From Acidicapsa dinghuensis (GTDB taxonomy: Bacteria; Acidobacteriota; Terriglobia; Terriglobales; Acidobacteriaceae): DNA of 64,000 nucleotides. The notes under the pieces were generated by a model. It did not search any database and was not told the DNA's origin. It saw only the letters and a program-made list of their open reading frames with translations. Where the stretch lies: positions 310,001 through 374,000 of the forward strand of contig NZ_JAGSYH010000005.1 of assembly GCF_025685685.1 (NCBI RefSeq). Direction: 5' to 3'. Within the stretch, counting starts at the first letter, position 1, and the number at the start of each line of letters is the position of its first letter. The translations under genes and the position numbers were made by a program. Below are positions 1 to 64,000 of this stretch, piece by piece.

Positions 1-83
1 CTGTCAGATAGGCGGCGAAGCTGCTGTGACATACTTTGGAGTGACTGATCGAACCGACCAGAGACTCCAGGAGACATATACCA

Positions 84-1118
84 ATGACTTATGTTGCCGA
101 TGCAAAGCGCTATGACGGAGCACATTTCCGCCGATGCGGAAATTCAGGGATTGTTCTGCCGCCCATCTCCCTTGGCCTTTGGCAAAATTTCGGTGGTACT
201 GATGTTTTTGAAACTGGACGCGCCATGCTCCGGCGCGCTTTCGATCGCGGCGTCGCGCACTTCGATCTCGCCAACAACTACGGGCCTCCTTATGGCTCGG
301 CGGAAGAAAATTTTGGCGAGTACATGCGCAAGGATCTTCGCCCCTACCGCAACGAATTGATCATCTCAACCAAGGCAGGCTGGGACATGTGGTCAGGCCC
401 ATACGGCATCGGCGGTTCGCGCAAGTATCTGCTGGCCTCACTTGACGACAGTCTAAGGCGCATGGGACTCGATTATGTCGATATCTTCTACTCGCATCGC
501 CCGTGGTTTGATGTGCCACTGGAAGAAACAATGGGAGCTCTGGTGCAGGCTGTTCGCCAGGGCAAGGCGCTCTATGTCGGCATCTCTTCTTACAGCCCGG
601 AACGCACGCGCGAAGCAGCAAAAATCCTGCACGGCGAGGGTGTTCCTCTGCTGATTCATCAGCCGTCCTACTCCATGCTTAATCGCTGGATCGAACACGG
701 GTTGCTCGACACGCTTGAGGAAGTCGGAGCAGGTTGCATTGCGTTTTCGCCACTCGCGCAGGGCCTTTTGACCAATAAATATTTGAACGGCATCCCAGGA
801 ACTTCGCGCGCCACGGCCGAAAATTCATCGATGCTGGATAAATTCCTGAATGAAGAAAACATCAGACGCGTGCGAGCTCTGAACGAAATTGCCGCAAAAC
901 GTGGCCAATCTCTGGCACAGATGGCGATTGCATGGGTGTTGCGAGACAAACGCGTAACCTCGGCACTGATAGGCGCACGCAATGTCGAGCAGCTCGACAA
1001 CTCGCTTGATGCACTCAACAATCTTCAATTTACTGCAGCCGAATTGGGGGAGATCGATTCCTACGCCCAGGACAGCGGCATCGATCTCTGGCAGGACGCA
1101 CGCGAGGGCCGTGAGTAA
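84..1118 (+). CDS. Aldo/keto reductase, YghZ-like (AKR14)
   Basis: NADPH-dependent carbonyl reductase of the cytosol; the YghZ subgroup reduces L-glyceraldehyde 3-phosphate and methylglyoxal-like aldehydes (family knowledge). The 344-residue protein has the complete AKR catalytic tetrad: D61 and Y66 in FDLANNYGPPYGSAEE, K97 in ISTKAGWDMW and H138 in FYSHRP. The segment GPPYGSAE and the WDMWSGPYG stretch are typical of the YghZ/Kv-beta-like branch. ATG start is preceded by AGGAGA about 9 nt upstream. The 83 bases before it carry no gene that can be recognised. The next gene follows after about 100 nt on the same strand, so the two may be cotranscribed, but no functional link is known. Confidence 0.93.
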   Translation: MTYVADAKRYDGAHFRRCGNSGIVLPPISLGLWQNFGGTDVFETGRAMLRRAFDRGVAHFDLANNYGPPYGSAEENFGEYMRKDLRPYRNELIISTKAGWDMWSGPYGIGGSRKYLLASLDDSLRRMGLDYVDIFYSHRPWFDVPLEETMGALVQAVRQGKALYVGISSYSPERTREAAKILHGEGVPLLIHQPSYSMLNRWIEHGLLDTLEEVGAGCIAFSPLAQGLLTNKYLNGIPGTSRATAENSSMLDKFLNEENIRRVRALNEIAAKRGQSLAQMAIAWVLRDKRVTSALIGARNVEQLDNSLDALNNLQFTAAELGEIDSYAQDSGIDLWQDAREGRE

Positions 1119-1220
1119 CATCAACGAAATCTCCGTATCTATCGCGGTGTGAGCTCAATATCCAATTCATCCGATTGTGATATTTTCGAGGATGGCAGTT
1201 TTGCCGTTCGAGGTGTCTCT

Positions 1221-2189
1221 TTGGCAATTAAGGAATTTATCAAGCATCATTACCGTCACTTCAATGCAGCCGCGCTGATTGACGCTGCAGAGGCCTGGGT
1301 TAAGCTGCTCGACGATGGCGGCAAGATGTTTCTGACCATGGGCGGAGCAATGAGCACCGCAGAACTAGGCCTTTCGCTCGCCGAGATGATTCGCCAGGAT
1401 AAAGTGCATGGAATCTGCTGCACAGGCGCAAACCTCGAAGAGGACGTCTTCAATCTCGTAGCGCATGACTTTTATGAACGTGTGCCCAACTATCGCGATC
1501 TGACGCCTGCCGATGAGCAGAAGCTGCTTCAGCGTCATATGAATCGTGTGACCGATACATGCATTCCTGAGATGGAAGCGATGCGGCGCATCGAAAATGT
1601 CGTGCTTAAGGAGTGGATGCGCGCCGATCAGGCAGGTGAGCGCTATTTCCCGCACGAATTCATGTACAAGATCCTGCTGTCTGGCGACCTTAAACAGTCG
1701 TATCAGATCGATCCGAAGAATAGCTGGCTTCTCGCGGCAGCCGAAAAGAACCTGCCGATGTTCGTACCCGGTTGGGAGGACTCGACCCTCGGCAACATGT
1801 ACGCAGGCCACAATATCGCCGGCGACGTAAAGATGGTGCACACTGTCCGTACCGGCATTGAGTACATGATGGAGTTGGCTGAGTGGTACACCAAGACTAC
1901 GAGCGAGACGCCGCTTGGTTTCTTCCAGATCGCAGGCGGCATTGCCGGTGACTTTCCCATCTGCGTCGTGCCGATGCTACATCAGGATTTGCAACGCGAT
2001 AACGTTCCGTTGTGGGCGTATTTCTGCCAGATCAGCGATTCGACTACCAGCTTCGGGTCTTATTCGGGCGCGGTTCCGAACGAAAAGATCACCTGGGGCA
2101 AGCTCGGCGAAGAGACTCCAAAATTCATCATCGAGTCAGACGCGACGATCGTTGCGCCGCTTGTTTTCTCCTATGTTCTCGGCTGGTAA
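1221..2189 (+). CDS. Deoxyhypusine synthase-like protein
   Basis: Member of the bacterial deoxyhypusine-synthase-like family (NAD-dependent spermidine-using fold). Bacteria lack eIF5A, so hypusine formation is not expected; some bacterial members make homospermidine from other polyamines (family knowledge), but the substrate here cannot be read from sequence. Seen: GGAMSTAELGLSLAEMIRQ, GANLEED, PGWEDSTLGN, and the active-site lysine motif ITWGKL (K294 in this numbering). The sequence follows the family from HHYRHFNAAALIDAA to the terminal SYVLGW. Start choice: a GTG at 1149 gives a longer frame, but the TTG at 1221 is preceded by GAGG at 7 nt and matches the conserved N-terminus better; I prefer TTG 1221. 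Confidence 0.88.
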   Translation: MAIKEFIKHHYRHFNAAALIDAAEAWVKLLDDGGKMFLTMGGAMSTAELGLSLAEMIRQDKVHGICCTGANLEEDVFNLVAHDFYERVPNYRDLTPADEQKLLQRHMNRVTDTCIPEMEAMRRIENVVLKEWMRADQAGERYFPHEFMYKILLSGDLKQSYQIDPKNSWLLAAAEKNLPMFVPGWEDSTLGNMYAGHNIAGDVKMVHTVRTGIEYMMELAEWYTKTTSETPLGFFQIAGGIAGDFPICVVPMLHQDLQRDNVPLWAYFCQISDSTTSFGSYSGAVPNEKITWGKLGEETPKFIIESDATIVAPLVFSYVLGW

Positions 2190-2281
2190 TTCATTCCTGC
2201 CTTCACATAAGTGGTGATGTATAGAATGGGCTCGGAGGATAGCGCTTCATATCGGTGCTATCTTCCCGGAGTTCCCGTCAA

Positions 2282-5215
2282 ATGCCGTTCTTACGCGCTC
2301 TCGCCGCTCTGCTCGTACTCCTTCCCATCGCCAGCTTTGCTTCTGAATCTTACTTCCCTCTTCGGCCAGACGATCCGCATGCCGTTTATCTTGAACACGG
2401 TAATTTCGGCGTCAAAGGTGACGGCATCGCGGATGACTCCGATGCGATTCAACAGGCAATCAATCGCGTGCAGGAGACAACCTATCAAGGCATCGTCTTC
2501 ATTCCTCAGGGCCGTTATCGCATCACAAAAACCATCTATGTATGGGAAGGTATCCGCCTCATCGGCTTCGGAGTACACCGCCCGGTTTTTGTGTTAGCTA
2601 AGAACACACCTGGCTTTCAAGAAGGCCCGAGCCACTATATGGTGCATTTCACTGATCGGCGTCAACCTGCAGGTGAACCAATTTGGGATGCGAGCGAATT
2701 CACCTTTTACAGCGGCATGAACAATATTGACTTCGAGATCGAAGATGGCAATCCCGCCGCCGTTGCCGTTCGATTTCATGTAGCGCAGCACAGCATGCTC
2801 ACGCACATGGACTTTCACATTGGCTCCGCGAAAGCTGCGCTTGAAGATATAGGGAATCAAGCCAGCGACATACACATCTACGGCGGCAAATACGGAATTC
2901 TGACTAAGAAGACCTCTCCGGCCTGGCAGTTCCTGCTGATGGATTCAAGCTTCGAGGGACAAAGCGTAGCTTCTATTCACACGCAGGAAGCGGGCATGAC
3001 TCTCATCCGCGATCAGTTCTCGCATGTGCCAGTCGGCATTGAAATTGACGATGGACAGGTGGAGCAGCTTTACGGGCGCGATCTGCGCATGCAGGATGTG
3101 CTCGGCGCAGCCATCGATCTTGGTGACGACAAAAATCTACGCTCTGAGGTCACGCTCGAACGCATCGAATGCAGCGCCGTGCCTAACTTCCTGCGTGGCG
3201 ATGCGCATGGGAATGATGGCCTGAGCGTTGCTGCGCACACCTATGTGATGGATTCCTTCACAGCCGGACTCGATATTGCGGACGATGGTCGCGAAATCGG
3301 CATTGCCATGCACCACAAAGAACATGAAGTGGCTGAATTGCCCGCAATGACGGCAAGCGACATACCTGCACTTCCTCCTATGAGCGATTGGATCAATGTT
3401 CAAGCATTGGGAGTAAAAGGCGACGGAGGTACGGACGATACCGTCGCACTGCAAGCCGCTATCGATAAGCATCGGGTGCTGTATCTGCCAAGCGGCATGT
3501 ACAGGCTCACTGGTTCTCTCCGTCTCAAATCAGACACTGTGTTGATCGGACTCAATCCCGTTACGACGCAGCTTGCGTTGCTTAATGACACTCCAGCTTT
3601 CTCCGGTGAGGGTGCACCCATTCCGCTCATCATTGCTCCGCGCGATGGGCACAATGCTGTAGTCAGCATTGGCCTGGCACGCGGCCTCGGCAATCCGCGC
3701 GCCGCGGGTATCGTTTGGCAAGCAAGTGCTGGCTCGATGCTTGATGATGTCAGTTTCTTCCCCGGACATACAGCCTATCGAGCCGCGCTCTCGCCGGCGC
3801 AGCCGGCGCCAACATCTCAAGCACGTGGCGCATGGAATCAGTACTTCGATACTGAGTATCCCGATCTATGGGTAAGGGATGGCGGAGGCGGTGTATTCCG
3901 TGGTCTGTGGACGCATGATTCGTTCTCAAAGGCTGGCTTGCTTGTCGAAGATACCTCAACACCGGGCAGCATTTATCAACTCTCATGCGAACATCACATT
4001 CATAATGAAGTTGAGTTCCACAACGTACGCAAATGGAACATCTACGCACTGCAAACAGAAGAAGAAAATCCAGCAGGCTCTGAAGCAACCGCGGCTGAAA
4101 TTGATCACTCGCAACATCTGCTCTTTGTCAACACATACATGTACCGCGTCTCGCGCAATGTATTGCCGAAGAAAGACGCGGTCATCGTACGCGACTCTGA
4201 CGACGTGCAGTTTGCCAACATGAAGGTCTTCAGCCAGACGCGGCTTGCCTTCGACAACAGCGTTCTCAATGCCAATACTGGCGCCCAAGTTCGCGCACAC
4301 CACTTTACCTCGTTCGTGATACACGCTCTCAGCAAGCCGCCTGAACCATTACCGATTCCCGCAGCTATCTTTGCCCACGATGCCACCCTCGAAAAAGTTG
4401 CCACTGGATTCAGCAACGCCTCTGGCCTGACAGCGGATTCGGATGGGCATGTCTACTTCACCGATGCGGTCAGGCACGTCATCTATCGTTGGAACGATGC
4501 CACGCATAATGCAGATAAGATTGGCGAGATTCCAGGATCACCGATGGCTCTTGGGTTCGTGGCTCCGCATACGCTGTTGATCATGGCATATGAGAAAGCC
4601 GTCTACAGTCTCGATCTCAGCGTTCCAGACGCCAAGCCGCAACAGGTCACAGGCAACGCCACTGTTGCTCCCGGCTCTTCTCTGATGCTTCCGTCAGGAC
4701 TGCACAACGAGCTATGGAATCTCGAATGGCTGCTTGAGCGCAAGGGATATACCTTTCGTCCGGGCAGTAATACGGCAATACTAAGCACCGTTCTCGACGA
4801 ACCACGCAGCTACTACTATGCGCCTGGATCGAACACGGCCATGGTCGGAGGCGGCACATGGCGAGCCGATGCACAGGCGTCTCAATTCACTACATTTGCG
4901 CCCGGGTCAAAACACTGGATCACCAGCGAAGATGACGAACACACCTATGCCGACACACTGGAAAGCAGCATAAAACTGACCACGAAACTCTTTGCCGAAC
5001 GTGGCGGCACATCTGTTGTCAGCGATACGGCGGGCAACGTCTATATCGCCAGTGGAGAGATTTTTATCTACGACGGCGCAGGGCAGCAGATCGGAATACT
5101 CGAGGTTTCAGAACGCCCCAGCAGCCTCGCTTTTGGCGGCCCTGACGGCAAAACACTATTCATCGGCGCGCGCGGTTCGCTCTACGCAATCCGAACAGCG
5201 ACTCCTGGGAAATAG
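2282..5215 (+). CDS. Secreted double pectate-lyase-fold protein with C-terminal beta-propeller
   Basis: A 977-residue exported protein. Residues 1-21 form a signal peptide (MPFLRALAALLVLLPIASFA). Two Pectate_lyase_3-type right-handed beta-helix modules are visible, each opened by the signature GVKGDGxxDD (about residues 43 and 375), followed from about residue 700 by an SMP-30/NHL-like propeller (SGLTADSDGHVYFTDA). Beta-helix modules of this type bind or cleave pectin, rhamnogalacturonan or similar chains (family knowledge); the exact activity is unknown. ATG 2282 was chosen over an upstream GTG (2255) because it starts the signal peptide directly and has GGAG about 10 nt upstream. The triple-domain fusion is unusual. 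Convergent with the esterase that follows. Confidence 0.8.
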   Translation: MPFLRALAALLVLLPIASFASESYFPLRPDDPHAVYLEHGNFGVKGDGIADDSDAIQQAINRVQETTYQGIVFIPQGRYRITKTIYVWEGIRLIGFGVHRPVFVLAKNTPGFQEGPSHYMVHFTDRRQPAGEPIWDASEFTFYSGMNNIDFEIEDGNPAAVAVRFHVAQHSMLTHMDFHIGSAKAALEDIGNQASDIHIYGGKYGILTKKTSPAWQFLLMDSSFEGQSVASIHTQEAGMTLIRDQFSHVPVGIEIDDGQVEQLYGRDLRMQDVLGAAIDLGDDKNLRSEVTLERIECSAVPNFLRGDAHGNDGLSVAAHTYVMDSFTAGLDIADDGREIGIAMHHKEHEVAELPAMTASDIPALPPMSDWINVQALGVKGDGGTDDTVALQAAIDKHRVLYLPSGMYRLTGSLRLKSDTVLIGLNPVTTQLALLNDTPAFSGEGAPIPLIIAPRDGHNAVVSIGLARGLGNPRAAGIVWQASAGSMLDDVSFFPGHTAYRAALSPAQPAPTSQARGAWNQYFDTEYPDLWVRDGGGGVFRGLWTHDSFSKAGLLVEDTSTPGSIYQLSCEHHIHNEVEFHNVRKWNIYALQTEEENPAGSEATAAEIDHSQHLLFVNTYMYRVSRNVLPKKDAVIVRDSDDVQFANMKVFSQTRLAFDNSVLNANTGAQVRAHHFTSFVIHALSKPPEPLPIPAAIFAHDATLEKVATGFSNASGLTADSDGHVYFTDAVRHVIYRWNDATHNADKIGEIPGSPMALGFVAPHTLLIMAYEKAVYSLDLSVPDAKPQQVTGNATVAPGSSLMLPSGLHNELWNLEWLLERKGYTFRPGSNTAILSTVLDEPRSYYYAPGSNTAMVGGGTWRADAQASQFTTFAPGSKHWITSEDDEHTYADTLESSIKLTTKLFAERGGTSVVSDTAGNVYIASGEIFIYDGAGQQIGILEVSERPSSLAFGGPDGKTLFIGARGSLYAIRTATPGK

Positions 5216-5230
5216 CGCCGTACAACATCG

Positions 5231-6175
5231 CTATGACGGGGATTTCTCTTCCGTTTGCGGAACACGTGGACGAATACCTTCGCCAATTGGCCCGCGATGA
5301 TGCAGCCGTGCGTTCAGCCACTCAGTCATTTGCTTTTCCCAGTCAGGGACATTGGGCAGCTTATTCCAGCCACCAGTACCATGCTTGCCGCCGGGAATCA
5401 CGATAATGTCACAACGAACATGCGCTTTGTGCAATGCTGTCTGCAGGTTTGTTGCTTCCGACATGGGGATGTACTCGTCCTGATCGCCAAGGATCTCAAG
5501 AAACGGAGGATCGTCCTTCGAAACATATGTTATCGGCGAAGCCTCTCGAATTGCTTCCTTTTGCCCCTTCTGCGCAATAAACGAATCCAGAAAACGATGT
5601 ACATCTTCATTCAGCGGCACAAATTCAAAGCTGCTCTGTGCATATAAACTCACGACCGCCTGAGTTTTTGCGCTTATGCGGTCAACAGGATCTGGCGCCT
5701 TAGGATCGCCAGGAGCATTGAGCAACCCGACCATGTTGCTTAGATAGCCGCCTGCCGAGCCACCCACCAGGGCAATCTTGTTTGGGTCCGCGTTCCATTC
5801 CCTCGCGTGATAGCGAATGTAGCGCACAGCGCGCTGCACGTCATACACCATATAGGGATAGGGATACTTCGGCGCCAACCGATAGTTGACAGAGAAAACA
5901 GCATAACCGGCAGGAGCCAGAAAGTCGGCAACATAGGCTTCGCTGCCGTTCTTGCTTGTTCCGCCATGGTAGCCGCCGCCGTGAATAATAATCGCGATTG
6001 GGTGAACTCCTTCACCCTTTGCTGCGTAATAATCCATCGTAAGCGGCTGACCATCGGCAGTTCCGTAGAGAATGCTGTCCTGTGTGGGCGTTCGTGCTTC
6101 CTGTGCCCAAAGCGAAACTGTCGACGCGATGAGGCCGGCTAAAAGAGATGCGGCAGTTAAGCGGCGCTTGTCCAT
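5231..6175 (-). CDS. Secreted alpha/beta-hydrolase (HSL/acetyl-esterase type)
   Basis: Serine esterase of the alpha/beta-hydrolase fold, 314 residues, exported by an N-terminal signal peptide (MDKRRLTAASLLAGLIAS). Seen: oxyanion-hole motif HGGG at residues 65-68, nucleophile elbow GGSAGG with S140, an acid in LGDQDEYIP and the catalytic histidine in PGGKHGTGG. This arrangement is typical of hormone-sensitive-lipase-like and carbohydrate acetyl esterases. The longer frame opens at 6271, but the signal peptide begins at the internal ATG (6175), which has AGGA upstream. It lies tail to tail with the beta-helix protein, so a joint role in deacetylating plant polysaccharide is possible but only inferred. 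Confidence 0.85.
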   Translation of the reverse strand: MDKRRLTAASLLAGLIASTVSLWAQEARTPTQDSILYGTADGQPLTMDYYAAKGEGVHPIAIIIHGGGYHGGTSKNGSEAYVADFLAPAGYAVFSVNYRLAPKYPYPYMVYDVQRAVRYIRYHAREWNADPNKIALVGGSAGGYLSNMVGLLNAPGDPKAPDPVDRISAKTQAVVSLYAQSSFEFVPLNEDVHRFLDSFIAQKGQKEAIREASPITYVSKDDPPFLEILGDQDEYIPMSEATNLQTALHKAHVRCDIIVIPGGKHGTGGWNKLPNVPDWEKQMTEWLNARLHHRGPIGEGIRPRVPQTEEKSPS

Positions 6176-6346
6176 TTGCAGTGCAGATCCTGTCGAAGAT
6201 ATTCGCGACCTCAGCGAATCGCGAGCGAGTTCACTGCAATGGTAGATCACGCGGTCGACACTGGACATCATAGCCGCGGAGCTTAGAGAGACTCTATGGC
6301 CCGAGGTGATCGGGGCATCAACGAAGAAGAGATGAAGGAACGATCA

Positions 6347-7120
6347 ATGAGTCGAATCAGACCAACGCTTCTTGTTCAGATAACGGCGGCGACAATCGCT
6401 ACTCTTACTACTACGGCCGCGTTGATCAGCGTTGCGCAAACATCATTACGTCAGACGCCTGCGTTGATACCCGTTGCGGTTCATGACATGTCTCAGATGT
6501 CCGTTCACATGTTTATGACCTCACTACGACCGATGCAATCCGGCGATCGGGCAAAAGCCGACGCAGTAACTGTTGCCGCCAAGGAGGCTATGGAGCCATA
6601 TCGGGATTACCATAAAGCCCTCAATGACGGATTTCGCATCTTTCTGCCAAACATTCCGCAGCCCATTTACCACTTCACTAAGCCCGAGTATGGCCGTGAA
6701 GCTCTCACGCATTTCGATCCGCATAAGCCGACTTCTCTTCTCTACAAAAAGACACCTGACGGTGGATACAAGCTCGTCGGCGTTATGTATACCGACAAGG
6801 TAACAGCAAATGAAGATGAGCTGAACGAACGCATTCCGCTGAGCATTGCGCGCTGGCATCAGCATGTGAATTTTTGTAAAGCGCCACCTAGGCAGTTTGC
6901 AGGATATTTCGGCCCCAATGCGAAATTTGGCCTTCTTGGTTCCATTCATACGCGCGAAGATTGTGATGCTGCTGGCGGAACGTTTCTGCCACATGTCCTC
7001 GGTTGGATGGTGCATGTATATCCATATGAGACAGATCCCAAGAAAGTCTGGTCAGTCAATGATGATGACAATCACGATTCTATGGACCACTCGGCTATGC
7101 CGGGAATGAAGATGAATTGA
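6347..7120 (+). CDS. Secreted hypothetical protein with His/Met-rich C-terminus
   Basis: I do not recognise a characterised family. The 257-residue product has an N-terminal export signal (about residues 8-30, ITAATIATLTTTAALISVA) and a soluble body with conserved-looking aromatic and His residues (IARWHQHVNFCK, GWMVHVYPYE). The tail is acidic and then His/Met-rich (DDDNHDSMDHSAMPGMKMN), similar to Cu-binding tails of periplasmic copper proteins, which suggests metal binding (inference). Start: the frame opens at 6296, but the ATG at 6347 has AAGGA with a 7-nt spacing and places the signal peptide at the terminus. Divergent from the esterase gene. Confidence 0.75.
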   Translation: MSRIRPTLLVQITAATIATLTTTAALISVAQTSLRQTPALIPVAVHDMSQMSVHMFMTSLRPMQSGDRAKADAVTVAAKEAMEPYRDYHKALNDGFRIFLPNIPQPIYHFTKPEYGREALTHFDPHKPTSLLYKKTPDGGYKLVGVMYTDKVTANEDELNERIPLSIARWHQHVNFCKAPPRQFAGYFGPNAKFGLLGSIHTREDCDAAGGTFLPHVLGWMVHVYPYETDPKKVWSVNDDDNHDSMDHSAMPGMKMN

Positions 7121-7172
7121 GTTGATCTGTCGACTGAGTCCTATTAAGTTTTTGTTTCGCATCATTCAAGCG

Positions 7173-7643
7173 TCAGTGTGGATTGACTGGAAGAGTAACA
7201 ATCTCCGCAATCAGCTCGCCCTCTGCTGCAACCTGCAGCCATCCGAATGTAATCGGGAGTTGAAACCGCCGTGGCCCGCATGACCCGGGATTGAAGTACA
7301 CCACACCCTTGTGCCGTCGAATCTCAGGTTTGTGCGAATGCCCAAAGAGCACCGCTGCAAAGCCGGCGGCCACTGGATCAAGATCCAGATCATGCACATC
7401 ATGCAGCATGTAGAGATCTTGCCCGTTGATTGTTACAACTTCAGTCTCAGGCAGTCGCCCACATACGCCGTCAGTGTCCACATTGCCGCGAATCGCTGTT
7501 ACAGGCGCAATCTCAGCGAGCCGCGTAAGGATCGCCGGATCACCGACATCGCCGAGATGCAGAATGTGTTCCGCACCGCCAAGCATCGGCAACAGCTCAG
7601 GCCGTAGCAACCCATGAGTGTCCGAAACCACCGCAATCTTCAT
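7173..7643 (-). CDS. YfcE/MJ0936-family metallophosphoesterase
   Basis: Small (156 residues) cytosolic calcineurin-like phosphodiesterase; relatives hydrolyse phosphodiester bonds with Mn or Ni (family knowledge). All metal-binding motifs are present in order: SDTHG near residue 8, LGDVGD, GNVD, and GHSHKP, followed by NPGSCGPRR. Its ATG (7641-7643) directly abuts the TAG stop of the upstream ABC permease gene (7644-7646), with no spacing, so translation of the two is probably coupled. Confidence 0.93.
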   Translation of the reverse strand: MKIAVVSDTHGLLRPELLPMLGGAEHILHLGDVGDPAILTRLAEIAPVTAIRGNVDTDGVCGRLPETEVVTINGQDLYMLHDVHDLDLDPVAAGFAAVLFGHSHKPEIRRHKGVVYFNPGSCGPRRFQLPITFGWLQVAAEGELIAEIVTLPVNPH

Positions 7644-8525
7644 CTATAGCCCCATCTGGATGCGAGTATGCGGGTCGAGATAATCGCGCAGCGCATCGCC
7701 TAGGAAGTTGAAGCTCAGAACTGCAAGCGCCATAGCGATGGCCGGAAAGATAACCAGATGCGGCGAATCAAATAGATGCGAGCGGGCATCATTCAGCATC
7801 GATCCCCAACTCGGCGTTGGAGCAGAGATGCCAAGTCCCAAAAATGAAAGCGTGGCCTCGGCAAGTATCACGCCGCCCATGCCGACCGCGGCCTGCACCA
7901 GCACAGGCTGCATCATGTTCGGCAGGATGTGGCGGAAGAAGATGCGCATCCCCGAGGCCCCAAGCGCTCGCGAAGCCTCAATAAATTCGCGCTCTTTCAC
8001 CGCCATCACCTGTGCGCGCGCCAACCGCGCATAGCCGGCCCAGCCGCCAATCGCCAGCGCTAAAACAAGGTTTTGAAAACCTGGCCCGAGGAACGCAGCA
8101 AACGCAATCGCCAGCAGGATTCCGGGCAGCGCGAGAAATGTGTTCATCGCAAATATCGTCAGTAGATGATCGATCCAGCCGCCGCAATACCCTGCCAGCC
8201 CGCCGATTGCCAATCCCAATGCCAGCGAAACAGCCACAACCGAAACTGAAACAGCCAGCGAAAGCCGCGCTCCCCAAAGCAGCCGCGATAGCGTATCCCG
8301 CCCCAGTTCATCGGTTCCGCACCAGTGCGCGACCGAAGGCCCCTGAAGCCGATGCAGCAAATCAATCGCCGCAGGATTCGATGGCGCGATCCACGGAGCG
8401 AGCAACCCCGCCAGCACAAAGAGTGTCACCAGAAGAAACCCGATGACAGCCAGCGGCTGACGGCGCAGCCCACTGGCCCAGTGTTGAGTTGTGCCTGAAT
8501 TGGGACTTACAGAAAGGGATGCCAT
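7644..8525 (-). CDS. DppC/OppC-type ABC transporter permease
   Basis: Inner-membrane permease subunit of a dipeptide/oligopeptide/nickel-type ABC importer, 293 residues. Seen: DppC N-terminal helix (PLAVIGFLLVTLFVLAGLLAPW), the GTDELGRDTLSRLLWGAR motif, the cytoplasmic EAA loop (EASRALGASGMRIFFRHILPN) and the terminal helices including ATLSFLGLGI and PSWGSMLNDARS. A functional transporter also needs a DppB permease, ATPases and a binding protein; none are adjacent. The gene upstream (CAP protein) is divergent, so this permease and the downstream phosphodiesterase form a two-gene unit. Start taken as ATG 8525; a TTG at 8537 is possible. Confidence 0.9.
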   Translation of the reverse strand: MASLSVSPNSGTTQHWASGLRRQPLAVIGFLLVTLFVLAGLLAPWIAPSNPAAIDLLHRLQGPSVAHWCGTDELGRDTLSRLLWGARLSLAVSVSVVAVSLALGLAIGGLAGYCGGWIDHLLTIFAMNTFLALPGILLAIAFAAFLGPGFQNLVLALAIGGWAGYARLARAQVMAVKEREFIEASRALGASGMRIFFRHILPNMMQPVLVQAAVGMGGVILAEATLSFLGLGISAPTPSWGSMLNDARSHLFDSPHLVIFPAIAMALAVLSFNFLGDALRDYLDPHTRIQMGL

Positions 8526-8578
8526 GTGACATTGCAAGAATATCGCGACACGCCCAGCAAAATGGGTTTGAATGGTGC

Positions 8579-9373
8579 ATGCGGTTCTTCAGAAGGTATT
8601 TGGCTTTCTGTGCCTGGACTTGCCTGGCAATGCCGCTGTTCACACAATCGGCAACGAGCGACCAGACGAAACCACCGCAGGCGTTGATTTCCGAGGCCAG
8701 ATGGCTCTTCGCTCAGGCTAATGCATCTCGCGCCGCTGCCGGAGTTGGAACACTTGCCTGGGACGATGCGCTCGCGAATGCGGCACTCCAGCATTGCCTG
8801 CGCATGGCGGTTGAAGGACCGATCGAACATCGCTACACAGGCGAACCTGGCCTGACCGAGCGAGCCGGTTCCGCAGGTGCGCATTTCAGCTTAATCGAGG
8901 AGAACATTGCAGTAGGCTCGTATACCTCGACCATCCATCAAGGATGGTTAGATTCCCAGGAGCATCGTCTCAATCTACTGAGCCCCAGGATTGACCATGT
9001 CGGCATTGCCGTCGTAGCTAGCCAGGGTGTCCTCTTCGCCGATGCCGACTATGCTCGATCTGTGGCCGTCCTGACTCCGCCGCAGATCGAAGCCTCGTTC
9101 GCTACTTTAATTCGGACATTTGGCGCCTCCGTCAGTCACGATCCTTCAGACGCGCGCGCGGCGTGCTCACTTGATGACGGGCTTCCAGTCTCAATCGAAC
9201 GAAGACCACGATACATCCTGCGCTGGCAGGGCCCTGAACTGAACCACTTGCCTCAGGAGTTATCCACCTTACTCTCATCGAAGAGATATAGTTCAGCCAC
9301 CGTCGGAAACTGCGCTATCGATCGTTCACGAGAACGATTTACTGTATATCGCATGGCAGTTCTGCTGTATTAA
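8579..9373 (+). CDS. Secreted CAP-domain (SCP/PR1-like) protein, first copy
   Basis: A 264-residue exported protein with a hydrophobic signal segment (RYLAFCAWTCLAMPLF) and a CAP/SCP domain: N-terminal helix LFAQANASRAAAG, LAWDDALANAA, the His-Glu region with ENIAVG, and WLDSQEHRLNLLSPRIDHVGI. CAP proteins are extracellular and their bacterial roles are mostly undefined. The start is set at the internal ATG 8579 because the signal peptide begins there; the frame opens at 8489. A paralogue follows on the same strand about 125 nt downstream and shares the block SAGAHFSLIEENIA. Confidence 0.85.
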   Translation: MRFFRRYLAFCAWTCLAMPLFTQSATSDQTKPPQALISEARWLFAQANASRAAAGVGTLAWDDALANAALQHCLRMAVEGPIEHRYTGEPGLTERAGSAGAHFSLIEENIAVGSYTSTIHQGWLDSQEHRLNLLSPRIDHVGIAVVASQGVLFADADYARSVAVLTPPQIEASFATLIRTFGASVSHDPSDARAACSLDDGLPVSIERRPRYILRWQGPELNHLPQELSTLLSSKRYSSATVGNCAIDRSRERFTVYRMAVLLY

Positions 9374-9497
9374 TACATCGAACGAATAGGTCTTCCGCCA
9401 GAATTCTTTGGCCAGGAGAAAGACACGCTCCGAATTGAGTGATTTAGACACTCGCCGCATCTAAGCTGTAGTTCGATCGAGAAAGGCATTGGAAACC

Positions 9498-10325
9498 ATG
9501 ACAGGGCAGATGTTCGGATCTCGCATTCGGCTCATCACTCAGAAGAAGAGCTTTGTTTCGACACCTTTGCTACTGGCGTTGGTGGTTATCGCGTGCATGG
9601 CTTTCCGATTTTCGTCGCAGGCTCAGGACGACCCGGCACACGCCATCATGGACCTGGCCAATCAGACACGCAGCGAGGCTGGCCTTCAACCGTTGCAATG
9701 GGATCAAGCTCTCGCAATGGCCGCACAGGCACATGCCGAGCGCATGGCTCGCGAAGGACAGCTTTCTCATCAATATCCGGAAGAGCCCAGCCTGCCAGAG
9801 CGCGCAGCCAGTGCCGGAGCGCACTTCAGCCTGATTGAGGAAAACATCGCCATGGCCGACTCACCTCATCGCGTCCATGATTCATGGATGCATTCGCCCG
9901 ACCATCACGATAATTTGATGAATTCCCGTATCAATCGCATTGGCGTCGGTGCCGTCCGCGCACACGGCTACCTGTTTGTGGTCGCGGATTACTCTCAGGG
10001 TGTCGATGCCGAATCGTTTAACCAAGTGGAAACAAGTGTAGCTCATGTGCTGGCGGCTCAAGGCCTGCGCATCAAGGTCGACGGCACTCAGGACGCTCGT
10101 GCCTATTGCCAGAGTGATGAAGCCGCACAAGCTCGCCACATCTTTGCCCGCTTCCTCATGCGATGGCAGGGGCCCGATGTTACGCAATTACCCAAACCGC
10201 TTCAACAACGTATCGCCAGCGGAGTCTTTCATGAGGCAGCTGTCGGCGCCTGCGCACCGCAGGGCGACGGTGGCTCCAACCAACCGGTATTCAGTGGGAA
10301 TCGGGTGGCTGTCCTGCTCTATTGA
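9498..10325 (+). CDS. Secreted CAP-domain (SCP/PR1-like) protein, second copy
   Basis: Paralogue of the preceding gene (275 residues). It has a transmembrane/signal segment at about residues 20-42 (FVSTPLLLALVVIACMAF) and a CAP domain with IMDLANQTRSEAGL, LQWDQALAMAAQAHAERMA, SAGAHFSLIEENIAMA and WMHSPDHHDNLMNSRINRIGVG. Both copies also share a C-terminal extension ending in VAVLLY or MAVLLY and a FLMRWQGP/ILRWQGP block, which is not part of the core CAP domain. The TTG at 9489 is an alternative start three codons upstream; ATG 9498 is preferred. Confidence 0.85.
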   Translation: MTGQMFGSRIRLITQKKSFVSTPLLLALVVIACMAFRFSSQAQDDPAHAIMDLANQTRSEAGLQPLQWDQALAMAAQAHAERMAREGQLSHQYPEEPSLPERAASAGAHFSLIEENIAMADSPHRVHDSWMHSPDHHDNLMNSRINRIGVGAVRAHGYLFVVADYSQGVDAESFNQVETSVAHVLAAQGLRIKVDGTQDARAYCQSDEAAQARHIFARFLMRWQGPDVTQLPKPLQQRIASGVFHEAAVGACAPQGDGGSNQPVFSGNRVAVLLY

Positions 10326-10436
10326 GAAACCCAGGCAGCTTCAATCGACCGGGAGTAGGGCAAAACTCGTGCGGCTTTGACGCAAATCCGCAGCCTTTGG
10401 TATCTTCATAAGAGGCAAAGCAAGAGCGGCACACAT

Positions 10437-10985
<549 letters not shown>

Positions 10986-11567
10986 TTAGTTGGCTGGGCG
11001 AGAGCCGGCGACAAGGATATCTACCAGTCGCCTCGCGCTCTGCTGCCAGTCGCCGCCGGCACCCACATAGGAAACGCCAATCACGGCCCGAAGTAGATCG
11101 GAAGCGTCAACATCTCTGCGCACTTCGCCGCTTTTTTTCGCGCGCTTCACCAACTCTTCGATTGCTCCCTGGACCAGGCTGCGAGAACCCTCATACAGCT
11201 TGGAAGGGCCTCCTGCGACGCTGTTAAGCGCCGGGGCAATGATGTGTTTTGCCGCGACGTAATCGACAAACAGCAACAACCAGGCACGCAGTGCCTCAAC
11301 CGGGGATATCGTGGCGGCAAACCCGTGCGCTGCTGCGGCCAGTTTTTCCACCTCGCTGCGATAAACCGCTTCGATCAACGCATCCCGTGTAGGGAAATGG
11401 CGATACAGGGTACCGGCCCCGACCCCCGCCTGCTTGGCGATGTCATCCAGGCTGGTGGTCGCGCCGTAGCGCGTAAAAGCCCCCTTCGCCACCTCGAGAA
11501 TTCGCTCACGGTTGCGAAGCGCATCTGTGCGCGGTTTTCGGGCAGGCTGTGAACTCTTTTTCTTCAT
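10986..11567 (-). CDS. TetR/AcrR-family transcriptional regulator
   Basis: Cytosolic one-component repressor, 193 residues. The N-terminal TetR HTH is clear (RERILEVAKGAFTRYGATTSLDDIAKQAGVGAGTLYRHFPTRDALIEAV, residues about 20-70, cited in pieces); the C-terminal ligand domain is helical and of unknown specificity. Divergent from two SDR genes, with a perfect inverted repeat in the shared promoter region (11583-11603), so it most likely controls itself and the SDR pair. Confidence 0.93.
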   Translation of the reverse strand: MKKKSSQPARKPRTDALRNRERILEVAKGAFTRYGATTSLDDIAKQAGVGAGTLYRHFPTRDALIEAVYRSEVEKLAAAAHGFAATISPVEALRAWLLLFVDYVAAKHIIAPALNSVAGGPSKLYEGSRSLVQGAIEELVKRAKKSGEVRRDVDASDLLRAVIGVSYVGAGGDWQQSARRLVDILVAGSRPAN

Positions 11568-11582
11568 CTCAAAACTTCTTGC

Positions 11583-11641
11583 AACCGGAGATAGTCTCCG
11601 GTTATCTATTCACCTGGAGACTGTCCCCGTTTTAAACGGGG
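11583..11641. promoter_or_regulatory. Putative TetR operator pair and palindrome
   Basis: Between the divergent TetR and SDR genes: perfect inverted repeat with 9-bp arms AACCGGAGA (11583-11591) and TCTCCGGTT (11595-11603), 3-nt centre TAG; a second related site GGAGACTGTCCCC (11616-11628); and overlapping it a perfect palindrome CCCCGTTT-T-AAACGGGG (11625-11641). The first two share the pattern GGAGA-N3-TCYCC, as expected for TetR dimers. Role is inferred from position and symmetry. Confidence 0.7.
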
Positions 11642-11689
11642 CCTCGGCCGTTCGTCAATTGTGATGCTAAGGAGCTCAGGCAAATTCCC

Positions 11690-12595
11690 ATGCGAGTGTT
11701 TGTAACAGGTTCTACAGGGTTCATCGGTTCCAGGATCGTCCCGGAACTTATCAGCGCAGGCCACCAGGTGCTCGGTCTTGCGCGCAGCGATGCGGGCGCA
11801 CAGTCTCTTGTCGCCGCCGGGGCTCAGGTACAGCACGGCGATCTGGAAGATCTGGAAAGCCTGCGCAATGGAGCTGCCGCATCTGACGCCGTGATTCACA
11901 CAGCTTTTCGGCACTTTCAGCATTTTCGAGACGATTGGACGAGATTCGCGGAGAACTGCGAAGTGGACAAACGCGCAATCGAAGTCATCGGCGCAGTGCT
12001 CCAGGGTTCCAGCCGTCGGTTCATCGTCACTTCTGGTGTTGGAGAGGCACAGGGCCGCGCAGCCACCGAAGATGATCCACCGATTCCGACTTCGGCCCGG
12101 TATCCTCGCGCGTCGGAGGCGACAGCTGCTGCGCTCCTCGAGCGCGGCGTGCATGCCTCCGTGATGCGCCTGCCGCAGGTCCACGACACGGTAAAACAGG
12201 GCCTCATTACCCCGCTGGTAGCGATAGCGCGTACGAAGGGCGTCTCAGCGTACGTTGGCGAGGGACTCAACCGCTGGCCCGCCGCCCATGTAACGGATGT
12301 CGCCCGTCTTTACCGGTTGGCCCTGGAAAAGGGTCAACCCGGAGCCCGGTATCACGCGGTCGCAGAAGATGGAGTGCCGTTGAAAGACATTGCCGCCGCC
12401 ATCGGACACGGGCTGAGCGTGCCGGTCATTTCTATCTCACTGGAGCAGGCCCAGGAGCATTTTGGCTTCCTTGGATTCTTCGCGGGGTGGGACGCTCAGA
12501 CTTCGAGCACGCAGACCCGCGCAACGCTCGGATGGAACCCCAGCGGTCCTGACCTCCTCACCGATCTCAGAAACATGCGTTATGCGCAGGACTGA
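11690..12595 (+). CDS. Extended-SDR NAD(P)-dependent epimerase/dehydratase-like protein
   Basis: A 301-residue Rossmann protein with the N-terminal nucleotide-binding motif TGSTGFIGS (GxxGxxG) and the HGDLEDLES acid region. The classic YxxxK pair is not evident: the equivalent position reads YPRASEATAAALLERG, as in an atypical SDR branch, so the reaction is uncertain. AAGGAG lies upstream of the ATG. First gene of a likely two-gene operon opposite the TetR regulator. Confidence 0.87.
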   Translation: MRVFVTGSTGFIGSRIVPELISAGHQVLGLARSDAGAQSLVAAGAQVQHGDLEDLESLRNGAAASDAVIHTAFRHFQHFRDDWTRFAENCEVDKRAIEVIGAVLQGSSRRFIVTSGVGEAQGRAATEDDPPIPTSARYPRASEATAAALLERGVHASVMRLPQVHDTVKQGLITPLVAIARTKGVSAYVGEGLNRWPAAHVTDVARLYRLALEKGQPGARYHAVAEDGVPLKDIAAAIGHGLSVPVISISLEQAQEHFGFLGFFAGWDAQTSSTQTRATLGWNPSGPDLLTDLRNMRYAQD

Positions 12596-12658
12596 ATTCA
12601 GGCTGAAAGACACTGCGTACGAGCCAAACACAACTCAGCCAATTTGAGAGGAATCAAT

Positions 12659-13534
12659 ATGAAGAAAACATGGTTTATCACGGGCGCTTCGCGTGGGTTT
12701 GGCCGTATCTGGGCCGAGGCCGCCCTGAAGCGCGGGGACAAAGTTACGGCTACGGCGCGCAAGCTAGACGATGTCGCTGATCTGAAGGACCGCTTCGGAG
12801 ACGCGGTTCTGCCAATGGCCCTCGACGTGACCAATCCGGAGCAGGTGCCTCAGGTCATTCAGCAGGCCCACGCGCACTTCGGCAGGTTGGATGTTCTCGT
12901 CAACAACGCCGGAACAAGCCTTTTCGCGGCCACAGAGGAGGCGAGCGACGAGCAGATCCGTAACCTGTTCGACGCGAACTACCTCGGAATGGTCCGGGTG
13001 CTGCGAGCGGCTCTGCCTCTGTTGCGGAGGCAAGGGAGCGGCCACATACTCGGAGTTTCGAGCGGTCTGGGGATCACGGCGCTGCCGCTCATCGGCTTCT
13101 ACTGTGCCACAAAATGGGCAGTGGAAGCTCTGCACGAATCAGTTGCGCAGGAGGTGAGACCTTTCGGCATCAAGGTAACACTGGTTGAGCCTGGAGCTTA
13201 CGCAACCGAATTCGGCAAATCTGCACAGATCGCAGATGCTCTGGAACCTTACGCTGAATTTCGGAAACAGTTTCTGACTCGCCTTGCCAACCTGGAACGT
13301 GGCGACCCGGAGGCAACTGCAGAGGCCCTCCTCAAACTTGTCGACACGAACGATCCGCCACTGCGACTCGGACTGGGCAACTCGATTTTGCCGAGAGCAC
13401 GGGAGGCGTATCGAGAGCGCCTGGCAACGTGGCAAGCGTGGGAGGCTGTGTCGAATGCGGCCATGGGTGAACCAAAGAAATCCTCAACAGAGTGGATCGA
13501 GCAACTGGCACACGGAACTTCAGGTCAGGCATGA
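12659..13534 (+). CDS. Classical SDR oxidoreductase
   Basis: NAD(P)-dependent short-chain dehydrogenase/reductase, 291 residues, cytosolic. Seen: TGASRGFGR cofactor motif, NNAG (VLVNNAGTS), catalytic S in VSSGLG and YCATK (YxxxK). The PG motif region reads LVEPGAYATEFG. ATG 12659 is preceded by GAGAGGA with a 6-nt spacing; an upstream TTG (12644) lacks support. It follows the atypical SDR gene by about 60 nt and is presumably under the same TetR regulator. Substrate unknown. Confidence 0.92.
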   Translation: MKKTWFITGASRGFGRIWAEAALKRGDKVTATARKLDDVADLKDRFGDAVLPMALDVTNPEQVPQVIQQAHAHFGRLDVLVNNAGTSLFAATEEASDEQIRNLFDANYLGMVRVLRAALPLLRRQGSGHILGVSSGLGITALPLIGFYCATKWAVEALHESVAQEVRPFGIKVTLVEPGAYATEFGKSAQIADALEPYAEFRKQFLTRLANLERGDPEATAEALLKLVDTNDPPLRLGLGNSILPRAREAYRERLATWQAWEAVSNAAMGEPKKSSTEWIEQLAHGTSGQA

Positions 13535-13673
13535 TGCTGCGGATGAGTCGCTCATCGCAGCAGGCGAGACGAAGTTGACTAAGGCTCATCAGCAATGATC
13601 AGAGGCGACGCGAAAGCGAACACTGAACGTGTGGTAAACAACGGAGGAGACTGAATCGTGCGATCGTGCCGGT

Positions 13674-14473
13674 TTGCGTACTACCGATTGTCCTCTGGAG
13701 AGCCCTTCTACAATGAATTGCGGGTTCGCGCTCTCGGTTATGCCCATACGCCAGCCAGCCCGACCAAACCTAAGGCGCAATCAGGCCGAAGATCTCTCAC
13801 TGCCCCGAAATGCGCGTCATGTCCTGATTGTGGCCGTTCCGCCTATGAGGACGCTCGACCTATTCGGTCCTGCAGAGGTGTTTGGTGACGCGAATTGGTT
13901 GCAAGGCGGAGATTCGGCATATAGAGTCAACATCATTTCGGCCTGCGCCGACCGCGTGGTTTCCAATCATCTCGGCACACCCGTGCATACGGATCGGACA
14001 TTCCAGGAGCATCAAGGACCGATCGATACACTCCTCGTCGCGGGATGCATGGGTCCGCGCAAGCTGCACTATGAATCGGGATTTTTGGACTGGCTCAGAT
14101 TGCAGAGCTCCCGTAGTCGACGGTTCGGTTCGATCTGTACTGGCGCGTTTGTCCTGGCAAAGGCCGGCCTTCTCGACGGACGGCGCGCAACCACTTATTG
14201 GAATTGGGCAATATCATCAGCGCGGCTGGAGTCACGGCAGAGTTGGATGCCGCTCTTGCTTTGGTAGCTCTTCTGCGCGGAGACACAGCTGAGCAGGAGA
14301 TTCAGCTTGCCATTGAGTATGCGCCGAACCCCATCTTTACTTGCGGAACCCCGGAGAGCGCACCCACCGAGGTACTCGGGAGCTTTCACAAGAAGTACGA
14401 GCCGATCGGAACCGCAAGGGAGACGGAGGCAGTACGGTATGCCTCAGGCGGCACGCGCTCGTCTTCGCGTTGA
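13674..14473 (+). pseudogene. Broken DJ-1/PfpI-family gene (GlxA or isonitrile-hydratase-like)
   Basis: The first frame (to about 14200) encodes a DJ-1/PfpI domain: HVLIVAVPPMRTLDLFGPAEVFGDAN, LLVAGC, GSICTGAFVLAKAGLLDGRRATTYW. The family then has roughly 20 linker residues before a GN-x-I-T-x-x-GVTA motif; here that motif appears at once but in another frame (GNIISAAGVTAELDAALALVALL, from about 14210), and continues with EYAPNPIFTCGTPESAPTEV, like isonitrile hydratases. So an internal deletion with a frame change broke the gene; no AraC HTH follows. Alternatively two related genes were fused. Lies between two regulator/SDR units. Confidence 0.75.
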
Positions 14474-14551
14474 TCGGCGATTCCTGTCACTCTTACGAAC
14501 ACAGGCTGCTTCCGTCAGTCCATATTCTCGAGGCGCATTGCGCCCCAGAGC

Positions 14552-15145
14552 TTATCTTTCAACGCCGAGATGTCTAAGCGCGACCTCTGCCGTTCGCTTC
14601 AGTTCGGCCCTCGTTGATCCATTCGCGGCCTGAATGGCAAGACCGCTGAGAAGCGAAGAGAGATATCTCGTATAGTCATCGATGTTCTCGCCTTTGGGAA
14701 ACTCTCCAGCTTTTCGCGCTCTGAGGAGACGATCTTTGATGGCTGACTCGTTTTGCAGGCGCATCTCTCGCATCAGGAGCTTTGCGGATTCGGTATCCGT
14801 GCCGCAGGAGATAGCGCCTGTGAGCGTGAAGCAACTCGAAGGATGCTCCTTAGAACCGAGAAACTCAACCGTGTTATCGAATGCCGCAAGAATGAAACCC
14901 TGGAAGGTAGGCTGCTCGAGCGCCTTCACCATGTATTGCGCCGGCACGTCTGCGTACCGTTTGGCCGCAAGCGCGAAGAGCTCCTGCTTGTCGCCGAAGG
15001 CAGCGTAGATGCTCGACGGGTGAATGCCCATGGCCTGAGACAGGTCCGCCATGGATGTTCCCTCGTAGCCGCGCTCCCAAAAAAGTCGCATCGCTACATC
15101 CAAAGCCGCCTCTTTGTCGAACTCAGCTGGCCTTCCGAGTTTCAC
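14552..15145 (-). CDS. TetR/AcrR-family transcriptional regulator
   Basis: 197-residue repressor with a typical HTH (residues about 10-55: EAALDVAMRLFWERGYEGTS, MADLSQAMGIHPSSIYAAFG, DKQELF) and a TetR_C domain with SCFTLTGAIS, resembling regulators that control oxidoreductase genes. Divergent from the SDR/Old-Yellow-Enzyme pair, with a tandem 21-bp repeat in the shared promoter region. Confidence 0.93.
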   Translation of the reverse strand: MKLGRPAEFDKEAALDVAMRLFWERGYEGTSMADLSQAMGIHPSSIYAAFGDKQELFALAAKRYADVPAQYMVKALEQPTFQGFILAAFDNTVEFLGSKEHPSSCFTLTGAISCGTDTESAKLLMREMRLQNESAIKDRLLRARKAGEFPKGENIDDYTRYLSSLLSGLAIQAANGSTRAELKRTAEVALRHLGVER

Positions 15146-15216
15146 CTGGATCTTCCTCGCACTTCTTTCATTTTAGATTCGGAAATCGTGAATCCGATGC
15201 ACCCGGAGGCACATCT

Positions 15217-15258
15217 GTAACGACTGTTCGACAATATGTAACGATCGCTCGATAATGT
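15217..15258. repeat. Tandem 21-bp direct repeat, putative operator
   Basis: Two adjacent 21-bp units (15217-15237 and 15238-15258) agree at 16 of 21 positions; both begin GTAACGA and contain TCGAYAAT. A 21-bp period equals two helical turns, so two regulator dimers would bind the same DNA face. Located between the divergent TetR and SDR genes, hence a likely TetR operator (inference). Confidence 0.6.
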
Positions 15259-15306
15259 GCACGACGAACAGATGACATGATACGAGCTCACAAAAAGGAG
15301 AACTTC

Positions 15307-16053
15307 ATGGGTGCACTCGAAGGAAAGGTGGCAGTCGTCACCGGTGGCAACAGTGGAATTGGTTTCGCCACGGCGAAGCGATTCGTCGATGAAGGAGCGT
15401 ACGTCTTCATTGCAGCGCGCCGGCAAGTAGAACTGGATCGGGCAGCGGCCGCAATCGGCAGGAACGTCACGACCGTAGTGGGAGATCTTTCGAAACTTGA
15501 AGATATCGATCGCATCGTCGCCGCAGTGAAAGCGGATAAAGGCGTTGTGGACATCATTGTCTCCAACGCAGGTTTCACTGAGCAGGCTTCACTCGACACC
15601 CTCACACCTGAGCATTTCGATAAGACTTTTAATCTTATGGCGCGCGCTCCGGTCTTTCTGGTGCAGAAGCTGTTGCCGCTGATGAGCCGTGGTGGATCGA
15701 TCATCCTGGTCAGCTCCGCAATGCATGTCATGGGAATTCCGAACCATACGGCCTACGCTGCGACCAAAGCAGCAACCCGTTCCTACGCACGCACTTGGGC
15801 TGCCGAGTTCAAGGCCCGCGGCATTCGTGTCAACACGCTCAGCCCGGGCGTGACTGACACTCCGATTCTCGACTCCCAGTCGGAAATCAAGGGGCGGGAC
15901 GAAGTGGTGAAGATGTATCTGAACATAATCCCCATCGGTCGTCTCGCACAGGCCGTGGAAATTGCGAATGCGGCCGTTTTTCTTGGATCTGAGCAGAGTT
16001 CTTATGTGACCGGCGCGGATCTGATGGCAGACGGTGGCGTCGGTCAGGTGTGA
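15307..16053 (+). CDS. SDR-family oxidoreductase (FabG-like)
   Basis: 248-residue NAD(P)-dependent short-chain dehydrogenase. Motifs: TGGNSGIG cofactor loop, SNAG (in place of NNAG), catalytic VSSAM serine region, YAATK (YxxxK) and SPGVTDTP. ATG 15307 has AAGGAG 6 nt upstream. Close paralogue of the SDR at 19308: both begin MG-LEGKVAVVTGGNSGIG and share IGRNVTTV-GD. Divergent from TetR and followed, after a 240-nt gap, by an Old Yellow Enzyme, suggesting carbonyl or enone detoxification. Confidence 0.93.
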   Translation: MGALEGKVAVVTGGNSGIGFATAKRFVDEGAYVFIAARRQVELDRAAAAIGRNVTTVVGDLSKLEDIDRIVAAVKADKGVVDIIVSNAGFTEQASLDTLTPEHFDKTFNLMARAPVFLVQKLLPLMSRGGSIILVSSAMHVMGIPNHTAYAATKAATRSYARTWAAEFKARGIRVNTLSPGVTDTPILDSQSEIKGRDEVVKMYLNIIPIGRLAQAVEIANAAVFLGSEQSSYVTGADLMADGGVGQV

Positions 16054-16234
16054 GGTTTGTCGCTCACGTGAGATCCGGTGAGCGGTAGGACGACAGAGTG
16101 TTCATCTTCGGGTTGCTGCCTTGCTTGGCGCCAGCCGAGAACGTACAGCAGCTTCACTGAATAACTAGCAAACGAGTGGGCTGCAGCCTAAAAAGCAGTC
16201 CAGTTGGTCACATTGACAAAGCTTCCCCGTAGCG

Positions 16235-16263
16235 AAAAAAGCGGACTCACTACGCGAGTCCGC
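16235..16263 (-). terminator. Intrinsic-terminator-like hairpin, minus orientation
   Basis: Perfect 8-bp stem GCGGACTC (16241-16248)/GAGTCCGC (16256-16263) with 7-nt loop; the run AAAAAA at its left side becomes a U tract only when read on the minus strand. No minus-strand gene directly upstream explains it. Confidence 0.45.
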
Positions 16264-16294
16264 AACCCGCCGAATCGGGGCCAGATGGAGTTCT

Positions 16295-17395
16295 ATGAAT
16301 CACCCAATACTGTTCACTCCGATGCAAATCGGCAACTTGAATTTAGCTAACCGGATCGTGATTGCCCCGATGGCACAGTACTCGTCCGAAGACGGGAAGA
16401 TGAACGATTGGCACCTGATGCACCTCGGTCAGCTGGCAAGCTCGGGTGCAGGGTTGTTAACAATTGAAGGAACTGCGGTCAGCCCCGAGGGGCGTACCAC
16501 CTATGCTGACGTCGGGCTCTATTCGGATGAATCCGAGGCCTCTATGGCTCGAGTGCTACTTGGCGTTCGGCGGTGGTCGGACATACCGATTGGGATCCAG
16601 ATCAACCATGCCGGCAGAAAAGGGTCTCGGCAAAAAATGTGGGACGGCGGCACGCAGATTCCGCCCGGCCAGCCAAATGGTTGGAAAACTTATGCCCCGT
16701 CACCGATCGCTTTCGCTGCTTCGGATACATCACCAGTCGCCTTCGACCGCGATGGTCTGGCCGCAATTCGCAATGCCTTCGCGGCCGCAGCGCAACGCGC
16801 CTCACGGCTCGGGCTGGATTTCATTGAGATCCTTGGCGGGCACGGCTATCTGATTCATCAATTCCTCTCGCCTCTCTCGAACCGCAGAGACGACGAGTAT
16901 GGAGGCTCATTGGAAAACCGAATGCGCTTCCCGCTCGAAGTTTTTGAAGCCGTGCGCGCCGCATTTGCGCCTGAACGCCCCGTTACGATGCGAGTATCCG
17001 GAACAGACTGGGTGGAAGGGGGATGGTCGATCGAAGAGACGGTCGCTCTTGTCGAAGCGCTTCAGGCCAGAGGCGCCGCTGCGATCAATGTTTCAAGCGG
17101 CGGTTCGAGTCCATCTGCGCAGATTCCGGTCGGACCCGGCTATCAGCTTCCCCTGGCGCGTGCAGTCAAGCAGGCGACGACGCTGCCGGTCATCGCTGTC
17201 GGCATGATCACCGATTTCGAGCAAGCCGAGTCAATCCTCAGGTCGGGAGATGCCGATCTTATCGCACTCGCTCGGGCCATGCTGTACGACCCTCGCTGGC
17301 CCTGGCACGCTGCCGCTCACTTTGGGACTCAAATCAGAGCGCCAAAGCAGTATCTTCGCTCCCAACCCAATGGCTTGCGAAGTTTGTTCCTTTGA
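16295..17395 (+). CDS. NADH:flavin oxidoreductase, Old Yellow Enzyme family (YqjM/NamA-like)
   Basis: FMN-dependent ene-reductase that reduces activated C=C bonds of enones, nitro compounds and similar electrophiles (family knowledge). 366 residues. Seen: NRIVIAPMAQYSSEDG, IQINHAGRKGS, the hallmark GGHGYLIHQFLSPLSNRR with YGGSLENRMRF, and the C-terminal phosphate-binding region VGMITDFEQAE and DLIALARAMLYDP. This layout is typical of the YqjM subgroup. It is downstream of an SDR that is divergent from a TetR regulator, consistent with a reactive-electrophile response. Confidence 0.95.
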   Translation: MNHPILFTPMQIGNLNLANRIVIAPMAQYSSEDGKMNDWHLMHLGQLASSGAGLLTIEGTAVSPEGRTTYADVGLYSDESEASMARVLLGVRRWSDIPIGIQINHAGRKGSRQKMWDGGTQIPPGQPNGWKTYAPSPIAFAASDTSPVAFDRDGLAAIRNAFAAAAQRASRLGLDFIEILGGHGYLIHQFLSPLSNRRDDEYGGSLENRMRFPLEVFEAVRAAFAPERPVTMRVSGTDWVEGGWSIEETVALVEALQARGAAAINVSSGGSSPSAQIPVGPGYQLPLARAVKQATTLPVIAVGMITDFEQAESILRSGDADLIALARAMLYDPRWPWHAAAHFGTQIRAPKQYLRSQPNGLRSLFL

Positions 17396-17450
17396 CTTCT
17401 GTCCTGCCGCTCAGATGGGCACCAGCCAAACGTACACCATATGGAGTCTT

Positions 17451-18029
17451 ATGATGACCTCTCTTCTCCTGCTTATTGCCTCTACGCTTCTGATTACACA
17501 GTCAGAGGCGGCCGCACCCCAATCTTCGCCAGTCCATGAGTTTCGCAGTCATCCCAATTGGCCTGCCGCACGGCCAAGCGACGTCGGGGCGATCCGTGGG
17601 ATTGTCGAGGCGTTCTTCGACGCTATCTCCACTTCCAAAGGTGAAACACTGGACCGCAGGCGCCTAGAGTCATTGTTCGCGCCAGGTGGAAGAATCGAGA
17701 TACCAATCCAGGCGTCAGATAAGCCGTCTACCGACGCGGTATTTGTGAGTTCCGACGCATACTCTGACATGTCGGATACAGGGACGAAGCATGAAGGCTT
17801 CTTCGACCACCTTATTGCCATGAGGGTGCAACAGTTCAGCATCATGGCTCACGTCTGGGCTTCCTATGAATCTCGCAAGAATCAGAATGATCCGAGACCA
17901 TTTGTCCGGGGTATTAAATCGTTCGAGTTGCTCAATCGTGGAGGACGTTGGTACATCACACAGGTCGCGTGGGTTCGGGAGGACAAGAACAACCCTATTC
18001 CCGCAATTTACATGCACGACAGCCCATAA
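17451..18029 (+). CDS. Secreted SnoaL/NTF2-like protein
   Basis: 192-residue exported protein with signal peptide MMTSLLLLIASTLLITQSEAA and an NTF2-like cone fold signature (VEAFFDAISTSKGE, LESLFAPGGRIEI, WVREDKNNPIPAIYMHD). Function unknown; many such proteins bind small hydrophobic ligands. The frame is open from 17250, but ATG 17451/17454 follows TATGGAGTC and begins the signal peptide. Located about 55 nt after the Old Yellow Enzyme gene, so likely cotranscribed. Confidence 0.75.
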   Translation: MMTSLLLLIASTLLITQSEAAAPQSSPVHEFRSHPNWPAARPSDVGAIRGIVEAFFDAISTSKGETLDRRRLESLFAPGGRIEIPIQASDKPSTDAVFVSSDAYSDMSDTGTKHEGFFDHLIAMRVQQFSIMAHVWASYESRKNQNDPRPFVRGIKSFELLNRGGRWYITQVAWVREDKNNPIPAIYMHDSP

Positions 18030-18205
18030 TGATCTCCGAGAATGACCCGCGTAGCCGTGCGGGAAAACCGCACAGCGGCCGTAGCGGCGGTGTCGTCCGG
18101 ATGCCTCGGACACGCCCGTCGCGGCCTCGATCAGCAGGTTCGAGACGGCTTGCGCAGATAGATCGCGGCAAAGTCAGAATCCTCGACTTCAAATACCTTC
18201 GCCAT

Positions 18206-19198
18206 TCAGACATGGCCTCGGTTTTGATAACTGCGTTTGAGATATTCACCGGGGTTAGCCCCGACAACTCGTTTGAAGGCTTTACTGAATGCAGCATCGG
18301 AATCGTATCCGACCAACCGAGCGACGTCTATGAGCTTCTTGTCACGCTGCTGGAGTAGCTGCATCGCCTTCTGCATCCGCCACTCGGTCACATATTCCAG
18401 TGGTGTTTGCCCGAGTAGTTCTTTAAAACGGACTGCGAATGCGGACCGAGACATGGTCGCCGCTGCGGCCAGGGATTCGACTGTCCACGGTGTACTCACA
18501 CTGGCGTGGACGGCACTCAGGGCAGCGCCTACTTGAGGATCGAAAATTGCACGAAGCCATCCTTTGTTACGCCACTCGACTTCCGACGCGATATGCGCCC
18601 TGAGTACCTGAATAAACAGAACTTCGGCCAGCCGAGTCGCCACGACTTCCGATCCCGGCGCCTGTTCTGCCATTTCTGAGGCCAGCGCCTGCATTGTGTT
18701 GTGAAGCGCAAGCGTGTGGGCCTGATCGGCCTTGATCAAAATGAAGCGAGGTAATAACTGCGTGATTGGCTTCAGACTGGCTCGTTCGAAACTGAAGGAG
18801 CCGCAGACGACGGTCGTTGGTGCGCCACCGCCCCCGTAATGAGCGACATTACTGTTGGCGTTAGCGGCGATTTCGCGAAAGGTTGACCTTGGACGTGTTC
18901 GCGGGCTATCGCGCATGACGATCGAAGTTCCCCTGACTACCAGGAAGCAATCACCACCGGTGAGGGGAATCGGACCCGGAATACCTTCAACACTGAGCCA
19001 ACAGTTACCGCGCGACAGCATGGCGAAGTGTGCCAAATCTGTAGGTGCATTTTTCTTGCCGGAGGGCGTGATTTTTTCTTCGGTTTGTTTCTCCTGTGTC
19101 AGGCCCCACGGGGCTGTGGCTTCGAGCCTGTGCTGACCGAAAGCGCTTACATGCATCGTTCTGAAGATGTCGGTTATTGGGTCCAAGGGAGTCTCCAT
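18206..19198 (-). CDS. AraC-family transcriptional regulator with cupin N-domain
   Basis: 330-residue one-component regulator. N-terminal Cupin_6/AraC-binding-like domain (HFAMLSRGNCWLSVEG, LTGGDCFLVVRG) and a C-terminal double HTH (TVESLAAAATMSRSAFAVRF, EYVTEWRMQKAMQLLQ, VGYDSDAAFSKAFKRVVG). Similar proteins control nearby SDR genes. The frame opens at 19249 but ATG 19198 gives the family-typical N-terminus (METPLDPITDIF). Divergent from the SDR at 19308; direct repeats TTTGGAC lie between them. Confidence 0.92.
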   Translation of the reverse strand: METPLDPITDIFRTMHVSAFGQHRLEATAPWGLTQEKQTEEKITPSGKKNAPTDLAHFAMLSRGNCWLSVEGIPGPIPLTGGDCFLVVRGTSIVMRDSPRTRPRSTFREIAANANSNVAHYGGGGAPTTVVCGSFSFERASLKPITQLLPRFILIKADQAHTLALHNTMQALASEMAEQAPGSEVVATRLAEVLFIQVLRAHIASEVEWRNKGWLRAIFDPQVGAALSAVHASVSTPWTVESLAAAATMSRSAFAVRFKELLGQTPLEYVTEWRMQKAMQLLQQRDKKLIDVARLVGYDSDAAFSKAFKRVVGANPGEYLKRSYQNRGHV

Positions 19199-19200
19199 AG

Positions 19201-19228
19201 TTTGGACGAATGGACAAAAGATTTGGAC
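19201..19228. promoter_or_regulatory. Direct repeats TTTGGAC, candidate AraC site
   Basis: TTTGGAC occurs at 19201-19207 and 19222-19228, exactly 21 bp apart, with a partial ATGGAC (19210-19215) between. AraC proteins bind direct repeats about two helical turns apart. It sits immediately upstream of the araC-type start and about 80 nt before the SDR start. Confidence 0.5.
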
Positions 19229-19307
19229 TCCTAAGCAGTTCTCGTCCACTGCCAGGGAAATCTACTCCTCAGTAGGAAATGCTACACATCTACCGAAGGG
19301 AGCAATT

Positions 19308-20057
19308 ATGGGAAAGCTTGAAGGTAAGGTTGCAGTCGTCACGGGTGGCAACAGCGGGATTGGCCTAGCCACGGCTAAGCGTTTCGTGGAAGAAGGCGCG
19401 CACGTCGTTATTACTGGCCGACGCGAGAAAGAGCTGAAAGAGGCCGCAGCCTTTATCGGAAGAAACGTCACGACGGTCACGGGCGACGTAACGCGGCTGG
19501 AGGATTTGGACCGGCTCTATGCCGTCGTGAAAGAGAAGCACGGTCACATCGACGTTCTCTTTGCAAATGCCGGCTGGGGTGAAGTCGTACCGCTAGAAGC
19601 GGCTACCGAAGCTCATTTCGACAAAACATTCGACTTAAACGTGAAGGGCCTGTTCTTTACGGCGCAGAAGGCTCTTTCCCTCTTCAAAGATGGAGGTTCG
19701 ATCATCCTGAATTCTTCAGTTGCGAATGTGCTGGGAGTGCCAACGTTTACCGTCTACGCCGCGAGCAAGGCGGCGGTGCGTAGCTTCGCGCGCGGCTGGA
19801 CCATGGAGCTGAAAGACCGCAACATTCGCGTGAATACGGTAAGCCCCGGACCAATCGAAACTCCAGCACTTGAGAATGCAGGCCTTACTCCTGAGCAAGC
19901 CAAGCGAGCGGCCGACCAGTTCGTCTCGCAGGTTCCACTCGGTCGCAGAGGTAAACCAGAAGAAATTGCGGCAGCCGTCGTGTTCCTCGCGTCCGACGAA
20001 AGTTCGTACATTACCGGCGTGGACCTCGCCGTCGATGGAGGCATGGCGCAGGTCTAG
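19308..20057 (+). CDS. SDR-family oxidoreductase (FabG-like), paralogue of the 15.3-kb gene
   Basis: 249-residue NAD(P)-dependent reductase: TGGNSGIGLA, ANAGWG, catalytic NSSVAN serine, YAASK (YxxxK), SPGPIETP and DGGMAQV end. ATG 19308 has GAAGGGAG upstream. Strong similarity to the 15307-16053 product indicates duplication, each copy being paired with a different regulator type (AraC here, TetR there). First gene of a likely operon with two SnoaL-like genes and a serine hydrolase. Confidence 0.93.
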   Translation: MGKLEGKVAVVTGGNSGIGLATAKRFVEEGAHVVITGRREKELKEAAAFIGRNVTTVTGDVTRLEDLDRLYAVVKEKHGHIDVLFANAGWGEVVPLEAATEAHFDKTFDLNVKGLFFTAQKALSLFKDGGSIILNSSVANVLGVPTFTVYAASKAAVRSFARGWTMELKDRNIRVNTVSPGPIETPALENAGLTPEQAKRAADQFVSQVPLGRRGKPEEIAAAVVFLASDESSYITGVDLAVDGGMAQV

Positions 20058-20132
20058 CACGGAGAGTGGCGGATCTTGTTGCTGGTGCGAGAGGTTGAAA
20101 CACTTCCTATCTTTCGAATTGAGGACAAAATC

Positions 20133-20666
20133 ATGATGAAACTGACTAACTTCGCACTTTGTGTTCTTGCCCTTTTGCCCATAACGCTCACTGCTCAGAC
20201 GCTGGCAACGTCTGCAACTCAAACCCAAACCGCCAACGATCACCATGGAGACGAGGCTGCAATCCAGCAGGTAATGAACCGGTATCACGCCGCGATCCAG
20301 GCGCACGATGGAGCCGCGTTCGCCGGTTTGTTCTTACCCGATGCTAATCTCTGGCTGAATGTTCTCACAGACTCTGCTTATGCGAGAGCGCAAGCGAAGT
20401 CGCCAACTACCCAGAAAGTCCGTGTCAGCAACTATCGCGACTTCGCGAAGTTGGTCACATCGACAACGAAAAACTTCGACCCGGAACACAGCAACCTCGT
20501 CATTCACACCGATGGTACTATCGCGGTCCTCTATTTCGATTTTGTCTTCAACGTCGACGGGAAGGCCAACAACCACGGCAGCGAAACCTGGCAACTGGTC
20601 AAAGCAGCCGACGGCTGGCGGATTGCGTCCATCGTCTACTCATCAGAGCCGCCAACTCAGCAGTAG
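20133..20666 (+). CDS. Secreted SnoaL-like (NTF2 fold) protein
   Basis: 177 residues: signal peptide (MMKLTNFALCVLALLPITLTAQ), then an NTF2-like domain (AIQQVMNRYHAAIQAHDGAAFAGLF, GSETWQLVKAADGWRIASIVYS). GAGGA is 7 nt before ATG 20133. Function unknown. Lies about 75 nt after the SDR gene and 36 nt before another SnoaL-like gene. Confidence 0.8.
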   Translation: MMKLTNFALCVLALLPITLTAQTLATSATQTQTANDHHGDEAAIQQVMNRYHAAIQAHDGAAFAGLFLPDANLWLNVLTDSAYARAQAKSPTTQKVRVSNYRDFAKLVTSTTKNFDPEHSNLVIHTDGTIAVLYFDFVFNVDGKANNHGSETWQLVKAADGWRIASIVYSSEPPTQQ

Positions 20667-20702
20667 CGACGTTTCTTCATCTCAACGCTAGTAGGAGAAC
20701 AG

Positions 20703-21095
20703 ATGGCAGACACCAAAATGATCATTGAGCAGGCGTACTCCGCATTCAACAAGCGGAACATCGATGGCGCATTAGCGCTGATGACAGAAGACGTGAGCTG
20801 GCCCAAGGCTTCTGAGGGTGGCAGGGTTCGAGGAAAGGAAGAAATCCGCGCCTATTGGACTCGCCAATGGCGTGAGTTCGATGGCCATGTCAAACCGGTT
20901 GAAATAACCGAAGAAGACATAGGCAAGATCCGCGTCAGGGTGCACCAACTCGTCAAGAACCTCCAAGGCGATGTTCTTTGGGATGGCGAAGTTCTCCATG
21001 TGTTCACCGTGAACAGTGGTCTTATCGCAGCCATGGACCTCGGGGATCAGACCGATACAACGAGTCCTACTGCCGCATTCGCACATCGATCCTAA
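20703..21095 (+). CDS. SnoaL-like nuclear-transport-factor-2 family protein
   Basis: 130-residue cytosolic NTF2-fold protein (MIIEQAYSAFNKRNIDGALALMTEDVSWP, RGKEEIRAYWTRQW, VLHVFTVNSGLIAAMDLG). No signal peptide. TAGGAGAAC precedes the ATG. Such ketosteroid-isomerase-like proteins are common beside SDRs; ligand unknown. Confidence 0.82.
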   Translation: MADTKMIIEQAYSAFNKRNIDGALALMTEDVSWPKASEGGRVRGKEEIRAYWTRQWREFDGHVKPVEITEEDIGKIRVRVHQLVKNLQGDVLWDGEVLHVFTVNSGLIAAMDLGDQTDTTSPTAAFAHRS

Positions 21096-21173
21096 CTGGC
21101 GACCTATCCTTGGCGGGCGAACCAGAGATGGTACTGACATCTTGTGCGTCATTTAGTTTTCAGGAGTGAGTAG

Positions 21174-22691
21174 ATGACTTATACAACACGCCGCGAGTTC
21201 TTAAGCGCTCTGGCGCTCGCATCGATCCCAAGCATCCTGCCTGCTTCGACGCAGGGTAGGAATAGGGCGGGCTATTCCGCCCCACGGCTTGACAAACGCG
21301 ACTTTGGCCCTGTGCGGGAGAGAATTCTGAAAGAAATCGCGGCTGGATCAGCCACCGGAGCGGCTGTCGCTGTTGTGCACAAAGGTCGAATCATCTGGGA
21401 AGAGGGCTTCGGATGGGCGAATCGCGAGGCCGCCGTAAAGGCGACTTCGCGTACGCCGTTCAACCTGGCATCCCTCACCAAACCATTCACCACTACGATG
21501 CTCATGGCCCTCGTTGCAGAAGGCAAACTCTCTCTGGACGATCCCGCAAATAAATATCTTGCGAAAAGCAAGATCATTGGCACGAACGGAAACGCGGACG
21601 TCGCAACAGTGCGGCAGCTAGGGGCGCACGTGAGCGGACTTCCCAAGATGTTTGCAATGTACGATCGCAACGAAGCCAACCTCGCTCTCAGTTCTGAGGC
21701 GCTTCTCGCAGAATACGGAAGCCTCGCGTACCCGCCAGGGTCTTGTTATGAATACAGCAACATTGGCTTCGCCGCTCTTAGTGCCATCGCGTCGAACCTG
21801 ACAGGGGTGGAGATCGGACCTTTAATCACGCAGAGGGTCCTAACGCCGCTTGGCCTTGACGACAGCTTTTTCGACACCGATGTTACGCGGCTTTCAACTG
21901 GTGCGGCGCGCTACGATTCCTCGGGAAACCCAATCCCGTACTACACAACTGCGACGCCTGCGTCCGGAGAGCTGTATGCCAGCGCTCACGACCTCGCGCG
22001 GTTCGCAATGTTTAACATGAACAATCGTGATCGAGCGCGGATTCTGGACGACCGCTGGATGGAAGAACTTCACAAGCCGGTTTTCGTTGGTCCTTCGGGC
22101 GTCGCAACCACGTTCGGCTGGTTCACCCAACATCTGAAGTCCGGCGAGCAAGTCCTCTTCAAAGGCGGTGGCCAGCCAGGTGTTGCGACTGCTCTCCGTA
22201 TGGTCCCGGCGGAAGATCTTGCATGCCTGGTCTTGACCAATCGATCAGACGGGGATGAGCTATGTCAGAGCATATGCAATGAAATACTCTCCAGTTACTT
22301 ACCTGAATGGCGTCAGCCGGAAGACAACAGTGGGCCCTCGCCGTCGCCATTCGTTATCACACCTGAATTGAGCGGCCACTGGCAAGGAACCCTCACTAAC
22401 GACGGTATGCAGATGCAAGTACGGCTGCATATCGAATCCTCCGACTCGGCCACGCTGCAACTCGGTCAGAAACCTGCGGAGAAGATCATCGAAATGCATT
22501 TAGAAGGGATAGGGTTCACAGGAACGTCCACTGGTGTGATCGAATCCCCTGATGTAATACGCACCGGAGCGAAGACGCTGAATCTCAAACTTATTCCGCA
22601 CGAAGGAAAGCTGGTGGGCAGAATTCTCGCAACGGACTCCAAAACGGTGACGCTGCCCTACGTTCTCGGTCTGAAGCGAGCGTCCGCTTGA
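21174..22691 (+). CDS. Exported serine hydrolase, class C beta-lactamase family
   Basis: 505 residues. The N-terminus (MTYTTRREFLSALALASIPS) is a Tat-type signal with the RR motif. The penicillin-binding fold is shown by SLTK (SxxK nucleophile, ASLTKPFTTTM), YSN (YEYSNIGF) and GGG near GQPG in the KTG position. Residues from about 390 form a separate C-terminal domain (SGHWQGTLTNDG). Members act as esterases, peptidases or lactamases; true beta-lactam resistance is not implied. Last gene of the AraC-linked cluster. Confidence 0.9.
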   Translation: MTYTTRREFLSALALASIPSILPASTQGRNRAGYSAPRLDKRDFGPVRERILKEIAAGSATGAAVAVVHKGRIIWEEGFGWANREAAVKATSRTPFNLASLTKPFTTTMLMALVAEGKLSLDDPANKYLAKSKIIGTNGNADVATVRQLGAHVSGLPKMFAMYDRNEANLALSSEALLAEYGSLAYPPGSCYEYSNIGFAALSAIASNLTGVEIGPLITQRVLTPLGLDDSFFDTDVTRLSTGAARYDSSGNPIPYYTTATPASGELYASAHDLARFAMFNMNNRDRARILDDRWMEELHKPVFVGPSGVATTFGWFTQHLKSGEQVLFKGGGQPGVATALRMVPAEDLACLVLTNRSDGDELCQSICNEILSSYLPEWRQPEDNSGPSPSPFVITPELSGHWQGTLTNDGMQMQVRLHIESSDSATLQLGQKPAEKIIEMHLEGIGFTGTSTGVIESPDVIRTGAKTLNLKLIPHEGKLVGRILATDSKTVTLPYVLGLKRASA

Positions 22692-23001
22692 ACATAGCCC
22701 TGGGAGAGATAACTCGTACCATTGCGCCCCACCTCGGTCTGGGCGAAAACAAGACATCTCAACCTTAGAATTAAAGTAGTAGCCGCTTAAGCAGGTAAAG
22801 TTGCCAGGTTGCAATACCACGCTCCAGTCGGCTGGAGACAATGACCAGGTGTCCGTTTGCGAACAGCAATTAGCGAATTCGGACGTGACCAGATTCCACT
22901 TGGCTAGTTAGGCTTGAAAAATCAACGGCCCGAGGCACGGATTCTGGCAACTGATCTGCTCTTTAGCTAACAATTCTGGATCCTAGAGTGGAGGTGTGTC
23001 G
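22692..23001. other. Intergenic region before ADOP permease
   Basis: About 310 bases with no gene seen. It holds a small inverted repeat CTCCAG-TCGG-CTGGAG (22822-22837). The ADOP ribosome-binding site GGAGG is at 22990-22994. No clear promoter could be picked. Confidence 0.4.
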
Positions 23002-25446
23002 ATGTCATCGTCCAGCAATCTCAAATCTCGGTTGTTGCGGGAAGGGTTTCGCCACACGTTTCGGGCATCGAGGAAGATGCCAGGCATGAGCCTCACCGTC
23101 TTACTTTCCGTGGCTATTGGTATTGGCGTTCTTACCGCGACGTTCACGATTGGCTACATCACAACCCTTACGCCCCTGCCGTATCCGGCCCCAGGTCAGT
23201 TGATGGTCGTGACGTCAGAGATCAATGCCTCCCAGAACCCGGTCTCTGCAGCCGACTTCCTCGATTGGCGGGAGCAGAACCACACTTTTCAGCATATGAC
23301 GGCCATGGCGGGCGACACGTTCAATCTTTCTACGGGCGATCAACCGGAGAACATTCAGGGCATGCGAGCCACTCCGGGCTACTACAACGAATTGGGCGGT
23401 CCTGCCGCGTTTCTCATGGGCCGCGACTTCCTTCCCGAGGAAGGAACTCCCGGGAAGGGCCATGTCGTCATCCTGGCACATGCGCTTTGGCAGCGCCTCG
23501 GCGGCAACCCTCAAATCATCGGATCCAGCATCTGGATCGACGGAGAGCCTTACACGGTCGTCGGCGTGACACGGGGTGGCTTTGTCGATACGAGGGCGGG
23601 AGAGATCACGGTTCCGCTCGTATTTACGCCCGAACAGAACAACCATGGCTATCACTGGTTGCAGGTACACGGCAGGTTGAAGCCCGGTGTTACGCAGGTG
23701 CAGGCACAGGCTGACCTGGATAGCATTGCCGCGAATCTTGCTCGCGCCTTTCCGAAGACCAACCAAGGCTTCGGCGTGCTGCTGACTCCGCTGCAAAAGG
23801 TGCCTGAGCGAGCGAGAACCACATTTTGGCTTATCTTCACCGCCGTCGGATTTGTTTTGCTCATGATCTGCGTGAACATCGCGAATCTCTTGCTGGCTCG
23901 CGGATTATCAAGAAAAAAGGAGGTTGCTATTCGCATCGCCCTTGGCGCGACGAGGTGGACGATCTTTGTGCAAATGATCAGTGAGAGTCTCGCCCTGGCC
24001 ATTCCTGGCGGGATGCTGGGTTTGGCCTTGGACTATGCTCTTCTGCGATACGCAATCCATATGGATCCCGAGTTCGCACTCGCGGCCAACCAGGCCAGCC
24101 CGCACATCAATCTGATCGCGCTTGTCTTTACGATAGCTGTTACCACTCTGTCCGGCATGTTCTTCGGTTATGCTCCGGCCTGGTTTGCTGCGCGCGTCGA
24201 CCCGAATGAGGCACTGAAAGATGGCCACTCGGGAACCAGCTTGGTGCGGCAGCGTCTGCGTCGCATTTTGGTCTGTGGCCAGTTTGCGCTGGCTTTGTCG
24301 CTGCTCGCCGGCGCGGGATTTGCAATGGAGAGTTTCCGCAATCGTATCCATGCCGAAGTCGGCATTCGTACCGACCATATCCTAACCTTCTCGATGCGTG
24401 TGCCCGACAACCGCCCAAGTGAGCCGGCGCAGATTCTTGCTTACTATCGTCGTATTGTTACGAGCATTCAAAGCGTTGCTGGTGTCTCTTCGATCGGCAT
24501 CAGCACCGGCAATCCTCTCTTTGGAGATATCTTCGGTATGGCCTTCACGGTTGAAGGTAGACCCGCACCGAGCAACCCTTCGCAACGTCCTAGCGCCAGT
24601 CTCAATCTGGTTACGCCGGAGTATTTCTCGACCTTTGGAATTCCTGTCGAGCGCGGACGTGCCTTCGATGAAAACGATATGGCTGATGGGGTTCGAGTGG
24701 CCATCGTGAACGAGAACTTCGCCAAGAGATATCTTGACGGTGCCGATCCTCTAAAACAGAAGATATCGATGGAGCAGCTTGTCCCTGGAGTAGCCAGGCT
24801 CGGTCCGGCCGTCGATTGGCGCATTGTCGGCGTCACGCGCAATGTTCGCGGATTTCAGAAAGAGGATTCCCCTGAGATCCTTATCCCGTTTGCGCAGATT
24901 CCCTGGCCTGTCACCACCATTGCCGTACGCACCGCCATCGATCCCGCAGCCGTCTCCAAACGCGTTGCTTCGGCTATCCACTCTGTTGATTCAGTCATCG
25001 CTCTTCGCAACATGGAAACCATGGATCAGACACGGGCACAGGCCACACGAGGTACCCGCGACGCCATGATTGCCTGCATGATCTTCGCGGGTGCTGCGCT
25101 TCTACTGGCAACCATTGGTATCTATGGGGTGATGTCTTTCGCGGTGGCGCAACGGTCCAGCGAGATCTCGGTACGGCTTGCGCTCGGAGCCGACCGCGGA
25201 CGAATCATTTTCATGATTTTGAAGGAAGGCGCTTTGCTGGCTTGCATCGGCCTCGCGATCGGGCTTTGCGGAGCATATTTCATTGGTCGCGGCATGCAGA
25301 GTGTGCTCTTCGATGTCGCGAAGATTGACTATCCGGTTCTTGCTGGCGTAAGTGTCCTGCTTCTGTTGGCCGCACTCGCTGCTTGCTTACTTCCTGCAAA
25401 AAAAGCCGCAAGTGTGGACCCGATGGGGGCACTGAAATCGCTGTAG
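23002..25446 (+). CDS. Acidobacterial duplicated orphan permease (ADOP), MacB/FtsX type
   Basis: 814-residue inner-membrane protein with two FtsX/MacB_PCD units. Unit 1: TM near residues 30-55, periplasmic domain (PYPAPGQLMVV, SAADFLDWREQN, VGVTRGGFVD), TMs around FWLIFTAVGFVLLMICVNIANLLLARG, followed by VAIRIALGATRWTIFVQ. Unit 2: RLRRILVCGQFALALSLLAGAG, a second periplasmic domain, then AGAALLLATIGIYGVMSFAVAQR, ISVRLALGADRGRII and ending DPMGALKSL. No MacB ATPase is adjacent, which defines the ADOP family, expanded in Acidobacteriota. GGAGG lies 7 nt before ATG 23002. Function unknown. Confidence 0.92.
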   Translation: MSSSSNLKSRLLREGFRHTFRASRKMPGMSLTVLLSVAIGIGVLTATFTIGYITTLTPLPYPAPGQLMVVTSEINASQNPVSAADFLDWREQNHTFQHMTAMAGDTFNLSTGDQPENIQGMRATPGYYNELGGPAAFLMGRDFLPEEGTPGKGHVVILAHALWQRLGGNPQIIGSSIWIDGEPYTVVGVTRGGFVDTRAGEITVPLVFTPEQNNHGYHWLQVHGRLKPGVTQVQAQADLDSIAANLARAFPKTNQGFGVLLTPLQKVPERARTTFWLIFTAVGFVLLMICVNIANLLLARGLSRKKEVAIRIALGATRWTIFVQMISESLALAIPGGMLGLALDYALLRYAIHMDPEFALAANQASPHINLIALVFTIAVTTLSGMFFGYAPAWFAARVDPNEALKDGHSGTSLVRQRLRRILVCGQFALALSLLAGAGFAMESFRNRIHAEVGIRTDHILTFSMRVPDNRPSEPAQILAYYRRIVTSIQSVAGVSSIGISTGNPLFGDIFGMAFTVEGRPAPSNPSQRPSASLNLVTPEYFSTFGIPVERGRAFDENDMADGVRVAIVNENFAKRYLDGADPLKQKISMEQLVPGVARLGPAVDWRIVGVTRNVRGFQKEDSPEILIPFAQIPWPVTTIAVRTAIDPAAVSKRVASAIHSVDSVIALRNMETMDQTRAQATRGTRDAMIACMIFAGAALLLATIGIYGVMSFAVAQRSSEISVRLALGADRGRIIFMILKEGALLACIGLAIGLCGAYFIGRGMQSVLFDVAKIDYPVLAGVSVLLLLAALAACLLPAKKAASVDPMGALKSL

Positions 25447-25644
25447 CAGGCATTGATTCGCATCGTTTCGTTCCTGCCCCAATGACCTCAATGCGTCCAC
25501 GTTCGTGATTTGCTACAGGTAAGTAACGGGAAACGCCGTTCTCGCTAGTAACGTGTCGAGATCAGTGCCAAATCGCCAATGCACTCATTGGGGCATGGAA
25601 TCGCGGAACCATATTGTGTAGTCGTTCTTAAACAAAACTTTGCC

Positions 25645-28023
25645 TTATTTCAAATTCCCGTCTAGTTTGATCGTTTCACCCTGTTTCCACGTAAGACTAA
25701 CTTGACGCCCTTGATATCGAATGATGGCCGCAACTCCACCCCTGCTCGTAATAGCTGCGCTCACTAGCCTTCCATCTGCCCATTGCTCGCTGACCTCAAA
25801 TCCCCCACGCGCGAGGAGACCACGAACTAAGCCGGTTCTCCATTGTTGAGGCAGGGCCGGGAGCAGATCAATGTAGTAGCGATCCCGATGAGTCGCGGTT
25901 GGATCGACATATTGATCCTGGCTCTGCAGTAACATCTCATTCATTGCAGAAACCGCGCCAAAGTTCCCGTCAATTTGAAAAGGAGGATGTGCATCGAAAA
26001 GATCGGGATATAACCCTCCTCCATCTTCCATGTTCGTGCCGTTTTCCTTCGTATAGTGAAGAAGGTTGGAAAGCAGATCCAGTGCGCGGTCTCCTTTGTG
26101 CAGACGAGCCCAGCAATTGGCCCGCCAGGTCAGCGCCCATCCAGTGGATTCGTCGCCGCGTTCACGCAAAGTCTCCTCGGCAGCCGCCGCGAGCTTCGGG
26201 GTCTCCGTTACCGATATTTGGCTTCCCGGAAAAAGCGCAAAGAGATGTGAGATATGCCGATGATGGCTGTTCGGATCGTCCCAGTCACCACTCCACTCCA
26301 TCAACTGCCCATTGCGCCCGATATGAAGCGGCTCGATGCGATCACGGATAGTCAGCGCTTTTTCTCTGAATTCAGCATCGACGCCAAGCTGTGACGAGGC
26401 CATGGCAACATTGTTCAACAGATTCCACACCAGCTCGCGATCCATCGTCGCACCGGCGTCGATCTCAGAGACCATCCCCCTGTCTGTGCGAAAACCATTT
26501 TCCGGAGAACTGGATGGCGAAACAATGAGTTTGCCATCTGGTCCCTCCACCAGGTTCGCCATCCAGAACTCCGCGGCTCCCTTCATCGTTGGATATGCCT
26601 GCCGAAGATAGCCGAGGTCGCGTGTGAAGGCATAATGCTCCCACAAGTGCTGAGTCACCCACGCGCTTGCTCCAAACCATACTCCCCATGGCAACTCTTC
26701 GCCGGGCGAGGTCCATCCCCAGGCGTTCGTCGTATATCCCATTACCCATCCCGGGCTTTGCGGACCATAGTAGGCTCGAGCGGTTTTTTCTCCGGGCTTA
26801 ACCAGGCTCTCAATCAAATGAATCATCGGAAGCTGCATTTCGCTCAGGTTCGCAGTTTCAGCCGGCCAGTAATTCATCTCTACATTGATGTTGGTGTGGT
26901 AATCCCCAAGCCATGGCAGCGTCAATCCATCACCCCATATCCCCTGCAAATTGGCTGGCAGCGGATTATCCGGACGGCTGGACGAGATCAGCAGATAGCG
27001 TCCGTAATCGTAAACAAGCGCCAGCATCGACGGATCACGTTGCGCAGCGTACTCTTTTAAGCGCTCATCTGTTGGCTTATCGCTCGACGGACCAAGTTGC
27101 AGCGAGACGCGATCATAGTACTTTCTGAAGTCCAAGATATGTTGCGATCGCAATATGTCGTAAGGCAAAAGCATGTCGGCCGACATATGCTTGGCTGCCT
27201 CATCGAGATTCGCTCCCGTGTAACCTGCGTCGTAGTCCAGAACATAGTTGGTTGCTGCAGTAAGCACAACTTCCGCGCTGTCTACACCGATAACGTGCAG
27301 TGCTCCATCGGGCGTGCTCTGTACTGTACCTCCATGCGTTCGGATACTGGCCAAAACACGATACCGTAGCACGCCTCCTGTATCTCCATCCATCTCAATC
27401 TCGTGAGGGCTAAGCGCTCTGGTGTGCGCACGCTCGATACGCGAGAGATGCATGGTAAAGCTGATAGACCCCGGATGGTCTGCGGTAAAGCGCTGCATGA
27501 TCGCTGCTGCCGGAGCCGATGCGAATGACTCACGATGAAAGACGATGCCTCCGGACTGAAAGGAAACTTCAGAGAGCGCCTGGGAAAGATCGAGACTCCG
27601 CCTATATTCCGAGATATTTGTTGATGGCAGCGTGAAGTCGTATGTCAGATCACCAAGCGTTTGATAGGAAGCCGTATAAGGCGCCGGACTGTTAAAGTTG
27701 GCATTCGCAAATTTTTCTGCGACATCGTATTTACCATCTGCAAGCAACTGACGCAATTCGGGAAGACTTTTATAAGCATCCCTCCTGTCCGTATCCCGCT
27801 GCGGACCACCTGACCAAACAGTGATCTCGTTCAATTGCAGCCGTTCGTGCTCAGTCCCTCCGAATACCATCGCTCCAAGCCTTCCATTCCCGATCGGCAA
27901 CGCTTCGGTCCATGTGCCGGCTGGCTGCTGGTATAGCAACAAATCTTTTGGGGCTCCGGAAAAAGCGAACAGGTGTCCTTGCAAAACTGCGCAAAGCGCA
28001 ATCACAAATCCGTGTTTCTTCAT
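25645..28023 (-). CDS. Glycoside hydrolase family 95 (alpha-L-fucosidase type)
   Basis: Secreted 792-residue enzyme; GH95 members remove alpha-1,2-linked L-fucose (some L-galactose) from xyloglucan or related glycans by inversion. Signal peptide at the N-terminus (KKHGFVIALCAVLQGHLFAFSG). N-terminal beta-domain: EALPIGNGRLGAMVFGGTEHERLQLNEITVWSGG (cited in part) is the family signature; (alpha/alpha)6 catalytic core includes NLQGIWGDGLTLPWLGDYHTNIN, NYWPAETANL, SPSSSPENGF and FQIDGNFGAVSAMNEMLLQS. ATG 28023 with AAGGAT upstream begins the signal peptide; the frame opens at 28074. Divergent from tex. Confidence 0.95.
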   Translation of the reverse strand: MKKHGFVIALCAVLQGHLFAFSGAPKDLLLYQQPAGTWTEALPIGNGRLGAMVFGGTEHERLQLNEITVWSGGPQRDTDRRDAYKSLPELRQLLADGKYDVAEKFANANFNSPAPYTASYQTLGDLTYDFTLPSTNISEYRRSLDLSQALSEVSFQSGGIVFHRESFASAPAAAIMQRFTADHPGSISFTMHLSRIERAHTRALSPHEIEMDGDTGGVLRYRVLASIRTHGGTVQSTPDGALHVIGVDSAEVVLTAATNYVLDYDAGYTGANLDEAAKHMSADMLLPYDILRSQHILDFRKYYDRVSLQLGPSSDKPTDERLKEYAAQRDPSMLALVYDYGRYLLISSSRPDNPLPANLQGIWGDGLTLPWLGDYHTNINVEMNYWPAETANLSEMQLPMIHLIESLVKPGEKTARAYYGPQSPGWVMGYTTNAWGWTSPGEELPWGVWFGASAWVTQHLWEHYAFTRDLGYLRQAYPTMKGAAEFWMANLVEGPDGKLIVSPSSSPENGFRTDRGMVSEIDAGATMDRELVWNLLNNVAMASSQLGVDAEFREKALTIRDRIEPLHIGRNGQLMEWSGDWDDPNSHHRHISHLFALFPGSQISVTETPKLAAAAEETLRERGDESTGWALTWRANCWARLHKGDRALDLLSNLLHYTKENGTNMEDGGGLYPDLFDAHPPFQIDGNFGAVSAMNEMLLQSQDQYVDPTATHRDRYYIDLLPALPQQWRTGLVRGLLARGGFEVSEQWADGRLVSAAITSRGGVAAIIRYQGRQVSLTWKQGETIKLDGNLK

Positions 28024-28228
28024 GAATATCCTTGAGCTTGACGAAAGATCTATTGCTTCTTCTCGAATGTACACGCTGGCCGACTCTATTCCGAAGCTGT
28101 CGCGTTGAAAAATCCTTCTAGTTTCTCAATGTTTCGGGCAAGAAAGGCCCTGTAAAACATGATCGCGTTTTGCACATCAGCATCACTGCCAATCGGAGCC
28201 AACCGTTTACGATGAACATGGACCACCG

Positions 28229-30490
28229 ATGGCAGACAAGAAAACTCTCTCCCAGGCAACTCTTCTTCATATCGCACAAACGCTTAACCTTCCTCTTCGC
28301 GGCATCGTCTCGGTAATCGAACTGCTCGACGATGGTGGCACCGTTCCGTTCATCGCGCGTTACCGTAAAGAAGCAACAGGCAATTTGGACGAGGTCCAGA
28401 TTCGCTCCATCGAAGAAAAGCTCGCCTACTACCGCGAGTTGGAAGACCGCCGCGAAACCATCCTTGCTTCCATCGGTGAACAAGGCAAACTCACCGGCGA
28501 GTTGAAGGCGCGCATCGAAGCGACACTGGACCGCAACGAGCTCGAAGATCTCTATCTACCTTATAAGCCCAAGCGCCGCACCAAGGCATCCATCGCGCGC
28601 GAAAAAGGCCTCGAACCGCTTGCATCCTATCTCTGGGCGCAGCAAGCGACGGACACTCCGCTGGAAAAATTCGCCACAACTTTCATCAACACCGATCTCG
28701 GCGTTGCCACCGTGGACGAAGCGCTCGAAGGCGCGCGCCACATCGTTGCAGAGTTGATCAGCGAAGACGCGGACCTGCGCAAAGCATTGCGCCAGCTTGT
28801 TTTTGATGAAGGTATCGTCATCAGCCGCAAAGTAATCGATGCCATCGATGAGCAGGAAAAGTTCAAGATGTATTACGAGTACAAAGAGCCAGTGAAGACG
28901 ATCCCGTCGCACCGTATGCTCGCAATACGCCGCGGCGAAAGCGAGAACGTACTCTATTTCCTCATTGACATCGAGCAAGAGAGAGCGCTCGCTCTCATTC
29001 GCCGCAATGTTCTAAGGCAACAAGGTGATTGGACTCCTCAGCTTGATCTCTCGATCGACGATGCGTGGAAACGCCTGCTCAATTCATCGATCCAGGGCGA
29101 GATTCGTCTTGAACTTAAGCGCCGCTCCGACGCAGAGGCCATTCAGGTCTTCCGCGACAATCTTTACAATCTGCTGCTCGCTCCGCCCGCTGGCCCTATC
29201 GCAGTCCTCGGCATCGATCCCGGCTTGCGCACAGGATGCAAAATCGCAGTAGTCGATGAAACCGGCAAGCTGCTTGCGCACGATGTGCTGTATCTGCACA
29301 CCTCAAAGCAAGGCAATGCCGAAGCCGCTCCCAAGCTCGAAGCACTCCTGCGCAAGCATACGATTCGCGCCATCGCCATCGGCAACGGCACAGCGTCGCG
29401 CGAGACTGACGCATTTGTTCGCGGTTTCCTTCGCGATAAGGGCATCGCCGATATCTTTTCTGTCACCGTCAGCGAAGCTGGCGCCAGCGTCTACTCTGCA
29501 TCCGAAGTCGCGCGACAGGAGTTTCCTGACCTCGACCTCACCGTTCGCGGAGCCATCTCAATTGCGCGCCGCCTGCAGGACCCACTCTCTGAGCTCGTCA
29601 AGGTCGATCCCAAATCCATCGGCGTTGGCCAGTATCAGCATGACGTGGATCAGCGCCAGCTCGCCGACTCCCTTGAAGGCGTCGTGCAAAGCTGCGTCAA
29701 CCGCGTTGGCGTCGATCTGAACACCGCATCCTGGACATTACTGCGCCATGTTGCCGGCATCACCGAACGCACAGCGTTAAACATCGTCAGCCACCGCAAT
29801 CAGAACGGCAGCTTTCGCTCGCGTACGCAAATCATGGATGTGCCCGGCGTCGGCCCCAAGACCTTCGAACAATCAGCAGGCTTTCTGCGCATTCGCAATG
29901 GCGACAATCCGCTCGACATGACCGCTGTACATCCAGAGTCCTACGCAATCGTTGAACAGATTGCGCAAATGCTACAGACTCCACTCCAGGAAATCATCAG
30001 CCAACCGCAGCTTCTCGAAAAAGTAAACCGCAGCCAGCTTCATGCAGGCGCATTCACTCTGGATGACATCCTCGCCGAGTTGCGCAAACCTGGCCGTGAC
30101 CCACGCGATAAGTTTGTCGCACCTAGCTTTCATGAAGAGGTGCACACTATCGACGACGTTCAGCCTGGCATGGTGCTCGAAGGCGTCGTCACCAACGTCA
30201 CCAAATTTGGCGCCTTCGTTGATATCGGCGTACATCAAGACGGACTCGTTCACATCAGCGAGCTATCGAATCGCTTCATCAAAGATCCATCGGAGGCGGT
30301 AAAGACAGGGCAGATCGTCAAGGTAAAGGTATTGAGCGTGGATGCAAAGACCAAACGCATCAGTCTTTCTATTAAAGCTCTTACCGTACCTGCGTCAAAA
30401 CCTGCGCCTAAAAAGCAGGCAGCTCCGCCAGCTATCACTGTGGACGATAAGATCGCCATACTCGCCAACAAATGGCGCACCCGCGCCTAG
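28229..30490 (+). CDS. tex: Tex-family S1 RNA-binding protein
   Basis: 753-residue cytosolic nucleic-acid-binding protein linked to transcription accessory functions (YhgF/Tex). Domains in order: Tex N-terminal helical region (FIARYRKEATGNLDEVQIR, LYLPYKPKRRTKASIAREKGLEPLA), YqgF-like RNase-H fold (VLGIDPGLRTGCKIAVVDETG), helix-hairpin-helix pair (VGVDLNTASWTLLRHVAGI, DVPGVGPKTFEQSAGFLRI) and a C-terminal S1 domain (GMVLEGVVTNVTKFGAFVDIGVHQDGLVHISEL). Length is normal. Housekeeping gene between two sugar-degradation segments. Confidence 0.97.
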   Translation: MADKKTLSQATLLHIAQTLNLPLRGIVSVIELLDDGGTVPFIARYRKEATGNLDEVQIRSIEEKLAYYRELEDRRETILASIGEQGKLTGELKARIEATLDRNELEDLYLPYKPKRRTKASIAREKGLEPLASYLWAQQATDTPLEKFATTFINTDLGVATVDEALEGARHIVAELISEDADLRKALRQLVFDEGIVISRKVIDAIDEQEKFKMYYEYKEPVKTIPSHRMLAIRRGESENVLYFLIDIEQERALALIRRNVLRQQGDWTPQLDLSIDDAWKRLLNSSIQGEIRLELKRRSDAEAIQVFRDNLYNLLLAPPAGPIAVLGIDPGLRTGCKIAVVDETGKLLAHDVLYLHTSKQGNAEAAPKLEALLRKHTIRAIAIGNGTASRETDAFVRGFLRDKGIADIFSVTVSEAGASVYSASEVARQEFPDLDLTVRGAISIARRLQDPLSELVKVDPKSIGVGQYQHDVDQRQLADSLEGVVQSCVNRVGVDLNTASWTLLRHVAGITERTALNIVSHRNQNGSFRSRTQIMDVPGVGPKTFEQSAGFLRIRNGDNPLDMTAVHPESYAIVEQIAQMLQTPLQEIISQPQLLEKVNRSQLHAGAFTLDDILAELRKPGRDPRDKFVAPSFHEEVHTIDDVQPGMVLEGVVTNVTKFGAFVDIGVHQDGLVHISELSNRFIKDPSEAVKTGQIVKVKVLSVDAKTKRISLSIKALTVPASKPAPKKQAAPPAITVDDKIAILANKWRTRA

Positions 30491-30650
30491 CAGCATCGCG
30501 GCAACTGCGAATACGATCCCATGACCAATCGTATTCGCAATTGCCGCACCCTCTTTCTTAAGCGCGGATAACTGCCACCCGGACGGATCTCCTCTGCGTA
30601 TCAAGCCTCTTAATTCACATTTCAATCCAATAGGAAAACTATTTATTTTC

Positions 30651-30702
30651 TTGACATCCCTTCTCTTCCCTCCCTATAGTTCGGTTGGTCCACGCTGGCT
30701 AG
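30651..30702 (+). promoter_or_regulatory. Sigma-70 promoter of GH106 operon with possible operator
   Basis: TTGACA (30651-30656), 18-nt spacer, TATAGT (30675-30680): close to the housekeeping consensus. Immediately downstream, TTGGTCCACGCTGGCTAG (30685-30702) covers the expected start point and its left half resembles the CG-centred palindromes near 42.9 kb, so it may be an operator (weak). The leader to the ATG at 30791 is about 100 nt. The stretch 30491-30650 shows no gene. Confidence 0.7.
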
Positions 30703-30790
30703 TCATAGCACTCCACGGAATCTGCCTGACGCTCCGTGCACGCGCCTGACAGTCGTGTGCGAATCCAGCTTCTTCGGAGAAATCTCTCGT

Positions 30791-34186
<3,396 letters not shown>

Positions 34187-34245
34187 TCAACCACCCGGCA
34201 TGCCACGGATGATCCTGCGGTATGCCTTCTTTTTATGCCGACCCA

Positions 34246-35220
34246 ATGAACAGGCGAGCTGTACTCCAATCCATTACGGCACTCGCTACAGCCACAGCAG
34301 TTTTGCCGCTATCTGCCGCAAAACAATCCATGCCTGCCATCGACTCTCACATTCATCTATTCGATCCCACACGCCCTGGCGGCGTTCCATGGCCAACGCA
34401 TGACGACACAGTACTCTACAAACCTGCTTTACCCGCTCGTTATGAGCATCTGGTTCAACCTCATGGCATCATCGGAGCCATCGCCGTGGAAGCCAGTCCA
34501 TGGCTCATCGATAACTTCTGGCTTCGTGATACCTGCGAAAGCAATCCGCTTCTCCTCGGCTTCATCGGCAATCTTCTTCCTGAATCTCCCGACTTCGCCG
34601 CGACACTCGATCATCTCCACCGCAGCCCACTCTTTCTGGGCATTCGCTATGGCAATCTCTGGAACCGCAATATCCTTGCTGCATCTTCAAATTCCGCTTT
34701 CATTCACGGCCTGAAGACACTTGCACAAGCTGATCTGGTCCTCGAAACCGCCAACCCCGATGCAGACCTGCTCGCCGCTGTTGTGCGTATCTCTGATCAG
34801 GTTCCGAATCTCCGCATCGTTCTCGATCACCTGCCCAATGCAACCATTCCCGCTGACGCAGTAAGACGCTCTGAATACAGCACAAATCTCCGCGAGCTAG
34901 CACATCGTCCGCAGATCTATGTCAAAGGCTCCGAAATCATCCATCGCATTGGCAGCGAAATCCCGCTTGATCTCTCCGCATATAAAGACAGCCTCGATCA
35001 ACTCTGGGATCTTTTTGGCGAAGACCGCATTTACTTCGGCAGCGACTGGCCAAACAGCGACTCTTTAGCGACATACGATCAGGTCTTCCATCTCGCACAA
35101 AGCTACATCGCCACACGCAGTGAAGCAGCACAGCAGAAATATTTCTGGAGAAACTCCCACAGCGTATATCGCTGGAATGCACTCACTACCGCGCAGCAGT
35201 GTCTGCTCAACGCTTCTTGA
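34246..35220 (+). CDS. Amidohydrolase-2 family protein (sugar-lactonase type)
   Basis: 324-residue TIM-barrel metal hydrolase of the COG3618 group, which includes L-rhamnono- and L-fucono-lactonases and 2-pyrone-4,6-dicarboxylate lactonase (family knowledge). Seen: metal motif IDSHIHLFDP, IVLDHLPNA and YFGSDWPNSD. The N-terminus MNRRAVLQSITALATATA is a Tat-type export signal, unusual for a catabolic lactonase. An ATG at 34222 is an alternative start. Neighbours make a deoxysugar lactone the likely substrate, but the isomerase route in this cluster does not need a lactonase, so the role is open. Confidence 0.82.
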   Translation: MNRRAVLQSITALATATAVLPLSAAKQSMPAIDSHIHLFDPTRPGGVPWPTHDDTVLYKPALPARYEHLVQPHGIIGAIAVEASPWLIDNFWLRDTCESNPLLLGFIGNLLPESPDFAATLDHLHRSPLFLGIRYGNLWNRNILAASSNSAFIHGLKTLAQADLVLETANPDADLLAAVVRISDQVPNLRIVLDHLPNATIPADAVRRSEYSTNLRELAHRPQIYVKGSEIIHRIGSEIPLDLSAYKDSLDQLWDLFGEDRIYFGSDWPNSDSLATYDQVFHLAQSYIATRSEAAQQKYFWRNSHSVYRWNALTTAQQCLLNAS

Positions 35221-35347
35221 ACCACGAGGATTCGCATGCCGCGCCGCTGTCCACCTGCTGCACCCCGCATTCGCACTCATCGAAAACCTTTGCCTTTGTA
35301 CAGCAGCACCAAATACCGTACAGAATTGTCGAGCATTGGAGAGATAC

Positions 35348-36862
35348 ATGAAGCTACAGCAGAGTCCAAGACGCAAAGCATGTGTAGTGATCGCATTCAT
35401 GTTGACATGCATAATGGCTGCGTTCGGACAGGAAAAGCCAAAACTCCACATCGATTGGAACAAGACGCTGATTGTTTCCCGTTCCACGCCTACGCTACAA
35501 GTCGTCACCAATCCCATGCTCAATCCTGGCGCGCCAATCCACGATGGCTCCTTCAGCGCCCTCAAAGACCTCGGCGCTGACTATGTTCGCTATGTACCCT
35601 GGCTCCCTTACCCCAAAATCGCGGTCGCCGAGTTGGATCCACCTACGAAAGACAAAACTTCGTGGGACTTCACCTACATCGACCCTGTCACCAAGGACTT
35701 CCTCAACGCAACCTCAGGTCACTCCACCGTCATCAACTTCAGCACCATTCCAGCGTGGATGTTCAAGACCGACAAACCTGTTCAATACCCGGCAGACCCC
35801 AACGAGGTCTTTTGGAATTACACGCAAGGCACACAACTGCGTGATCCGTCAGGCAAAGAGCTCGGCGATTACTTTGCACGGCTCGTAAGCTGGTACACAC
35901 GGGGCGGCTTCACTGACGAAAACGGCAAACACCACGAGTCCGGCTATCATTACACCTTTCCCTACTGGGAAGTCCTGAACGAAGTCGAAGCCGAACACAG
36001 CACTACTCCCGAGGACTATACTCTTCGCTACGATGCCATCGTCTCGGCAATTCACAAAGTCAGCCCCAATACCAAGTTCATGGGCCTCGCGCTAGCCGCC
36101 CCAAGAGACAACCCGAGATTCTTCGAATACTTCCTCGACCATAAGCACCATAAACCCGGTATCCCGCTCGACTACATTTCTTTTCACTTCTATGCCACAC
36201 CGGAAGAGGGCGAAGACCTCAACACATGGCAGTACAGCTTCTTCGATCAGGCCGACGGATTTCTCTCCGCTACGCGTTACATCCTTGCTATCCGCGACCG
36301 TCTTTCATCAGAAACCAAAATCGACACGGACGAGCTTGGCGTCATTCTTCCCAACGACAACGCCGAATCCTCCGACGCGCGCCTAACCTTCAACCGCATC
36401 CCGCAGCGCTATTGGAATGCCGCAGGCGCTCTCTATGCCTATCTATACGTTGAGCTGGCACAGCTAGGCGTCGATGTCATCGGTGAATCACAGCTCGTTG
36501 GTTATCCGTCACAATACCCAAGCGTCTCCATGATCAACTTCAAGACTGGCAAGCCCAACGCGCGCTACTGGGTGCTCAGGATGATCAAGGACAACTTCCA
36601 CCCCGGCGACAAACTCGTAGCAAGCGACTCCAATACTGCAGACGTCATCGCCCAGGGCTTCGATACGCCACAAGGCAGGAAGGTTATGCTCATCAACAAG
36701 AGCAACAGCGAGAAAACCGTCGCGCTTAACTTTGACTTCGAGAACGCCTCTTCACTTACCATCGATGAGCAGACCGGAGACGACGCGCCACGTACGGGTA
36801 AGGCCAGTGGCCAACTCACACTTGCTCCGTACGCGGTAACCATTCTCACTGCCAGGCAATAG
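35348..36862 (+). CDS. Secreted GH39-like glycoside hydrolase
   Basis: 504-residue exported protein (signal peptide near residues 10-26, ACVVIAFMLTCIMAAFG). The body is a clan GH-A-like TIM barrel: YWEVLNEVEAEH holds a candidate acid/base E212, and KIDTDELGVILPND could carry the nucleophile. A small C-terminal beta domain follows (VMLINKSNSEKTVALNF, LTLAPYAVTILTA). The best guess is the GH39 xylosidase/glycosidase family; the acid/base motif differs from the usual WNEP, so the assignment is moderate. The frame opens at 35120 but the signal peptide starts at ATG 35348, with GGAGAG just upstream. Confidence 0.7.
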   Translation: MKLQQSPRRKACVVIAFMLTCIMAAFGQEKPKLHIDWNKTLIVSRSTPTLQVVTNPMLNPGAPIHDGSFSALKDLGADYVRYVPWLPYPKIAVAELDPPTKDKTSWDFTYIDPVTKDFLNATSGHSTVINFSTIPAWMFKTDKPVQYPADPNEVFWNYTQGTQLRDPSGKELGDYFARLVSWYTRGGFTDENGKHHESGYHYTFPYWEVLNEVEAEHSTTPEDYTLRYDAIVSAIHKVSPNTKFMGLALAAPRDNPRFFEYFLDHKHHKPGIPLDYISFHFYATPEEGEDLNTWQYSFFDQADGFLSATRYILAIRDRLSSETKIDTDELGVILPNDNAESSDARLTFNRIPQRYWNAAGALYAYLYVELAQLGVDVIGESQLVGYPSQYPSVSMINFKTGKPNARYWVLRMIKDNFHPGDKLVASDSNTADVIAQGFDTPQGRKVMLINKSNSEKTVALNFDFENASSLTIDEQTGDDAPRTGKASGQLTLAPYAVTILTARQ

Positions 36863-36877
36863 CGAATCGAGCGCTGC

Positions 36878-38305
36878 ATGTCAGATTCACAGTTAAACGT
36901 TGCCCTGTACGGTATTGGCCTCGAAGCATACTGGCCGCAATTCGCCGGTCTCAAAGAACGCCTCGAAGGCTATTTGCGCGAAGCCGCGCATCACGTTGAA
37001 AAATGCGGTGCTTCCATCGTGTCGTTGAATCTCGTCGGCACTCCGCAAATGAGCCGCGAAGCCGGTGACCGATGCCGTGCCACCAACGCCGATCTGCTCA
37101 TCATCTACATCACTACCTACGCGCTCTCCAATACCGTTCTGCCCATGGTGCAACGCGCCGGTATCCCAGTCCTGCTGCTCAATCTGCAGCCTACCGCAGC
37201 CATCGACTACGCAGCTTTCAACCAGCTCCCAGACCGTACCGCAATGACCGGCGAGTGGCTCGCATACTGCTCCGCATGTCCAGTCCCTGAAATCACCAAT
37301 GTTCTCACTCGCGCCGACATTCCCTTTCATCAGATCATCGGCATTCTCAACGACACAGCAACTTGGCATGAAGTAAGCGAGTGGATAGCAGCTGCTCGTG
37401 TCAAGAAGCTCCTCACCAACAACCGCCTGGGACTACTCGGGCACTACTACAGCGGCATGCTCGACATCGTCACCGATCTCACGCAGGTCTCCATCACCTT
37501 CGGCACACATATCGAGCACTTGGAAGTCGATGAACTCAGCGCCCTCCGCTCTGAAGTGACCGAAGTAGAGATAGAGCGATGCATCGCCACATTTCACAAT
37601 GACTTCGATATCCAACCCGACTGCACTGCTGAAGAGCTAGCCCGAGCAGCTCGCACTTCGATAGCGCTCGACCGCTTCGTTGGCAAACACGATCTGCATT
37701 CACTCGCTTACTACTACAAAGGCAGCGGCATCCCAGCCAACGAAGACACCATGAGCTCCATCATCCTTGGCACTTCCCTGCTCACCGCGCGCGGCATCCC
37801 TGTCGCAGGCGAGTACGAGGTCAAGAATGCACTGGCCATGAAGATCATCGACAGCTTCGGCGCTGGCGGTTCCTTCACCGAGTACTACGCCATCGACTTC
37901 GTGCGGGACCACGTGCTTATGGGCCACGACGGCCCCGGTCATATCGCCATTGCCGAAACCAAAACCAAGGTTCGCCCGCTCACCGTTTATCACGGCAAAG
38001 TTGGCCGCGGCCTTTCCGTAGAGATGTCGGTCAAGCACGGCCCCGTAACCTTGCTTTCCGTTGCCGAAGACCGTACGCACGGCTTCAAATTCGTCATCGC
38101 GCAGGGTCAGTCTGTTCCTGGACAAACACTCCACATTGGCAACACCAACAGCCATTACGCATTCCCCATCGGCGCAAAGTCTTTTGTAGAGTCCTGGAAC
38201 GAGCAAGGTCCCGCCCATCACTGCGCCGTCGGCATCGGACACATCGCAGGCAAGCTAAGCAAGCTGGCCCGCCTGCTTCAAATCCCCTTCGTCCAGATCT
38301 GCTAA
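36878..38305 (+). CDS. L-fucose/L-arabinose isomerase-family protein
   Basis: 475-residue cytosolic protein with the fucose/arabinose-isomerase fold: N-terminal FucI/AraA Rossmann-like domain (DLLIIYITTYALSNTVLPMVQRAGIPVLLLNLQP, cited in part), middle domain (GLLGHYYSGMLDIVTD), the EYEVKNALAMKIID glutamate segment, and HDGPGHIAIAETKTKVRPL toward the C-terminus. Members interconvert aldoses and ketoses with Mn; substrate cannot be fixed. It follows the GH39-like gene by 15 nt, so it is probably in the same operon, and is convergent with rhaM. Confidence 0.85.
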   Translation: MSDSQLNVALYGIGLEAYWPQFAGLKERLEGYLREAAHHVEKCGASIVSLNLVGTPQMSREAGDRCRATNADLLIIYITTYALSNTVLPMVQRAGIPVLLLNLQPTAAIDYAAFNQLPDRTAMTGEWLAYCSACPVPEITNVLTRADIPFHQIIGILNDTATWHEVSEWIAAARVKKLLTNNRLGLLGHYYSGMLDIVTDLTQVSITFGTHIEHLEVDELSALRSEVTEVEIERCIATFHNDFDIQPDCTAEELARAARTSIALDRFVGKHDLHSLAYYYKGSGIPANEDTMSSIILGTSLLTARGIPVAGEYEVKNALAMKIIDSFGAGGSFTEYYAIDFVRDHVLMGHDGPGHIAIAETKTKVRPLTVYHGKVGRGLSVEMSVKHGPVTLLSVAEDRTHGFKFVIAQGQSVPGQTLHIGNTNSHYAFPIGAKSFVESWNEQGPAHHCAVGIGHIAGKLSKLARLLQIPFVQIC

Positions 38306-38316
38306 ATTCTCCTTGT

Positions 38317-38339
38317 TTAACCGCAGACACTGCGGTTAA
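38317..38339. terminator. Hairpin at convergent junction
   Basis: Perfect 10-bp stem TTAACCGCAG (38317-38326)/CTGCGGTTAA (38330-38339) with loop ACA, between two convergent genes and overlapping the rhaM stop codon. It could serve both directions; a strong T run is lacking on either side. Confidence 0.6.
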
Positions 38340-38656
38340 GGCAGATAAAAAACCTCCTGCATAAACGGAAATCGCTCTCCATCGCGCGTCTCCTGCACAG
38401 GCAGAAAGTATGCGCTCATTGCCTGCTGCCATCTTGCATTCACCGGATCGGCTTCTATCCTGTCCCACACGGTGTTGAAATCATCTTCCATACGCATTGA
38501 CAGTACAAGCAGCTCGTCGCGTCGAAAGATCGAATATTCCGAAATGCCCGCCCGCTTCAACAGCGCAAGCATCTCCGGCCATACCGCGGCATGATCGCGA
38601 TCATAATCCGGCCCTGTTCTGGGCTTCAGTCGCAGAAGAAATGCAATCCTGCGCAT
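38336..38656 (-). CDS. rhaM: L-rhamnose mutarotase
   Basis: 106-residue cytosolic enzyme that interconverts alpha and beta anomers of L-rhamnose so the isomerase can use it. Family-typical length and motifs: N-terminal RRIAFLLRLKP, H22 (the catalytic histidine in RhaM) in DRDHAAVWPEML, YSIFRRDELLVLSMRMEDD and RWQQAM. C-terminal FMQEVFYLP. Converges on the isomerase-like gene and is divergent from rhaI, sharing a roughly 500-nt intergenic region. Confidence 0.95.
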   Translation of the reverse strand: MRRIAFLLRLKPRTGPDYDRDHAAVWPEMLALLKRAGISEYSIFRRDELLVLSMRMEDDFNTVWDRIEADPVNARWQQAMSAYFLPVQETRDGERFPFMQEVFYLP

Positions 38657-39153
38657 ACATCCTCCAATCCCAATGCGTCTGCTGCGCGATATATCTGCTC
38701 AGCAACTCCACGAACAACGTTTTGTAGGCTCCGAAAAGAGTATCGGCAAATTTCCCAGTGACAACCCTAAGCTTTTCAGGCATTCGCAACGTCCTACAAT
38801 GAAGACATACAACGTCTGTCGACCACTCAACCCTCGCTAATACCAATCGCAATGTTATTTCCTCATTGAACTCCGAATGAGGCTCTAATCTTCACCTAGT
38901 TGAGTGGATTTTATAGACAGAACCTCCAACATTGTGAAGCGTGCGTACGTTTCCGATGTTCTTTTCGCCCTGATACAAAAGCGCCATAACGTACACGCAT
39001 AAGTTCCCAATCGCAACAAATTACATTAGACAATCAGACTCGCTCTGCTCTAGCATTCTTATGCAACCCTGCGTTTTGCTTCTGTCTTGCCTACTCTGAA
39101 CTGTGCAAGCGCATCACCAGGTTGGCAGCATCCGAAGTTGCGCAGGAGCGCTC
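38657..39153. other. Divergent rhaM/rhaI control region
   Basis: About 500 bases without a gene. It holds an inverted repeat CCTCATT (38861-38867)/AATGAGG (38876-38882) and AGGAG (39143-39147) serving rhaI. No confident -35/-10 pair could be chosen by eye. Confidence 0.45.
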
Positions 39154-40341
39154 ATGCACTCAGTCTCATCCATACAAGAAAATGCGTTCCAGGCACTGGA
39201 TTCCTTTCAGATCGAGATTCCCTCGTGGGGCTTCGCCAACACCGGCACACGCTTCGGCAAATTTCTCCAGCCTGCCGCCGCATCGACCCTCGAAGAAAAA
39301 TTTTCCGATGCCGGCATGGTGCACAAGCTCACCGGCATCACTCCGACGATGGCATTGCATGTTCTGTGGGATCTTCCCAACGGTCTCTCCGATGCGGCGA
39401 CCATAAAGACTCTCGAAAAGCAGTACAACATCGCTTCCGGATCCATCAATCCCAACCTTTTTCAGGATCAGGAGTACAAATTCGGCTCCTTATGCAACCC
39501 ATCTGCTGAGATACGCGGGAAAGCCTTTGCGCACCTGCTCGACTCCGTAGCTATCGCTCGCGAACTAGGCTCACGCGACATCTCCCTCTGGATGCCTGAC
39601 GGCTCCAATTACCCCGGCACACAAAGCATGCGCAGGCGTATCGAGTGGCTTGAAGAAGCCCTCCAGCGCACCCACGCCGCACTCGCGCCAAATCAGCGCC
39701 TGCTCATCGAATACAAGCCCTTCGAGCCTGCCTTCTATCACACCGACATTGCAGACTGGGGCATGGCTGCCCATCTTGCCATGCACACTGGCCCGCAGGC
39801 CGTTGTTCTCGTCGACACCGGCCATCACTACGCCGCGCAGAACATCGAGCAGATCGTGACCTGGCTCCTGCACCTCAATCTTCTCGGTGGCTTCCACTTC
39901 AATGACCGGCGTTATGCCGACGACGATCTCACACTCGGATCTATCGACCCCTACCAGATATTCCGCATCTTCCACGAGATTCATCTCTCTGGCCCAAAGG
40001 CCCTCCTGCAGACCGCCTTCATGATCGATCAAAGCCACAATCTCAAAGGCAAGATGGAGGCAATGATCCAAACTGTTGCCACCGCGCAGGAACTATGGCT
40101 CAAAGCCGCACTCGTCGATCGTGAAGCACTCGCGAAACTTCAGACTTCCTGCGACCTCATTTCATCTGAAGAACTCTTCCGCGACGCCTTTTGGACAGAC
40201 GTGCGCCCGCTCGTGCGCGAATGGCGTCGCTTGCGCGGCCTGCCCGAAGACCCACTCGCTGCTCTGAAAGAAAGTGGCTATGTCGATCGCATTGCCCGCG
40301 AACGAGGTGGAAAGTTGGCAGCCGTGAGCTCCTATGCATAG
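39154..40341 (+). CDS. rhaI: L-rhamnose isomerase, RhaI type
   Basis: 395-residue TIM-barrel isomerase converting L-rhamnose to L-rhamnulose with Mn; resembles the Pseudomonas/Bacteroides-type RhaI rather than enteric RhaA. Metal-ligand segments: LIEYKPFEPAFYHTD (Glu), VLVDTGHHYAAQNIEQ (Asp/His), GGFHFNDRRYADDDL (His/Asp). N-terminal IPSWGFANTGTRFGKF and HVLWDLPNG also fit. The frame opens at 39103 but ATG 39154 has AGGAG at 6 nt. Followed by the regulator gene after about 50 nt. Confidence 0.93.
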   Translation: MHSVSSIQENAFQALDSFQIEIPSWGFANTGTRFGKFLQPAAASTLEEKFSDAGMVHKLTGITPTMALHVLWDLPNGLSDAATIKTLEKQYNIASGSINPNLFQDQEYKFGSLCNPSAEIRGKAFAHLLDSVAIARELGSRDISLWMPDGSNYPGTQSMRRRIEWLEEALQRTHAALAPNQRLLIEYKPFEPAFYHTDIADWGMAAHLAMHTGPQAVVLVDTGHHYAAQNIEQIVTWLLHLNLLGGFHFNDRRYADDDLTLGSIDPYQIFRIFHEIHLSGPKALLQTAFMIDQSHNLKGKMEAMIQTVATAQELWLKAALVDREALAKLQTSCDLISSEELFRDAFWTDVRPLVREWRRLRGLPEDPLAALKESGYVDRIARERGGKLAAVSSYA

Positions 40342-40393
40342 GATGGTTAACTAAGCTGTCATATTCACCGGCTGCCAAGGGAGGACCGCCAGT

Positions 40394-41491
40394 TTGGCGA
40401 AACCGAAGATCAAGCGCCTCTACCTGATTCCCATTCTCTCCAAGGCATTGGATGTTCTGGAGCTATTAGAAAAGCAGAATGGTCCGATCGCCCTTGAAGA
40501 GGTATATCAACAAACCAGCATCTCCAAGACTAGCGTTTATCGCATTCTCAAAACACTCGTACACCGCGGCTACGTAGCCCAGACTCAAACCGGCGAATAC
40601 CGGCTCGTTTCACGTCCACGCCGGCTGCGTTTCGGCTTCGCTGCGCAAAGCGCCGAGATGCCTTTCTCAGTCGCCGTGGCTACCAGCGTCGCTGCTGCTG
40701 CTGCTGCCGCAGGCGTCGAATTGATCCAGCTCGACAACCGGTATGACCCCGACATTGCCGTCCACAACGCCGAAGAATTCGTCCGCCAGCGCGTCGATCT
40801 CGTCCTGGAATTTCAGGTCGAGGAACACGTAGCGCCTCACGTCGCCCACATCTTCAAGAAAGCTGAAATCCCTCTCGTCGCCATCGACGTTCCTCATCCC
40901 AACGCCACTTATTTCGGCGTCGACAACTTTGAGGTCGGTTACGAAGCCGGCATGGTGCTCAGCCAATATGCACGCAATCAATGGAAAGGCAAGGTTGATT
41001 GGATATTAGGCATAGGTTTCTCTGAAGCCGGCAGCTTCGTGCAAAGCCGCATTACCGGCGCCTTCGAAGGCATCCGCGAGCGCCTCGACCAGACTCCCGC
41101 AGAGCGATTCCTGCGCCTGGAAGGCCGCGGTATGCGCCAGGCCAGCGCTCTCGCTGTATCTGAATTCCTGCGCAATCACCGCAAAGGCCAGCGCATCCTC
41201 GTCGCCGCATCCACTGACTCGAGCGCCCTCGGCGTGCTCGACGCCGCACGTCAGGCCGGCCGCGAACAGGAGTTTGCCATTGTCGGCCAGGACTGTATCC
41301 CGGAGGTTCTCGACGAGATGCGCAGCGGCAAATCAGCCATCATCGGCTCTATCTCACACGGAGCGGAAAGCTATGGCCCGCGTCTCATCCAGATCGGCAT
41401 TGCGCTCCTGCGTGGACACATCGTTCCGCCATACAACTACGTGCGCCATCATGTAGTCACGCCAGACAGCCTCGCCGAAAGCGAAGCCTGA
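40394..41491 (+). CDS. IclR-type HTH fused to periplasmic-binding-protein domain regulator
   Basis: 365-residue putative transcription factor. Residues about 10-70 form an IclR-like winged helix (ILSKALDVLELLEKQNGPIALEEVYQ, TSISKTSVYRILKTLVHRGYVAQT, GEYRLV). Residues about 85-360 are a sugar-binding type I periplasmic-binding fold as in LacI effectors and ribose/rhamnose-binding proteins (NRYDPDIAVHNAEEFVRQRVDLVLEF, FGVDNFEVGYEAGMVL, ILVAASTDSSALGVLDAAR, IVGQDCIPEVLDEM). No export signal. The start is TTG 40394, with GGGAGGA about 9 nt upstream. Placed just after rhaI, so rhamnose sensing is likely (inference). Unlike LacI or IclR, which have other partners. Confidence 0.88.
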   Translation: MAKPKIKRLYLIPILSKALDVLELLEKQNGPIALEEVYQQTSISKTSVYRILKTLVHRGYVAQTQTGEYRLVSRPRRLRFGFAAQSAEMPFSVAVATSVAAAAAAAGVELIQLDNRYDPDIAVHNAEEFVRQRVDLVLEFQVEEHVAPHVAHIFKKAEIPLVAIDVPHPNATYFGVDNFEVGYEAGMVLSQYARNQWKGKVDWILGIGFSEAGSFVQSRITGAFEGIRERLDQTPAERFLRLEGRGMRQASALAVSEFLRNHRKGQRILVAASTDSSALGVLDAARQAGREQEFAIVGQDCIPEVLDEMRSGKSAIIGSISHGAESYGPRLIQIGIALLRGHIVPPYNYVRHHVVTPDSLAESEA

Positions 41492-41508
41492 CCTCTGCCG
41501 CAGTGTCC

Positions 41509-41534
41509 CCCAGGTCTCGATTCTGAGACCTGGG
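41509..41534 (+). terminator. Strong hairpin after the regulator gene
   Basis: Perfect 10-bp stem CCCAGGTCTC (41509-41518)/GAGACCTGGG (41525-41534), 6-nt loop, 18 nt after the stop codon. No clear T tract follows, so termination or mRNA 3'-end protection is inferred. Confidence 0.55.
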
Positions 41535-41677
41535 AACAGATTCACGCTCCAGCACGAACCGTTATTGTCCCCTATTCCCCGCTCTCTGCGGGAAACCGCC
41601 CCTTTTGGTTTGTCCATCAAATGACATTTCGCAAACAACTTTTTCCCTCCCGTGTGGAACGATGAATCTCGATATCA

Positions 41678-42502
41678 TTGCTCCGGCAAACAGCACCGTG
41701 GATCGAGAATCAGGATGTTTGGCGCAATCAATTCCGGCTTGAAAAAATACACACCGGCGCTTCAGCGACACTCAAGCACAGCATTGATTGGATCGGGCTT
41801 CCATTGCCGAAGATGCTTTGGGAAAAACCGGTATGGACGCATTCCCGCCTGTGGAATCATGTGCTATGGGACGAGAGCGTTCTACAGTGGATCAACAGAC
41901 ACTTGAAATCTGGCGATGTCTTTTCCGATGCGGGAGCGCATCAGGGATGGCTCTCTGTAGCCGCTGCAAGACAGACGGGACGGAGCGGCAAAGTAGTAGC
42001 CTTTGAGCCGTCACCAGTGTTGCTCCGTTTCTTGCGTTTCCACAAGCAGGTGAACCGCCTCACACAGATGGAGATCGTCTCCAAGGCTGTCACCAGGGAG
42101 GACTCAGCAGTCACCCCATTCATACTCGAGGGCGATGGCGATTCTGCCATGAACTCGCTGGTCGAAATCGAGGAGATGGAAAACGGACCAAGAGGCTAAA
42201 CCGTTATCCAGGTCGAAGGCATCACCCTCGATTCCTACTCGAAGCAGAGCGGACTCGTGCCCCGCCTGATCAAGATCGACACCGTGGGTTCGGAGATATG
42301 GGTTTGTGAAGGAGCAAAACGCCTTTTGACCCAAAATCAATCAGCACTCATCATCGCGACCCACCCTAAATGGCTTCCAAACGGTCAAAAAATAGAGGAT
42401 CTGTTTGAGCTCCTGAGCAGTTGTGGGTACCACGTGGCCTCGTCAGATAATCTGCGATACAAAGCGGCAGATTTTCGAGACTATCTCTTTCTGGCGAAGT
42501 AA
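41678..42502 (+). pseudogene. FkbM-family methyltransferase with in-frame stop
   Basis: Continuous frame interrupted only by TAA at 42197-42199. The first part has the SAM-binding start (GDVFSDAGAHQGWLSVAAARQTG, VVAFEPSPVLLRFLRFH), and after the stop the same frame continues with the typical second half (IQVEGITLDSYSKQSGLVPRLIKID, GAKRLLTQNQSALIIATHP, DLFELLSSCGYHV). The usual KIDVEGAE acidic motif reads KIDTVGSE, another sign of decay. Apparent start TTG 41678. FkbM enzymes O-methylate sugars or natural products; this copy is probably inactive unless the stop is a sequencing error. Confidence 0.85.
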
Positions 42503-42675
42503 CCTGCTCGGTGGGTGGCCCGTGCTCGTCTTCTTCATCTGCTAACTGCTACAACTCCCAGAGTGCCCCATCCTTTCTACGTTCTTTGTTGTCGAGCTCT
42601 AGGAGATGCTTTACAAAACATCTCCGGACATACTTTACAGTTTGACGGGATTGCTTTTAGGTTGAATGATCCAGT

Positions 42676-42693
42676 GCTCGACAATTGTCGAGC
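42676..42693. repeat. Perfect 18-bp palindrome
   Basis: GCTCGACAATTGTCGAGC reads the same on both strands. Its right half TTGTCGAGC also occurs alone at 42590-42598. Function unknown; a protein-binding site is likely from symmetry. Confidence 0.75.
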
Positions 42694-42847
42694 GTGAAAC
42701 ATAGCACAACAGGCATAATCTCCCCGCGACTCTTCGGTCCAGGCATAAACACTCATAATTCCACGTAAATCGATCGCTAACTGAGCCAGTAAGTTGCGGG
42801 AATTTTCGCTTGACATAGCCTCGCGGCTCTCATCAGCCTCAGACAGA

Positions 42848-42943
42848 ATGTTCCACGAGGAACATTGCTCTACGTAGAGCAAAATCCGTGATCAGGGCCG
42901 CGCTCTGATAACCTGCCGCAACAAATTGCACCACGTGGAGCAA
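42848..42943. promoter_or_regulatory. Cluster of three CG-centred 18-bp palindromes (parS-like or LacI-operator-like)
   Basis: Sites: ATGTTCCACGAGGAACAT (42848-42865), TTGCTCTACGTAGAGCAA (42865-42882, perfect), TTGCACCACGTGGAGCAA (42926-42943, one mismatched pair). Shared pattern: WTGYWCYACGWRGARCAW. The first matches the ParB site consensus TGTTTCACGTGAAACA at 13 of 16 positions, the others at 10 and 11. CG-centred palindromes are also typical of LacI operators. No promoter of an intact gene is adjacent. Confidence 0.6.
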
Positions 42944-43012
42944 TTTCAACCGCATGATCCAGCCACGATCCCATATTTCCGCCAAAGGGTGAACCCGCGA
43001 GGAATTCAGCAG

Positions 43013-44170
43013 TTACGGGTGAATCGCGAGGTAGTTCCCATACCCCACAATCACCGTCGAGCCGATCAGCGTAAGCAGTGTCAGATAAACCAGCGACTTC
43101 GTCCGCCGGCTCACACCATGCCACTCTTTCAGCGCCACGCCCCACAACGTGCTGAAGATAATGATGCTCGCCATGTGCAGCGTCCAGCTTGAAAACTTGT
43201 ATCGCCCCATCTGCGTCTCGCCCATCGTGTAGAAGAAGAACTGCATGTACCACGTCGCCCCGGCCAGCGCAGAGAAAAGATAATTTACGGTGATCGAAGG
43301 CTTGCCGCCCGTGAGCGACTTCGCTTCAATCGCCATCTCAGTGGAAGCCGCATCAACCGCATTCTCCAGCCGTGGATGCTCACCGGCCGCGGTCTCTGCT
43401 GCACCTTCTGGAATCCGTAGATACTCGCCAAACGTCTTATTGCGCGTACTCAGAATCATGCACCACACAAAGTTCGTGACGAACCCGCCCATCAATACCA
43501 CCACCAGCACCGGCAATCCCTGCCACATCGTGCTCGTGCCATACTTCAGCGTCAATTCCTTGATCGGCGTGCCCGCATCCAGTCCAAACGCAAAGCACGA
43601 GCTCATGATCCCGCAGAAAGTCGCCACCGCCAGCCCAAGCTTCAGGTTGAACTCCTCAATGCTCGCGAGCTTCTGCTGCTCCGGCAGCTCCTTCTCTTTC
43701 GAAATACCCGCCGCCCCGGCAAACAGGATGCCCAGCACGCAGATTCCCACGCCAACGAGGATGATGATCCCAGACCGCTGTGTCAGTAGCTGCCCAAACT
43801 GCCCATGAAAGATCGGCGGTACCAGCGTCCCAAAAACCGCCGTATACCCCAGCGCCACTGCCATCCCCAGCGACAGCCCCAGGTACCGCATCGTCAGCCC
43901 AAACGTAAGCCCGCCAAATCCCCATAGAAGCCCAAAAAAGAAGGGCCAGAACATAGCCGATCCGGGCGCCTCATGCAGCACAGCAAGCAAATGCTGCGAC
44001 AGCAAACTGGCCATCAGCCACGGCATGACGATCCAGCTCACCACGCCGCCGGCCAACCAATAGATCTCCCATGACCAACCGCGAACCTTCTTATAAGGCA
44101 CATAAAAACTGGCTGATGCCAGACCGCCCAGCCAGTGCAGAAAAACTCCCAGTAACGGATTCGCGCCCAA
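43013..44170 (-). CDS. rhaT: L-rhamnose/proton symporter
   Basis: 385-residue inner-membrane protein with about ten transmembrane helices that imports L-rhamnose with H+. The RhaT signature appears in NPLLGVFLHWLGGLASASFYVPYKKVRGWSWE (cited in part), GLTFGLTMRYLGLSLGMAVALGY, CGIMSSCFAFGLDAG and YMQFFFYTMGETQMG. The frame opens at 44275, but the family N-terminus starts at TTG 44170, which has the strong GGGAGGAAG just upstream. It sits about 1.5 kb from the rhamnose regulator gene, separated by the broken FkbM gene and the palindrome cluster. Confidence 0.95.
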   Translation of the reverse strand: MGANPLLGVFLHWLGGLASASFYVPYKKVRGWSWEIYWLAGGVVSWIVMPWLMASLLSQHLLAVLHEAPGSAMFWPFFFGLLWGFGGLTFGLTMRYLGLSLGMAVALGYTAVFGTLVPPIFHGQFGQLLTQRSGIIILVGVGICVLGILFAGAAGISKEKELPEQQKLASIEEFNLKLGLAVATFCGIMSSCFAFGLDAGTPIKELTLKYGTSTMWQGLPVLVVVLMGGFVTNFVWCMILSTRNKTFGEYLRIPEGAAETAAGEHPRLENAVDAASTEMAIEAKSLTGGKPSITVNYLFSALAGATWYMQFFFYTMGETQMGRYKFSSWTLHMASIIIFSTLWGVALKEWHGVSRRTKSLVYLTLLTLIGSTVIVGYGNYLAIHP

Positions 44171-44451
44171 GCTTCCTCCCGACCGATTCGCGCCGCGCTT
44201 GTAATCTATGAGACGAAGAGGCGCAAAGGAAATCTCCGCTCTGCGATCCCATCTGTGGGAGAGCCTGAAATGCACGAATCTCCCTAATGAAATATCTTTT
44301 CTTTCGGAAACCTACGCAATCGCCAACACACTTGTCAAAGCAATTCTCGCGATGGCTGATGAAAGGAAGACGAGCAATCCTGAGCCGCAAGAGTTAGCTT
44401 GCCGTTGATATTCTGACCCTTCTAATACGTTTCACCGACGACCACTTCTGA

Positions 44452-45732
44452 ATGCATCCTGCACACATCATCCTGGGTATCATCGTCGCTCTCAGCATCG
44501 CGTTCATGCTCGTGCGTCCACGCGGGATCGCCGAAATCTGGTGGGTTGGCAGCGGTGCGATTGCTCTCGTTGTTTTCCGCCTCATCCCGCTGCGCCTGGC
44601 AGGCAGCGCCATCGCCGAGGGAACAGATGTTTATCTCTTTCTCATCGGCATGATGCTGCTCTCAGAGCTGGCCCGCGAACACGGGGTCTTTGACTGGCTC
44701 TCCTCGGTCGCCGCACATCACTCACGCAGATCAGCCTCGCGTCTCTTCACCCTTATCTATCTCATTGGCATCGCCGTCACTGCTCTGCTCTCTAACGATG
44801 CCACGGCTGTCGTCCTGACTCCTGCCGTCCTCGCCGCCGTACGTAAAACTCGCGTCTCGCCATTACCTTATCTCTTCGCCTGCGCGCTTATCGCTAATGC
44901 TGCATCTTTCATTCTGCCCATCTCAAACCCTGCAAATCTGGTCGTATACGACAGATCTATCCCGCCGTTGGCACACTGGCTTCTTGCCTTTGCCGCGCCA
45001 TCCATCGTTTCCATAGTTATCACCTATTGGACTCTGCGTTATCTCTTCAAAAAGGAATTGGCTGAAACCACCGACCCTGAAAGTGAAAGCGAGACCACAA
45101 ACGATTCGCTCTCACCATCTGGCAAGCTCGTTCTCCTCAGTATTGCGCTTACCGCAGTTATTCTTATCACTGCGTCCAGCCTGGGCAAAGATCTCGGCCT
45201 GCCCACCTGCCTCTGCGCCGTGGCGTTCACTGCCTTCCTGTCCCTACGCACGCGCACCAGCCCCACCAGACTGTTGCGTGAAATCAGTTGGAGCACCATC
45301 GCTCTCGTTGCAGCGCTCTTCATCCTGGTCCGCGCCGTCGAAACCATCGGAGCATTGCACATGTCTCAGGCCGCGCTGCTCTGGGCAGTTCATCAAAATG
45401 AGTGGATCGGAGCCCTGGTTGCAAGCTTCGCGGTTGGCATCGCCAACAACATCGTCAACAACCTGCCTCTCGGACTCATCGCCGGCTCTGCGGTTCGCTC
45501 AACTCATACCAGCGGCCTGCTGGCTCTATCGGTGCTGATCGGCATTGATCTCGGCCCCAACCTATCCGTCACAGGATCGCTCGCGACGATCCTCTGGCTC
45601 ATCGCCCTGCGCCGCGAACAGCAACACGTTACCTTCTGGAGCTTCCTGCGCATTGGCGTCATAGCAATGCCTCTCGCTCTGTTTGGAGCGATAGGCACAG
45701 CCTTGCTTACGCACATGCTTCTTGGTGGATAG
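44452..45732 (+). CDS. ArsB/NhaD-superfamily ion permease
   Basis: 426-residue inner-membrane transporter with about 11-12 helices and the anion/arsenite permease pattern: GTDVYLFLIGMMLLSELAREHGVFDW, LLSNDATAVVLTP, NAASFILPISNPANLVVYD and a second-half repeat (GIANNIVNNLPLGLIAGSA, DLGPNLSVTGSLATILWL). ArsB proteins export arsenite; related ones are Na+/H+ antiporters or SLC13 carriers. No arsR or arsC is adjacent, so the substrate stays open. Divergent from rhaT and convergent with the RND operon (2-nt gap). Confidence 0.85.
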   Translation: MHPAHIILGIIVALSIAFMLVRPRGIAEIWWVGSGAIALVVFRLIPLRLAGSAIAEGTDVYLFLIGMMLLSELAREHGVFDWLSSVAAHHSRRSASRLFTLIYLIGIAVTALLSNDATAVVLTPAVLAAVRKTRVSPLPYLFACALIANAASFILPISNPANLVVYDRSIPPLAHWLLAFAAPSIVSIVITYWTLRYLFKKELAETTDPESESETTNDSLSPSGKLVLLSIALTAVILITASSLGKDLGLPTCLCAVAFTAFLSLRTRTSPTRLLREISWSTIALVAALFILVRAVETIGALHMSQAALLWAVHQNEWIGALVASFAVGIANNIVNNLPLGLIAGSAVRSTHTSGLLALSVLIGIDLGPNLSVTGSLATILWLIALRREQQHVTFWSFLRIGVIAMPLALFGAIGTALLTHMLLGG

Positions 45733-45734
45733 CG

Positions 45735-48700
45735 TTACATCCGCGCCGTCCGTCGCCGTGTCAGCTCGTAATACACTACCGGCGTCACCACAAGTGACAG
45801 TACAACTGACAGAAGCACACCGCCAATCACCGCTATGGCCAGTGGCTGCAGCATCTGTGAGCCGGAACCGATCGCAAATGCAAGCGGTAACATGCCACAG
45901 ATAGCTGCAATCGCCGTCATCACAATCGGCCTGAGTCTTCGTTGCGCTGCCTGTCGCATCGCCTCTCGCGGATCAGCCCCCAACCTGCGCAGCTTCTCGT
46001 CCGCATCCAGCAACAAGATGCCATTTTTTGCCACAATGCCAATCACCATAATCAGTCCGATAAAGCTCGCAACATTAAACGTAGTCTTCGTAACCAGCAA
46101 TGCCAGCACCACACCCGCAATCGACAACACCGAGCTAGTCAGAATCGCCACTGGCGCGGAGAAGTTCCGAAACTCCGCCAGCAGCACACCAAACACCAGC
46201 ACCAGCGCCATCAGCAGCACACGCAATAGCTCACGAAATGACTTCTGCTGCTCCTCATACGTCCCGCCATACTGCACACGAACATTCGAAGGCAGATGCA
46301 AGCTATCGACGGTCGCTCGTACCTTCGCCATTGCCGTCCCCAGGTCGCTGCCCTCAAGCCGCCCTGTCACAGCAATCATTTGCTGCAAGTTCTCCCTGCG
46401 AATCTCGTTTTGTGGTGGCAGTTGTGTGATCTTTGCTATTGCGTCAAGCGTTGCTGTATGCCCACTCGATGAGTTGAAGACCGTATTCGCGATCGCATCA
46501 AGCGATGCTCGGTTCTCATCAGGCAGCCGAATCCGTATCGTATAGGGTCTTCCGTTCACAATCATCGGATCAGGAATCGGCAGCCCATCCAGTATCGATG
46601 TCGCGTCTTCGGCGATCTCCTGTGTGGTAAACCCATATTGCGCCGCCAGCACCGGGCTTATCTCGAAATTCGTCGCCGGACCACTGATCGTATTGTCAAT
46701 TCCGTTCTCCGTATCTACCACACCTGGAATCTTGTTAATCGCATCCTGCACTCGCGGCCCAAGCTGGTTCAATAGATTCTGATCATCGCAGATGAGCTTG
46801 ACCTGAATAGGTTCCGGCGAATTCGAAAGATCGCCGATCATATCCTGCAACACCTGCGTAAACTCAACATCCAGCTCCGGCTCAGTCTTCTTGATCTCAT
46901 CGCGTACATCCGCCATCACATCATCAATTGCTCGTGAGCGCTTGCTCTTCAGCTTCACCGTAAAGTCGCCCGTGTTGGCTTCTGTCACTGCCGCCAGCCC
47001 CATTTGCAGCCCCGTACGGCGTGAGGTAATTTCCACCTCCGGCGTGTCGCGCAATATCTGCTCCACGTGCTGCAGCACGCGATTCGTCTCCGTCAGCGAA
47101 CTCCCCGCTGGCATGATGTAATCCAGAACAAATCCGCCCTCATCCATCTCCGGCAACAAATCTGAGCCCAGTTGCGTGTACGTGAAGTACCCGCCAATCA
47201 CAAGCACTCCGCAAGCAACCGCAAGCACGACCGGATTTCGCAGCGAAAAGTCCAGTGCCTTTGAATGCACCGCCAATATCCTGGTCATGAACTTACCGGC
47301 CGAGTGTACATGCAGGGCATCCACGTCTTCAAGATCACGCGCGACCTCCTCGCCCTTCTCTTCACCCGGCAACGCAATCGCCAGCGCAGGAGTCCACGTA
47401 AGCGCCAGCAGCAGAGACGTCAGCAAAGCGGCTGTCATCGTCACCGCCAGCGCGCGAAAGAAACTGCCCGTCACTCCCGTTACTGCGATCAACGGCAGAA
47501 ACACCACCACCGGCGTGATCGTTGAGCCAATCAAAGGTGTCGTAATCTCACCGAGCGCCTGGCGCACCGCGCCAACACGCGACTGGCCCGACTCGCGATG
47601 CACGGCGATGTTTTCCACCACTACGATCGCGTCATCAATCACCAACCCAATCGCAGCAGCCAGTCCGCCCAGTGTCATCAGATTAAAGCTCTGCCCAATC
47701 GCCCACAGAAAGAGAATCGTAATCGCAACTGTAACTGGAATCACCAGTCCCGCAATCAGCGACGAGCGCCAGTCGTGCAGAAAGAGAAACAGGATCACGC
47801 AAGCAAGTACAAGGCCAATCAAAATCGCGTCGCGCACCGAACTGATCGAATCCCGCACCAGTTGCGATTGATCGTAAAACGGCGTCAACCTCACACCATC
47901 CGGCAGCGTCTTCTGTAAACGCGCTACCTCCTGCGCAACAGCATCCGCTACCTGCACCGTGTTCGATGAAATCTGCCGCGCAATATTCAACAGCACAGCC
48001 GGCTTGCCGTTTGCTGTAACCGTGGTGTAGACAGGCATCACTCCAGGCTCAACCGTTGCCACATCCGCCACTCGAATCGGCGCACCACCCGCCGTCGTCT
48101 TAATCGTCAGATTCGCTAGTTCGTCGACACTATGCGCCTGCGCGCCAATAAGCCCCAGTACAAGCTGGTGATCGCTCTCATACAAGCCCGGCGAATCGAT
48201 AATGTCCGCCGCCTGCACAGCGTTCTGCAGATCCAGCATCGTAATGCCCGTCGCCTGCAGCCGCGCCAGATTCGGAATGATGTGGAACTCCGGCACCTTG
48301 CCACCCTGCACCACCACTGTGCTCACACCATCCACGCGATTCAGCGGCGGCTTAAGCTCGTACGTAGCCAGATCCCAAAGCTCCGTCTGCGAAACCGTCT
48401 TCGCTCCACGATCATCCGCTGTTAGTGCATAGCCCAAAATTGGAAACGTCGCAAACGTTAGCCTGTTCGTAGTGATACGTGCCGACGCCGGCAGCGTCTG
48501 TTGCACCTTGGCAAGCGCCGCATCCGTCAGCTGCAGCGTCGTCACCATATCAACGTTCCAGTTGAAAAACAGGCTTACTTCCGCCGATCCGCGGCTCGTG
48601 ATACTGCGCACCGTCATCAGCCCTGGCACCGAATTGACCGCATCCTCAATCGGCTTGGTGATCGTCACCTGCATCTGCTCTACGGGCATGACGCCGTTAT

Positions 48701-48872
48701 CCACGCCAATCACTACACGCGGAAAATTCGTGTCCGGAAACACCGCGATCGGCACCTGCAACGCGGCGTAGATGCCCGCAATCGTCAGTGCGGTAAGGAA
48801 GAAGAAAATCGGCGTGGAAAGCCGCTTGAGCCAGAACGGCTTCTCGGCCAATGGCATCACCGCAAGGCTCAT
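45735..48872 (-). CDS. RND-family efflux pump, inner-membrane transporter
   Basis: 1045-residue proton-driven exporter (AcrB/MdtB-like). Twelve TM helices with two large periplasmic loops. Seen: N-terminal TM FFFLTALTIAGIYAALQVPIAVFPDTNFP, the TM4 proton-relay DD in GLVIDDAIVVVENI (hydrophobe-type rather than the heavy-metal-type single D), LPEMDEGGFVLDY in the loop, and GIVAKNGILLLDADEKLR in TM10-11. Last gene of the operon; its start overlaps the stop of the MFP gene by 4 nt. Confidence 0.95.
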   Translation of the reverse strand: MSLAVMPLAEKPFWLKRLSTPIFFFLTALTIAGIYAALQVPIAVFPDTNFPRVVIGVDNGVMPVEQMQVTITKPIEDAVNSVPGLMTVRSITSRGSAEVSLFFNWNVDMVTTLQLTDAALAKVQQTLPASARITTNRLTFATFPILGYALTADDRGAKTVSQTELWDLATYELKPPLNRVDGVSTVVVQGGKVPEFHIIPNLARLQATGITMLDLQNAVQAADIIDSPGLYESDHQLVLGLIGAQAHSVDELANLTIKTTAGGAPIRVADVATVEPGVMPVYTTVTANGKPAVLLNIARQISSNTVQVADAVAQEVARLQKTLPDGVRLTPFYDQSQLVRDSISSVRDAILIGLVLACVILFLFLHDWRSSLIAGLVIPVTVAITILFLWAIGQSFNLMTLGGLAAAIGLVIDDAIVVVENIAVHRESGQSRVGAVRQALGEITTPLIGSTITPVVVFLPLIAVTGVTGSFFRALAVTMTAALLTSLLLALTWTPALAIALPGEEKGEEVARDLEDVDALHVHSAGKFMTRILAVHSKALDFSLRNPVVLAVACGVLVIGGYFTYTQLGSDLLPEMDEGGFVLDYIMPAGSSLTETNRVLQHVEQILRDTPEVEITSRRTGLQMGLAAVTEANTGDFTVKLKSKRSRAIDDVMADVRDEIKKTEPELDVEFTQVLQDMIGDLSNSPEPIQVKLICDDQNLLNQLGPRVQDAINKIPGVVDTENGIDNTISGPATNFEISPVLAAQYGFTTQEIAEDATSILDGLPIPDPMIVNGRPYTIRIRLPDENRASLDAIANTVFNSSSGHTATLDAIAKITQLPPQNEIRRENLQQMIAVTGRLEGSDLGTAMAKVRATVDSLHLPSNVRVQYGGTYEEQQKSFRELLRVLLMALVLVFGVLLAEFRNFSAPVAILTSSVLSIAGVVLALLVTKTTFNVASFIGLIMVIGIVAKNGILLLDADEKLRRLGADPREAMRQAAQRRLRPIVMTAIAAICGMLPLAFAIGSGSQMLQPLAIAVIGGVLLSVVLSLVVTPVVYYELTRRRTARM

Positions 48873-50164
48873 TTGTCGTCTCCACCTGCGGCTTTGTCAT
48901 CGTCGCCCTTATCAGGCGCACCAATCTTCACCTTCGTGCCCTCATCCAGGCCAAATCCCCCGGCAGTCACCACCATGTCCTTCGATGTAATGCCCGAAAG
49001 AATCTGCGTTTGATCCTCGGTCTGGACACCAACAGTCACCGGCCGTTTCTTCACCGTGCTGTCTCCACCGATCACCAACACATATTTACCGGCCGCACCT
49101 TCTGCCCCACCTGCGCTCGAGAGAATCGCCGACGTTGGTACCAGCAGCGCGTTCGGAACCTCGCGACCAGTCATTGTCACCTGCACCGGCGTGCCTGCTT
49201 TCAATTGGTTCTTCGGATTCTCGATCCGAACCCAGACTTCAATCGTCGTGCTTCCAGCATCCAGCGCCGGACTAATCAATGCAATCTTCGCCGGAACCTC
49301 TTTATCCGCACCCTGAACTTGCAGACTCGCTTCGCCGCCCACCTTCAATTGCTGTGCAAGCAACTGCGCAACATGCACCTTCGCAATTAGCGCCGATGTA
49401 TCCATAACCGTAATCACTGGCGTTCCCGCTGTCGCAGTTTCGCCCGCAAACAATGGTCGATCCGTCACATATCCACTGATCGGGCTGTGAATCTCTGTGT
49501 AGCTCAACTGCGCCTTTGCGCCTTCAAACTTTCCCTTTGCTGATTGAAGCTGTCCTTTTGCGGATTCTAGTGCCGCCTGATTGCTCGTCTTCTGCACCGC
49601 TTCAAAATGCTGCTTTGCGAGGTCATATGCAGACTGCGCCTGCACCAGCGCCGCCTTTGCCGTATCAAGATCACGCCCCGGAATAGCCCCCTGCGCAAAC
49701 AACTGTGTGCGAGCTTTCACGATCGTTTCGCTGAGATCGAAATTCGCCTTCGCCTGCGCAAGATCAAGTTGTGCCCGCGTGTAGTCTTCAGGAACAGTCG
49801 CCTTAGTTGCGGTCTGATAGGACGCTTCTGCCGATGTGTAGGCACCCTCATTGTCCATCGCCGCAGCGGAGAGATCTCGATTCTCCAGCACCACCAGCAA
49901 TTGTCCCTGTTTCACCTTGTCGCCGCGCTGCACAACGAATTTCTCCACTGGCGCCGTCACCTTCGGCTCAATCGCCGCCTGAGCCAGCGGAGACAACGTC
50001 GCATCCGCATGGATCTCCGCGGCAATCTCACCAACTTTGGGCGTCGCAGCTTCCACTGCCGCAACAGCAGCCGGTGTCTCCTCTGCCTTCTTGCACCCAG
50101 CCATTGCCAGCATCACGCACGCCAGCGCCACACCAGTCATCGATTGCATCTTCCATGCCTTCAT
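48869..50164 (-). CDS. RND efflux membrane-fusion (adaptor) lipoprotein
   Basis: 431-residue periplasmic adaptor linking the RND pump to TolC. Lipoprotein signal with lipobox LAMAGC (Cys at about residue 24). Lipoyl/barrel-sandwich segments (VTAPVEKFVVQRGDKVKQGQLLVVLENRDL and ISGYVTDRPLFAGETATAGTPVITVMD, cited in part) flank a long alpha-helical hairpin (residues about 110-205). The C-terminus is acidic and Lys-rich. Overlaps neighbours on both sides (4 nt and 1 nt). Confidence 0.94.
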   Translation of the reverse strand: MKAWKMQSMTGVALACVMLAMAGCKKAEETPAAVAAVEAATPKVGEIAAEIHADATLSPLAQAAIEPKVTAPVEKFVVQRGDKVKQGQLLVVLENRDLSAAAMDNEGAYTSAEASYQTATKATVPEDYTRAQLDLAQAKANFDLSETIVKARTQLFAQGAIPGRDLDTAKAALVQAQSAYDLAKQHFEAVQKTSNQAALESAKGQLQSAKGKFEGAKAQLSYTEIHSPISGYVTDRPLFAGETATAGTPVITVMDTSALIAKVHVAQLLAQQLKVGGEASLQVQGADKEVPAKIALISPALDAGSTTIEVWVRIENPKNQLKAGTPVQVTMTGREVPNALLVPTSAILSSAGGAEGAAGKYVLVIGGDSTVKKRPVTVGVQTEDQTQILSGITSKDMVVTAGGFGLDEGTKVKIGAPDKGDDDKAAGGDDK

Positions 50165-51669
50165 CAGTTCGTTCCCGTGGGCCCTTGCTCAGTCAAGCTC
50201 TGGCCTGTCAGCAGTTGTAGATTGGCAATCGCCGCTTCATATCGCGTCATGCCGTCTTCTTGGGCGTTCTCCTGCGCTGCCACTGTCGTCTGCGCATCCA
50301 CCACTTCCAGCACTGTTGCCTCGCCAGCTGTATAGCGCAACCGCGCCAGCCGCAGGCTTTCGCGCGCCATATCAACACTCTTCGCAAGGGACCCCAATTG
50401 ATCTCGCGCCACCGTTGCCTCTGCATACGCCGTGTCCAGGTCGGCGATCAATCGCTTCTGCGTATCCGTCAGCGTCACACGCGCCACATCTCTCTGCGCC
50501 TCTTTTTGCTGCACACGATGGTGGGTCGCCAGCCAGTCCCACACCGGAATATCCAGCGTCGCCGTGGCTTCGTAGCCGAGGTTCCGAGTACCATCCGGCG
50601 CATGCACCGCAAACTGCGGCGCATCGATACCATACGCATACTGCAGCGACAGATCCGGCAAATACGCGGCTCGTGCGCCCTGCACATCCAGATTTGCTGC
50701 CTTCAGCGATGCCAGCGCGCTCTTAAGCTCCGCGTTGTTCTGTGCCGCCAGCTGCTGAATATCTTCTTTGCTTATCAGTGGCGCCGGCATCGCAAACGCG
50801 GTCAACCGAAACTTCGTCCGCGGATCCGGATACACCAACACTGCAAGTTCCAGCTTTGCTCGATCGCTATCCAGCCGCGCATTTGCAAGTTCCCGCTCAC
50901 GGCCCTGCTGTTCCAGCTGTGCCTTCACCACATCGGCATGAGCCACTTCGCGCGCTTCTTCCCGCTTTTGTGTATTTGAAGTGAAGTCGGCAGCCTCATT
51001 GGCCGCCCGTTGCGCTATGTCGACTTTGCGATCAGCGGCCTGGCTTCCGTAGTACAGGCTCACAACCGTGGCCACCAGCCCGCGTCGTGCAATCTCAAGC
51101 TCGGCATTCGCTACCGTAGCTGCAGCGGTAGCATGCGCCAGAGTATTGAATCCCTGCACACCGATCGTCTCCGTCACTGTACCCTGACTCGTATATTCGT
51201 GCACGGAGTTGTTCGCAATGAATCGCGGTGTTCCTGCCGACGCTGCCTGGCCGGCGCTCGCATTTGCGGAGCCAGTAGCTCCCTGGGCCCCTTCGGTATA
51301 CAGATACTGGTTGTGGTACACCACGCCGGGCAACAGCGCTGACCTAGCAATCGAGCGATCCAGCATAGCTGTCTTATTCGCTGCCACTGCGGCCGCAAAC
51401 GCCGGTTGATTCTTTTCCGCTTTTGCAATTGCATCTGCAAGCGTCAGCAATGGTTCAGTGTCGCCGTTCGCAGCATTTGCACTTTGCGGCGAAACAACGA
51501 CCTCGGCTTTCTGTGCCTGCGGAGTAACCGTTGTGCTGGTCTGCGCTCTCGCAGCCAGCACAGCGCTAAACACTCCTGCACTAAGCATCACTGCTCTTCC
51601 AAATGCCATCCATTTTGAATAGTGGGTGACAGCCATTAAGCCGTCACCCATCAGCAACTGTTTCTTCAT
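50164..51669 (-). CDS. TolC-family outer-membrane efflux channel
   Basis: 501-residue outer-membrane factor completing the tripartite pump. Signal peptide around residues 22-42 (AFGRAVMLSAGVFSAVLAARA), two OEP repeats of long helices (ADAIAKAEKNQPAFAAAVAAN, AARAELEIARRG-like region, second copy ADLDTAYAEATVARDQLGSLAKSVDMARESLRLA in pieces) and the RYTAGEATVLEVVDAQTT motif. Starts within the YncE-like gene stop by a 4-nt overlap. Confidence 0.93.
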   Translation of the reverse strand: MKKQLLMGDGLMAVTHYSKWMAFGRAVMLSAGVFSAVLAARAQTSTTVTPQAQKAEVVVSPQSANAANGDTEPLLTLADAIAKAEKNQPAFAAAVAANKTAMLDRSIARSALLPGVVYHNQYLYTEGAQGATGSANASAGQAASAGTPRFIANNSVHEYTSQGTVTETIGVQGFNTLAHATAAATVANAELEIARRGLVATVVSLYYGSQAADRKVDIAQRAANEAADFTSNTQKREEAREVAHADVVKAQLEQQGRERELANARLDSDRAKLELAVLVYPDPRTKFRLTAFAMPAPLISKEDIQQLAAQNNAELKSALASLKAANLDVQGARAAYLPDLSLQYAYGIDAPQFAVHAPDGTRNLGYEATATLDIPVWDWLATHHRVQQKEAQRDVARVTLTDTQKRLIADLDTAYAEATVARDQLGSLAKSVDMARESLRLARLRYTAGEATVLEVVDAQTTVAAQENAQEDGMTRYEAAIANLQLLTGQSLTEQGPTGTN

Positions 51670-52712
51670 TGACCCGCCACAACCACCGTGAACGTATTCG
51701 GCAACACCGAAGGACGAGGCCTCGGATTATTCGCAGTCGCAGCAGGCCGCGGACCAAACTGTGCAGTGACCAGATACACCTTGCCTGTCGCTGCATCAAG
51801 AGCCATCGTACGTGCGCGCGGCTCCGTTGTAAGCGTCTGCACAACGTTGTACTGACTGTTGCTCGCATCCACTACCGTCAACGTGCCTTCCCCATTCGAC
51901 GAAAACGCCAGCTTCGTCTTCGGATCATACGCAGCCGCGTCCGGACCATCTCCAATCGCAGGCGTCGCGATCACCTTGCCGCTCTCATAATCCACCACAG
52001 CCATCACTTTGCCGTCACACACGGAAAATAACCGGTGCCCGCTACGATCGATCGCCATACCCGAGGGTGATTCGCACTTGCCCAACGACCACGTCGCCGT
52101 CACCTTGGGACTCTTCGCATCCAGACGCACAATCTCGTTCTTATCCTCGATGTTGTCGTAGACATTTCCTTTGCCATCCGCGGTCGGAAACTCCGGCTTC
52201 CCCGGCAGCGCCACCGTTGCAATTACCTTGCGCGATGCCGTATCGATCACCGTCACATCTTTGCTGCGCCCATTGAAGGCCCACACCGTCTTCGTTACCG
52301 GCTCAAACACAATGCCATCCGGATTCGTCCCGGCAGGCACCGTGCCCACCGTCTGCAAGCTCTGCCGGTCAAAGATCACCACCTGGTTGGCGCCTCCATC
52401 GCTGATGTATCCGAACTTTCCGTCCGCATCCAGCGCCACGCCATGTGTTCCCTTCAATCCCGTGATGGCCCCCACCGGCTTCCCAACTTCCAGGTCAATC
52501 ACCTCAACGCGCTGGCCATGCGTCACATACAAACGATGCGCACTCGAGTCCGCGAGCAGATAATCCCATCCGCCCTCGCCGCCGATCGTCCACTTCGCTT
52601 CGACCTTGTAACTCTTCTGCGCCTGTGCTGAATAGACGGGCAACAGCAGAGTCGCGACGACACCGCACGCAGCGGCCCAGCCTGACATCGAATGCATCCT
52701 CGGAAGTTTCAT
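51666..52712 (-). CDS. YncE-like seven-bladed beta-propeller protein
   Basis: 348-residue exported protein (signal peptide GWAAACGVVATLLLPVYSAQA). The rest is a YVTN/YncE propeller with repeated units such as HRLYVTHGQRVEVIDLEVGKPVGAI, FGYISDGGANQVVIFDRQSLQTVGTV and AFNGRSKDVTVIDTASRKVIATV. YncE proteins are periplasmic, iron-regulated in E. coli and bind DNA in vitro; a role here is unknown. It is the first gene of the RND operon and overlaps tolC by 4 nt, which suggests a function linked to efflux. A PmrA-like box lies 59 nt upstream. Confidence 0.9.
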   Translation of the reverse strand: MKLPRMHSMSGWAAACGVVATLLLPVYSAQAQKSYKVEAKWTIGGEGGWDYLLADSSAHRLYVTHGQRVEVIDLEVGKPVGAITGLKGTHGVALDADGKFGYISDGGANQVVIFDRQSLQTVGTVPAGTNPDGIVFEPVTKTVWAFNGRSKDVTVIDTASRKVIATVALPGKPEFPTADGKGNVYDNIEDKNEIVRLDAKSPKVTATWSLGKCESPSGMAIDRSGHRLFSVCDGKVMAVVDYESGKVIATPAIGDGPDAAAYDPKTKLAFSSNGEGTLTVVDASNSQYNVVQTLTTEPRARTMALDAATGKVYLVTAQFGPRPAATANNPRPRPSVLPNTFTVVVAGQ

Positions 52713-52770
52713 GATTCCCTTTCTTTGCGGACACGCCTTGCGCCGCTCAACTTAACCTCGCATACGCCAC

Positions 52771-52787
52771 CTTAAGGCAGCATGAAG
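52771..52787 (-). promoter_or_regulatory. PmrA-like box upstream of RND operon
   Basis: Read on the minus strand: CTTCAT-GCTGC-CTTAAG, two half-sites with 11-bp periodicity as recognised by OmpR/PmrA-type regulators. Closely matches the box upstream of the adjacent response-regulator gene. A further CTTAAC lies at 52751-52756. Confidence 0.65.
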
Positions 52788-52805
52788 AAGCACGCAAAAG
52801 ATGAG

Positions 52806-54275
52806 TTAGTCTCCCAACATCTCAGCAACCCCCGACGCCATGGGAATCCTCACCGAGACACATGTTCCCACCCCAATCTTGCTCTCAATTTTTATCCCGC
52901 CCCGCGCGCGCACCACGATTGCCTTACAGATCGCCAATCCAAGCCCAGTACCTCCACTATGTCTACTCCGGGAAGGATCGCCTCGCGAGAATCTTTCAAA
53001 CACATATGGCAGCTCAGTCTCCCCTATTCCATCGCCATGGTCCTGAAACTCGAAAATCGCGGAACTTTCCTCTTCGCGAACCTGCACCCTGACCTCAGAC
53101 CCGCTTGCACTATGCTGGATCGCATTCATCAGCACATTCCTACAGAACAACTTGAATTGCTCCGGCTCAATAGCAATCGCCTGCTGTGTAACGGTATTCG
53201 CGCTGCCTTCATCAAGCTCTATCCTCACCTGCTTCAACTCGGCCATCATCGCAAGCTCGTCTATCACCTCGCGTAGCAATGAAATGCCTTCTGCAACAGC
53301 GGCCTTCCCCTGCAATGGCGCCTGCTCAATCCGAGCCAGAGTCAGCATCTGAGCCACCATTGCCTCCATGCGTTCGCAATCGCCGAGTGCGCGCTCCAGT
53401 CCAGCGATGTATTCCGTCTGACTGCGCGGCTTCATTCCAAGCAGCTGCAACGAAGACTTCACCAGTGCCACGCCCGTCTTCAACTCGTGTGCCGCATCGC
53501 CGACAAACCTCTGCTGCTCTTCAAATGCCTCCCTAAGTCTCCTCAGTACAGCCTGCATCGCCTCCGTCAGAGGAGCGAGCTCTCTTGTTGCCTGCGCCGT
53601 CGGAGGTGGTTCAAACTCCCACGCATTTACCGTCACCCGCGATGCAGCTCCAGCCAGTTCAAGCAGTGGCCTCAGTCCGCGATGCAGCAGCCATAACATC
53701 AGCAGCGCGGTCAGAGCCATCACCACGACACTGCTCACCGCATAAAAACTTACAGACTGCAGCACCGCATCCCACACACGATCCATCTGCGCACCATACA
53801 CGATGCTGACGGTCCGCTTCACACCGCCGCCCTTTTCTCCTGGATCAACTACGCGATAGCCCGAGATGCGAATCATCCCATAATGCCGCCCACGCAGATT
53901 CGCACCAAAGTGCTCCTCGCCGTCTGGTCCATGTCCATGCCGATGTCCTCCTCGATCGAGTTTCTCGACGCTGCCCAATCCTGTCCAGTTCTCAGATCGT
54001 CCTACCAGGCGTCCGCTATCATCACGCACTTCGTACACGTCGTCCGGTGGCGCACTCAACTGCGAGCCATCCAGCATCACATTGTCGCCGGGATCTTCCG
54101 CATCCTGTACCGCACCCAGAATCGAATCGGCACGCCCGCGAAGCAGCACATCAAAGGCGCGAAAGTGCGTGTGACGTTCATACAGGAAAGCAGCAGTCGT
54201 CACACAGAGAGCCGCTGCCAGCTCTACAACCAGAACCATGCCAATCAACCGGCGAACGATCGAATACGGCTTCAT
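52806..54275 (-). CDS. Membrane sensor histidine kinase with His-rich periplasmic loop
   Basis: 489-residue kinase. TM1 about residues 10-30, periplasmic domain about 31-173, TM2 about 174-198, HAMP-like linker, dimerisation/phosphoacceptor helix with H263 in GDAAHELKTGVALVKSSL, and a HATPase domain (FCRNVLMNAIQHSASGSEV, IFEFQDHGDGIGETELPYVFERFSRGD, GGTGLGLAICKAIV). The H-box lacks the usual HELRTP proline. The periplasmic segment at 111-132 is His-rich (HRHGHGPDGEEHF), hinting at metal or cation sensing. Overlaps the regulator gene by 4 nt; located upstream of the RND operon. Confidence 0.93.
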   Translation of the reverse strand: MKPYSIVRRLIGMVLVVELAAALCVTTAAFLYERHTHFRAFDVLLRGRADSILGAVQDAEDPGDNVMLDGSQLSAPPDDVYEVRDDSGRLVGRSENWTGLGSVEKLDRGGHRHGHGPDGEEHFGANLRGRHYGMIRISGYRVVDPGEKGGGVKRTVSIVYGAQMDRVWDAVLQSVSFYAVSSVVVMALTALLMLWLLHRGLRPLLELAGAASRVTVNAWEFEPPPTAQATRELAPLTEAMQAVLRRLREAFEEQQRFVGDAAHELKTGVALVKSSLQLLGMKPRSQTEYIAGLERALGDCERMEAMVAQMLTLARIEQAPLQGKAAVAEGISLLREVIDELAMMAELKQVRIELDEGSANTVTQQAIAIEPEQFKLFCRNVLMNAIQHSASGSEVRVQVREEESSAIFEFQDHGDGIGETELPYVFERFSRGDPSRSRHSGGTGLGLAICKAIVVRARGGIKIESKIGVGTCVSVRIPMASGVAEMLGD

Positions 54276-54952
54276 GCAGTTCGCCCGCCCGGCAACAACA
54301 GTCGATAGCCACGCCCGCGCAGCGTCTCAATCCGGTCCTGCCCGCCAATCCGCTTGCGCAGATTCGACACATGCACCTCGATCACATTCGAATGATGCTC
54401 CCAGTTATAGTCATACAGATGCTCCAGCAACTCCTGCTTCGAAACCACCGCGCGCGGCCTGTGCATCAGGTATTCGAGTATCCGGTACTCCATCCGTGAC
54501 AATACTACGGGCTGCCCCGCAAGAGTGACAGTCTGCTCCAGCGTATTGACCTCAATATCGCCTTCCCGTAGCGTCGGATGCGCTGCTCCCTTGCCTCGCC
54601 GGATCAAAGCTTTAGCCCGCGCCAACAGTTCGCCCAGATCAAACGGTTTGCTCAGATAATCATCTGCGCCCGCATTCAGCAAGTTGATTTTCGATACCGT
54701 CTCCGAACGTGCCGTCAGAATCAGCACCGGCGTATTCACCGCGCCGGAACGCATGCGCTTCAGTACGCTCGCGCCATCCATCTTCGGCAACATCAGATCC
54801 AGCACAATCAGGTCATAACATCGCTCTGCAGCAAGCGCCGCGCCGGTCTCTCCATCTTCCACGCAATCCACCGCGTAACCTGGGCCCTCGCGAAACGCCG
54901 CCGCGATGTTTTCTGCCAACCGGGTTTCGTCCTCAACCACCAGAACGCGCAT
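54272..54952 (-). CDS. OmpR-family response regulator (QseB/PmrA-like)
   Basis: 226-residue regulator: receiver domain with phosphoacceptor D52 (LIVLDLMLPKMDG), T/K of the active site (ILTARSE, LSKPF) and an OmpR winged helix (LSRMEYRILEYLMHRPRAVVSKQELLEHLYD, VIEVHVSNLRKRIG). A GTG at 54970 opens the frame, but ATG 54952 begins the conserved MRVLVVEDE. A PmrA-like box lies 24-40 nt upstream, suggesting autoregulation; the same box precedes the efflux operon. Confidence 0.95.
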   Translation of the reverse strand: MRVLVVEDETRLAENIAAAFREGPGYAVDCVEDGETGAALAAERCYDLIVLDLMLPKMDGASVLKRMRSGAVNTPVLILTARSETVSKINLLNAGADDYLSKPFDLGELLARAKALIRRGKGAAHPTLREGDIEVNTLEQTVTLAGQPVVLSRMEYRILEYLMHRPRAVVSKQELLEHLYDYNWEHHSNVIEVHVSNLRKRIGGQDRIETLRGRGYRLLLPGGRTA

Positions 54953-54975
54953 GCGGCAATTATCGGCCACGACAG

Positions 54976-54992
54976 CTTAAGTCAGCCTGAAG
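54976..54992 (-). promoter_or_regulatory. PmrA-like box upstream of response regulator
   Basis: Minus strand: CTTCAG-GCTGA-CTTAAG, matching the box at 52771-52787 at 14 of 17 positions. Eleven-bp periodicity of half-sites. Confidence 0.65.
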
Positions 54993-55028
54993 ACTCGGAA
55001 TTTATCAAAAGAACCGTCACAAAAATAA

Positions 55029-55056
55029 AAGCGCGGCTACGAAAGCAGCCGCGCTT
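55029..55056 (-). terminator. Intrinsic terminator of outer-membrane protein gene
   Basis: Perfect 10-bp GC-rich stem AAGCGCGGCT (55029-55038)/AGCCGCGCTT (55047-55056), 8-nt loop, followed on the minus strand by TTTTATTTTT. Located 20 nt after the stop of the minus-strand gene at 55078. Confidence 0.9.
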
Positions 55057-55077
55057 CAAAATCAATCCTTCTGGTTC

Positions 55078-56001
55078 TCAGAAAGGCATACGAGCTGTAA
55101 AAATCAACAGGTGATTGTTCGCATGAAATGAAGTGACTGCTATCTCTTCACCCGCACCAAACGTCAACCCAAGCCGTCCCGGTTTGCCGCTTGCATCGTG
55201 CCTCAGCGGAATGCGCCCGATAATCATCCCCGGCGTAGCATAGGTCGTCACCTTGCCGTCATTCGCTCCGCCCTTGAAGAAGCTCGAATTCAGCTCAACC
55301 TCCGGCCAGAAAAACCGCGCCGGCCCCTCTTTCGCCAGCCTGTACTGCGCCACATTGTTCCACGCAATCGTGTGCCCCAGCCCCTTGGCATTCGTAATCG
55401 GCAGCGACCCGCCGGCCGTCGTCGTCAGATCAAAATTGCCCCAGCCCTTACCCATCGCCAGCGTCGGAGTCACCACCGCGCAGCAGCTTCCATTGCCGTT
55501 CTTGCCCGTCGGAATCGAGGCCGCGAAAAACGCAGTAATAATCGCATTCCCACGCTCCTCATTGCGGGCGAAAAAACGATATTTCGAGTTGAACGAAACA
55601 TCGCCAAACCCGTCATTCGATCCCGGCGCATCATGGCTGATAAACGGTGGCACATTGAACAGCAGCTCAATATGTCTCTCCGGGATAATCTCCAGCCCCT
55701 TACCGTTTCCGTAGTTCCACGTATCCACCAGCTTCGTATTCGTCTGTCTCAAAAAATCCGCACGAAACTCCTGTTCCAGTCTCGGCGTCACCGTCACCAG
55801 CGGAGTAATCCAATGTGGCTGTTCCGCCTGCGTTGCGCTCACCCGCCCTTCGTACCGTTGCCACCAGCTACCGTCCTGAGCGTATGCGCTGTGGCTAACA
55901 AATCCTAATGCCCCAAGCACGGCAAGAGAGAACGTAAATAGTCTCCGCCGCGATGACACACGGCGCTTATTGAAACGGCAAAGCGAATCAAGACTCATCA
56001 T
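55078..56001 (-). CDS. Outer-membrane beta-barrel protein, PF13557-like
   Basis: 307-residue exported protein with signal peptide (RRRLFTFSLAVLGALGFVSHSAYAQ). The rest is beta-rich with a C-terminal aromatic end (LLIFTARMPF), typical of outer-membrane barrels; FGDVSFNSKYRFF and ITAFFAASIPTGKNGNGSC resemble the putative MetA-pathway/transporter group. Exact function unknown. Own terminator at 55029; upstream of the two-component genes on the same strand. Confidence 0.75.
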   Translation of the reverse strand: MMSLDSLCRFNKRRVSSRRRLFTFSLAVLGALGFVSHSAYAQDGSWWQRYEGRVSATQAEQPHWITPLVTVTPRLEQEFRADFLRQTNTKLVDTWNYGNGKGLEIIPERHIELLFNVPPFISHDAPGSNDGFGDVSFNSKYRFFARNEERGNAIITAFFAASIPTGKNGNGSCCAVVTPTLAMGKGWGNFDLTTTAGGSLPITNAKGLGHTIAWNNVAQYRLAKEGPARFFWPEVELNSSFFKGGANDGKVTTYATPGMIIGRIPLRHDASGKPGRLGLTFGAGEEIAVTSFHANNHLLIFTARMPF

Positions 56002-56005
56002 CTGA

Positions 56006-56025
56006 CGATTCTAAACGAATCTAAA
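56006..56025. repeat. Tandem 10-bp repeat before outer-membrane gene
   Basis: CGATTCTAAA (56006-56015) and CGAATCTAAA (56016-56025) are adjacent; together they also form the inverted repeat GATTC-N5-GAATC. They end 5 nt before the start codon of the minus-strand gene, so binding there could block initiation (inference). Confidence 0.5.
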
Positions 56026-56195
56026 TGTCGTTTCATAACGATTACGTTTTTCCTGCTTGCGTATTCGCGTTCGCGCTTTCGAGATCTTGTATCAGAACCT
56101 CATCAAACCGTTGTACATTGTCTTGAGGCGCGATCCCTGTCCGATTGACTCTATGGACACGCCGTTAGTGCTCCACTCGATTAAAGAGGTCCAGC

Positions 56196-56609
56196 ATGAC
56201 CGAAGCAGATCTGCTCCTCAAGCCCCGCGAAGCCGCGGCAGCCCTCGGCGTCAGCTACGCCACCCTCAAGCAATGGATCCTCGCCGGCAAGCTCGTTACC
56301 ACAAAGACCCCCGGCGGCCATCACCGCATCCCGCAAAGCTCTATCGCCCCGCTCCTCAAGTCTTCGCCGTCCAAGCCCAAAATTCAATCCCGCGAACGCT
56401 TCCGCACAGTTAGCGGCCGCAACCAGCTCGTCGGCAAAATCATCGATGTCAAAATCAGCGGGCTGCTCGCCAAGGTCGTCCTCTCCATCGGCGATCAGCA
56501 GATCACCAGCATCATCACCGCCGACGCGGCTCGCGAAATGCAGTTGCGCAAAGGCCAGACCGCTGCCGCCCTGATGAAGTCCACCGAAGTCATGATCGAG
56601 CGCGTCTGA
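56196..56609 (+). CDS. Helix-turn-helix/TOBE (Mop) domain protein
   Basis: 137-residue cytosolic protein. N-terminal MerR/excisionase-type HTH (KPREAAAALGVSYATLKQWILAGKLVTTKTPGGHHRIPQ, cited in part; residues about 9-45) and C-terminal TOBE/Mop domain (residues about 75-137: RNQLVGKIIDVKISGLLAKVVLSI, IITADAAREMQLRKGQTAAALMKSTEVMI). Mop domains bind molybdate or tungstate, so this may be an oxyanion-responsive regulator; no mod transporter is adjacent. AGAGG precedes the ATG. Confidence 0.9.
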   Translation: MTEADLLLKPREAAAALGVSYATLKQWILAGKLVTTKTPGGHHRIPQSSIAPLLKSSPSKPKIQSRERFRTVSGRNQLVGKIIDVKISGLLAKVVLSIGDQQITSIITADAAREMQLRKGQTAAALMKSTEVMIERV

Positions 56610-56650
56610 ACGCTGCCCGCAACTATCGTTTCTTCTGCTAAACTCCGCCC

Positions 56651-58432
56651 ATGCGCCTACAACGGTTCTATTCACGGTCTGTGCTGGCAGCGTGCTTTCT
56701 GAGCGTTCCCTTCGCCGTCGGCCAGACCGCGCAGCCCCGGCCGTTTGCAGACGTAATACTCACCCACGGCGTCATTCTCACCGGCGAAGGCCTTGCAGAA
56801 GGTCACCCGCGCATTGTCTCCGCGATCGCCATCGCCAACGGCCACATTCTCGCCGCAGGCTCGGACAGCGAAATCGAAAAGTTCGCCACGGATCAAACTC
56901 TCCGCCGAAATTTACACGGCGCCTTCGTCATGCCCGGCCTCAACGATGCTCATGTGCATCTGGGCGGCGCAGGCCAGACCAAACTCAATGTCGATCTCAC
57001 CGGCTCTAAATCACTCGATGAGATGCTCACCCGCATCCGCGACAAAGCCCAGCAATCGCCACCCGGCCATTGGCTCACCGGCGGAGGTTGGGACCACACC
57101 CTCTGGGCCGACAAGACGCTTCCCTCACGCCAGGAGCTCGATCAAGTCACTGGCGACCACCCCGCCCTCTTCGAGCGCATCGACGGACACATCGCCGTAG
57201 CCAACACCGCAGCTCTCAAGGCCGCAAATATCACCGGCACAACAAAAGCCCCTCTAGGGGGAGCCATTGACATCGACGCCAACGGTGAGCCCACCGGCAT
57301 TCTCCGCGACACCGCCATGGAGACAGCCGAAAAAGTCATTCCGCCGCCCACACATGATGAGCGCCGTCAGGGCCTTGAGCTCGCCATCGAGGACGCCATC
57401 TCCCACGGCCTCACCTCCGTGCAGGACTTCTCCGAGTGGGATGATTTCCTCGTCTTCGAAGAACTAGAAAAGGAGGGTAAGCTCAACGTCCGCATCAGCG
57501 AGTGGCTTCCCTTCGTTGATCCTCTCGAAATGTTGAAAGCGCATCGCGCCCATCACGACGTCCACGATCCCATGCTCCACACCGGCATGCTCAAAGGCTT
57601 CATGGATGGCTCTCTCGGCTCACGCACCGCTGCTCTCAAAGAGCCATACGCTGACGATCCCTCCAACTCAGGCCTGCCTCGCTTCGACCAGGCGCAGCTC
57701 AACTCCATGGCCGTCGAGCGCGCCCAGGCTGGCTTCCAGATCGGCTTCCACGCCATCGGAGACAAAGCCACCGCCATGGCCCTCGATGCCTTCTCGCAAA
57801 CCTACGATGCCTGCCCCGATCTTTCACCGCAGGATAAGAACCCATACAAAGTCCCTCGCTGCTGGCCCACCGTCGCCCATGATGCTCGCGACCGCGTCGA
57901 GCATGCTCAGGTCGTCGACCCAGCCGACATCCAGCGCTTCGCCAAGCTCGGAGTCATCGCTTCCATGCAGCCCAATCACCTGCTCACCGATATGAACTGG
58001 GCAGAAGACCGCCTCGGTCCCAAACGCGCTGCTTACTCCTACGCATGGAAGGCATTCCTCGATGCAGGCGTCCCGTTGGCCTTCGGCACCGACTATCCTG
58101 TAGAGCCGGTAACGCCCTTCCGCGGCCTCTATGCCGCTGTCACACGTCAAAATGAAGCAGGCACAAAGACCTACTATCCCGAAAACAAGCTAACCCGAAC
58201 ACAGGCGCTTTACGCCTATACGCAGGGCTCCGCCTACGCCCAGTTCGACGAAAAGATCAAAGGCAAGCTCACCCCTGAATATCTCGCCGACTACATCATC
58301 CTCGACCGCAATCTGCTGACAGTCACTGCGCCCGAGATTCTCAAGACAACAGTGCTTGAAACCGTTGTCGGCGGCCGCACCGTGTATAAAGCTGCCGCCA
58401 CGTCAAGCGCCAGTTCCGGGGACCAGAAGTGA
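56651..58432 (+). CDS. Secreted YtcJ-like amidohydrolase
   Basis: 593-residue metal-dependent hydrolase of the YtcJ/amidohydrolase-3 group. Signal peptide VLAACFLSVPFAVG. Seen: metal-binding NDAHVHLGGAG, GGGWDHTLW, GFMDGSLGSRTAALKEPY, IGFHAIGDKAT, RDRVEHAQVVD, FGTDYPVEPVTPF. Substrate unknown; relatives hydrolyse N-formyl or cyclic amides. Its stop overlaps the start of the EamA transporter by 4 nt (GTGA), so the two are translationally coupled. Confidence 0.93.
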   Translation: MRLQRFYSRSVLAACFLSVPFAVGQTAQPRPFADVILTHGVILTGEGLAEGHPRIVSAIAIANGHILAAGSDSEIEKFATDQTLRRNLHGAFVMPGLNDAHVHLGGAGQTKLNVDLTGSKSLDEMLTRIRDKAQQSPPGHWLTGGGWDHTLWADKTLPSRQELDQVTGDHPALFERIDGHIAVANTAALKAANITGTTKAPLGGAIDIDANGEPTGILRDTAMETAEKVIPPPTHDERRQGLELAIEDAISHGLTSVQDFSEWDDFLVFEELEKEGKLNVRISEWLPFVDPLEMLKAHRAHHDVHDPMLHTGMLKGFMDGSLGSRTAALKEPYADDPSNSGLPRFDQAQLNSMAVERAQAGFQIGFHAIGDKATAMALDAFSQTYDACPDLSPQDKNPYKVPRCWPTVAHDARDRVEHAQVVDPADIQRFAKLGVIASMQPNHLLTDMNWAEDRLGPKRAAYSYAWKAFLDAGVPLAFGTDYPVEPVTPFRGLYAAVTRQNEAGTKTYYPENKLTRTQALYAYTQGSAYAQFDEKIKGKLTPEYLADYIILDRNLLTVTAPEILKTTVLETVVGGRTVYKAAATSSASSGDQK

Positions 58433-59337
58433 AACTCCGCGCCTATCTGCTGATGCTGGCAGTCGTCGGCATCTGGGGCTGCACGTTCGTCCTCATCAAA
58501 GACGCCCTCTCCGACGCTTCTCCGCTCGCCTTCAACACCGTCCGCATGACGTTGGCCTTCCTTGTGCTTGCCATCGCCTACCGCCGTCACTGGCGCGAGA
58601 TCAACCGCCATCAGCTCATCGCCGGAGTCATCGTTGGTTTCTTCCTCGCCGCCGGATATCAGTTCCAGACCGCAGGCCTTGCCAAGACCACCCCGTCGAA
58701 ATCAGCCTTCATCACCGGACTCGTTGTCGTTCTGGTCCCGCTCTTCTCAACAGTCAAGGCGCTTCGTCCTGTCGGTGCCCGTGCACCACGTTGGAACGCC
58801 TATCTAGGCGCATTTCTGGCCTTCGCCGGCATCCTGCTGCTCACCGTCCCCGCGGGCTCAGGCGTGCTGCCGGACTTCAACGCCGTCAACTCAGGCGACC
58901 TGCTCACTTTCGGCTGCTCCGTGGCTTTTACATTGCACTGCATCGCGCTCGGCCATACATCACCGCGCATAGCCTTCCAGCCTCTCGCGCTGCTTCAGAT
59001 CGGCTTCTGCGCCCTCTTCATGATGATCAGCACGCCCATCCTCGAGCATCCGCAGATGCGCGTTACGCCGCGCCTCATCCTCGCGCTGGCGATCGCAGCC
59101 GTCCTCGCCACTGCCGCGGCGTTCTCCATTCAAAGCTGGGCGCAGTCCATCCTGCCCGCAACACATACTGCGCTCATCCTCACACTTGAGCCGGTCTTTG
59201 CGTGGATCACATCATTTCTCTTCCTTGGCGAACGCATGGGCCTGCGCCCAGCATCGGGAGCCATCATCATCCTTGCCGGCATCGCTATCACCGAGCTCAT
59301 TCCGCAGCCGCACGTTCCCACATCCCATGAGGCGTAA
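58429..59337 (+). CDS. EamA/DMT-family transporter
   Basis: 302-residue inner-membrane protein with ten helices in two EamA repeats (LMLAVVGIWGCTFVLIKDAL, FNTVRMTLAFLVLAIAYRRHW; second half AFSIQSWAQSILPATHTALI, LEPVFAWITSFLFLGERMG). DMT exporters move amino acids, nucleotides or metabolites. GTG start in a GTGA overlap with the amidohydrolase, suggesting it handles that enzyme's substrate or product (inference). Confidence 0.93.
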   Translation: MKLRAYLLMLAVVGIWGCTFVLIKDALSDASPLAFNTVRMTLAFLVLAIAYRRHWREINRHQLIAGVIVGFFLAAGYQFQTAGLAKTTPSKSAFITGLVVVLVPLFSTVKALRPVGARAPRWNAYLGAFLAFAGILLLTVPAGSGVLPDFNAVNSGDLLTFGCSVAFTLHCIALGHTSPRIAFQPLALLQIGFCALFMMISTPILEHPQMRVTPRLILALAIAAVLATAAAFSIQSWAQSILPATHTALILTLEPVFAWITSFLFLGERMGLRPASGAIIILAGIAITELIPQPHVPTSHEA

Positions 59338-59357
59338 TCACACTCCGCAAACCCTAT

Positions 59358-60308
59358 TTATAACGCCGCCTCGTTCGGAATCAGCATATTCAGAGCATCG
59401 GGCACAATGTCCATATTCATCGGCAGACCACCCAGCAATTCCCCATCCGCCTCTACATACACCTTGCCCTCCATGCCCTTCAGCGGAACACATTCCACGC
59501 GCATCGCTTCCATCAGTGCAATGCACCCGTTAAACGTATGCCGCCGGCCCACCACTGCCGTCAGGAACTTCAAATAGTCAAACCGCTTCCGCGTCTTGAA
59601 CGCCACCAACCTCAGACTTTCGTTCGTCAGCGCCGCTCCTGGGGCAAAATTCTGCAGCATCCCGCCAAAATTCCGAATCCGAACCGCCAGCAGCTGCGAA
59701 ACCTTGTCCGTACGCACTATCTCGCCAGAAGCATCCATGAACCGCGCCTCGAACAGCGGAAACGGGTCGGTCGCCAGGATGCGCAGCGCCTCTACTGCAT
59801 ATAACGCATATCCAAAACGCCGCTTCAATTGCGCATCCATCCGATACATCAGTTGCGCATCGGCGCCGATCCCCGCTGCAACCGTAAAGTACCGCGACTG
59901 CGTTTCTCCCCCGCGGTCCCGATACTGTATCCGTCCTATCGAAATCCGCTTCGGCTGCGCCTCCAGTAACATTCGCGCAGCTCCAGCCAGCGACAGCGGC
60001 AATCCAAGATCTGAAGCTAATGCGTTCGCCGTTCCCAGTGGCAACACACCGAGCGCCGCATCGCTCCCAATCATTCCCTGCAGCACTTCGTTCACTGTTC
60101 CATCGCCGCCGCAGGCCAATACAGTCTCGCATCCATCTGCGATCGCTGCCCGGGCCAGTTCCGCCGCACTTCCCGGCCCATCCGTCGCAGTCGATCGCAC
60201 CTCCACACCCGCCGCGCGCAGCACCGCAACTGCTTCTTCAAGTGCACCAGCGCGCCGATTCGAAATCATGCCCGACGCTGGGTTGTAGACCACAACAATC
60301 TTTCGCAT
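59358..60308 (-). CDS. Diacylglycerol/sphingosine-kinase-like lipid kinase (YegS/DagK family)
   Basis: 316-residue cytosolic kinase phosphorylating lipid alcohols. Motifs: VVYNPASG near the N-terminus, CGGDGTVNEVLQGM nucleotide-binding loop, LGVLPLGTANALASDLGLP, and C-terminal EADGELLGGLP. ATG 60308 starts the conserved MRKIVVVYNPASG; the frame opens at 60356. Convergent with the EamA gene (20-nt gap). Confidence 0.93.
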   Translation of the reverse strand: MRKIVVVYNPASGMISNRRAGALEEAVAVLRAAGVEVRSTATDGPGSAAELARAAIADGCETVLACGGDGTVNEVLQGMIGSDAALGVLPLGTANALASDLGLPLSLAGAARMLLEAQPKRISIGRIQYRDRGGETQSRYFTVAAGIGADAQLMYRMDAQLKRRFGYALYAVEALRILATDPFPLFEARFMDASGEIVRTDKVSQLLAVRIRNFGGMLQNFAPGAALTNESLRLVAFKTRKRFDYLKFLTAVVGRRHTFNGCIALMEAMRVECVPLKGMEGKVYVEADGELLGGLPMNMDIVPDALNMLIPNEAAL

Positions 60309-60466
60309 AACAAGAAACAAACGACGCAGCTTGCACCCACTGTACACCGGCAACAAGCCTTCCCGCTCACAACACAGACTCTCGCATCCAGCCTGTACGC
60401 GACCTTATCCGCATACTAGCAATCCCTTCCGTTTGTGTTGTTGCGTCTCTGGATTCACCTTCACTA

Positions 60467-60811
60467 GTGCTCCAGGCGTGGCGGCGAGTGCCGCTGCCGG
60501 AAACCCCCGGTAATGCTGCGCAGAACGTTCGCATCAGCACCCGTGTCATCGCCCCCCACCTCATCTCGGCCACCAACGTCGTTCCCCCCACCACCACTGT
60601 CTCCAAGGCCGTTCCAGTCCCTGCCCGGGTCGGCCTCGACGTCACCGTCGGTGCCAACGGTAAGGCACAGAATGTAAAGGTTCGTCAGTCCCTCACCCCT
60701 GAGTGGGATGCCAGCGTCATCGCTGCCGTCAAGCAGTTCCACTTCACCCCCGCCACCCTCGACGGGCAGCCCTTCGCCACCAAGCTCCACCTGATCGTCG
60801 ACCTGTGCTAA
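60467..60811 (+). CDS. Small TonB C-terminal-domain protein
   Basis: 114 residues from an apparent GTG; residues about 50-114 form a TonB-C-like domain (VGLDVTVGANGKAQNVKVRQS, TPEWDASVIAAVKQFHFTPATLDGQPFAT). The frame stays open upstream with a signal-like stretch (ILAIPSVCVVASLDSPSL) but no ATG, GTG or TTG, so the true N-terminus is unclear and may have been lost. Such proteins are abundant in Acidobacteriota; partner unknown. Confidence 0.7.
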   Translation: MLQAWRRVPLPETPGNAAQNVRISTRVIAPHLISATNVVPPTTTVSKAVPVPARVGLDVTVGANGKAQNVKVRQSLTPEWDASVIAAVKQFHFTPATLDGQPFATKLHLIVDLC

Positions 60812-60859
60812 AAGCCCTCCCGCAATCCACTTGGCGATGAGGTTCTATCGCTAAACGGA

Positions 60860-60893
60860 AAAGGCGGCTCGATCTCTTCCTGGAGCTGCCTTT
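60860..60893 (+). terminator. Hairpin after TonB-C gene
   Basis: 11-bp stem AAAGGCGGCTC (60860-60870)/GAGCTGCCTTT (60883-60893) with one G-T pair and a 12-nt loop, ending in TTTCACTTTG. Confidence 0.45.
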
Positions 60894-61062
60894 CACTTTG
60901 CATCGAGCAAGACGCTACTGCCGCAACTATCCCTTACATCACCCCTTCGCCTGGCGCCGATAGTTGCCTGCCAGTAATGAGCAAAAACCGGTTTGCACCA
61001 TCCTCGTCCGTACTGCAACAATTCGCAAGACGCTAGGTGCACTGCCCTGTACTATCGGGCGC

Positions 61063-62280
61063 ATGAAAAACTCGATCCACGATTCGCACACACATGATAC
61101 GTTCCCGCGTTCCCTGCGCACTGCTGTAAGGCTTGCGGCTGTTGTCTCGGCTGGCCTTTCGTTGCTGGTTCTTTCGCTTTCGGCAAAGGCTGCAGAGCCG
61201 GAAAAGGTTCCCATGACGGCGGACCGTTGGACAACAGCCGCCGGTACAGTCAACTTTATCGAGTACATGGGCAAGCCATCGATTGAGTTACAGCCTGGCA
61301 ACTACGCGCAGCACGTTCGCACCGGTGCTGCTGTGGCGAAGGACCTCAATTTTCGCAACGGAACGATTGAGTATGACGTGGCAGCGACGAGCAGCATGGG
61401 CGCGGGCTTGATCTTTCGCCGTGCGGATGAGAACAACTACGAGATGTTTTACCTGCGGCCAAAGGCAAAGTGCAGTGAAGCGCCGGACTGCATTCAATAC
61501 GCACCCCAGACGCATGGTGTGTTGCTGTGAGACGTGTTTCCGCAGTACCAGAGCCCTGCGCCGTTGCAAGAAAATAGCTGGAATCACGTAAAGCTGGTGA
61601 TTTCAGGAAAGCGAATGAACATCTACATCAACGGTGCAACTGAGCCGACACTGAAAATCGGACGCCTTGAAGGAGATACCGAAGATGGCGGCATTATGCT
61701 CGCAGGGCCAGGTATTTTTGCAAATCTCGTCGTCACTCCAGACGTAGCGGGAGACCTGCCAAACGAGCCGGAAAAAGACCCGAGCGTGTCAGACGGCCTC
61801 TATGTACGCCACTGGCAGCTTTCTCCATTTTCCAAACTGGCAGCAGATCAGGCGCCGACCTACGCCGACATGCCAAACACCACCGCAGCCTGGGCTCCGC
61901 TGGAAGCAGAACGCGACGGTCTGATGGATGTAAGCAGAGTTTATGGCATTCCCTATCCACAGCCGGAGCGGGCTGTCGTCTGGCTCAAAACAGACATTCA
62001 CTCCAACACAGAGCAGCAAAAGCATCTTTCCCTGGGATGGGTCCGCGAAGTCTTCGTCTTCGTAAATGGCCAGATAGTCTTCGCCGACAAAAACCTTTAT
62101 CAGCCGCCAGCGGCACGCAAAACGCCAGATGGCCGCCTCTCATTAGGAAACGGCTCGTTGCTGCTGCCGCTTAAGGCCGGTGATAATGAGGTGGCTATAG
62201 CACTCGTCAACAATTTTTACGGCTGGGGATTCAAAATGCACCTGGATGACATGAAGGATTTGAATCTGGCAGGACAATAG
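61063..62280 (+). pseudogene. Secreted LamG/concanavalin-like protein with in-frame TGA
   Basis: Single frame broken only by TGA at 61528-61530. Signal peptide (residues about 20-43, AVRLAAVVSAGLSLLVLSLSAKA), a LamG/DUF1080-like jelly roll (FRNGTIEYDVAATSSMGAGLIFRRADENNYEMFYLRPK in pieces), the stop, then continuation with NSWNHVKLVISGKRMNIYINGA and a further beta domain (GWVREVFVFVNGQIVFADKN, VALVNNFYGWGF-like end). The stop replaces a position where a tryptophan (TGG) would fit between GVLL and DVFPQYQ. Nonsense mutation or sequencing error most likely; other genes here use TGA as normal stop. Confidence 0.8.
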
Positions 62281-62327
62281 CAGCGTCATCGCGAGTAAAC
62301 CAGAGACACATCAGGAGGCTTGTCGCA

Positions 62328-63455
62328 ATTCGAACGAGAGACCAATCGACGCTCAACGATCTGCTGGGTAAATGGTGGGGGCGCTGGAGCATTGCAGCTC
62401 TGCTTTGGAGCATACTTGGCCTGCTTTTCGCGATCCCCGGCCTCTCTACGCCCAATTGGAACCGTGTGCTGCTTGGCTCTCTCGCACAGTGGTGGTCGTG
62501 GGGCCTGATCACGCCAATCATCTTCTGGGTGGATGCGCATCTCCCCTTTAAAGAAAATCAGCTAGGAAGACGCATTGCCGCACAGTTGCTGCCCAGCCTG
62601 GCACTCACTGTTCTCTACATCTATGTCTTCGCTGCTGTGCTCGGTTTGCTCGGCCTTGCTCCATGGAGCATGCTTGCGGGCACGCGCCTCTTAGCCAACG
62701 CTTTTCGCGGCAGCATCTTCTGGGGCTGGCTGGTCTACTGGCTTATCTTCGGCGCGCGCCAAACCTTTCGTTACTACCAGCGATATCTCGCGAGCGAGTT
62801 GCAGTTGGAAAGACTCGAACGCAGCTTTTCCCAGGCACGCCTCAACGCTCTGCGCATGCAGCTCGATCCGCATTTTCTCTTCAACGCGCTCAACACCATT
62901 TCCTCTCAGGTCGAGCGCGATCCACGCCTGGCCCGAAGCATGATTGAGCATCTGGGCGACCTGCTTCGCCTCTCGCTCGAGGCCCGCGGCAGGCAAGAGG
63001 TTCCGCTTGCAGAAGAGATGGCTTTTCTCGATCACTATATCGCCATTCAGAAAATTCGATTCGGCAGCAGCCTGGGCATCGAAACCTATATCGATCCGGA
63101 GGTAAAGTATGCGCTGGTGCCCTGTTTTATTGTGCAACCGCTCGTCGAGAACGCTATCCGCCACGGCATTTCGTGCCGTGCTTCAGGCGGATCAGTGCGA
63201 GTAACGGCTCAGCGTCGCGACGAATACATCGAGATCCGCGTGACAGACAACGGCGTAGGGCTCCCGCCTGGATGGATGCTCGAGAGTTCCACAGGTTTAG
63301 GATTATCCGTCACCCGCGAACGCATTGCTGGTCTGCACCCGAACGGCAACAGCCGTTTTGCCGTGAGGCGTCGCAGCGGTGGCGGCACAGAAGTGGAGAT
63401 TTCCTTGCCTTTGCGGCTTGCGGGAGTAATAGACGATGATCGCGCCGCCAACTGA
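62328..63455 (+). CDS. LytS-type sensor histidine kinase
   Basis: Inner-membrane kinase of the His_kinase (PF06580) group. Four or more TM helices, then a coiled linker (ELQLERLERSFSQARLNALR), phosphoacceptor in QLDPHFLFNALNTISSQVE, N-box PLVENAIRHGI and G-box VTDNGVGLPPG plus GLGLSVTRERI. A GTG at 62466 is the first standard start, but the same frame upstream encodes a conserved first helix (SIAALLWSILGLLFAIPGL) behind AGGAGG (62313-62318), so translation probably begins near 62328 at a non-standard codon (ATT). Overlaps the regulator gene by 20 nt. Confidence 0.85.
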   Translation: MRTRDQSTLNDLLGKWWGRWSIAALLWSILGLLFAIPGLSTPNWNRVLLGSLAQWWSWGLITPIIFWVDAHLPFKENQLGRRIAAQLLPSLALTVLYIYVFAAVLGLLGLAPWSMLAGTRLLANAFRGSIFWGWLVYWLIFGARQTFRYYQRYLASELQLERLERSFSQARLNALRMQLDPHFLFNALNTISSQVERDPRLARSMIEHLGDLLRLSLEARGRQEVPLAEEMAFLDHYIAIQKIRFGSSLGIETYIDPEVKYALVPCFIVQPLVENAIRHGISCRASGGSVRVTAQRRDEYIEIRVTDNGVGLPPGWMLESSTGLGLSVTRERIAGLHPNGNSRFAVRRRSGGGTEVEISLPLRLAGVIDDDRAAN

Positions 63456-64000
63456 CCGCCTTCGCATACTAGTCGTCGACGACGAAGCCCCCGCTCGCCA
63501 ACGCATCACCGATCTGCTGAAGAAGGACATGCAGGTTGAAACAATGTTCGAAGCTCGCGATGGGATCGCCGCAGTCGAGATCATTCAGCGCGAATCGCTC
63601 GACCTCATCTTTCTCGATGTGCAGATGCCCGAGTTGGATGGACTTGGAGTAATCGAAACCATTGGCACGGCTCAGATGCCGCTTACGATATTTATCACCG
63701 CATATGATCAGCATGCCATCGCGGCTTTTGAGGCCAACGCGCTTGACTACCTGCTGAAGCCCTTCAGCGACGAGCGGCTCGAAGCAGCGTTTGCGCGTGC
63801 TAAAATGCGGCATATCGAACGCAACATGCAGCAATTCGGTCTCAGCATGCTGCGCATGGTCTCATCCATTGTGCCGGCAGGCCGTTGCCTTGATCGTCTC
63901 GTCGTAAAGTCGGGAGGAACGACACGCTTTCTTCGGGTGGTAGATATCGATTGGATCGAAGGAGCGGGCGTCTACGTTAATCTGCACGTTGGCGGTAAAG
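63436..64000 (+). CDS. LytTR-family response regulator (partial)
   Basis: The gene runs off the window end. The receiver domain is complete with phosphoacceptor D61 (LIFLDVQMPELDG), VVDDEAPARQR near the start and the DYLLKPF lysine. From about residue 155 a LytTR DNA-binding domain begins (RLVVKSGGTTRFLRVVDIDWIEGAGVYVNLH). Its ATG lies within the last codons of the LytS-type kinase (20-nt overlap), so the pair forms a two-component system. Target genes are not known. Confidence 0.93.
   Translation, partial: MIAPPTDRLRILVVDDEAPARQRITDLLKKDMQVETMFEARDGIAAVEIIQRESLDLIFLDVQMPELDGLGVIETIGTAQMPLTIFITAYDQHAIAAFEANALDYLLKPFSDERLEAAFARAKMRHIERNMQQFGLSMLRMVSSIVPAGRCLDRLVVKSGGTTRFLRVVDIDWIEGAGVYVNLHVGGK

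Follow-up and report, generated by a model that had tools for sequence, protein, structure and literature searches.

A conserved tandem box probably links an OmpR-family two-component system to a YncE-RND efflux operon in Acidicapsa dinghuensis and its relatives

The window, a 64-kb stretch of the 6.17-Mb genome of Acidicapsa dinghuensis (Acidobacteriaceae), contains six minus-strand genes, all oriented in the same direction, in the order response regulator, histidine kinase, YncE-like protein, TolC-type channel, membrane fusion protein and RND permease (RR-HK-YncE-TolC-MFP-RND). The features of the locus, from upstream to downstream, are the following:

55028..55057, minus strand: terminator-like hairpin with a T-rich tail, just upstream of box 1
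54976..54992, minus strand: box 1, CTTCAGGCTGACTTAAG, 5' of the response regulator gene; in 61/78 orthologous promoters
54959..54964, minus strand: candidate -10 hexamer GATAAT of the regulator gene, 11 bp past box 1 and 6 bp before the ATG at 54952
54272..54952, minus strand: OmpR-family response regulator, receiver and winged-helix DNA-binding domains
52806..54275, minus strand: sensor histidine kinase, its sensor domain extracytoplasmic and PAS-like (PDC)
52771..52787, minus strand: box 2, CTTCATGCTGCCTTAAG, between the kinase and YncE genes; in 65/70 orthologous gaps
52754..52759, minus strand: weak candidate -10 hexamer GAGGTT, 11 bp past box 2, with G in place of the conserved A12 and A14
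51666..52712, minus strand: YncE-like (YVTN) beta-propeller protein, N-terminal signal peptide recognised by eye
50164..51669, minus strand: TolC-family outer-membrane channel
48869..50164, minus strand: RND periplasmic adaptor (membrane fusion protein), TIGR01730 at 209.4 bits (cut-off 94.9)
45735..48872, minus strand: RND permease, HAE1/MdtB-like, with VIDDAIVVVEN in the TM4 region

The predicted start of the regulator is the ATG at 54952, where its orthologues start, and not the GTG at 54970. The hairpin divides the regulator from the gene at 55078-56001 (minus strand), being weak evidence when taken alone, as two terminator-like sites were found against 2.0 expected in shuffles. This upstream gene encodes a secreted-looking protein of 307 aa with no Pfam or NCBIfam match. 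At the other end of the cluster, an ArsB/CitMHS-type anion transporter (44452-45732, plus strand), scoring above the Pfam ArsB cut-off but below those of NCBIfam, is convergent with the RND gene.

Both domains of the regulator (PF00072, 93.9 bits, cut-off 30.2; PF00486, 80.8 bits, cut-off 26.2) assign it to the OmpR/PhoB family. Its best NCBIfam match is PmrA (NF007928), at 201.7 bits and thus below the cut-off of 330; the PhoB and BaeR models gave 170.1 (cut-off 296.2) and 130.3 bits (cut-off 380), respectively. The kinase best matches cztS_silS_copS (TIGR01386), with 185.1 bits below the cut-off of 292.55. The permease reaches 751.2 bits with Pfam PF00873 against a gathering score of 28 and stays below the cut-off of the heavy-metal RND model TIGR00914 (479.7 versus 701.45 bits); it is closest to multidrug permeases of the MdtB/AcrB type, with MdtB as best PDB match. 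The propeller is YncE-like only, missing the cut-offs of both NF052280 (51.5 versus 400) and PF21783 (27.0 versus 27.1), and its profile matches PDB 3vgz.

The initial annotation had pointed to two near-identical boxes with the 11-bp spacing of OmpR-family dimers. Both lie where it had placed them, on the minus strand, and their half-sites do start 11 bp apart; the near-identity stands at 15 of 17 positions by our count, and not at the 14 given. Box 2 falls inside the 93-bp gap between the kinase and YncE genes. Allowing up to two mismatches, the two boxes are the sole matches in the 64 kb, with 0.04 matches expected from dinucleotide shuffles of the window and two matches in none of 100 shuffles. 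Genome-wide, CTTMAK-N5-CTTAAG has six matches at five places, and the reversed control likewise six; the wider pattern YTTMAK-N5-YTTAAK has 13 matches versus 12 in the control, and another wider-pattern scan of the same genome 23 versus 19. All five genomic places are intergenic according to a simple gene caller, versus two of four distinct control places. The genome scan proposed earlier as a check thus returned a pattern about as frequent as chance, so that the evidence raising the box beyond chance is comparative and comes from the relatives. Among 36 of these, the exact consensus gave 33 matches versus 23 in the control, 14 of the 33 being at the two-component/pump locus. With the exact consensus near the control level, and the wider patterns at it, a wider regulon is not claimable from such a scan, and we rejected a genome-wide regulon drawn up in this way.

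Further boxes exist in the genome. A perfect CTTAAG-N5-CTTAAG (C14:255355-255371; L201:4356-4372) stands 5' of a second YncE-like gene and is followed after 11 bp by TATGCT, and an upstream box of at least 10 bits was found in 6/9 loci of this gene and its orthologues, own genome included. Another (C10:1024103-1024119; L202:4104-4120) is flanked on one side by a different OmpR-type two-component system and on the other by a divergent gene encoding a secreted-looking protein of 260 aa. The latter box and one near an ABC permease (C11:482868) were left uncounted, because a clear -10 is missing at the proper distance or the orientation is wrong.

For the comparison, loci were picked by gene arrangement, not by the box, among the matches listed; 80 were fetched, making 81 with the window. 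The regulator-upstream set comprised 78 sequences after exclusion of L073 (cut by Ns), L092 (no regulator match) and L142 (regulator inside the operon, behind YncE). The YncE-gap set comprised 70, with L073, L142, L143, two loci without YncE and six with divergent YncE dropped. De novo motif search by EM in each set alone recovered CTTCAG-N5-CTTAAG from both, with log-likelihood ratios of 528.5 and 564.8 versus 51.6 and 58.4 for shuffled sets. When each set was scored with the matrix of the other at a threshold of 6 bits, matches appeared in 65/70 YncE gaps and 61/78 regulator promoters (17/78 being without a box), versus 1/70 and 1/78 in shuffles and 0/70 in windows inside the kinase gene; both boxes were found in 49/69 loci, and these counts, like all those given below, ignore kinship and are inflated by relatedness. 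Kinases at the compared loci are only 35-55% identical to that of the window and the box is still kept, and thus it outlasts its surroundings. Since the half-sites are nearly palindromic, reverse complements of the same sequences also score (52/70 and 52/78), for which reason they were discarded as a null control and the orientation of the box is less certain than its presence.

A -10-like hexamer begins 10-11 bp past the box. In the 65 YncE promoters with a box, A12 is kept in 58, A14 in 50 and T16 in 57, and in TolC promoters T11, A12 and T16 are found in 16/19, 14/19 and 16/19 cases; in the window itself, the YncE promoter has a poor -10. Within 52600-55150, no sigma-70 promoter combining a -35 with a -10 hexamer was found. 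This anatomy suggests that the box occupies the place of the -35, as in PhoB-type activation, where a tandem direct repeat, the pho box, stands in for the -35 at a distance of about 10 bp from the -10. In 38/61 regulator promoters, 21-25 bp separate the end of the box from the ATG (23 bp in the case of box 1), which puts the ATG at the expected transcription start, and the regulator promoter is probably leaderless.

In many relatives, TolC-MFP-RND is inverted relative to YncE or located apart from it. A box of 11-25 bits precedes TolC in 29/29 rows of inverted operons, corresponding to 24 distinct loci (L236=L305, L243=L306, L245=L307, L246=L308 and L250=L309 being duplicates), and a separate analysis found it in 19/19 inverted operons. 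Where TolC is directly behind YncE, it has its own box in one of seven loci (L263); in L261, with the order YncE-RR-HK-TolC, a box again stands before TolC. Five loci with too little flank were unscored in this TolC analysis, and those without a TolC or YncE match or with TolC below 45% identity were left out; as a control, 37 loci were shuffled five times each, and the highest score passed 11 bits for two of them. In a second family within the class, the related regulator is without Asn196, and three loci are ordered RR-HK-TolC-MFP-RND-YncE; in L394, L397 and L398 of this family, a CTTAAG-type site of 13-17 bits lies between kinase and TolC. These three represent a sister two-component group with the recognition helix SNVIEVYISGLR. 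No match of at least 13 bits came from four further regulator loci outside the family, of which one is truncated by its contig end. In small-genome members belonging to the same genus (L136-L141, L273, L275-L277), YncE and the regulator are divergently oriented, and wherever the pump was located, the regulator is the first gene of RR-HK-TolC-MFP-RND. As the box moves with the genes, natural promoter rearrangements are available for study.

We consider it quite likely that the OmpR-family regulator is autoregulated and also activates YncE and the RND pump, through a box of the PhoB/PmrA type located 10-11 bp ahead of the -10. The phosphorylated regulator would bind CTTCAG-N5-CTTAAG, with its 11-bp spacing, as a head-to-tail dimer in the position otherwise taken by a -35, and would from there activate two promoters. 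One would be the probably leaderless promoter of its own regulator-kinase genes; the other, internal and situated between kinase and YncE, would serve the yncE-tolC-mfp-rnd operon. Binding, phosphorylation-dependence, activation over repression and leaderless transcription are what we infer. The pump is very probably controlled by the adjoining sensor, because the box accompanies the genes also after their relocation or inversion.

A single transcript from the regulator promoter, with box 2 only boosting or retuning its distal part, is possible but on balance doubtful. Six co-directional genes, the short kinase-YncE gap and the lack of a listed terminator-like site there are consistent with it, whereas box 2 is kept more widely than box 1, has its own conserved -10 in the relatives and recurs as an own box before separated operons. 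Read-through and an internal promoter can coexist. It is rather unlikely that the regulator represses at the boxes instead of activating: nothing specific favours repression, the sign of regulation being unreadable from sequence, but the box takes the place of the -35, with its distance to the -10 constant at 10-11 bp, no -35 was found, and a box in this place is in the position of PhoB-type activators.

The box might also be bound by another regulator, either a paralogous OmpR-type or a CadC-like one, with the two-component genes as merely one of its targets. The genome has 13 further OmpR-type regulators, and the box at C10:1024103 adjoins another two-component system. The YncE box, however, tracks the presence of the kinase: it is kept in 18/20 genomes with the two-component genes elsewhere, but in 5/20 with no kinase orthologue at E<=1e-70 (Fisher p = 7e-5; shuffles 0/40), although these five do keep it. 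In the genomes with two-component genes elsewhere, 17 of the 18 regulator promoters scored have a box, as does one more (L367) that was judged by eye. A looser regulator search in the genomes without the kinase would have changed the split to 21/23 versus 2/17; this reclassification was rejected because in the regulator relatives from G191 and G361 the place of Asn196 is taken by Ala or Ser, and a third relative, in G002, was unreadable. Several kinase matches (those in G261, G302, G385, G087, G393 and G238) have one internal stop codon, which may be the true gene end or signify broken genes. The protein itself also argues against another regulator. Asn188, Asn196 and Arg210 are the base contacts reported for PmrA (PMC4660055), and all three are kept in 79/79 regulator orthologues, window protein included, whereas the Asn188 and Asn196 pair occurs in 0/13 OmpR-type paralogues of the window genome. 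We therefore regard binding by another regulator as improbable. That the boxes are due to chance or to shared ancestry without function is highly improbable: the genome-wide frequency does equal the control, but the motif was rediscovered independently in two sets, is conserved amid diverged genes and stands before TolC in inverted operons. The link proposed in the initial annotation, in which the box ties the two-component system to the YncE-RND operon, is thereby upheld, with the motif emerging from both sets, following the inverted pump and staying with YncE.

Its description of the box as PmrA-like is fair in part. The spacing supports it, as does the conservation of the recognition residues in all orthologues; the CTTCAG of the first half-site and the score below the PmrA cut-off do not. 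The position of PmrA His195 is Ser in 78/79 orthologues. The PmrA box of Klebsiella pneumoniae pbgP is described with CTTAAT/CCTAAG hexamers separated by 5 bp (PMC3973317). Set against the PmrA-box pattern CTTAAG/XTTAAT with a 5-bp spacer, the spacing and the second hexamer fit, and the first hexamer has the consensus CTTCAG.

The stimulus deserves separate comment, as a metal or other cation had been suggested from a His-rich periplasmic loop of the kinase. The loop exists (GGHRHGHGPDGEEH), but none of 17 aligned relatives has one there; at least 8/81 kinase proteins reach four His in 15 residues, at differing places. Being private to the window kinase and unconserved, the loop gives no basis for metal sensing, which we rejected, and the likeness of the pump to the MdtB/AcrB type likewise lends a metal or cation stimulus no support. 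The predicted structure of the sensor domain (pLDDT 89.6) matches extracytoplasmic PAS/PDC domains, including those of WalK, CusS and PhoQ, with the CusS sensor domain among the top matches (Z 9.0, rmsd 3.8, 130 aligned). The predicted PAS/PDC-like fold names no ligand. As the stimulus, we would favour an organic or envelope-active compound over a metal ion.

Across the compared loci, the genes occur as RR-HK-YncE-TolC-MFP-RND, YncE-RR-HK-TolC-MFP-RND and RR-HK-TolC-MFP-RND-YncE, and with an inverted pump. A speculative idea, which we put forward very tentatively, is that the YncE-like propeller works in the periplasm as a component of the pump system, capturing substrate or signalling back to the sensor kinase. 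The two-component pair, the propeller and the RND pump would then make up one module. Its coherence across families of the class, amid shuffled gene order, would come mainly from the common box, and in the window genome it would include the second YncE-like gene, on another contig.

Among the open-licence papers listed in searches on the PmrA box, YncE, RND efflux, two-component systems and Acidobacteria, none is listed as naming this regulon. Efflux proteins of Granulicella are described as rising under high sugar, the available text of the source naming no such regulator (PMC7074687). The present analysis defines a putative, testable regulon for little-studied soil bacteria, comprising a sensor, its DNA site, a beta-propeller and a multidrug-type pump, and the box together with its spacing can serve in searches for further targets.

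Overall, the predicted system is of a known kind, an OmpR-type pair that regulates itself and, through a tandem 11-bp box, drives a pump operon. It shares with PmrA/PmrB (BasR/BasS) of enterobacteria the OmpR-family regulator, head-to-tail hexamers 5 bp apart and the base contacts, and differs in its targets (an RND pump and a beta-propeller), in CTTCAG, in the replacement of His195 by Ser and in the sub-cut-off score. With PhoB and its pho box it has in common a tandem direct repeat at the place of the -35, whereas the sequence of the repeat and the target genes are different. BaeSR is an OmpR-type system controlling an MdtB-like RND pump, and is alike in both respects; the BaeR score sets the window regulator apart, and to our knowledge the BaeSR/MdtABC operon has no YncE. 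Finally, heavy-metal systems of the CusRS/CzcRS type resemble it in having two-component genes beside an RND operon, in the best match of the kinase and in the structural match of its sensor domain to CusS, but the window kinase remains below the cut-off, the permease is HAE1/MdtB-like and the His-rich loop is not conserved.
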